DNA from: a virus
DNA length: 24,858 bases
IMG/VR virus record: IMGVR_UViG_3300036985_001595
Coordinates: 1-24,858 of that record
Direction: 5' to 3' (one strand)
This document shows, piece by piece, positions 1 to 24,858 of the stretch (the stretch's first letter is position 1; each line of letters begins with the position of its first letter). The notes under the pieces were generated by a model. It did no database searches. It was not told the DNA's origin and saw only the letters and a program-made list of their open reading frames with translations. The translations under genes were made by a program, and so were the position numbers.

Positions 1-14
1 TTAAGGAGATATAA

Positions 15-332
15 ATGGCAACGACAATTACTTGGATAATTGAACAGATGTGGGTTAAGCCACTAGAAGATGGTCAGGATGACGTTGTAGTGACCGCTGC
101 TTGGCGCTGCAATGGAGTTGATGGAGATTACGCATCAACGTCTTACGGGGCAGCAGGGTTCACCCTAGAGCAAGGTGGAGACTTTATTCCTTATGACCAG
201 CTCACTCAAGATGAAGTTCTTAACTGGTGTTGGTCTAGCGGTGTTGATAAGGCTGCAACTGAAGCTAGTGTAGAGAGTCAGATTCAAGAGCAGATTAATC
301 CTAAGATAACGACCCCTCCTTTACCCTGGTGA
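15..332 (+). CDS. Conserved small phage protein (DUF7936-like)
   Basis: A 105-residue soluble protein with a strong ribosome binding site (aaggag at 3-8) seven bases before the ATG. The N-terminal half alternates hydrophobic and polar residues, as in a small beta domain (TTITWIIEQMWVKP, then VVVTAAWRC). The C-terminal part is an amphipathic helix followed by a Pro-rich tail. It resembles a family I know from aquatic phages as DUF7936, whose function is unknown. I assign it from memory of the W-I-I...M-x-V-K-P and V-T-A-A-W-R pattern, so the family name is tentative. It is the first complete gene of the rightward operon. No membrane segment or catalytic motif is visible. Confidence 0.75.
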   Translation: MATTITWIIEQMWVKPLEDGQDDVVVTAAWRCNGVDGDYASTSYGAAGFTLEQGGDFIPYDQLTQDEVLNWCWSSGVDKAATEASVESQIQEQINPKITTPPLPW

Positions 333-337
333 TTGAA

Positions 338-493
338 ATGATTAAGTTAGAAATATCAAACGAAGAACTAAACTTGCTAATGAATAGCCTCGGAAATATG
401 CCGTATGCACAGGTATTTCATTTAATTGAGAGCATAAGAAGCCAAGCAGTGCCGCAGCTTGAGCTAGAGCAGCCTAACAAAGTAGTACAGTAA
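338..493 (+). CDS. Small helical hypothetical phage protein, 51 aa
   Basis: The ATG at 338 follows a weak GGTGAT-type ribosome binding site, five bases after the previous stop. The product has 51 residues and is predicted to be almost entirely helical: ISNEELNLLMNSLGNMPYAQ followed by VFHLIESIRSQAV. This EEL-N-x-L-x-N-x-L-x-x-M-P-Y-x-x-V pattern recurs in many small phage proteins I have seen, always of unknown function. Codon usage and tight spacing fit its neighbours. No enzymatic motif is seen. It could be a small adaptor or regulatory peptide. Confidence 0.7.
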   Translation: MIKLEISNEELNLLMNSLGNMPYAQVFHLIESIRSQAVPQLELEQPNKVVQ

Positions 494-497
494 GCCA

Positions 498-734
498 ATG
501 CCGTCACAAGAACTGTTCAATATTCTTGTAATGGCTGTAGGCGGTCTAGGTGGATGGGTATTGAAGGCTGTCTGGGAAGCTATCGGAGACCTCAAGAATG
601 ACGTTAAGGACCTCGGACATGAGGTTCGTGTTAGCTACGTTAGGCGTGATGACTTCTTAGATGCTATAGACAGGATAGAAACTATGTGTTCCCGCATCTT
701 TGATAAGCTAGATGACAAGGCAGATAAACGATGA
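498..734 (+). CDS. Membrane-anchored coiled-coil small protein, 78 aa
   Basis: Residues 7-27 form a hydrophobic, Gly-rich segment (LFNILVMAVGGLGGWVLKAV) that is probably a single membrane span. A charged helical region follows with a heptad-like pattern, ending in Lys/Arg. The YVRRDDF...IDRIETMCSRIFDKLDDKADK tail pattern is common in small phage proteins found near lysis or tail-spike genes. Its job is not established. An accessory lysis, spanin-like or membrane-tethered virion role is possible but unproven. The ATG overlaps nothing and the stop overlaps the next ATG in an ATGA junction, so the two genes are translationally coupled. Confidence 0.72.
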   Translation: MPSQELFNILVMAVGGLGGWVLKAVWEAIGDLKNDVKDLGHEVRVSYVRRDDFLDAIDRIETMCSRIFDKLDDKADKR

Positions 735-1069
735 ACATGGACACGCTCTCTACGGTTGAATTCGGCAATGATGAGTCATTGGGCGGGTTCCTATTTGAGA
801 ACGGGTTGCAGCATAAGGTGTTTCAAGAAACCTTTATGGACCAGGGAATAGCTGTCCCAGTGTTTCCAGTATCGGACGCAAACACAGATAACTTAGATGA
901 TTGGCTACTAGCCCACCAAGTAGAGCATCAATCTTTCGCTTCCTTGCTAGGATTAAACAATCCATTTAATATGTTAGATGTTAATTTCAATGATGAATCA
1001 GACTTTAATGATTGGATAGCAAGTCATCTCTACATTCATGAACAGATTGCAGCGTCATTAGGGTTATAA
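731..1069 (+). CDS. Acidic hypothetical protein with W-x3-H-x3-H repeats
   Basis: A 112-residue acidic protein coupled to the preceding gene by an ATGA overlap. It contains an internal duplication of about 37 residues. The second unit has D57-W58-x3-H62-x3-H66 followed by FASLLGL, and the third has D94-W95-x3-H99-x3-H103 followed by IAASLGL. A degenerate first unit lies around F20-x3-N24-x3-H28. I do not recognise a named family, though similar 'HQ..H..IA..LGL' tails occur in aquatic phage proteins. The context, next to putative internal virion genes, suggests a structural or assembly role. The regularly placed His pairs could bind a metal or simply pack helices. Confidence 0.75.
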   Translation: MNMDTLSTVEFGNDESLGGFLFENGLQHKVFQETFMDQGIAVPVFPVSDANTDNLDDWLLAHQVEHQSFASLLGLNNPFNMLDVNFNDESDFNDWIASHLYIHEQIAASLGL

Positions 1070-1070
1070 C

Positions 1071-1544
1071 ATGGCAACTGACATCAATTACGGTCCTACA
1101 AACGCTATTAGACAGCAAAAGGGCATGGGTCCTGAAGCTCCAGATAAGTCTGTTACCGACATATTGAATGAGTATTTTGATAACGGAAACACTCAAGAGC
1201 CTAACTTTGATACGTTTTTAACAAAGATTATGGTTCTTTTGAAAGACGAAAATAATCGTCTTGTTAAGACAGGGAATACAGTTTTCTTCTTAACTAATCT
1301 TGGAGATGGTGTTGTAGAGATGCACACAATAACCTCCGAGAATCCAAATGAATTTGCAAAAAGTTTACAAGGTTTAGCTAAGACATTGAAAAGTCAGGGA
1401 TTAAAAAAGATAGTTTCTTACGCTGACCGACCTGCATATATAGAGATAGCTAAAAGAACTGGTATGCCCTGGAAGACTTCTCAAACAACAAGTGTAACTG
1501 GGGACCGGGCAGGTCCTTCTTACTTGTTTGAATTGGAGCTATGA
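1071..1544 (+). CDS. GNAT-like virion-associated protein
   Basis: A 157-residue protein starting two bases after the previous stop, with TTAGGG as a weak ribosome binding site. The middle (about residues 68-135) has the order of strands and helices of a truncated acetyltransferase (GNAT) fold: TVFFLTNLGDGVVEMHTI, then NPNEFAKSLQGLAKTLKSQG, then KKIVSYADRPAYIEIAKRTG. Proteins like this sit beside internal virion genes in T7-like phages and are often inactive scaffolds. The usual Q/R-x-x-G-x-G/A acetyl-CoA loop is not visible, so catalytic activity is doubtful. The role is inferred from position and fold pattern only. Confidence 0.6.
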   Translation: MATDINYGPTNAIRQQKGMGPEAPDKSVTDILNEYFDNGNTQEPNFDTFLTKIMVLLKDENNRLVKTGNTVFFLTNLGDGVVEMHTITSENPNEFAKSLQGLAKTLKSQGLKKIVSYADRPAYIEIAKRTGMPWKTSQTTSVTGDRAGPSYLFELEL

Positions 1545-1545
1545 G

Positions 1546-3372
1546 ATGCCTCTTGTTAGACTATTAGGAATAGTAGTAGATTATGTTGTTCCAAGAGCTG
1601 TTGCTGCTGCCGTAATAGAAGGCACTACTGTTATAACTAGCGCTGCTACAGGGGCGGTAATATCTATTGGAGTTCCACGAAGTATAGCTGCCGGATTAAT
1701 AACAGTTGGCGGAGATGTTGCCGTTGGAGGGCTTGTTGGAGCTGGTCTTGGCGCTGGTTCAGCGGCGTTAACTGGTGAGGACATTGGAAGAGGCGCTTTG
1801 ATGGGCGGTGTTGGCGGGGCCGTTAGTCTTGGTCTTGGGAATCTTGCAAGTAAAACTATCTCTGGTCAAGCAGCTCAAATATTTAGCACATCTACCGCTA
1901 GATATATTGGGGAAATTGTAGGGCAGGGTATTGGAGATTTTGCTGGAGGTCTTGCAACTGGGGCAAGCGTAAAAGACTCCGCTACAATGGCTGCGCTTGG
2001 AGCTGCTCTTGGAGCTTATTCTGCGTCTGAGATAAACGCGGCTGACGCGGCTAAGATTGCAAATAAAAAACGGGAAGTTGCAAAAGGTCTGTTAGAAAAG
2101 GCAAATAAGGCAATTTACGATGCGGAGTATGATGTAGGGGCGGCCAAATATTACTTAGACCTATATCAAACAGATTACGTTAGTGTTGTTTATTATGGGG
2201 ATTACTCTGTTCTGAACAGGTTATATGACTCAGAAAGGAATTACAATAAATACATTAAGAATCAGACAACCTCTGGCCCTGCTGCTACTGAGGCTAAACA
2301 AGACTACATAAAATCCTATGCGGATTTTGAAGAAGCGCTGATAAAATATAATGAAAAGGCGGAAGCGTTCTCTAATTCTGAAACTGAGCTTGTAAGCGCT
2401 AACACAAGAGAAGTTGAATACGAAAGGTCTCTAAAGGCCGTGTCGGATAAAGCCGCCGCAGACAAAGTGATTGCAGACAAGGCTGCTGCTGATGCGGCTA
2501 AAGTTGCTCAAGACGCTGTTGACAGAGCCGCCGCTGAAAAGGCTGTTGCAGACAAGGCTGCTGCTGATGCGGCTAAAGTTGCTCAAGATGCCGCTGAGAA
2601 AGCTGCCGCAACCAAAGCTGCCGCAGACAAAGTGATTGCAGACAAGGCTGCTGCTGATGCTGCTAAAGTTGCTCAAGACGCTGTTGACAAAGCTGCCGCA
2701 GCTAAGGCCATTGCTGATAAAGCTATAGCAGATAAAGCTATAGCAGATAAAGCTGTCGCCGATACTTCTGCTGCTGCTGAGAGGGCTGCCGCAGAACACG
2801 CTGCTGCTGTGAAGGCTATTGAAGATAAAGCTATTGCTGATAGAGTTGCTGCTGAGAAAGTAGCTGCTGACAAATTGGCTTCTGATAAAGTTGCTCTTGA
2901 AAAAGCTGATGCTGAAAGACCAGTTACAGCAGAAAAGCCTACTGTTTATGAGGGAAGATTAGGGGAACCAATTACGGTATCTGCGAAAAGAGAAAGGCCG
3001 AGAGGATACGGCGCTCTAACTCAAGATTACCAGTTTGGGGCAAAGATGCCTATGGGGCCAATTAAGGAGCCTGGGACTACTGAGGTTCCTAAAAAGACAG
3101 GTATTCTTGGGGACGCTCTAACTTTAGCAACATTGATTCCCGGTATGGTAGGGACCGGAGGACAGCAAGGAATTCCGCTTCCTCAGGGCGGACTTCAGGG
3201 CGGGCTAACTGCTTCCGGAACTCCTGGCCCCGGCTCTTCAGCATTGGCTCAGGTACTCAATCAAGGTGGCGCTGGCGCTCCTGTATTTGGGACTAATCAG
3301 GACAAGGGCAAGAAGAGCAAGTGGAACTTAGAGTCCCTACGGTATATGGGCAATCAGGATAAAGGAGAATAA
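1546..3372 (+). CDS. Large Ala-rich coiled-coil putative internal virion (ejection) protein
   Basis: I chose ATG 1546, which has GGAG at 1535-1538 seven bases upstream, over the in-frame TTG at 1528. The product has 608 residues. Residues 1-165 are Gly/Ala-rich and hydrophobic, with several possible membrane-interacting stretches. Residues about 175-300 are mixed helical. Residues about 300-465 are a TolA-like, extremely Ala/Lys/Asp-rich coiled coil built from repeats of the A-D-K-A-A-A-D-A-A-K-V-A-Q type. The C-terminal 130 residues are Gly/Pro-rich. A hydrophobic N-terminus plus a long coiled coil, next to three other large Ala/Gln-rich genes, fits a DNA-ejection protein of a podovirus-like phage. 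This is inference from composition and position; a fibre-like role is the main alternative. Confidence 0.7.
   Translation: MPLVRLLGIVVDYVVPRAVAAAVIEGTTVITSAATGAVISIGVPRSIAAGLITVGGDVAVGGLVGAGLGAGSAALTGEDIGRGALMGGVGGAVSLGLGNLASKTISGQAAQIFSTSTARYIGEIVGQGIGDFAGGLATGASVKDSATMAALGAALGAYSASEINAADAAKIANKKREVAKGLLEKANKAIYDAEYDVGAAKYYLDLYQTDYVSVVYYGDYSVLNRLYDSERNYNKYIKNQTTSGPAATEAKQDYIKSYADFEEALIKYNEKAEAFSNSETELVSANTREVEYERSLKAVSDKAAADKVIADKAAADAAKVAQDAVDRAAAEKAVADKAAADAAKVAQDAAEKAAATKAAADKVIADKAAADAAKVAQDAVDKAAAAKAIADKAIADKAIADKAVADTSAAAERAAAEHAAAVKAIEDKAIADRVAAEKVAADKLASDKVALEKADAERPVTAEKPTVYEGRLGEPITVSAKRERPRGYGALTQDYQFGAKMPMGPIKEPGTTEVPKKTGILGDALTLATLIPGMVGTGGQQGIPLPQGGLQGGLTASGTPGPGSSALAQVLNQGGAGAPVFGTNQDKGKKSKWNLESLRYMGNQDKGE
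2455..2700 (+). repeat. Nested direct repeats encoding the Ala-rich coiled coil
   Basis: A 41-base unit beginning gcagacaaggctgctgctga occurs at 2473-2513, 2548-2588 and 2638-2678 with a single variable base, spaced 75 and 90 bases apart (25 and 30 codons). A longer copy of about 80 bases, starting gccgcagacaaagtgattgc, occurs at 2455-2535 and 2620-2700 with about three differences. A short tandem (gataaagctatagca) lies at about 2716-2745. All spacings are multiples of three, so recombination would change coil length without breaking the frame. Confidence 0.9.
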
Positions 3373-3374
3373 AT

Positions 3375-4187
3375 ATGGCATCTCGTGGATTAAGAAGATT
3401 TGTTTCGGAGGGAATTGACAGCTTACTATCTCGTGGAGATAAATCTGCTCCAGCAATTAAAGCGGTGGCTCCTGCGGCGGTTAAAGCTGAAAAATCTCTA
3501 ATCAGAAGACCTGGCAGAAACTCAGGATACTATCCTCCAGTACAAGCTGGCTCTCAAGTATTAAGAGATATGCCAGCTATGAACGCTGAAGTAGGAAGTC
3601 TTTCAACGGAGCTTCCAAAAGGAGTTCCTGCACTTGACGCAACAAAGGGAGGCGGGTTCTCAGATGCCATGAAGTCTCTTGGGATAACTCCAGGTGGAGT
3701 AGGAACTGCTGCTCTCTTAGGTGGAATGGGCCTATATTCTGGAAGCCAATCTCAAAAGGCTCAGGAGCAGGGCCAGGCAATGACAGGCCAACAGAAAGCT
3801 ATTGCTCAACCTTATCAGATGCAGGGACGACAGATGTCTCAACAGGCTTTAGCTGGAGATATGACTCCTGCTACACAACAAGCCTATAAAGCTGCTCAAG
3901 CACAGATACAACAGAACGTAGCCACTAGCGGTGGAGTTGGTCAGCAACAGGCAGGAATACAACTTGAGGCTTTTAGACAACAGTTATTGCAGAATCAGTA
4001 CCAATACGGCATACAAGTGTCTCAAATAGGAGACAATATTGCTCTTGGAGCCATACAAGACTCAATGCAGCTTAATCAGAACCTAAACGCTATTAGCAAC
4101 AGTTTTTATACCAATTTAGGTAGCATAGCGGCCATGTCTATGGGCAACTATAATCCAATGATGGGCATGGCAATACAATCGAGATAG
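3375..4187 (+). CDS. Gln-rich putative internal virion protein
   Basis: A 270-residue protein with a good ribosome binding site (AAGGAG at 3361-3366), two bases after the previous stop. Residues 1-100 are basic and low in structure. Around residues 106-125 is a short hydrophobic Gly-rich stretch (TPGGVGTAALLGGMGLYSGS). From about 125 to 245 it is a Gln/Ala/Met-rich helical domain containing DMTPATQQAYKAAQAQIQQN and a G-G-V-G-Q-Q-Q-A-G loop. This layout is common in phage virion proteins ejected with DNA and located between tail and lysis genes. No enzymatic motif is visible. Function is inferred from composition and neighbours. Confidence 0.68.
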   Translation: MASRGLRRFVSEGIDSLLSRGDKSAPAIKAVAPAAVKAEKSLIRRPGRNSGYYPPVQAGSQVLRDMPAMNAEVGSLSTELPKGVPALDATKGGGFSDAMKSLGITPGGVGTAALLGGMGLYSGSQSQKAQEQGQAMTGQQKAIAQPYQMQGRQMSQQALAGDMTPATQQAYKAAQAQIQQNVATSGGVGQQQAGIQLEAFRQQLLQNQYQYGIQVSQIGDNIALGAIQDSMQLNQNLNAISNSFYTNLGSIAAMSMGNYNPMMGMAIQSR

Positions 4188-4195
4188 GAATTTAT

Positions 4196-5593
4196 ATGGC
4201 CGATGAGACTCCAGCACTGTTAAAGCCTCCTGTTACTGCTCCAAAGAGTTCGTCTACTCTTGGAAAGTCTCTGGGTACAGAGATGGGTAGAACGCCTACG
4301 AGAACTGCTTCCCCCCAAAAAATAAATTCACAAATCCCAGAAGCAAGAGAGATTCTTAGTATGGGTGAAGAAAAGGCTAAGTTAGCGCAAAGACACGCTG
4401 CATTAGGCGGAGAGATTGCTAAAGTAGAACAGCAAAAGAAAGAGATACTAGCTCAGGGCGAACTTGAGGTAGCGACAAATCAAAAGAGAAGCGCTCAAGT
4501 AGCGATGGAAGGATACAACCAAGTTCTGAAGGACTTCCCTGGCGCTGAGTTTCATCCTACTGCTAATAACATACAGTCCCTAGCGACAATCTTTGGCCTT
4601 ACCGCCCTCATTGGCGAGACTATGGGCGGAGAAGGGCAGATGTCTGCTATGAACGCTTTATCCTCTATGAATGGGATGATGCAAGGCTGGCAACAAGGTA
4701 GGTCAGACTTGTGGCAGAGAGAAAAGATTCAGTATGAGCAAGCAATGAACAGAGTTAAGACTATTCATGACACGGCTTACAAGGCTATGGATACTGCTCT
4801 GAAGACTCTTCCCTATGATAGAGAAGAAGGGATGATGCTTGCTAAACAAGCTGCCGTAGCTCTGAATAGCCCAACATTGATGCACTTGACTGAACAGGGG
4901 CAAATTGAAAGAGCATATAAATTGATTGAAGACTCACAAAAAAACCTAAAAATGGTTTTTGATATGCGTATTAAGCAAGAAGACAATAATAGAAGAGAAC
5001 AAGAAGCTGTTAAGAAAGCAGGTAAGGACGAGAAGAAAGCGTCTGTTCAGACTCAGAAAGAAGTTGGAAAGATTATGGTCTACGAATCATTAGCTAATGG
5101 CCTTGAGAACTTGAAGAAGACGTTTAAGCCTGAGTATGCAAATCTAGGAGTTTTAGGATTTGGGGCTGACCTTTCTTTAGAAGCTAAACGTAGATTGGGC
5201 GGTGAGGTAGGTGAGGGAGCAGTAGCATGGTGGGGCAGATACAATCAGCTACAAGCGCCTAATCGTCATGCTTTATTTGGCGCAACCTTAACTGGTAATG
5301 AGCTAAAGAACTATCAGACATTCACTGCTAAACCTAGTGACGCTGCTAATATTGTGACCAGCTTCCTTGATAATCAGATTGATTACTCAAGAAACGAATC
5401 AAATGTTAAGAAAGAGTACGTTAAGAATGAGGGCGTAGATATTTCGGGAATTAAATCTCCTGAGTACCTAACCACCCATGACATGAAGAAGCCTCATGCT
5501 GTTGGAGATGAGGTTAGTCACGGCGGGAAGAGATACAGAGTTACTAATGTTATCCCTGGTGAAGAACATGACCCAGAACTTGAGCCTATATAA
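4196..5593 (+). CDS. Large helical putative internal virion protein, 465 aa
   Basis: A 465-residue, mostly helical protein with AGGAA ahead of ATG 4196. It begins with a Pro/Ser/Thr-rich tail (residues 1-45), followed by a charged coiled-coil segment (about 52-110). A Met/Gly-rich, weakly hydrophobic stretch follows near residues 125-165 (NIQSLATIFGLTALIGETMG). Long helices continue to residue 300, and a mixed C-terminal domain ends in Glu/Pro. Its stop overlaps the next start by one base (TAATG). I recognise no named family. Position as the third of four large consecutive genes ahead of the lysis genes suggests an ejected virion protein or tail-associated scaffold. Confidence 0.66.
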   Translation: MADETPALLKPPVTAPKSSSTLGKSLGTEMGRTPTRTASPQKINSQIPEAREILSMGEEKAKLAQRHAALGGEIAKVEQQKKEILAQGELEVATNQKRSAQVAMEGYNQVLKDFPGAEFHPTANNIQSLATIFGLTALIGETMGGEGQMSAMNALSSMNGMMQGWQQGRSDLWQREKIQYEQAMNRVKTIHDTAYKAMDTALKTLPYDREEGMMLAKQAAVALNSPTLMHLTEQGQIERAYKLIEDSQKNLKMVFDMRIKQEDNNRREQEAVKKAGKDEKKASVQTQKEVGKIMVYESLANGLENLKKTFKPEYANLGVLGFGADLSLEAKRRLGGEVGEGAVAWWGRYNQLQAPNRHALFGATLTGNELKNYQTFTAKPSDAANIVTSFLDNQIDYSRNESNVKKEYVKNEGVDISGIKSPEYLTTHDMKKPHAVGDEVSHGGKRYRVTNVIPGEEHDPELEPI

Positions 5594-7680
5594 TGAGATT
5601 ATCTGAGATTGAAGCGTCATCTCAAGAAGCTCCTAAAGAGCCTTCAGTAAAGAAGGAGAGTTTACGCCTGTCTCAGTTACCCGAATCAGGGGAGACTTCT
5701 GAGTTTGAGACTGCTCGAAAAGCAGGGGAAAAATACTTTCCTAAGACACCTCTACCGCAAATTCTAGCGCCCACTGTTGCTGCTGGAGCTGGAGAGCTTG
5801 TTAAGGGAGCCGGTTCAGCACTTGAGCTAGTAGCTCCTGAGACCGGAAAGAAGGTCCGTGAGTATGGACGTGGCTTTGTAAGCGGGGTTCAGAAAGGACA
5901 GCCTTTAGGTGGGATTGTAGGACAGGTAGGTTCTTATGCGCTTCCATTTGCCGCCGCACAGAGGGGCGTGCAGTTCCTTAGAGGCGGCCAAGCTGCGACT
6001 TCATCTCTAGGTAGGGCCGCTGAGTTTGGGGCTGCTGGCGGGGCCGCTGGATTCGCTACAACACACGGCTCACCTGAGGAACGCACTCTTGCCGGCGCTC
6101 TTGGTGGTCTTGGCGCCGGTGGATTCAGTATTGCTTTTGACGTTGCTACTAAAGGACTGAAGTATGTCTCTGACACCCTAAGAAAAGCATACGGCGGGGA
6201 TGTAAAGAGACTGACTGAGGACTTGAGAAACTACGCAACAAAGCGCTCAGGCCATGAAGCTGACCTAGCTAAGACATTAGCTGACCAAGCGGAGCGTCAA
6301 GTAGGTCAAGCCGGGGTTAAAGCTGGAGAGGCTGAGAGCAGAGCTGCTGTAGCTGAGACCGCTGCTGGAAGACAGGCGCGTGCTGTAGGTACAGAATATG
6401 GAAGGCTTCCTGGGGTCGCTACTAAGGAAGAAGCTGGCCGGATGAAGCCTATACCGGCTTCAGAGGAATCTGTCGGAGACAGGATTCGTACTGCTGTAGA
6501 TTCTGTTTACTCAAGATTAAAAGAAGTTCGCAATACTAATGCGGAAAAGAATAAGGCGGCTGCTTTTGGGGAGGCTCTAGCTAAAGAAAAGTCTGGCCTT
6601 CGTGTTGAGGAGACAGATTCATTCAAGACAGCTATAAAGGCTATAGATGACGCTCTGATAAACCCGGAGACTAAGTTAGCCAATGTCCCTGTCCAAGAAG
6701 TCCGTAATCAACTTACTCAAGTAAAGACTGCATTACAGGGAAGACAGGTTGACCCGACAACAGGAATAGTTGTTGGCAAGCCGGTTAGCTTTGAGGGGCT
6801 TGAGCTAATGCGCCGTAACCTTAATGACAGAGCTTACGGCCTTCCAGCGGAGGGCTTTGACGCTATAGGGCAACAGCAAGCGGGTAAGCTGGCAAAGTCT
6901 ATAGAAGGAATCATGGAAGAGTTCTCTCCTAGCATCAGAACCTTCCTTAGTCAGTATAAGAAGGATTCTGCTCCCTTACAAATATTTAAGACTAAGACCG
7001 GCAAGATATTTGAAGAGCAGTTGCCTGGAGTTAAGGGTTACGCTAAGGTCCCTTCAGAGAACATTCCTGACAGAGTATTCAAGAACAGAGAGGGCTATCA
7101 AGGTCTAATTGAGGCGCTCGGCAATAATAGACAATTAGCAGAAGCAGAGGCAAAGCGATACTTTGTTTCTCAAATGGAGAAGCTGGCTGGAGACCCTAAG
7201 AAGCTAGAGGGCTTTATTCGTGATAACAGAACGATGCTCAACCTAACCAATGCTAGACCCGTAGTAGAGGGTTATCTGGCCCAGGCTAGGACGTTAACAG
7301 GCCGTGAGGCTGCTGGCACAGCAAGGGCCGGCGCAGAACGAAAGACAGCAGAACAGCTACGGAAAACTACAGTAGACACTCAGCCGGCCAAGTTAGCTCA
7401 GGAGTTTGAGAAGCTACAATCTGACCTGATTACAGCAAGAACTCCAGGTGAGGTTGCTAGACTGCATGAGTCATTAGCAGAGAAGTTATTGAGGGACAAA
7501 ACCATTAATCAGCAGCAATATCAGGAAATGATACGGCAAGCTACTAACGTATTGAAGTCAGTTGCAGATACAGAGGAAGCAAAGAGGCAAATACTAAGCG
7601 CGTCTTGGAGAGCCTTAGCTGGAACAGGGGCCGCAGGAGCAGCTACTTATCTAGGTGTAAAATCTTTAGGAGAACGATAA
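5593..7680 (+). CDS. Largest putative internal virion protein, 695 aa
   Basis: A 695-residue protein overlapping the previous stop by one base. Residues 50-190 include several Gly/Ala-rich hydrophobic segments (for example QILAPTVAAGAGELVKGAG, GGIVGQVGSYALPFAAA and AGALGGLGAGGFSIAF), able to insert in a membrane. The rest is a long, charged, Ala/Arg/Lys/Glu-rich helical region with coiled-coil character. A final hydrophobic segment near residues 670-690 (ALAGTGAAGAATYLGVKSL) ends the chain. Hydrophobic ends around a helical body resemble podoviral ejection proteins that form a trans-envelope conduit. I see no lytic transglycosylase motif (no clear E-S-x-x-N), so it lacks the lysozyme domain of T7 gp16. 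Confidence 0.68.
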   Translation: MRLSEIEASSQEAPKEPSVKKESLRLSQLPESGETSEFETARKAGEKYFPKTPLPQILAPTVAAGAGELVKGAGSALELVAPETGKKVREYGRGFVSGVQKGQPLGGIVGQVGSYALPFAAAQRGVQFLRGGQAATSSLGRAAEFGAAGGAAGFATTHGSPEERTLAGALGGLGAGGFSIAFDVATKGLKYVSDTLRKAYGGDVKRLTEDLRNYATKRSGHEADLAKTLADQAERQVGQAGVKAGEAESRAAVAETAAGRQARAVGTEYGRLPGVATKEEAGRMKPIPASEESVGDRIRTAVDSVYSRLKEVRNTNAEKNKAAAFGEALAKEKSGLRVEETDSFKTAIKAIDDALINPETKLANVPVQEVRNQLTQVKTALQGRQVDPTTGIVVGKPVSFEGLELMRRNLNDRAYGLPAEGFDAIGQQQAGKLAKSIEGIMEEFSPSIRTFLSQYKKDSAPLQIFKTKTGKIFEEQLPGVKGYAKVPSENIPDRVFKNREGYQGLIEALGNNRQLAEAEAKRYFVSQMEKLAGDPKKLEGFIRDNRTMLNLTNARPVVEGYLAQARTLTGREAAGTARAGAERKTAEQLRKTTVDTQPAKLAQEFEKLQSDLITARTPGEVARLHESLAEKLLRDKTINQQQYQEMIRQATNVLKSVADTEEAKRQILSASWRALAGTGAAGAATYLGVKSLGER

Positions 7681-7838
7681 TGGCACGGAAAATAGCAGAA
7701 GCAGGATATGGAGATGAAACTCCACCAAGAATAACCTACCGCAAGTCTGAAAAGAAAGCAGCTCCTACTAAGCGTAAGGTAGTAAGGAAAGCAGCTCCTA
7801 CTAAGCGTAAGGTAGTAAGGAAAGCTCGTGGCAAGTAA
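7680..7838 (+). CDS. Protamine/histone H1-like basic peptide with tandem repeat, 52 aa
   Basis: ATG 7680 overlaps the preceding TAA by one base, with AGGAG at 7669-7673. The 52-residue product has a short mixed N-terminus (MARKIAEAGYGDETPPRITY) followed by a strongly basic tail made of two identical copies of KAAPTKRKVVR and a final KARGK. The composition is like histone H1 tails or bacterial Hc1-like nucleoid proteins, so nonspecific nucleic-acid binding is likely. It may help condense or escort phage DNA. It follows the internal virion genes directly. A longer in-frame start exists upstream inside the previous gene but has no support. Confidence 0.75.
   Translation: MARKIAEAGYGDETPPRITYRKSEKKAAPTKRKVVRKAAPTKRKVVRKARGK
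7755..7820 (+). repeat. Perfect 33-bp tandem duplication
   Basis: Positions 7755-7787 and 7788-7820 are identical 33-base units (each begins aaagcagctcctactaagcg). They encode the two KAAPTKRKVVR copies of the basic peptide. Identity at every base, including third codon positions, implies a recent duplication or ongoing homogenisation. Confidence 0.97.
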
Positions 7839-8034
7839 GAAGCAGAAGGGGATAAATCCAGAACTTGAGAGCGCAATATCGGTAATGCTAACTCAGGTAA
7901 TGAATGATTCAACAGCAAGCATTACGGATAAGACTAAGGTTATTGACCGTGCGCTCAAGCTGGAAGCAATCAAGCTGAAGATGAATGACGATGAATGGGG
8001 TTCAGGCTTCACGCTTGATGATGAGGACGAATAG
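7828..8034 (+). CDS. Conserved small phage protein, 68 aa
   Basis: It starts at GTG 7828, overlapping the preceding gene by 11 bases; no ATG is available before residue 20. The 68-residue product has a basic start (MASKKQKG) and a helical body (NPELESAISVMLTQVMNDST). A conserved block follows, TDKTKVIDRALKLEAIKLKM, and the tail is acidic with NDDEWGSGF. I have seen the D-K-x-K-V-I-D-R-A-L-x-L-E...D-D-E-W-G-x-G-F pattern in many aquatic phage proteins of unknown function. No catalytic motif is present. The charge split (basic start, acidic end) might suit an assembly chaperone, but that is speculation. Confidence 0.75.
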   Translation: MASKKQKGINPELESAISVMLTQVMNDSTASITDKTKVIDRALKLEAIKLKMNDDEWGSGFTLDDEDE

Positions 8035-8074
8035 GATTAAACTGTGACTATCACTAATAAAACAGGGGATATTC

Positions 8075-8272
8075 ATGGAAGGAATAAGTTTAGTACGCTT
8101 GGCATTAGATGTAGTTACGGACCGGCTCATCACTATTTTGGCTCTGTTGATGTCATGCGGCCTAGCGTGTTGGACTATGTGGATACCGAGTGTAGAGAGG
8201 GTTGCGACCCTGTTGATATTCGTGATATTCAGTTACCTAGTGGTACTGACAAAGGAGAAGAAAAATGTATGA
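8075..8272 (+). CDS. Small two-span membrane protein, 65 aa
   Basis: ATG 8075 has AGGGG at 8064-8068 upstream. Residues 18-37 (LITILALLMSCGLACWTMW) and 42-58 (VATLLIFVIFSYLVVL) are hydrophobic, separated by a short PSVER turn, and the chain ends in KEKKNV. That is a helical hairpin with both ends probably cytoplasmic. The pattern I-S-L-x-R-x-A-L-D-V-x-x-D-R-L is familiar from small membrane proteins of aquatic phages located near lysis genes. It could be a holin-like or antiholin protein, since a second, better holin candidate lies at 8854. The overlapping frame at 8044-8286 lacks a start signal. Confidence 0.78.
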   Translation: MEGISLVRLALDVVTDRLITILALLMSCGLACWTMWIPSVERVATLLIFVIFSYLVVLTKEKKNV

Positions 8273-8507
8273 CCGTAAAATCTTAGAGAAGACAAGCGAG
8301 GTTCCTGGTGCAGAGGATATGAACTGGAGTCAAAGACCAGCAAAGCCTGTACGCCCACAAAAGCCTTCAGACGAAACTAACAATGCTAAGAAATGGAAGC
8401 TAGGGGAAATGCCACAAGGCGGATTCCGTAGTATCTTATGTTTTGAAGACGGGGACTACTCAACCAAAATTAGCCGGACTTCCGGCGGGGGCAAAAAGGT
8501 CTACTAA
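8265..8507 (+). CDS. Hypothetical small basic protein, 80 aa
   Basis: An 80-residue protein with a good ribosome binding site (AAAGGAG at 8250-8256), overlapping the membrane protein by eight bases. It is polar and Pro/Lys-rich (QRPAKPVRPQKPSDE), then has a compact piece with GGFRSILCFEDGDYSTK and a Ser/Gly/Lys-rich end. I do not recognise a family. Low hydrophobicity and no Cys pairs argue against membrane or zinc-ribbon function. Its stop overlaps the next ATG by one base, so it belongs to the same late operon. Confidence 0.65.
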   Translation: MYDRKILEKTSEVPGAEDMNWSQRPAKPVRPQKPSDETNNAKKWKLGEMPQGGFRSILCFEDGDYSTKISRTSGGGKKVY

Positions 8508-8857
8508 TGGCTAATAATATCCCGTTTCAAACAATGGGCAAGACCTATGTAATTGCAGCTAACGCTGCGAATCAGACTGTAGCTGTTAATGCTGACAGTC
8601 CTTGCAATCAGCTTCATGTTTTTAATGATGGGGCTGCCGCAATATCAGGGTTCGTCAGATTTAGTTCTGCAACTGGAAGCAATGCTGCTGTAGCAACAGT
8701 AGGAACTCCAGCATACGGTTTCCCTGTACACGGTCAGCAAGAGAAGGTATTCACTGTTCCACAAGCCTACAGCGCCGGCAACGCTACTCTGTACGTTTCC
8801 ATCATTTTAGCATCAGGAACAGGCAATGTTTATATCACCCCAGGAGAAGGAATATGA
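8507..8857 (+). CDS. Putative virion decoration/accessory structural protein, 116 aa
   Basis: The 116-residue product is rich in Ala, Asn, Val, Gly and Ser with alternating beta-strand pattern: KTYVIAANAANQTVAVNADS, CNQLHVFNDG, SGFVRFSS, KVFTVPQAY, TLYVSIIL. There is almost no predicted helix. Small all-beta phage proteins of this composition are usually capsid decoration, head-fibre or tail-associated proteins. I infer a structural role; the exact one cannot be told from sequence. It starts in a TAATG overlap with the previous gene and its end overlaps the holin start by four bases. Confidence 0.68.
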   Translation: MANNIPFQTMGKTYVIAANAANQTVAVNADSPCNQLHVFNDGAAAISGFVRFSSATGSNAAVATVGTPAYGFPVHGQQEKVFTVPQAYSAGNATLYVSIILASGTGNVYITPGEGI

Positions 8858-9030
8858 TGAAGTCTTTTCTATTAGGACGGCTTAAAGAAGCCTCTACATG
8901 GCGTGGTATTCTCATGTTCCTTACAGGCGTTGGAGTACATCTAGCTCCTGGAGTAGCTGACGGAGTTGTAGCTATTGGACTAGCATCTGTTGGATTGATT
9001 GGGGCTTTAACGCCAGATACTAAGGCGTGA
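8854..9030 (+). CDS. Putative holin, 58 aa
   Basis: ATG 8854 overlaps the previous stop (ATGA) and has AGGAG at 8842-8846. The 58-residue product has a charged N-terminus with K-E-x-S-T-W-R-G (residues 11-18). It has two Gly/Ala/Val-rich hydrophobic helices, GILMFLTGVGVHLAPG and VVAIGLASVGLIGALT, and a short polar end (PDTKA). The L-K-E-x-S-T-W-R-G-I start and the L-I-G-A-x-T-P-D end are typical of a common small phage holin type. Direct coupling to an endolysin through a GTGA overlap supports the call. It would let the endolysin cross the inner membrane at the end of infection. Confidence 0.85.
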   Translation: MMKSFLLGRLKEASTWRGILMFLTGVGVHLAPGVADGVVAIGLASVGLIGALTPDTKA

Positions 9031-9446
9031 TAAGTTCCAGAAGCATAGATGACTTATTGCCGCCGGTTAAAGAGCGTGCTAAAAAGTTTCTGGAAGACTG
9101 TGGGCATCAAGGGATTGATTTACTTGTTACTAGCACCTATCGTGATGCTGAGTCTCAAAATCTACTTTACGCTCAGGGACGTACTTCTGGGGGAAGAATT
9201 ATCACCCGCGCTAAGGGTGGTGAATCTTTTCATAATTATAGGTGCGCTCTGGATGTTGTTCCTCTGGTTAACGGAAAGCCCGACTGGGACGGAACACATG
9301 ATATTTGGGAAAGAGTAGGGGAAATAGGTAAGGCTAACGGTCTTGATTGGGCTGGTGATTGGAAGCAATTCCGAGAACTGGCTCATTTTCAATACACTGG
9401 TGGACTTACTATAGAGCAGTTGAAACAGGGGAAGCAAATTGGCTAA
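9027..9446 (+). CDS. Endolysin, M15 family peptidase (VanY-like)
   Basis: The 139-residue protein starts at GTG 9027, overlapping the holin stop. It has the M15 zinc peptidase layout: LLVTSTYRDAESQNLLYAQG (residues 32-51), then S67-F-H69-N-Y-R-x-A-L-D76-V, then E117-L-A-H120-F-Q. H69, D76 and H120 are the expected zinc ligands and E117 occupies the place of the catalytic acid, where Asp or Glu is usual. Enzymes of this type cut L-Ala-D-Glu or D-Ala-D-Ala bonds in peptidoglycan. There is no signal peptide, which agrees with holin-dependent export. A linked cell-wall-binding domain is absent. The overlapping frames at 9049-9318 (+) and 9162-9437 (-) are shadows. Confidence 0.93.
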   Translation: MISSRSIDDLLPPVKERAKKFLEDCGHQGIDLLVTSTYRDAESQNLLYAQGRTSGGRIITRAKGGESFHNYRCALDVVPLVNGKPDWDGTHDIWERVGEIGKANGLDWAGDWKQFRELAHFQYTGGLTIEQLKQGKQIG

Positions 9447-9834
9447 AGAACACTTGGACCCTCATGGCTTCCCTATCGAGATGGATAGGCCAGTTGTCTT
9501 TAGTCCTAATAGCTTAGAGCCGCATACGGAACTAAGCATTACCGAATCAGCACAGGCGTTAGGCTTGCCTGGTAAGGGATACTACAATGTACCAAGTATT
9601 CATGGTGGAGTTATATACAATCCTGAAACCCAGTTTCAGCAAATCAAGCAAGCCGTTCAGCAGAAGCATCAAGAAGGATTCAAATACCCTAACTTCCCGT
9701 CTGTAGAAGAAGCTGTTACAGCAGCAAAAGCAAGAAGCCAACACTTTAATACAATAAAGGCAGGAGAACTAAAGGGAGCCGTAGAGAAGCAGCGTCAGCA
9801 AATGATGCTAAATTTAATGAAAAAGTACAAATAG
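9439..9834 (+). CDS. Conserved hypothetical phage protein, 131 aa
   Basis: The best start is TTG 9439, which overlaps the endolysin end by eight bases and has AGGGGAAG at 9427-9434. ATG 9478, inside the frame, would drop the H-L-D-P-H-G-F-P segment. The first 60 residues are Pro/Gly-rich with SLEPHTELSITESAQALGLPG and YYNVPSIHGG. The rest is Gln-rich helix ending in basic LNLMKKYK. The N-terminal pattern is familiar from phage proteins next to endolysins, but I cannot assign a function. It may be a structural or assembly protein. Confidence 0.7.
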   Translation: MAKEHLDPHGFPIEMDRPVVFSPNSLEPHTELSITESAQALGLPGKGYYNVPSIHGGVIYNPETQFQQIKQAVQQKHQEGFKYPNFPSVEEAVTAAKARSQHFNTIKAGELKGAVEKQRQQMMLNLMKKYK

Positions 9835-9845
9835 GGGATAAAGTA

Positions 9846-10382
9846 ATGGAAGAGATTAATAAGTATTTCGATACGGCTAAGACAACGCATAGCGATATAT
9901 GGCAACACATGGATAAGCTCCGTGAGTACGCTGAGAAGTGCGACCATATCACTGAGATGGGTGTCCGTACTGTCGTATCAACCTGGGCCTTCCTAGCGGC
10001 CAAGCCTAAGCGTTTAGTGTCCTACGACATAGTAGACTGTCCAGTAGATGATGTTAAGCGTCTAGCGGCTCTTAACGGCATCTCCTTCGAGTTCATTAAG
10101 ACTAGCACGATAGACCCTTCATTAGACATAGAAGAGACAGACTTACTTTTCATTGACACTGACCATACCTACCGTCAGCTTAGTCAGGAATTGGACCAAC
10201 ACGCTCACAAGGCGCGTAAGTACATTGCGCTGCATGACACTGTTACCTTCAGGGATGAGTGCTGCGGTGAAGAGGGATTGTGGAGAGCTGTTCAGGAACT
10301 AATCAATACTGGTGAATGGACTATGTGCGAACACTTCTCACATTGTAACGGCATGACCTTCCTCGAACGTGTCAGCGACTAG
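9846..10382 (+). CDS. Class I SAM-dependent methyltransferase (Methyltransf_24-like)
   Basis: The 178-residue protein has a short Rossmann-type methyltransferase layout. Motif I is HITEMGVRTVVSTWAFLA (E37-M-G39-V), motif II is RLVSYDIVD (57-64) and motif IV is DLLFIDTDHTYRQLSQ (99-114). A later strand carries KYIALHDTVTF (125-135). The F-I-D-x-D-H-T-Y and L-H-D motifs are characteristic of the Methyltransf_24 group, often found with sugar-modifying enzymes. The substrate cannot be read from the sequence; a saccharide or small molecule is more likely than DNA, because no target recognition domain is present. AGGGG at 9834-9838 is the ribosome binding site. The 3' end overlaps the convergent gene by 45 bases. 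Confidence 0.82.
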   Translation: MEEINKYFDTAKTTHSDIWQHMDKLREYAEKCDHITEMGVRTVVSTWAFLAAKPKRLVSYDIVDCPVDDVKRLAALNGISFEFIKTSTIDPSLDIEETDLLFIDTDHTYRQLSQELDQHAHKARKYIALHDTVTFRDECCGEEGLWRAVQELINTGEWTMCEHFSHCNGMTFLERVSD

Positions 10383-10715
10383 ATACCAGTCTACGATAAA
10401 GTCTTTGAAGCTATCAAGGCCGTAACCTATTAGCTTAGGAGTTCCATCTTGATGAATCTTCCAGTATCTATCTACGCTCATGTGACTGTCAGTGTCACCT
10501 GTAACAATAATCACTGTAAATTTGGGCTTACGAGCGAGACTCTTGAGCAGTATCTCTTGCCCCTTGCTAAGTTTCTCTTTGGGACGTTTCCATTCTCCAA
10601 TTAGAACATGACCCTTCCTTTCTAATACCATATCAATATTAGAAGGAAGGATGTTCCCTAGTAAGCCCTGCAAGTCCTCAAAGTTAATATGGGGAGCTGC
10701 TCGGTCTCTCATCAT
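10338..10715 (-). CDS. PD-(D/E)XK nuclease-like protein
   Basis: A 125-residue leftward protein. D28 in SNIDMVLERKG, followed by E41-W-K43 in HVLIGEWKRP, reproduces the D-x(n)-E-x-K core. A downstream helix, K-G-Q53-E-I-L-L-K-S-L-A-R, carries a Gln often seen in phage nucleases and resolvases of this fold. A third strand is FTVIIVTGD. It is small and single-domain. The target is unknown; a structure-specific or homing-like endonuclease are options. ATG overlaps the glycosyltransferase stop (ATGA), so it is coupled to it. Its 3' end overlaps the methyltransferase on the other strand by 45 bases. Confidence 0.72.
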   Translation of the reverse strand: MMRDRAAPHINFEDLQGLLGNILPSNIDMVLERKGHVLIGEWKRPKEKLSKGQEILLKSLARKPKFTVIIVTGDTDSHMSVDRYWKIHQDGTPKLIGYGLDSFKDFIVDWYLVADTFEEGHAVTM

Positions 10716-11464
10716 TTGGAAGGAGAAAGCCTTCCTTCAAACGGATAAGTTCCTACATGACCCAATTGAACCCAGGGTGCGGCCCATATCTTGATGCCAT
10801 GCTTACGGGCCAGCTTACAGAAGTGATAGTCCTCTGACAGCAGGATGTTGGTCTCTTCCTCAATCGAGGTAGTAAAGTATTCCTTAATCTGAATCCCAGG
10901 CTCTTGGCTCTTAGACAGGTCTACGATGTTATTAGTGTAGCTAGGCACCTTACTAGCCAGCTTCTTGAATACTGACCGTTTTATGAGCATGAACCCTGTG
11001 CCGCCATTCCATATCTCTACAGGCTCATGGACTGGGACTGTTACCTCCCCGCTATAATCAACAAGGTTAACAACAAAAGAACCAGTATGATATTTGAGTT
11101 CGTCATCAGATACACCTTCCTCAATAGCGCGTCTTACTAAGGGCCAGCTTATTTCCTTCTTAGGGTAGATTCCGCAGATAATATCTTTGTTAGCAGCAAT
11201 CATCGGAATGACCTGTTCTGGGAAGAACTTGATGTCAGCATCAATGAATAGCAAGTGAGTGGCCTCAGGAGTGTCTAGGAAGCTCTTCACGAGAGAATTA
11301 CGCGCTCGGGTAATCAAGGATTCATTAAACATAAATGAGAAGCCTACGTCCATTCCTGCTGCGTTTAGCTCACGGTTCAGTAAAAGGATGGATTGTGTAT
11401 AGAATCCAAAGCACTGACCGCCGTACATCGGTGTAGCTACAAATATGTGCGTCTTCTTACCCAT
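10712..11464 (-). CDS. GT-A fold glycosyltransferase
   Basis: A 250-residue protein with the GT-A order of motifs: IFVATPMYGG at residues 7-16, SLITRARNSLVKSFLD at 49-64, and HLLFIDADIKFFPEQV at 70-85. D75-A-D77 is the metal-binding DXD. DIICGIYPKK at 94-103 and WNGGTGFMLIKRSVF later are the acceptor-side blocks. This pattern matches phage and Anp1-like glycosyltransferases that move a sugar from a nucleotide donor. The acceptor could be LPS, a virion protein or modified DNA. The start has AGGGG at 11470-11474 (read leftward). A complete galU lies upstream in the same strand block, which could supply UDP-glucose; that link is inference. Confidence 0.82.
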   Translation of the reverse strand: MGKKTHIFVATPMYGGQCFGFYTQSILLLNRELNAAGMDVGFSFMFNESLITRARNSLVKSFLDTPEATHLLFIDADIKFFPEQVIPMIAANKDIICGIYPKKEISWPLVRRAIEEGVSDDELKYHTGSFVVNLVDYSGEVTVPVHEPVEIWNGGTGFMLIKRSVFKKLASKVPSYTNNIVDLSKSQEPGIQIKEYFTTSIEEETNILLSEDYHFCKLARKHGIKIWAAPWVQLGHVGTYPFEGRLSPSK

Positions 11465-11487
11465 GTTAATCCCCTAAAGTTAAAGTA

Positions 11488-11518
11488 AAAGAGTGGGGCT
11501 ACCCAAAACACTTGCCCC
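11488..11518 (-). terminator. Possible weak terminator or attenuator hairpin
   Basis: Read leftward, GGGGC...GCCCC forms a short stem of about five to six pairs with a loop of about 14 bases, followed by actctttt. It sits between rusA and the glycosyltransferase gene. The stem is short, so the call is weak. Confidence 0.35.
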
Positions 11519-11527
11519 GTCATGTTC

Positions 11528-11923
11528 CTAACTAGCCACGAGTGGCTTCTCATTTGGGCTTGAGGGGGTCTCTATTTCCTCAATTACGACAATAATCTTC
11601 CCCCCTTTGATTATGTCGCCCCTAATCATCTCCAGGTGGTCTACCTGGAAGTCATCATTGAATACGCCGGCTTCCTCTAACGCATCAAATACAGCCTTGA
11701 TACGGTTATCAATGTCTAGCCTTCTCTTATCCCTGGGCCTAAGCACCATCATTATCTTCAATTTGCTATCGCCAAGTTTAGGTACATTGTTCTCTACAAC
11801 ATATTGCTGCACTAGCGCCTTGTACTCCCTGCCCTTCTTACTCAATACCATACGGCCATGCCAGTTGCGCCAGTAAGTATTTAGGCTTGGAGGACAGGGA
11901 AGCTCAAGGACTAGCGTTGTCAC
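11528..11923 (-). CDS. rusA: RusA-type Holliday junction resolvase
   Basis: A 131-residue protein of normal length for RusA. The N-terminal block is LELPCPPSLNTYWRNWHG and the catalytic block is D70-I-D72-N-R-I-K76-A-V-F-D, followed by FND-D91-FQVDHL. D70, D72, K76 and D91 fall at the same numbers as the catalytic residues known for E. coli RusA, which supports the GTG start at 11923. Family members are dimeric, Mg-dependent resolvases that cut four-way junctions in phage recombination and packaging. The start codon directly follows the CCA end of tRNA-Arg with no spacer, so no ordinary ribosome binding site exists outside the tRNA. The overlapping + strand frame at 11607-11876 is a shadow. 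Confidence 0.93.
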   Translation of the reverse strand: MTTLVLELPCPPSLNTYWRNWHGRMVLSKKGREYKALVQQYVVENNVPKLGDSKLKIMMVLRPRDKRRLDIDNRIKAVFDALEEAGVFNDDFQVDHLEMIRGDIIKGGKIIVVIEEIETPSSPNEKPLVAS

Positions 11924-12000
11924 TGGTGGGCTTGGCAGGACTCGAACCTGCGACCTCTCGCTTCGTAGGCGAGAATTCTATCCATCTGAACTACAAGCCC
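11924..12000 (-). tRNA. tRNA-Arg (anticodon ACG)
   Basis: The reverse strand folds as a complete cloverleaf. The acceptor stem is GGGCTTG (12000-11994) with CAAGCCC (11934-11928), followed by discriminator A and an encoded CCA (11926-11924). The anticodon stem is CTCGC/GCGAG around loop CTACGAA, giving anticodon ACG, which with inosine reads CGU, CGC and CGA. The T-loop is GTTCGAGTC. Length is 77 bases with CCA. The first G is shared with the stop codon of the upstream small gene, and the final A abuts the rusA start. Phage tRNAs usually supplement host decoding, though this junction also suggests a processing role. Confidence 0.96.
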
Positions 12001-12149
12001 TAACATATTATCGGAGGAAACGGACCATCTCTATCCGTATCCCAACAGCACATACCGCCACGACCGTCAGGCTTACACTTGACAGCAGCAGTAGCATTGA
12101 ATGTTACTAGGAGCATACCTATGAATATCCCTGCTATGATGGATTTCAT
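12000..12149 (-). CDS. Small secreted Cys-rich peptide, 49 aa
   Basis: The frame from ATG 12149 to TAG at 12002-12000 encodes 49 residues. Residues 1-21 form a clear signal peptide (MKSIIAGIFIGMLLVTFNAT), probably cut near Ala21-Ala22. The mature part of about 27 residues is Cys- and Gly-rich: C25-K-P-D-G-R-G-G-M-C34-C35-W-D-T, then PFPPIIC49. Four Cys could form two disulfides in the periplasm. I have seen the C-K-P-D-G-R-G-G-M-C-C-W motif in phage small ORFs, function unknown. The start overlaps the previous stop (ATGA) and the stop overlaps the first base of the tRNA. Roles such as superinfection exclusion are possible but unproven. Confidence 0.8.
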   Translation of the reverse strand: MKSIIAGIFIGMLLVTFNATAAVKCKPDGRGGMCCWDTDRDGPFPPIIC

Positions 12150-12421
12150 GCTGACCTCTTGATAGTGAGGGTGTTGTTACTTACGGCTACAGTAGCAATA
12201 GCTTCAGCCTTATTAATCAGGTCGTAGCAGTGGTCAAGCACTTCTGCTTTGTTGATAGCTTCCCAGTTGCTACGTTTCCCTGCTATTGCAATGTAGGCTT
12301 TAAGATAGCCAATCTTATCCATAATAGGGTTATCGGAGTAACTTCCTATCTTATTCAAGAACTTACATTCATCGGCAGTTGTATGTGAACGCTTTGCTTT
12401 ACGAACAGTATGCTTAATCAT
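12146..12421 (-). CDS. Hypothetical basic helical protein, 91 aa
   Basis: A 91-residue basic protein (MIKHTVRKAKRSHTTADE at the start) with two helices, KIGYLKAYIAIAGKRSN and EVLDHCYDLINKAEAIATV, and a beta end VAVSNNTLTIKRS. I recognise no family. It has a good ribosome binding site (GGGG, read leftward, 12432-12429) in a 23-base spacer that also holds the repeated CCTAAC motif. It lies directly downstream of the SSB-like gene and is coupled to the secreted peptide, so it belongs to the leftward early operon. A DNA-associated role is suggested only by its charge and company. Confidence 0.68.
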   Translation of the reverse strand: MIKHTVRKAKRSHTTADECKFLNKIGSYSDNPIMDKIGYLKAYIAIAGKRSNWEAINKAEVLDHCYDLINKAEAIATVAVSNNTLTIKRSA

Positions 12422-12444
12422 TTTATTCCCCAGTTAGGTTTAGG
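12422..12444 (-). promoter_or_regulatory. 23-bp spacer with doubled CCTAAC motif
   Basis: The spacer between the SSB-like gene and the 91-residue gene reads, leftward, CCTAAACCTAACTGGGG followed by AATAAA and ATG. The spacer at 14490-14512 has the same length and design (ACCTAACCTAACTGGAG). Confidence 0.7.
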
Positions 12445-12693
12445 TTAGAACGGTACGTCGTCGTCATTACTCTTGCTCTTTACTTCTCTCGGATACTCTT
12501 GTGGCGCTGGAGGAACGTAGTTGTCTACTGCTAGACTAAGGAACTCTCCGTAGGCGCTCTTCTTAATCCATCCTGCAAACTTAACAATCTCGCCCTTGTG
12601 CATTAGCTGGCCTTTCCAGTCAGGACTGTTAGGAGTCTTCTTGTTTGTTATTGGGGTAAATATTCCTTTACCTTCGCTTGGTTCATGTGCCAT
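12445..12693 (-). CDS. SSB-like single-stranded DNA-binding protein, 82 aa
   Basis: I chose ATG 12693, which has AAAGGA upstream, over an in-frame start at 12774 lying inside recT. The product is 82 residues: a disordered start, a compact block LMHKGEIVKFAGWIKKSAYG and EFLSLAVDNY, then a Pro-rich linker and the acidic end NDDDVPF. A short beta-rich core plus a D-D-x-P-F tail is the signature of SSB proteins, whose tail recruits repair enzymes. The core also recalls DUF736-like small proteins. It starts one base after the recT stop, as expected for an SSB made together with an annealase. The core is shorter than a classical OB fold of about 110 residues. Confidence 0.75.
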   Translation of the reverse strand: MAHEPSEGKGIFTPITNKKTPNSPDWKGQLMHKGEIVKFAGWIKKSAYGEFLSLAVDNYVPPAPQEYPREVKSKSNDDDVPF

Positions 12694-12694
12694 T

Positions 12695-13510
12695 TTAGAT
12701 TCCTTTGGATTGAGCATTAAGTTGAGCGAGTCTCGCGATATTGATTGCAGAAAGCGACTTGCGTGTTTCATCATTGGCCTCCCTGAAGAGAGCTATCTTC
12801 TCTGCTTTCTGGTCCGGCGTATACTTCTCTGAGCCACGAATCTTAGAGATGACTAAGACGTATGACGCTATCCAGTCTTCCTGTGTAGCATCATTAGAAT
12901 ATACCGTACCGTCCGGCAGATAGATTTGGTAGAAGTTAGGAATGTCGTCCTTCATTGCTATGAGAGCTTCAGCCCCAGACTTAGCTTGTTCTATAACTAC
13001 TTCAGCCTTTCCCATCGAACGCTCTTCAGGAGGGTCAAAGTCTTGTATCTCTTCTGGGGTATATGTACCTATCACGCAACCAGGATAAACGCTCCTGATA
13101 CCCTCAGATACGACCCTAGACCTAAGCATAGCTCGTGGGTATTTAATCCAGCCTGAGCTTGGCTTGACTAGGCCGATAGCCTTAGCTTGTTCTAGTGTCC
13201 AGCTTAACTCCAGACTGCCGCCATTAGGATGAGTGAAGAGACCAGTTACCTTCTCATCGGTATAGTCCTTCCACTCTACCTTACCACCGGCTTGTTGGAA
13301 TCGGGCCAGCATGGTATCAGCCTTGAGTGCAGGACGACCCTGGATGATATGGTAATCACGGGCCGCTGTTGCAGGATGCAGACCTTCAGCCTGAGCGATA
13401 GCCATTAAAGCTAGTACGCTGTTAGCGTCTGTCATACCGAACAGCTTAGACTTAGCCATTACTTCGGCCATTGCTTGCATATCAGTAAACGGAATGATTG
13501 CTGTGTTCAT
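12695..13510 (-). CDS. recT: RecT-family single-strand annealing protein
   Basis: A 271-residue protein, the typical RecT length. Recognisable blocks are IPFTDMQAMAEVMAKSKLFG (residues 6-25), SVLALMAIAQAEGLHPATA, RDYHIIQGRPALKADTMLAR, and GWIKYPRAMLRSRVVSEGIR with the conserved P-R-A-M-L-R-S-R. RecT proteins anneal complementary single strands after 5'-3' resection by a partner exonuclease. That partner lies upstream in the same operon, separated only by a 28-codon ORF whose stop overlaps this start (ATGA). The C-terminal 80 residues are charged and more variable. The ribosome binding site GGAG lies nine bases before ATG. Confidence 0.92.
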   Translation of the reverse strand: MNTAIIPFTDMQAMAEVMAKSKLFGMTDANSVLALMAIAQAEGLHPATAARDYHIIQGRPALKADTMLARFQQAGGKVEWKDYTDEKVTGLFTHPNGGSLELSWTLEQAKAIGLVKPSSGWIKYPRAMLRSRVVSEGIRSVYPGCVIGTYTPEEIQDFDPPEERSMGKAEVVIEQAKSGAEALIAMKDDIPNFYQIYLPDGTVYSNDATQEDWIASYVLVISKIRGSEKYTPDQKAEKIALFREANDETRKSLSAINIARLAQLNAQSKGI

Positions 13511-13593
13511 AATAGTTTCTCCGATAAAGTTAGGAATAAATCAACTACACTTGTTATTGCCATTGCCCATATTGCTATGTCAAGGTTGTTCAT
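13507..13593 (-). CDS. 28-aa membrane-type micro-ORF coupled between exonuclease and recT
   Basis: The frame begins at ATG 13593, overlapping the stop of the exonuclease gene (ATGA). It ends at TGA 13509-13507, overlapping the recT ATG in a second ATGA. The product is 28 residues with a hydrophobic centre, IAIWAMAITSVVDLFLTL, and one net charge at each end; it could be one membrane helix or an amphipathic helix. Perfect four-base overlaps at both ends are unlikely for a random spacer and argue that it is translated, at least to couple recT translation. No similar named peptide is known to me. The Shine-Dalgarno sequence GGAG of recT lies inside its last codons. Confidence 0.6.
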   Translation of the reverse strand: MNNLDIAIWAMAITSVVDLFLTLSEKLL

Positions 13594-14489
13594 TTGACGA
13601 TAAACCTTCTGCTACCAGGCTGTGCTACTACAAAGCTATCGTAGATGTCCGGCATTGCTGCTTCAAACAGAGAAGCATTGAATCTCTCCGATGACTTTGC
13701 TTGCTTCCAGGTCGCCAAGATAGTGCCGCCCACTGATACCAGCTCTGAACCTGTCTTCATGTAGTTCTGTATAGCTAACTGATACTGCTCTTCTGCTAGT
13801 TCCAGTTCCTTTATCTGCTTCTTGATAGACTTGAGCTGAGTCACTGCTTTCTCTACGTTGCTGCCGGCAGACACCCTGCTTCCATTGTCTACTGCGTACA
13901 CTAGCTTGGCCTGGGCCACTGTCTCCGGCTCTAGCGGCTGTCCTGTCTGAACGGCTCCCCAGTACAGGGCCATGTCCTTAATCAAGTCAGTCCTCTGGTC
14001 ATCAGTGATATCGAAGGTAAACGTCTCGAAGTTCTGGCCCCCAAATAAAACAGCTAAAACCACATGGTCAATACCGTGACAGGCGGACTGGTGAATGAGT
14101 TGAGCCATGTCAGCAGCAGGAACTATGTTAGCGTCAGAGTCGTACTTGTTACGGACGATAGCGTTATAGTTCTTAGCTTCAACTAGCGTCTTCCCGTCAG
14201 CAGATATGAAGTCAAAGTGACTACGCATCCAGACTTCTTTAGGATGAGTCAGCATATAGTCCGCGTTCTTGAGTTCCATCTTTAGGCGGTCTTGTGCTAG
14301 TCTTCCAATTAGCGGCTGCATTACATGGCCCATTTGAACTGCCTCTACATCGGACAGGTCAGGGGGAGTCTTTAGGCCCAATTTAGTGAGTACCACTTCA
14401 TTACCGCGTCCGTTAGCAGCTTGTCGGCTGTCACTTGCCCACCAAGCAGCGTTACGAATGTCCGGCTCGAAGTCTTGTCTATCGTTCAT
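13590..14489 (-). CDS. YqaJ-type viral recombinase exonuclease
   Basis: A 299-residue protein with the layout of lambda-exonuclease-like YqaJ nucleases. An N-terminal helical part includes AAWWASDSRQAANGRGNEVV. A block GHVMQPLIGRLAQDRLKMEL (54-73) follows, then the PD-(D/E)XK core: H-F-D93-F and V-E104-A-K106 (LVEAKNYNA). MAQLIHQSACHGIDHVVLAV is the conserved Q-x-x-H helix-strand. After residue 210 comes a coiled-coil helix (KSIKKQIKELELAEEQYQL) typical of the C-terminal end. The enzyme would degrade the 5' strand of double-stranded ends and hand the 3' strand to RecT. AACTGGAG lies ahead of ATG 14489. Confidence 0.9.
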   Translation of the reverse strand: MNDRQDFEPDIRNAAWWASDSRQAANGRGNEVVLTKLGLKTPPDLSDVEAVQMGHVMQPLIGRLAQDRLKMELKNADYMLTHPKEVWMRSHFDFISADGKTLVEAKNYNAIVRNKYDSDANIVPAADMAQLIHQSACHGIDHVVLAVLFGGQNFETFTFDITDDQRTDLIKDMALYWGAVQTGQPLEPETVAQAKLVYAVDNGSRVSAGSNVEKAVTQLKSIKKQIKELELAEEQYQLAIQNYMKTGSELVSVGGTILATWKQAKSSERFNASLFEAAMPDIYDSFVVAQPGSRRFIVK

Positions 14490-14512
14490 TTGTGTCTCCA
14501 GTTAGGTTAGGT
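14490..14512 (-). promoter_or_regulatory. 23-bp spacer with doubled CCTAAC motif, second copy
   Basis: Between the Cys-rich protein stop and the exonuclease ATG lies, leftward, ACCTAACCTAACTGGAG plus ACACAA. It matches the 12422-12444 spacer in length and in the CCTAACTGG(G/A)G segment that holds the ribosome binding site. Confidence 0.7.
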
Positions 14513-14761
14513 TTACCAGCCGTGATAGTCTTTGCTGTTGTCGTCCGTGTCCGGCGCATAGTCTCGTGGCGTATCAATAGGCATATAGAACACGCCCTCA
14601 GACCCGCACCCTGTAGAAGAGACCCTCTCCATGTCGCACCAGTGATTCTTGAGCTTGCCGGTAACTAAAGACTGAACAGGCGCATACGAACACTCTGCGA
14701 ACATTGCAGATGACGTATGAGCTTTGTAATACTTACAGTTGATGCAGTACAGACGTTTCAT
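14513..14761 (-). CDS. Cys-rich small protein, probable zinc-binding
   Basis: An 82-residue protein with C6-x2-C9, C24, C42 and C52 (MKRLYCINCKYYKAH, FAECSYAP, HWCDMER, GCGSEGVFY). This arrangement is seen in small phage zinc-binding proteins; their role is unknown, but several stand beside recombination genes. The C-terminus is acidic and polar. It is the first gene of the leftward recombination operon downstream of galU. GGGG (14773-14770 read leftward) is a reasonable ribosome binding site, with CCTAACT further upstream. A 107-base non-coding gap separates it from galU. Confidence 0.75.
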   Translation of the reverse strand: MKRLYCINCKYYKAHTSSAMFAECSYAPVQSLVTGKLKNHWCDMERVSSTGCGSEGVFYMPIDTPRDYAPDTDDNSKDYHGW

Positions 14762-14868
14762 GTGGAACCCCCATTTAGAATAGTTAGGAAATAACTAGCA
14801 CTACAATTACAAGACTACACGATTAATACGATTAGTACAAGTATTATTTTATCCTTTCTGCTTTCCTG

Positions 14869-15738
14869 CTAGAATCTATTTAAAGCCAGATGAGCGGCAA
14901 ATTCCTCCCTCACTTCATGATGCTTCAGAGCCAACGCAATAGTCGCTTTGAGATATCCAAGCTTAGTTCCACAATCGTAACGGATGCCAGAAAATTCGTA
15001 TGCCAACACCTGCTCCTCCCGTAGCATTGATGCAATGCCATCGGTAAGCTGAATTTCTCCACCCGCTCCGGGCTTCACTCTCTCCAAATGTGAAAAAATT
15101 TCCGGGGTGAGGATATAGCGCCCGACGACTCCGAGCGTTGAAGGTGCATTCTCGGGCTTTGGTTTTTCTACAATGCTGGTAATGATTTGATGCCCCATCC
15201 CCTCTCCCTCGCATTTGACGATACCGTAATTTATCGTCTCCGCCAACTCGATATTCTGCACACCCAGTATCGAACAGTGGCTCTTCTCATATAACCCCGT
15301 CATTTGCCGGATAACTGGCTCATCACTGTCAATCAGGTCATCTGCAAGGAGGACAGCAAATGGCTCGTTACCCACCGCCGGCCGCGCACACAATACAGCA
15401 TGACCTAGTCCCAGAGGCTCCGGCTGACGGATATACATATAGGAAACATTCTTTGGGACAATACTACGCAACATCTCCAGAGTATCGCTCTTTCCACGCG
15501 CTTCCAACATAGCTTCCATTTCATAGGCCTTATCAAAGTGGTCTTCGATAGAATATTTATTACGGCCAGTGATAAAAATCATTTCCGTAATGCCTGCGGC
15601 GAAAGCTTCCTCGACTGCATACTGGATAAGAGGTTTATCTACGATAGGTAACATCTCCTTGGGACTAGCCTTAGTCGCAGGTAAGAAGCGTGTTCCTAAA
15701 CCTGCTACTGGGAAAACGGCCTTGGTTATTTTTATCAT
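14869..15738 (-). CDS. galU: UTP-glucose-1-phosphate uridylyltransferase
   Basis: A 289-residue complete GalU from ATG 15738 (a TTG nine bases earlier is less likely). The enzyme makes UDP-glucose from glucose-1-phosphate and UTP. The nucleotide-binding start is [20 protein letters not shown] (7-26), followed by [42 protein letters not shown] and [10 protein letters not shown] are the other family blocks. All expected catalytic blocks are present, so it is probably active. No clear Shine-Dalgarno sequence is visible. It stands alone between non-coding stretches, and its codon choice looks less AGA/TTA-rich than its neighbours, as if taken recently from a bacterium. UDP-glucose could feed the glycosyltransferases of this phage or change host surface sugar. 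Confidence 0.96.
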
Positions 15739-16069
15739 AATAGACAATAAGGGCGAGAATTACGACTAGCGACTACTTAGTCATATACTCGGCCTAGTAT
15801 TTATTGTTAACGCAGTTAACATTAAGATGATTTTCATATATTGTCCTATCGTTTTAATGATTGATATCGAAAACCTCTCTCTCAAAAAAATATAAGAGAT
15901 GGTTTTAAGCCAGTTACGACGACAATAAAACACCTCACCCCCAATATTATATGGGAATTGCTTAATAATTAAGCTGCCACTCTTGTTTATCGCTATCGCG
16001 TTTATCTGAGTTGGTCGTGGCTACCGCATCAAGGGGTGGGTTATGCCCCCAGGTTTGCTAGAACAGAAT
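15739..16069. other. Non-coding region upstream of galU
   Basis: A 331-base AT-rich stretch with no convincing gene. It holds a perfect palindrome at 15805-15821, a possible short GC hairpin near 16033-16053 (ggggtgggttatgcccc), and only tiny frames. One leftward 18-codon frame (start 15838) has an AGGA sequence eight bases ahead, but nothing else supports it. The region probably contains the galU promoter. Confidence 0.7.
15805..15821. promoter_or_regulatory. Perfect 7-bp inverted repeat, operator-like
   Basis: TGTTAAC-GCA-GTTAACA is a perfect 7-base inverted repeat with a three-base centre, about 67 bases before the galU start. Size and symmetry fit a dimeric repressor site. Which protein would bind is unknown; no repressor gene is in the window. 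Confidence 0.5.
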
Positions 16070-16294
16070 CTATCTTAATTTATTACGAGCTGTCAACTTT
16101 CTATCTAATTCTCTGAACGCTTCGTCCTCACGTTCTACTATGTCCTTAGCTCTAGCCATTGCTAATGACGGTTTAACCCATCCAAAACGCTCCCAGGTGC
16201 TTGCTACGTCCGTACTAGCTGCATTATTGTATCTAAAGCCAGGGTCCAGAATGGAACGTTGGGTCGTTGGCGGTACTGTTTTTAGTCGGCTCAT
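16070..16294 (-). CDS. Conserved small phage protein, 74 aa
   Basis: A 74-residue protein beginning MSRLKTVPPTTQRSILDPGF, with a block F-R-Y-N-N-A-A-S-T-D-V-A-S-T-W-E-R-F-G-W and a charged helical tail. The F-x-Y-x-x-A-x-x-T-D-V-x-x-T-x-x-R pattern occurs in many small phage and prophage proteins, so it is probably real and conserved; its function is unknown. The ribosome binding site GAGAGG lies eight bases before ATG, just after the stop of the upstream 35-codon gene. It is the last gene of the accessory leftward operon. Confidence 0.78.
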   Translation of the reverse strand: MSRLKTVPPTTQRSILDPGFRYNNAASTDVASTWERFGWVKPSLAMARAKDIVEREDEAFRELDRKLTARNKLR

Positions 16295-16303
16295 AAAAAC
16301 CTC

Positions 16304-16411
16304 TCAATAAATAGTAGGAAACCAATAAAGCACTATCAGGACCAAGCATACCACGTCCTCAAAACTCACCTTATCGCTCTCGCGCGTACAGAATTCGCCC
16401 TTAATGCTCAT
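16304..16411 (-). CDS. 35-aa single-span membrane micro-protein
   Basis: The frame from ATG 16411 to TGA 16304 lies between the SleB-like hydrolase and the 74-residue gene. AAGGGG, nine bases after the hydrolase stop region begins, is a good ribosome binding site. The product has a charged start (MSIKGEFCTRESDKVSFED) and a hydrophobic end (VVCLVLIVLYWFPTIY), giving an N-in or N-out single-span protein of the tail-anchored type. Two Cys are present. It directly follows a cell-wall hydrolase gene, so a small lysis or transport helper is conceivable, but there is no family match I can name. Confidence 0.6.
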   Translation of the reverse strand: MSIKGEFCTRESDKVSFEDVVCLVLIVLYWFPTIY

Positions 16412-16420
16412 TTTATCCCC

Positions 16421-16801
16421 TTACTTGTAAAAGATATGATTGCCACATTCGTGCGTTACTGACAATTTGGACCATGAAATCGGCCTGGATATGATTTTAG
16501 AATGGAAGTGTGTCGCCTTAATAGTGTCGTCAAGGTATAGGCTACGGATAGCAGACTGCTCTACTTGCTTCCACGCCATTCCATCACGGTTTGGCCGTGA
16601 TTCTGGTTTAAGAGTAGTCCCTTGAAATACATCCTTTACCCAGGGGAATTGGCCAGGCGCCAAGATTACATCCTGGACACTGGTCCCAGATAGCCTAGAA
16701 CGTTCTAGGATTACCCTGGACACATCAATCTGACACTGTACAGGTTCACCCCTTGCCTCATAGAATAGCGCAAGGGAAAGCCATAGAACAATGGTTTCCA
16801 T
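16421..16801 (-). CDS. SleB-like cell wall hydrolase
   Basis: A 126-residue protein of the Hydrolase_2 (SleB) type. The family motif is L-F-Y-E15-A-R-G-E-P, with E15 as the likely catalytic acid. It continues IDVSRVILERS, SVQDVILAPGQFPWV, then ATHFHSKIIS, W110 and THECGNHIFYK. SleB-like enzymes cleave the sugar backbone of peptidoglycan. The first 12 residues are hydrophobic (METIVLWLSLAL) but run into the active site, so a normal signal peptide is doubtful. It lies in the accessory leftward cluster, far from the holin and M15 endolysin, giving this phage two muralytic enzymes. The start has AAGGGG six bases upstream. Confidence 0.88.
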   Translation of the reverse strand: METIVLWLSLALFYEARGEPVQCQIDVSRVILERSRLSGTSVQDVILAPGQFPWVKDVFQGTTLKPESRPNRDGMAWKQVEQSAIRSLYLDDTIKATHFHSKIISRPISWSKLSVTHECGNHIFYK

Positions 16802-16811
16802 AGTTCACCCC

Positions 16812-16973
16812 TTAATATGGTTTCCTATCCTTTAGATATGATTTCCGTTGGTCCGCACAGACCGGACATACCTTCCTTGTAACAATGCCCTGCTTGTTAC
16901 GAATGACTAACCATCCGGTCAATTCAGCGTCAACCAGGCGTTCCTTTCGGCATTGCATACAGTATTTAATCAT
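16812..16973 (-). CDS. Zinc-ribbon small protein, 53 aa
   Basis: The frame from ATG 16973 overlaps the previous stop by eight bases and ends ten bases before the SleB gene. It encodes 53 residues with C5-x2-C8 (YCMQCRKERL) and C36-x2-C39 (VCPVCADQR), spaced as a classical zinc ribbon, plus a basic tail. Such small ribbons bind nucleic acid or proteins, and the family is not recognisable by eye. It was short but has intact start, overlap and downstream coupling, so I regard it as real. Confidence 0.75.
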   Translation of the reverse strand: MIKYCMQCRKERLVDAELTGWLVIRNKQGIVTRKVCPVCADQRKSYLKDRKPY

Positions 16974-17145
16974 CTATTTTTGAGTACATTACGTCTTCAT
17001 TTGTTAGATAATTTACATTCTCTTTTATGATATGGTTTATCCAGACAGAATCTTGTTCATTCCATTCTGTAGAATCATGCTCTCTATTGGAAACCTGTTG
17101 CCAGGTCCCTTCATTGTCCGTTCGTTTGTATGTTTTAATTTTCAT
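16966..17145 (-). CDS. Hypothetical small protein, 59 aa
   Basis: I chose ATG 17145 (MKIKTYKRTDNEGTWQQVS) over an upstream TTG. The 59-residue product is polar with WQQVS, WNEQDSVWINHIIKENVNY and an acidic end. No family is recognised. Its ribosome binding site is weak (GGTTATTCC). It stands just downstream of the first double-hairpin element, and its end overlaps the zinc-ribbon start, so it heads or joins the small operon with the hydrolase. Confidence 0.6.
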   Translation of the reverse strand: MKIKTYKRTDNEGTWQQVSNREHDSTEWNEQDSVWINHIIKENVNYLTNEDVMYSKIDD

Positions 17146-17155
17146 GGAATAACCG

Positions 17156-17202
17156 TTAGGATGATACAAAAGTGTATCGCATAGGCCCCATGTAGGGCCT
17201 AT
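17156..17202 (-). repeat. Twin-hairpin element, copy A
   Basis: A 47-base element with two adjacent hairpins: GATACA-AAAG-TGTATC at 17163-17178, and ATAGGCCC-CATGTA-GGGCCTAT at 17181-17202. Copy B at 17484-17530 shares the layout and about 39 of 47 bases, with a compensatory A-T to G-C change in the first stem. It lies in the leader of the 16966-17145 gene. No T-tract follows, so it is not a standard terminator. Confidence 0.85.
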
Positions 17203-17245
17203 ACACTAGACTTTAGACTGCTATGAATGAGTGTATCCGTCCGGC

Positions 17246-17437
17246 TCAATGCCCAACTTCGCGCGTGCGGTACGCGTGCCACCGGTTATTGATTCGCTTC
17301 CAGATTGTGTATTCAGTCCCAACCCTGAGCTGCTCCCCGCATCCCTCTGCGTATTCTATGCTGCAATACGCACCCCTTAAACGGTCATTTTTTCCGGATG
17401 TAACAACAAAGTCATATAATGTTCTGAAATTCTTCAT
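17246..17437 (-). CDS. Hypothetical small protein, 63 aa
   Basis: I chose ATG 17437, with GGAG eight bases upstream, rather than an in-frame TTG at 17461. The 63-residue product has the order MKNFRTLYDFVVTSGKNDR, then RGAYCSIEYAEGCGEQLRVG, then YTIWKRINNRWHAYRTREVG. It looks like a small all-beta domain, rich in aromatic and basic residues. No family is recognised. Its leader contains twin-hairpin copy B, and copy A lies just downstream, between this gene and the next. The opposite-strand frame at 17223-17492 is a shadow. Confidence 0.65.
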   Translation of the reverse strand: MKNFRTLYDFVVTSGKNDRLRGAYCSIEYAEGCGEQLRVGTEYTIWKRINNRWHAYRTREVGH

Positions 17438-17483
17438 GATGTTATTCTCCAAAAGTGACAAACATAACTACGCACATTCCAGC

Positions 17484-17530
17484 TTAGGATGATGCAAAAT
17501 TGCATCCCATAGGCCCCAGGAAGGGCCTAC
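17484..17530 (-). repeat. Twin-hairpin element, copy B
   Basis: The same design as copy A: GATGCA-AAAT-TGCATC at 17491-17506 and TAGGCCC-(C)AGGAA-GGGCCTA at 17510-17529, preceded by the shared TTAGGATGAT start. It lies between the ardC stop and the 17246-17437 gene, about 46 bases before that gene's ATG. Confidence 0.85.
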
Positions 17531-17541
17531 AGGATAGAATC

Positions 17542-18393
17542 TTATGCTGCTATCGCTAATGACTGCTCATCTAATAGATTGATGTAATTAGCGGCCTTTT
17601 GTGCAAGGGCAGACGCCTTAAAGATAGCCTTATCATCCGAACGACAAGCTTTTAACCAGTGTTGGATGTAACCGGCATGACGTAGTTCACCCTTGATTCT
17701 ATAGTCCTGGCATAAGAAAGCCGCGCCCATTTCAGCGACTAACTCTTCGAAGGCGTATTCAGGATTGCCGAACTTAGTTCCTAGCGTCCGGTCTAGTCTA
17801 GTCTTAGCGCTGGTCCAGTGTGTCAGTTCATGGAAAGCAGTCGCATAATAACTGCCGGCGTCTTGGAATGTTACCTTATTGGGTAACTGTATCTTGTCAA
17901 GTGATGGAGAGAAAAAAGCAGCGTCACCGCCATGAGAGATAATAGCCCCTGTCTTGGCTATACGTTGTTCTGCTTCATATATAGAATTGAAAGGCGTATC
18001 AGGCACCGATACCGGTGTAATCTCAATACCGTCAACTTGGCTTGCATTGAATACAAAGTAAGCCTTTATAAGATTGTATGTCTCACTATCGCCGGTGGCC
18101 TTATTCTCTTTTGTAACCGGTGAGTAGAATATTATTTTCGTACCTTTTTCACCTTTCCTTACACTGGCCCCTAGCGCTTGCCATTGTTTGAATGAACCCC
18201 ATACCGGCGTATTGAATGATTGGCACATGGAACTCATACCCAGGATAAGGCGATTGATACCGGCGTATGGTTTTTGGCTTACGATGTTCTTATCCGCCGT
18301 ACTATCGGCTGACCAGGGCTTAATCCAGGGCGCGGCGCCCTTCTCGAGCTGCTCTATGATGCTATTCGTCACTTCGTGATAGATTGTACTCAT
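17542..18393 (-). CDS. ardC: ArdC-like antirestriction protein
   Basis: A 283-residue protein from ATG 18393 (AGGTG upstream); a GTG nine bases earlier is in frame. The N-terminal half is the ArdC ssDNA-binding domain: APWIKPW (21-27), KPYAGINRLILG (41-52), VWGSFKQWQALGASVRKGEK (64-83). The C-terminal half is a metallopeptidase-like domain with H188-E-L-T-H192-W and a following Y-A-F-E-E-L-V-A-E-M-G-A helix giving the third zinc ligand. ArdC proteins protect incoming DNA from type I/II restriction. A first position next to a sigma70-like promoter in the control region fits immediate-early expression. Confidence 0.93.
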   Translation of the reverse strand: MSTIYHEVTNSIIEQLEKGAAPWIKPWSADSTADKNIVSQKPYAGINRLILGMSSMCQSFNTPVWGSFKQWQALGASVRKGEKGTKIIFYSPVTKENKATGDSETYNLIKAYFVFNASQVDGIEITPVSVPDTPFNSIYEAEQRIAKTGAIISHGGDAAFFSPSLDKIQLPNKVTFQDAGSYYATAFHELTHWTSAKTRLDRTLGTKFGNPEYAFEELVAEMGAAFLCQDYRIKGELRHAGYIQHWLKACRSDDKAIFKASALAQKAANYINLLDEQSLAIAA

Positions 18394-18440
18394 GATGTTC
18401 ACCTCGCATAGTTAGGATGTATTGAGTGTTGCTGCATATC

Positions 18441-18468
18441 AGTATATAGGTTAGTACGAGTAGGTCAA
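18441..18468 (-). promoter_or_regulatory. Sigma70-like promoter for ardC
   Basis: Read leftward: TTGACC (18468-18463), a 16-base spacer, then TATACT (18446-18441). This would start transcription near 18434, with a leader of about 40 bases before the ardC ATG. Confidence 0.7.
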
Positions 18469-18842
18469 GATATATATCATAAGACTTTCTTATAGTCATT
18501 TATACTCGTATATAGGTATACATACATATATATATATATAGGTCTCTAATATATAAATTAATACACTGATAAGATAGTAATTAAATATACAGCCTGGTAT
18601 GAGGTATGAAAGGCGGATAGGTTTCCACAATCCTCGCTTAATAGATTATGATGTTTTCGTATAGTCTTGATATTATGGACAATAAACGGATATGGAATTA
18701 CTGTTTGTCGTCGTCATTCTGACTCTGACAGATTAAATGGGCTGAGTTCGGTGAAGTGTGTGTCCCCCTACCAGCTCCCCCCAAAAGAAATATCACTTTC
18801 CCACTGTTATGCTAATATTATGTCCAAACCTACACAGGGTTT

Positions 18843-18888
18843 AAGACCCGTTGGCGCTCCCTTCAGAGTTCCTTCGGGTCTTTTTTTG
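18843..18888 (+). terminator. Rho-independent terminator
   Basis: AAGACCCG (18843-18850) pairs with CGGGTCTT (18875-18882) around a 24-base loop, followed by a run of T to 18887. Nothing convincing is encoded upstream on this strand, so it terminates either a small RNA or read-through from the divergent region. Confidence 0.8.
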
Positions 18889-18909
18889 TCTACTACAATG
18901 TCTCTCTAG

Positions 18910-18918
18910 TGTTATACT
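18910..18918 (+). promoter_or_regulatory. Extended -10 promoter for the packaging operon
   Basis: TGTTATACT is an extended -10 (TGn-TATACT). A -35 at normal spacing is poor. Transcription would start near 18925, shortly before AGGAG (18935-18939) and ATG 18947. Confidence 0.55.
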
Positions 18919-18946
18919 GCTTATATTGCTTAACAGGAGTAATGAG

Positions 18947-19156
18947 ATGAGTGTAGAGTTAGTTCAAGGTATCCCCATTCCAGTAGCTAAACGCCGGTAT
19001 CCTTACAAGGTAATGGAGGTTGGGGACAGCTTCTTTGTAGAGAACGGTGTAATCCAGATTGTCTGCAATGCCAACTACAGAACGAGTAAGAAGCTAGGGC
19101 GTAAGTTCATAGCTAGGAAGGAAGGGACTGGAGTAAGGGTGTGGAGAACAGACTGA
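18947..19156 (+). CDS. Conserved small phage protein, 69 aa (DUF7303-like)
   Basis: I chose ATG 18947, with AGGAG at 18935-18939; the frame extends upstream into the terminator without support. The 69-residue product has GIPIPVAKRRYPYKVMEVGD, SFFVENG, then NYRTSKKLGRKFIARKEG and GVRVWRTD. The Y-P-x-x-x-M-x-V-G-D-S-F-F-V...K-F-x-x-R-x-E-G-x-G-V-R-V-W-R pattern is widespread in phages and looks like a small nucleic-acid-binding domain; I recall it as DUF7303, tentatively. It heads the packaging operon and overlaps the next gene by 16 bases. Confidence 0.78.
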   Translation: MSVELVQGIPIPVAKRRYPYKVMEVGDSFFVENGVIQIVCNANYRTSKKLGRKFIARKEGTGVRVWRTD

Positions 19157-19431
19157 CCGTTCTCGCTTCTCTGGAGGACGGAGTAACGGTTGAAGAGCAG
19201 CTTAGGGCTACCCGCTTAACTTTCAAGATAGAGGCTAACAAGGTACGGCAATGCTTAACTCCGGCTGAGAAGAGAAACCTAGTTGCCTATTGGAATAGCC
19301 GGTTCTCGCCCCTATTTGTTAAAGAGTTGATAGGAATGGCTAAAGACCGGAGAAACTGCGAGAAGATAGCGCAGTGGGACCTAGATAAGTTAACAGTGAA
19401 GCCTAATAACTTTACAGTGAGGACCAAATGA
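19141..19431 (+). CDS. Hypothetical protein upstream of TerL, possible small terminase
   Basis: It starts at GTG 19141 with GGAG at 19130-19133. The 96-residue product is helical and basic: TVEEQLRATRLTFKIEANKV, LTPAEKRNLVAYWNSRF, LFVKELIGMAKDRRNCEKI and a basic tail. Its stop overlaps the TerL start (ATGA). A small DNA-binding helical protein just before TerL is the usual place for a small terminase, and T7 gp18 is of similar length. There is no sequence motif that proves it, so this is a positional guess. Confidence 0.6.
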   Translation: MENRLTVLASLEDGVTVEEQLRATRLTFKIEANKVRQCLTPAEKRNLVAYWNSRFSPLFVKELIGMAKDRRNCEKIAQWDLDKLTVKPNNFTVRTK

Positions 19432-21200
19432 AGTTCAGCCTCAAACAGTTCTACGAATTCTGCTCTCACTTAAAGATTGAGACTAAAGAGCTTGGGTTAC
19501 GCAAGATGGATAACCTCATGGGGACTCAGACCTATGTTATGGATGAGATTAGCAAGGGACTGAAGGAGGACATCCACTTCTTTGTCATTCTGAAGGGACG
19601 GCAGTTAGGAATCACTACAATCAGCCTAGCGCTAGACCTTTACTGGCACTTTGCTAATGAAGGTCTGCAAGGAACGCTTACTACAGACACAGAAGAGAAT
19701 CGGGATATGTTCCGGTCTACTTTAGCGATGTATATGGAAGGATTGCCGAAGGAATACAAGATTCCTTTGATAACTCACAACAGAAACCAGCTTTCTCTCA
19801 AGAATAGGTCCAGATTATTCTATCAAGTAGCGGGATTACGCGCTAAGGGGTCTCTAGGGCGCGGTAAGGCGATAACCTTCCTTCATGGTACTGAGACCTC
19901 AAGTTGGGGCGATGAAGAGGGCCTAGCCTCTCTGCTGGCGTCACTTGCAGAACAGAATCCAAACAGATTGTATATCTTTGAATCTACGGCTCGTGGGTTC
20001 AATATGTTTCATGATATGTACATGACTGCTAAGAAAGCCAAGACACAGAGAGCAATATTCTGCGGTTGGTGGCGTAATCAGTTTTATTCTGCTGACCCGA
20101 ACTCCGATGTCTACAAAGTCTACTGGGATGGAAAGCTAACGCCGGAAGAGAAGGAATGGACTAAGGATATTAAGAAGCTGTATGACGTAGAGATTAACTC
20201 AAGACAAATAGCTTGGTGGCGCTGGAAGCTGCATGAAGGGATTAAGGATGACGCCCTGATGTATCAGGAGTTCCCTCCCACAGAAGACTATGCCTTTATA
20301 ATGAGTGGAACCAGTTTCTTTTCTAATTCGAGGTGTACAGATGCCGCTAAGATTGCTAAGAAGATTGCCCCAGACTACTACCGCTACAGCATGGGAGCGA
20401 ACTTCCAAGACACCGAGGTTATTAAGTCTACAGAGAGGATGTCTACTCTCAGCGTGTGGGAAGAACCCATTGATACCGCTTATTATGTTATTGGTGCTGA
20501 CCCCGCTTATGGTAGTTCTGATTGGGCTGACCGTTTTTGTATTCAAGTCTACCGATGCTATGCTGACGGTCTTGAGCAAGTAGCCGAGTTTGCAACCAGT
20601 GAGATGAACACCTACCAGTTTGCTTGGGTGATAGCTCATCTTGCTGGCGCATACAAGAACTCTACCCTCAACTTAGAAGTCAATGGGCCAGGACAGGCCG
20701 TTATCAATGAGCTGCGTAACCTAAAGCGACAAGCGTCAGCTATGGGCGGGACTATGGGTAAAGACTTGCTCGATGTCTACGGCAATATGCAGAACTACAT
20801 CTGGAGGCGTAACGATACTCTTGGTGGCATGAGCAACAGCATTGGCTGGCTAACAACCTCCGCTACTAAAGAACGGATGCTGTCCTACATGAAGGACTAC
20901 TTTGAGCGTGGCATGATGGATGTCTACTCTATGGACCTACTAGAAGAGATGAAGACCATCGTCCGTGATGGCGGCTCTATTGAAGCTAGTGGCCGTAATA
21001 AGGATGATAGAGTCATTGCTACCGCCTTAGCGTGTGCAGCCTATGCAGAACAGGTTCAGCCTAGACTTATCCAGCAGCGTGTTTCCCGTGCCGTATCTCG
21101 CGCACAAGAGACTAAGACTCCAGAACAAGTAGCTATGGGCCGTAATGTCAGTGATTACCTAAAGCGCATTGGTGTTTATGGAGGCCGTAATGACTCATAA
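19428..21200 (+). CDS. terL: Terminase large subunit
   Basis: A 590-residue packaging motor, complete. The ATPase has a Walker-A-like KGRQLGIT (56-63), a Walker-B region AITFLHGTETSSW (148-160) and a coupling motif FESTARGFN (184-192). The nuclease domain shows G-A-D358-P-A-Y-G-S-S-D-W, LNLEVNGPGQAVINEL with E417, and NKDD527RVIATALA, the RNase H-like triad. It would translocate and cut concatemeric DNA at the portal. No intein or insertion is visible. Which packaging type it represents cannot be told by eye. The opposite-strand frame at 20199-20639 is a shadow. Confidence 0.96.
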   Translation: MKFSLKQFYEFCSHLKIETKELGLRKMDNLMGTQTYVMDEISKGLKEDIHFFVILKGRQLGITTISLALDLYWHFANEGLQGTLTTDTEENRDMFRSTLAMYMEGLPKEYKIPLITHNRNQLSLKNRSRLFYQVAGLRAKGSLGRGKAITFLHGTETSSWGDEEGLASLLASLAEQNPNRLYIFESTARGFNMFHDMYMTAKKAKTQRAIFCGWWRNQFYSADPNSDVYKVYWDGKLTPEEKEWTKDIKKLYDVEINSRQIAWWRWKLHEGIKDDALMYQEFPPTEDYAFIMSGTSFFSNSRCTDAAKIAKKIAPDYYRYSMGANFQDTEVIKSTERMSTLSVWEEPIDTAYYVIGADPAYGSSDWADRFCIQVYRCYADGLEQVAEFATSEMNTYQFAWVIAHLAGAYKNSTLNLEVNGPGQAVINELRNLKRQASAMGGTMGKDLLDVYGNMQNYIWRRNDTLGGMSNSIGWLTTSATKERMLSYMKDYFERGMMDVYSMDLLEEMKTIVRDGGSIEASGRNKDDRVIATALACAAYAEQVQPRLIQQRVSRAVSRAQETKTPEQVAMGRNVSDYLKRIGVYGGRNDS

Positions 21201-22041
21201 CCAGCTAACAGTAGTCTCAGTCTACGGTCATAACAATGGAGCGTCAGCTATTCCCTCTATTGTTCATAGCGTAGCTCAGTTGCCTGGGTCAAAAGGACTA
21301 CTCCTTTCCCTAGAAAGACCGGCAGAACTACCTACAAGCATTGAGTGGAAGAAGATTGGACTCACTAATTACTGGGATTACAGTACCTTTACCTTCCACT
21401 GCCTCTCATCTTTCATTGATACAGACTACTGTTTAATCGTTCAAGACGATGGGTGGGTCCTAAACGGCGCTAATTGGCATGATTACTACTATGATTACGA
21501 CTATATCGGCGCTCCTTCCCATTGCGGAAAGGTAGATGACAAGCTCTACCTCCATTTCGCCTGGACCGAATTCCCTAACGCTGTCCCTGTACAGAACGGC
21601 GGCTTTAGCCTGAGAAGTAAGAGAATGTTAGACGCTCCTAACAAACATGGCATTGCTCACAGATGGGCCAATGAAATCCATAACTGGAATGAGGACGCAC
21701 AACTTTCTGCGATACTAAAGCCTGAGTTTGAACAACTTGGCATGAAATATGCCCCAACAGAGATAGCAAGGGAGTTTTCCGTTGAACATCTAGGGCCAAT
21801 TGTGCATGACGGACTAGACTTTACAAAGGTAGTAGGAAATCACGCTCAAACAAGAAGGTTAGTGGCTCCTTACGTTGTTAAGGTTACTAAGCCTAGACGC
21901 GAGATAGAGACTTTCTACAGAGAGATAGAGTTCTTAAACTTTCTAATGGATATAGGGTATCAAATTGAATTCTTCCAACCGCCCGTTGCCTCGGTTAGAA
22001 TTAATGCGCCAAGTCAGAAAGTTCTTAGCAGACAAAGATAG
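21190..22041 (+). CDS. DUF5672-like glycosyltransferase
   Basis: ATG 21190 has GGAGG (21180-21184) and overlaps the TerL end by 11 bases; the longer frame from 21169 is not needed. The 283-residue product begins LTVVSVYGHNNGASAIPSI and has DYCLIVQDDGWVLNG (79-93), YDYIGAP (103-109) and VPVQNGGFSLRSKRML (132-147). The Q-D-D-G-x-V and D-Y-I-G-A-P...N-G-G-F-S-L-R-S motifs are the DUF5672 core, a GT-A-like family in polysaccharide clusters. Placement between TerL and portal suggests late expression, possibly to glycosylate a virion protein; the substrate is unknown. Confidence 0.82.
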   Translation: MTHNQLTVVSVYGHNNGASAIPSIVHSVAQLPGSKGLLLSLERPAELPTSIEWKKIGLTNYWDYSTFTFHCLSSFIDTDYCLIVQDDGWVLNGANWHDYYYDYDYIGAPSHCGKVDDKLYLHFAWTEFPNAVPVQNGGFSLRSKRMLDAPNKHGIAHRWANEIHNWNEDAQLSAILKPEFEQLGMKYAPTEIAREFSVEHLGPIVHDGLDFTKVVGNHAQTRRLVAPYVVKVTKPRREIETFYREIEFLNFLMDIGYQIEFFQPPVASVRINAPSQKVLSRQR

Positions 22042-22369
22042 AGGAATCAGCATTAATCTGTTTGCTGAACTTTGTGGATTAGGAGAGCAGACGATAAAGG
22101 ATGTTTTCATCCATCAATCATATCCTATGTCAGAATATGTTCAGATTAGAACGTCAAAGGGTTACGCTTCTTGGCAGAAAGGCCAAGTGGCTGTAATGCA
22201 GAACCGGGATAACACGAGATTCGTGTCTTATCGCAAGGAAGCAAAACCGGTGATGGTAAGGACTACTGGCTTGCAAGTAGTGAACGGAGAGATAAGAATC
22301 AAAGTAGGAATTAGCAACAAAGCAGACTATTCAGGAAAAACACTTGACGAAACCATCGGGAGGGGATAA
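22004..22369 (+). CDS. HTH-like conserved phage protein, 121 aa
   Basis: I chose ATG 22004; a TTG at 21965 would add 13 residues, and neither start has a strong ribosome binding site. Near the N-terminus, RGISINLFAELCGLGEQTIK and D-V-F-I resemble a helix-turn-helix. The rest (SEYVQIRTSKGYASWQKGQ, ISNKADYSGKTLDETIGRG) is basic and mixed. Similar proteins occur beside portal genes in aquatic phages. The role is unknown; a DNA-binding packaging helper or regulator would fit. Confidence 0.68.
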   Translation: MRQVRKFLADKDRGISINLFAELCGLGEQTIKDVFIHQSYPMSEYVQIRTSKGYASWQKGQVAVMQNRDNTRFVSYRKEAKPVMVRTTGLQVVNGEIRIKVGISNKADYSGKTLDETIGRG

Positions 22370-22371
22370 TT

Positions 22372-22866
22372 ATGTCGGTTTTACACGATTACAAATGCGC
22401 GGAACATGGATATTTTGAAAGCTATGAAGCAGTCTGTCCTAATGGATGTATTGATGATGTTATGGTCGTCTTTCTTCAGGCCACAGGAACAAGGTCAGAC
22501 GCAACCAAAAAGAACGACAAAACAATCAAGCAACTCGCCATTGACTTTGGTATGTCCAACATCAAGTCCACGCGAGAAGGTGAGAGTCAGACTGGTTTCT
22601 ACAAACGGAACAACAAAACCCCGGACGTCGAAACCCAGAGTCAGAGTATCCCTCAACCAGCGCAAAGGGAAGCCCGTGCTGGTGACTCAGCAATCTGGGG
22701 TGGTGGATACAGAGGGCTAAACATGAAGTCCATTCTCTCTGGACAAGCAGTTCGCTCGATACACGGGGAAAGCGTTGGGATGAATCCGAAAGAAGTCGGA
22801 GACTTAAAGGGGCCACAAGCCGCAAGCTACGTTGCTGACCACGATAACCTACAGATTAAAAAATGA
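22372..22866 (+). CDS. Zinc-ribbon N-terminal phage protein, 164 aa
   Basis: The ribosome binding site is strong (GGGAGGGG, 22359-22366). Residues 6-28 form a zinc ribbon: Y-K-C9-A-E-H12-G-Y-F-E...V-C22-P-N-G-C26. The rest is mostly polar and disordered, rich in Gln, Ser, Lys and Gly, ending in QIKK. Its stop overlaps the portal start (ATGA). FmdB-like ribbons of this sort are regular neighbours of portal genes in some aquatic phages. A structural or assembly role is likely; no enzyme motif is seen. The frame at 22406-22720 is a shadow. Confidence 0.72.
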   Translation: MSVLHDYKCAEHGYFESYEAVCPNGCIDDVMVVFLQATGTRSDATKKNDKTIKQLAIDFGMSNIKSTREGESQTGFYKRNNKTPDVETQSQSIPQPAQREARAGDSAIWGGGYRGLNMKSILSGQAVRSIHGESVGMNPKEVGDLKGPQAASYVADHDNLQIKK

Positions 22867-24479
22867 GAATACCAACAGAACATAATGCTAGAGAACAGTT
22901 CTACCGAGACCTGATAGAGAAGTGTTCAATCTCCTTGCCTGAGCGTAAGGGCGACTACTCTACTCTTCGGTCTTGGTTCTTGTTTGGCTCAGGTCCAGAC
23001 GAGTCTCCCTGTATCTTCAACAAGATTTATCCACACATTGACCAGCTAACATCTTTTCTCTACTCAGCAGAGACTACTCGCTTCTCTATCAATACCGGAG
23101 CTAGTGTCCCTGAGGCCGAGCAGATAAAGATACCTAAGATGACGGCTGCTCTGAATGATGAGTGGCTAAACTCTAATGCTGACCAAGTATTCAGTACCGC
23201 CCTAACCTGGGCGCTTGTGTACAACACTACTTACATAAAGTTGGTTGTAAACAACGGGATACATCCGTACATGATAGAGCCTGGAGCTATTGGCGTGCTG
23301 CGGGAAGATACTCCGTACACAGACAGGCAAGAAGCCCTTATTCAAACGTACTACATTACTAAGTCAGAGCTTTACAGCCGCTTGTATAGCCACCCCAAAC
23401 GCGACCAGATTGTTAAGCGTGTCTCTACAAATGTTCATAGCATCACGGATGACATACCCGAAGGGCTTGACCGTATCGTAATGAGTCAGACAAACCCTAC
23501 GTTGTACGGGACAGTTAATCTAGATTTGTACGGAATGAACCGGTACAAGGCTCGTGTAGCTGAAGATACCGTCAAGATGACCGAGCTTTGGGCGTGGAAT
23601 GACGAGACTAAGGACTACCAAGTAGTCACTATGGCTGACCCAGATATTATTATTTACGATAGACCTGGGGCAAGTGTCTTCATGCGTGGTGAACTACCGT
23701 TTGTGCAGATATGTCCTAACCCACAGTACGACTACTACTGGGGTCAATCAGAGGTTCAGCGCCTTGTCTTCTTACAGCAGCTAAGAAACCAGCGCATGAC
23801 TGAGATTTTAGACTTACTTTCTAAGCAAGTTAACCCTCCAACTACCCTTACCGGCTTTACCGGCATACTTGATGAGAAGAATTTTGCTCTCAATCGTGCT
23901 GGCGGACTGCTTGCGTCTGATATGCCTAATGCTAAAGCAGAGCGTCTAGCTCCACAGATGCCACCGGAGTTGTTTGAGGTTATCCATGAAGTTGATTCCA
24001 TGTTCTCTGAAGCGTCAGGAATCTCTAACATCCTCTCCGGCAAGGGAGAAGCAGGGGTTCGCAGCGCTGGACACGCTTCTCAACTGGCCCGTGTTGGCTC
24101 TAGCCGCGCTAAGAAACGTGCTTTAATTGTTGAAGACAGTCTTGAAAAGGTTGCAACTCTCTACTTGAAGCTGATGCAAGCGTATGACAATACCCACTTT
24201 GTTGACGAACATGGCAATAAATTTATTGCAGAACAGTTCACAAAGGACTATGTTGTGAAAGTAGACGCTCACTCTAATAGTCCTATCTTTACAGAGGACT
24301 TACGTCAACTTGCTTTCAACTTGTTTAAGGCGCAAGCTATAGATAAGGAGTCGCTACTTGACTTGCTAGAACCGCCAATGAAGCAGCTCTTGGTGGAAAA
24401 ATTAAAGAAGAGAGAGTTAGAGAATCCTAAAAAAGAATCTGCCGGAAAGCCGGGGCCAGATATAGGAGGGGGAGAATAA
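22863..24479 (+). CDS. Portal protein
   Basis: A 538-residue head-tail connector. The start RIPTEHNAREQFYRDLIEKC is followed by SPCIFNKIYPHIDQLTSFLY (wing region), a stretch with ALTWALVYNTTYIKLVVNNG, and PFVQICPNPQYDYYWGQSEV. The C-terminal region has QRLVFLQQLRNQRMTEIL, ASGISNILSGKGEAGVRSAG, and SRAKKRALIVEDSLEKVA, typical of phage portals that form a 12-fold ring. It follows TerL after three small genes, as usual. Its stop overlaps a 54-codon gene. Confidence 0.93.
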   Translation: MRIPTEHNAREQFYRDLIEKCSISLPERKGDYSTLRSWFLFGSGPDESPCIFNKIYPHIDQLTSFLYSAETTRFSINTGASVPEAEQIKIPKMTAALNDEWLNSNADQVFSTALTWALVYNTTYIKLVVNNGIHPYMIEPGAIGVLREDTPYTDRQEALIQTYYITKSELYSRLYSHPKRDQIVKRVSTNVHSITDDIPEGLDRIVMSQTNPTLYGTVNLDLYGMNRYKARVAEDTVKMTELWAWNDETKDYQVVTMADPDIIIYDRPGASVFMRGELPFVQICPNPQYDYYWGQSEVQRLVFLQQLRNQRMTEILDLLSKQVNPPTTLTGFTGILDEKNFALNRAGGLLASDMPNAKAERLAPQMPPELFEVIHEVDSMFSEASGISNILSGKGEAGVRSAGHASQLARVGSSRAKKRALIVEDSLEKVATLYLKLMQAYDNTHFVDEHGNKFIAEQFTKDYVVKVDAHSNSPIFTEDLRQLAFNLFKAQAIDKESLLDLLEPPMKQLLVEKLKKRELENPKKESAGKPGPDIGGGE

Positions 24480-24643
24480 TGGCAATCAAAGATGCAGTCG
24501 CTCCTAAAGCTGACCAGCCACTACAGATGACACGCTCCTTATCAAAAGGAGAGGGTCCAGCAAAAATGCAGTACCGTGTTACGGGGATAAGGTCTCCTAG
24601 CGCTCGTAAGCAGAGCAAGTCTAGGGAAGCATCACGGATTTAG
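24479..24643 (+). CDS. Small basic peptide, 54 aa
   Basis: ATG 24479 overlaps the portal stop (TAATG). The 54-residue product is MAIKDAVAPKADQPLQMTRS at its start, then LSKGEGPAKMQYRV, then a Ser/Arg/Lys-rich end (SPSARKQSKSREASRI). Codons and overlap fit the operon. No family is recognised. A linker or scaffold-associated role is possible. The opposite-strand frame at 24427-24618 is a shadow. Confidence 0.62.
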   Translation: MAIKDAVAPKADQPLQMTRSLSKGEGPAKMQYRVTGIRSPSARKQSKSREASRI

Positions 24644-24717
24644 TATTCCGTAAAAGGAATAGGGTGTGGCTGCTTCCCCTCTGAAGTAGGTGGCCGCTGC
24701 TATTAGGAGAAATTCAC

Positions 24718-24759
24718 ATGGCACGTCGTTCACGCAAAGGTCGCAAGGCTCGCAAGTAA
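24718..24759 (+). CDS. 13-aa ultra-basic micro-peptide
   Basis: An AGGAG at 24705-24709 lies eight bases before ATG 24718, which opens a frame of 13 codons encoding MARRSRKGRKARK; eight of 13 residues are Arg or Lys. The perfect ribosome binding site and the following hairpin make it look like a complete tiny gene. Such peptides bind nucleic acid; the DNA-packing J protein of microviruses is a precedent for size and charge but not homology. It may instead be a leader peptide for the hairpins downstream. Confidence 0.5.
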   Translation: MARRSRKGRKARK

Positions 24760-24761
24760 TT

Positions 24762-24843
24762 AATCGGGACTAGCTCCCGATTGATACTTCAGTCCAGACT
24801 GAAACCTCCCTGAGGGGTCGGGAAATAAAATATTGACCCCTCA
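24762..24843 (+). other. Three consecutive hairpins
   Basis: AATCGGGA...TCCCGATT (24762-24783), TTCAGT-CCAG-ACTGAA (24787-24802) and TGAGGGGTC...GACCCCTCA (24811-24843) form three stems of 8, 6 and 9 pairs. None is followed by a clear T-tract. TTGACA, a -35-like hexamer, follows at 24848-24853 near the end of the window. Termination, mRNA protection or a packaging-related role are all open. Confidence 0.7.
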
Positions 24844-24858
24844 CTTATTGACAAAGTT

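Follow-up and report, generated by a model that had tools for sequence, protein, structure and literature searches.

Comparison with relatives shows that a 13-codon ORF near the end of the window, the IMG/VR virus record of 24,858 bases analysed here at its full length, is a real protein-coding micro-gene (B) of a tandem Arg/Lys-rich family carried among the head genes by a group of uncultivated freshwater phages. A conserved RNA pseudoknot adjoins its ribosome site. The record has no larger genome behind it and ends within the head-gene block (Table 1).

Table 1. Features of the head-gene block in the window (by eye: structure or element picked out by inspection)
Feature	Coordinates	Strand	Description	Basis
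Terminase large subunit	19428..21200	+	Same gene block, upstream of B	PHROGs, Pfam
Portal protein gene	22863..24479	+	SU10_portal family	Pfam PF23899, E 8e-10; PHROGs portal
54-codon ORF	24479..24643	+	ADQP motif; between portal and micro-gene; conserved neighbour	
Hairpin before pseudoknot 1	24644..24661	+	TATTCC/GGAATA; hairpin at same place in many relatives	By eye
Pseudoknot 1	24661..24695	+	H type; stem 1 24661-24664/24677-24680; stem 2 24668-24675/24688-24695	
Shine-Dalgarno site of B	24705..24709	+	AGGAG; 8 nt spacing to ATG 24718-24720	Sequence
Micro-gene B	24718..24759	+	13 codons; product MARRSRKGRKARK; stop TAA	Sequence and relatives
Hairpin directly after B stop	24761..24784	+		By eye
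Second hairpin 3′ of B	24786..24803	+		By eye
Pseudoknot 2	24807..24842	+	Stem 1 24807-24810/24820-24823; stem 2 24812-24819/24835-24842; A/U-rich crossing loop 24824-24834	
TTGACA, −35-like element	24848..24853	+	Probable promoter of next gene; interrupted by window end, runs on in L001	By eye

Coding evidence for the micro-genes

A sequence-only reading had proposed a thirteen-codon ultra-basic gene behind AGGAG, and its coordinates, product and stop all held up on inspection. The product has five Arg and three Lys among its 13 residues, a net charge of +8 and no acidic residue. A two-strand search of the window for ORFs that are 10-20 codons long, contain no less than 60% K/R and have a Shine-Dalgarno motif yields it as the sole match, and the same criteria return no match in 200 dinucleotide-shuffled versions of the window.

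The set of relatives combined 80 IMG/VR loci found via the portal protein, two scans with divergent portals and MW202753, giving 118 distinct portal-end windows. The earlier reading had offered conservation of frame and charge in relatives as a check, and the check succeeds: ultra-basic micro-ORFs, one to three per locus, occur in 102 of the 103 distinct loci where no less than 400 nt follow the portal (two in 83 loci, one in 15, three in 4, none in 1). The sole locus without one, L140, has the B sequence with ATA replacing ATG. Six of the first 80 loci are without a micro-gene, and in each the contig runs no more than about 215 nt past the portal stop. The commonest layout is a gene A (MYKKMKRGRKTRR and variants), a spacer, and then B (MARMKRKGRKGRK, MARKARKGRKSRK and variants). 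B stands without A in the window and in L001 and L002, which are closely related to it, three micro-genes are present in L012 and L130, and the loci counted as single-gene include some where A starts with GTG (L174).

Selection was assessed on distinct 42-nt copies, 24 of A and 25 of B, using codon pairs with a single difference; such counts come from related sequences and so are not independent events, but their direction is clear. Synonymous pairs make up 869 of 952 for A and 941 of 1062 for B, and the nonsynonymous/synonymous ratio normalised by opportunity is 0.029 (A) and 0.044 (B). The amino acids of both genes are conserved through synonymous change, as in protein-coding sequence. One of the motifs AGGAG, GGAG, AGGAGG or GGAGG precedes 166 of 188 distinct micro-ORF contexts, most commonly at a spacing of 6 nt, and CGT/CGC accounts for 87% of Arg codons in the micro-genes versus 67% in the portals at the same loci; strong Shine-Dalgarno sites and preferred Arg codons suggest high output. 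The stop context TAAT, found in 108 of 188 micro-ORFs and 100 of 145 portals, is no better represented than in portals and so does not single out the micro-genes.

The Arg and Lys residues are not interchangeable. Residues were counted from the stop codon in distinct peptides of at most 16 residues, taking as B those micro-ORFs preceded by the pseudoknot 1 motif. In the 29 distinct B peptides, Lys is found at −1 in 27, at −4 in 28 and at −7 in 28, and Arg at −5 in 28; among the remaining 56 peptides, mainly A, position −1 is Arg in 50, −4 is Lys in 50 and −5 is Arg in 52. The free Arg/Lys exchange expected under pure bulk charge is found in neither A nor B. Because Arg and Lys keep set positions, a bias for which the CGN-to-AAR codon distance may account in part, more than bulk charge matters.

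A portal-independent scan of IMG/VR with a degenerate DNA pattern for B returned at least 120 stretches at no fewer than 80 loci. Among the 80 B-pattern loci listed, 72 have a portal of this family no more than 1.2 kb upstream, so that within the reach of the scan the micro-gene is specific to this place; 7 others have too little upstream sequence, and one (L417) has no portal hit but does have both the 54-codon-ORF motif and the downstream protein. The GenBank records with this portal in the phage collection are MW202753 and MW202825, and both encode A and B. Neither A nor B is annotated in either record, where the region is instead covered by hypothetical genes called on the minus strand, in agreement with the earlier remark that normal gene calling would miss so short a gene. 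A chance ORF is ruled out for B by the shuffles, the synonymous bias, the presence in relatives and the B-pattern scan, and a piece of a longer protein by the conserved stops and Shine-Dalgarno sites.

Three ORFs lie between the terminase large subunit and the portal in the window; the terminase of Hydrogenobaculum phage 1 is 34% identical. In L082 (MW202753, a circular record of 35,640 bases from a related phage), the micro-genes are followed in the head block by genes for a 162-residue protein, a pair of small proteins and the major capsid protein, which places the micro-gene between the portal and capsid genes. The next protein 3′ of the micro-genes has a mean net charge of −10.4 at loci without micro-genes (n=43) and −3.8 at loci with two micro-genes and pseudoknot 1 (n=86), both being raw means over related loci. 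L049 has an additional charged ORF of 51 residues, with a Shine-Dalgarno site of its own, between A and the pseudoknot.

The earlier reading had grouped B with two further small basic peptides, and that grouping is weak. The 54-residue product is real, conserved in relatives and moderately basic (net +8), but it belongs to a separate gene that is present without any micro-gene in L200 and L281; its window copy has no PHROGs match, and the L082 copy matches neither Pfam nor PHROGs. The 52-residue ORF (7680-7838), with two KAAPTKRKVVR repeat copies at its end, does exist, but the matching gene in L082, the one relative compared, encodes an unrelated, acidic protein of 67 aa. Elsewhere on the minus strand of the window are adjacent genes for a RecT-like annealing protein and a RecE-like exonuclease (12695-14489) and a gene that strongly matches an anti-restriction protein family of phages (17542-18402; phrog_7245, E 2e-83).

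RNA structures flanking B

Pseudoknot 1 ends 9 nt before the Shine-Dalgarno site of B in the window and, by eye, about 7-10 nt before it in relatives, a placement just 5′ of the ribosome site of B as expected of an autogenous operator. It was evaluated in an alignment (A1) of 45 sequences chosen for diversity, comprising 42 of 81 distinct upstream stretches together with the window, L197 and L198; near-duplicates and L012, which has no pseudoknot 1, were omitted before counting, and the structure was derived from the same sequences. Compensatory changes on both sides are seen in 11 of 12 pairs, and 92.8% of the 540 cells hold standard pairs. On none of five measures does any of 500 shuffles match the observed value, and pairing falls to 44-64% when the partner strand is slid by 1-3 columns. 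U-G and G-U pairs stand beside C-G in most of the sequences (A1 columns 26-28 with 48-50).

Searched sequence by sequence, 44 non-redundant loci gave a mean pseudoknot 1 score of 26.3 versus 18.3 shuffled; 28 of the 44 beat all 25 shuffles and 31 beat at least 24, the weaker loci being largely of the L009/L020/L029 kind, with an internal mismatch loop in stem 2. A crude regular-expression marker for the motif, which gives false positives in clades without micro-genes and also defines B in the residue counts above, is present in 78 of 80 B-pattern loci among the matches listed. Pseudoknot 1 travels with B rather than with A and therefore probably governs B.

On the 3′ side, the hairpins that the sequence-only reading placed at once after the stop are there, and behind them lies a further pseudoknot that it had missed. 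Since the MAFFT alignment behind B (A2) contained too many gaps for pairs to be counted fairly, pseudoknot 2 was evaluated only by per-sequence searches against shuffles, in L001 (a near-identical copy) and 44 non-redundant relatives. Over the 44 loci the best pseudoknot in this region scored 30.0 on average versus 21.3 shuffled, with 29 loci beating all 25 shuffles and 39 beating at least 24. At many loci pseudoknot 2, with an A-rich crossing loop, follows B after zero to two hairpins.

Relatives without B (L199, L217, L238) carry, by eye, a hairpin with a T-run that resembles a terminator, ahead of the next promoter-like TTGACA, and pseudoknot 2 stands at this place in the B-bearing phages L039 and L082. 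Pseudoknot 2 may be an unusual 3′ end; as an intrinsic terminator it was rejected, the U-tract being absent. The promoter-like TTGACA is found behind pseudoknot 2 in many relatives (by eye) and is absent in L023, L060 and L069.

Rfam searches of 12 sources at the gathering score matched neither pseudoknot and found only tRNA elsewhere, which in the window is a minus-strand gene at 11927-12000 (66.9 bits). At a relaxed threshold, window positions 24400-24858 gave two sub-threshold matches to human lncRNA models (E 1.3 and 5.9), and a search of L039 6750-7100 gave no match. A supported match to a known riboswitch or other Rfam RNA is absent from these scans.

Distribution on the portal tree

The search was widened by two scans with portals from more remote branches. 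In all, 186 distinct loci extend 450 nt or more past the portal; under a laxer charge limit, 98 of these have two micro-genes, 38 have one, six have three and 44 have none. Sister groups (L200/L281-L307 and L215-L238) keep the portal and the 54-codon ORF without a micro-gene, and its function is therefore dispensable or replaced there. The groups of L151, L313 and L261 have A alone and no pseudoknot, and in one group (L199, L201-L208) a less basic ORF of 18-21 residues stands where A would be.

On a portal tree of 82 dereplicated loci, where L001 stands in for the window (which has too little sequence after the portal), micro-gene presence or absence needs 6 changes versus a shuffled mean of 26.6, and micro-gene count needs 15 versus 37.9. 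A and B occur together in several deep branches of a 56-row clade, which suggests, on a quick tree with a midpoint root, that the pair is old in that clade and has been lost several times. L012 and L130 have the same three micro-peptides; L130 is on a long separate branch, and its portal is 77% identical to that of L012, so that cassette exchange between phages, or a chimeric portal, is possible. Three related contigs fall in metagenome bins labelled Legionella, Balneolaceae and Alphaproteobacteria, bins of viral contigs being unreliable guides.

Possible roles of the peptide and its pseudoknots

The whole explanation that we favour, tentatively and as something short of probable, is a nucleic-acid-binding peptide of the head or of packaging, with pseudoknot 1 setting its translation. 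The B peptide would be abundant late in infection, alongside the portal and capsid proteins, and would bind nucleic acid through Arg and Lys contacts in a set pattern, its most likely role being that of a polycation in head assembly or DNA packaging; position, charge and the set pattern together suggest nucleic-acid contact in one of these processes. Pseudoknot 1 would act on B translation either as an enhancer for docking bS1/30S or as an operator, and the hairpins with pseudoknot 2 would shield or end the 3′ side of a short message. The sequence-only reading had likewise suggested small polycations that neutralise packaged DNA or act in assembly. That idea is supported in part: the gene is conserved and lies between portal and capsid genes, but bulk charge alone does not suffice, and it leaves the covarying pseudoknot of B unexplained. 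The set positions fit specific recognition of RNA or protein better than bulk neutralisation of DNA.

Free peptides of 13 residues are likely short-lived, which counts against the favoured role. The J protein of the microvirus phiX174, an ssDNA phage without a portal, is packaged, basic and about two to three times as long as B. Both are very small Arg/Lys-rich products of the head region, and J is thought to meet the packaged DNA; B is shorter and belongs to a portal-bearing phage.

Pseudoknots at translation start sites have precedents. The available text of two papers (PMC3014915, PMC10931766) describes T4 gp32 and the ribosomal proteins S15, S4 and L20 as binding pseudoknots that overlap, or lie 5′ of, the start sites of their own genes or operons; in the second, several basic RNA-binding proteins repress their own genes via pseudoknots, and bS1 has a high affinity for pseudoknots, so that pseudoknot 1 could be an enhancer. 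The T4-type gene 32 pseudoknot, described in 2010 as perhaps the sole viral case in translational autoregulation, also lies upstream of a phage start codon, and gp32 binds nucleic acid, as B putatively does (PMC3014915, available text). That pseudoknot, 67 nt upstream, is the nucleation site for cooperative binding across an A+U-rich leader, whereas pseudoknot 1 ends close to the Shine-Dalgarno site and the product is a mere 13-residue peptide. S15 (rpsO) is similar in having a small basic product and a pseudoknot at or just upstream of the ribosome site (PMC10931766, available text), RNA binding being putative for B; its determinant is a U-G/C-G motif, of which the U-G and G-U pairs next to C-G in pseudoknot 1 are reminiscent, as a lead only, and B has no homology to S15.

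These precedents also bear on an autogenous reading, under which B, as an arginine-rich-motif peptide, would recognise pseudoknot 1 in its own message, possibly pseudoknot 2 as well, and would repress or time translation of B or neighbouring head genes. The nearness of pseudoknot 1 to the ribosome site, its company with B rather than A, the set Arg/Lys positions and the cases of T4 gene 32 and the ribosomal protein operons (PMC3014915, PMC10931766, as available) all suit it. We regard it as a possibility on the unlikely side, given that A-type genes occur without any pseudoknot (L151, L313, L261), that L012 and L130 have three micro-genes but no pseudoknot 1 and that the two pseudoknots have no obvious binding motif in common. 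Quite unlikely, in our estimate, is a nascent-peptide arrest leader, in which the basic chain in the ribosome tunnel slows or stalls the ribosome and alters the folding of the RNA behind. The length is suitable, 13 residues being still inside the tunnel, conservation is strongest beside the stop codon with an N-terminal part of variable length, and RNA structures flank B on both sides; yet the Arg codons are mainly CGT/CGC, an A-type gene occurs without downstream structure (L313), and in many relatives a promoter-like TTGACA (by eye) separates the micro-genes from the next gene, so that a leader could not govern that transcript.

A host-takeover peptide directed at the ribosome or rRNA would resemble the tiny basic ribosomal proteins bTHX and eL41 in composition and size, a likeness in kind; location in the late head-gene block and linkage to the portal and capsid genes make this very unlikely. 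That the ORF arises incidentally within a conserved structured RNA, unselected as a peptide, we find scarcely credible: the RNA structure around B is conserved and L140 has ATA where ATG is expected, but changes in A and B are overwhelmingly synonymous with constant amino acids, Shine-Dalgarno site, start and stop are all conserved, and A-type genes remain where the RNA structures are missing.

No description of this micro-gene/pseudoknot system came up in the literature searches made, and a term search of PMC11323111 likewise found none. The GMSC catalogue accepts smORFs from 30 nt, and its families are likewise short unannotated microbial genes; the available text of that paper (PMC11364881) mentions no tandem micro-genes accompanied by pseudoknots. 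A doubtful but more far-reaching reading, beyond the head or packaging peptide favoured above, is a new phage element, in which tandem Arg/Lys peptides of about 10-16 residues with dedicated pseudoknots form a minimal peptide-RNA regulatory or packaging pair in the head operon, the peptide recognising its own pseudoknot and perhaps the packaged genome.

A phage gene can thus be strictly conserved at a length of only 10-14 codons and escape annotation. Here two covarying pseudoknots, unmatched in the Rfam scans run, lie next to a gene whose product looks nucleic-acid-binding. If B binds its pseudoknot, the two would be among the smallest natural protein-RNA regulatory pairs; if B is packaged, it would be among the smallest DNA-condensing proteins of a tailed phage.
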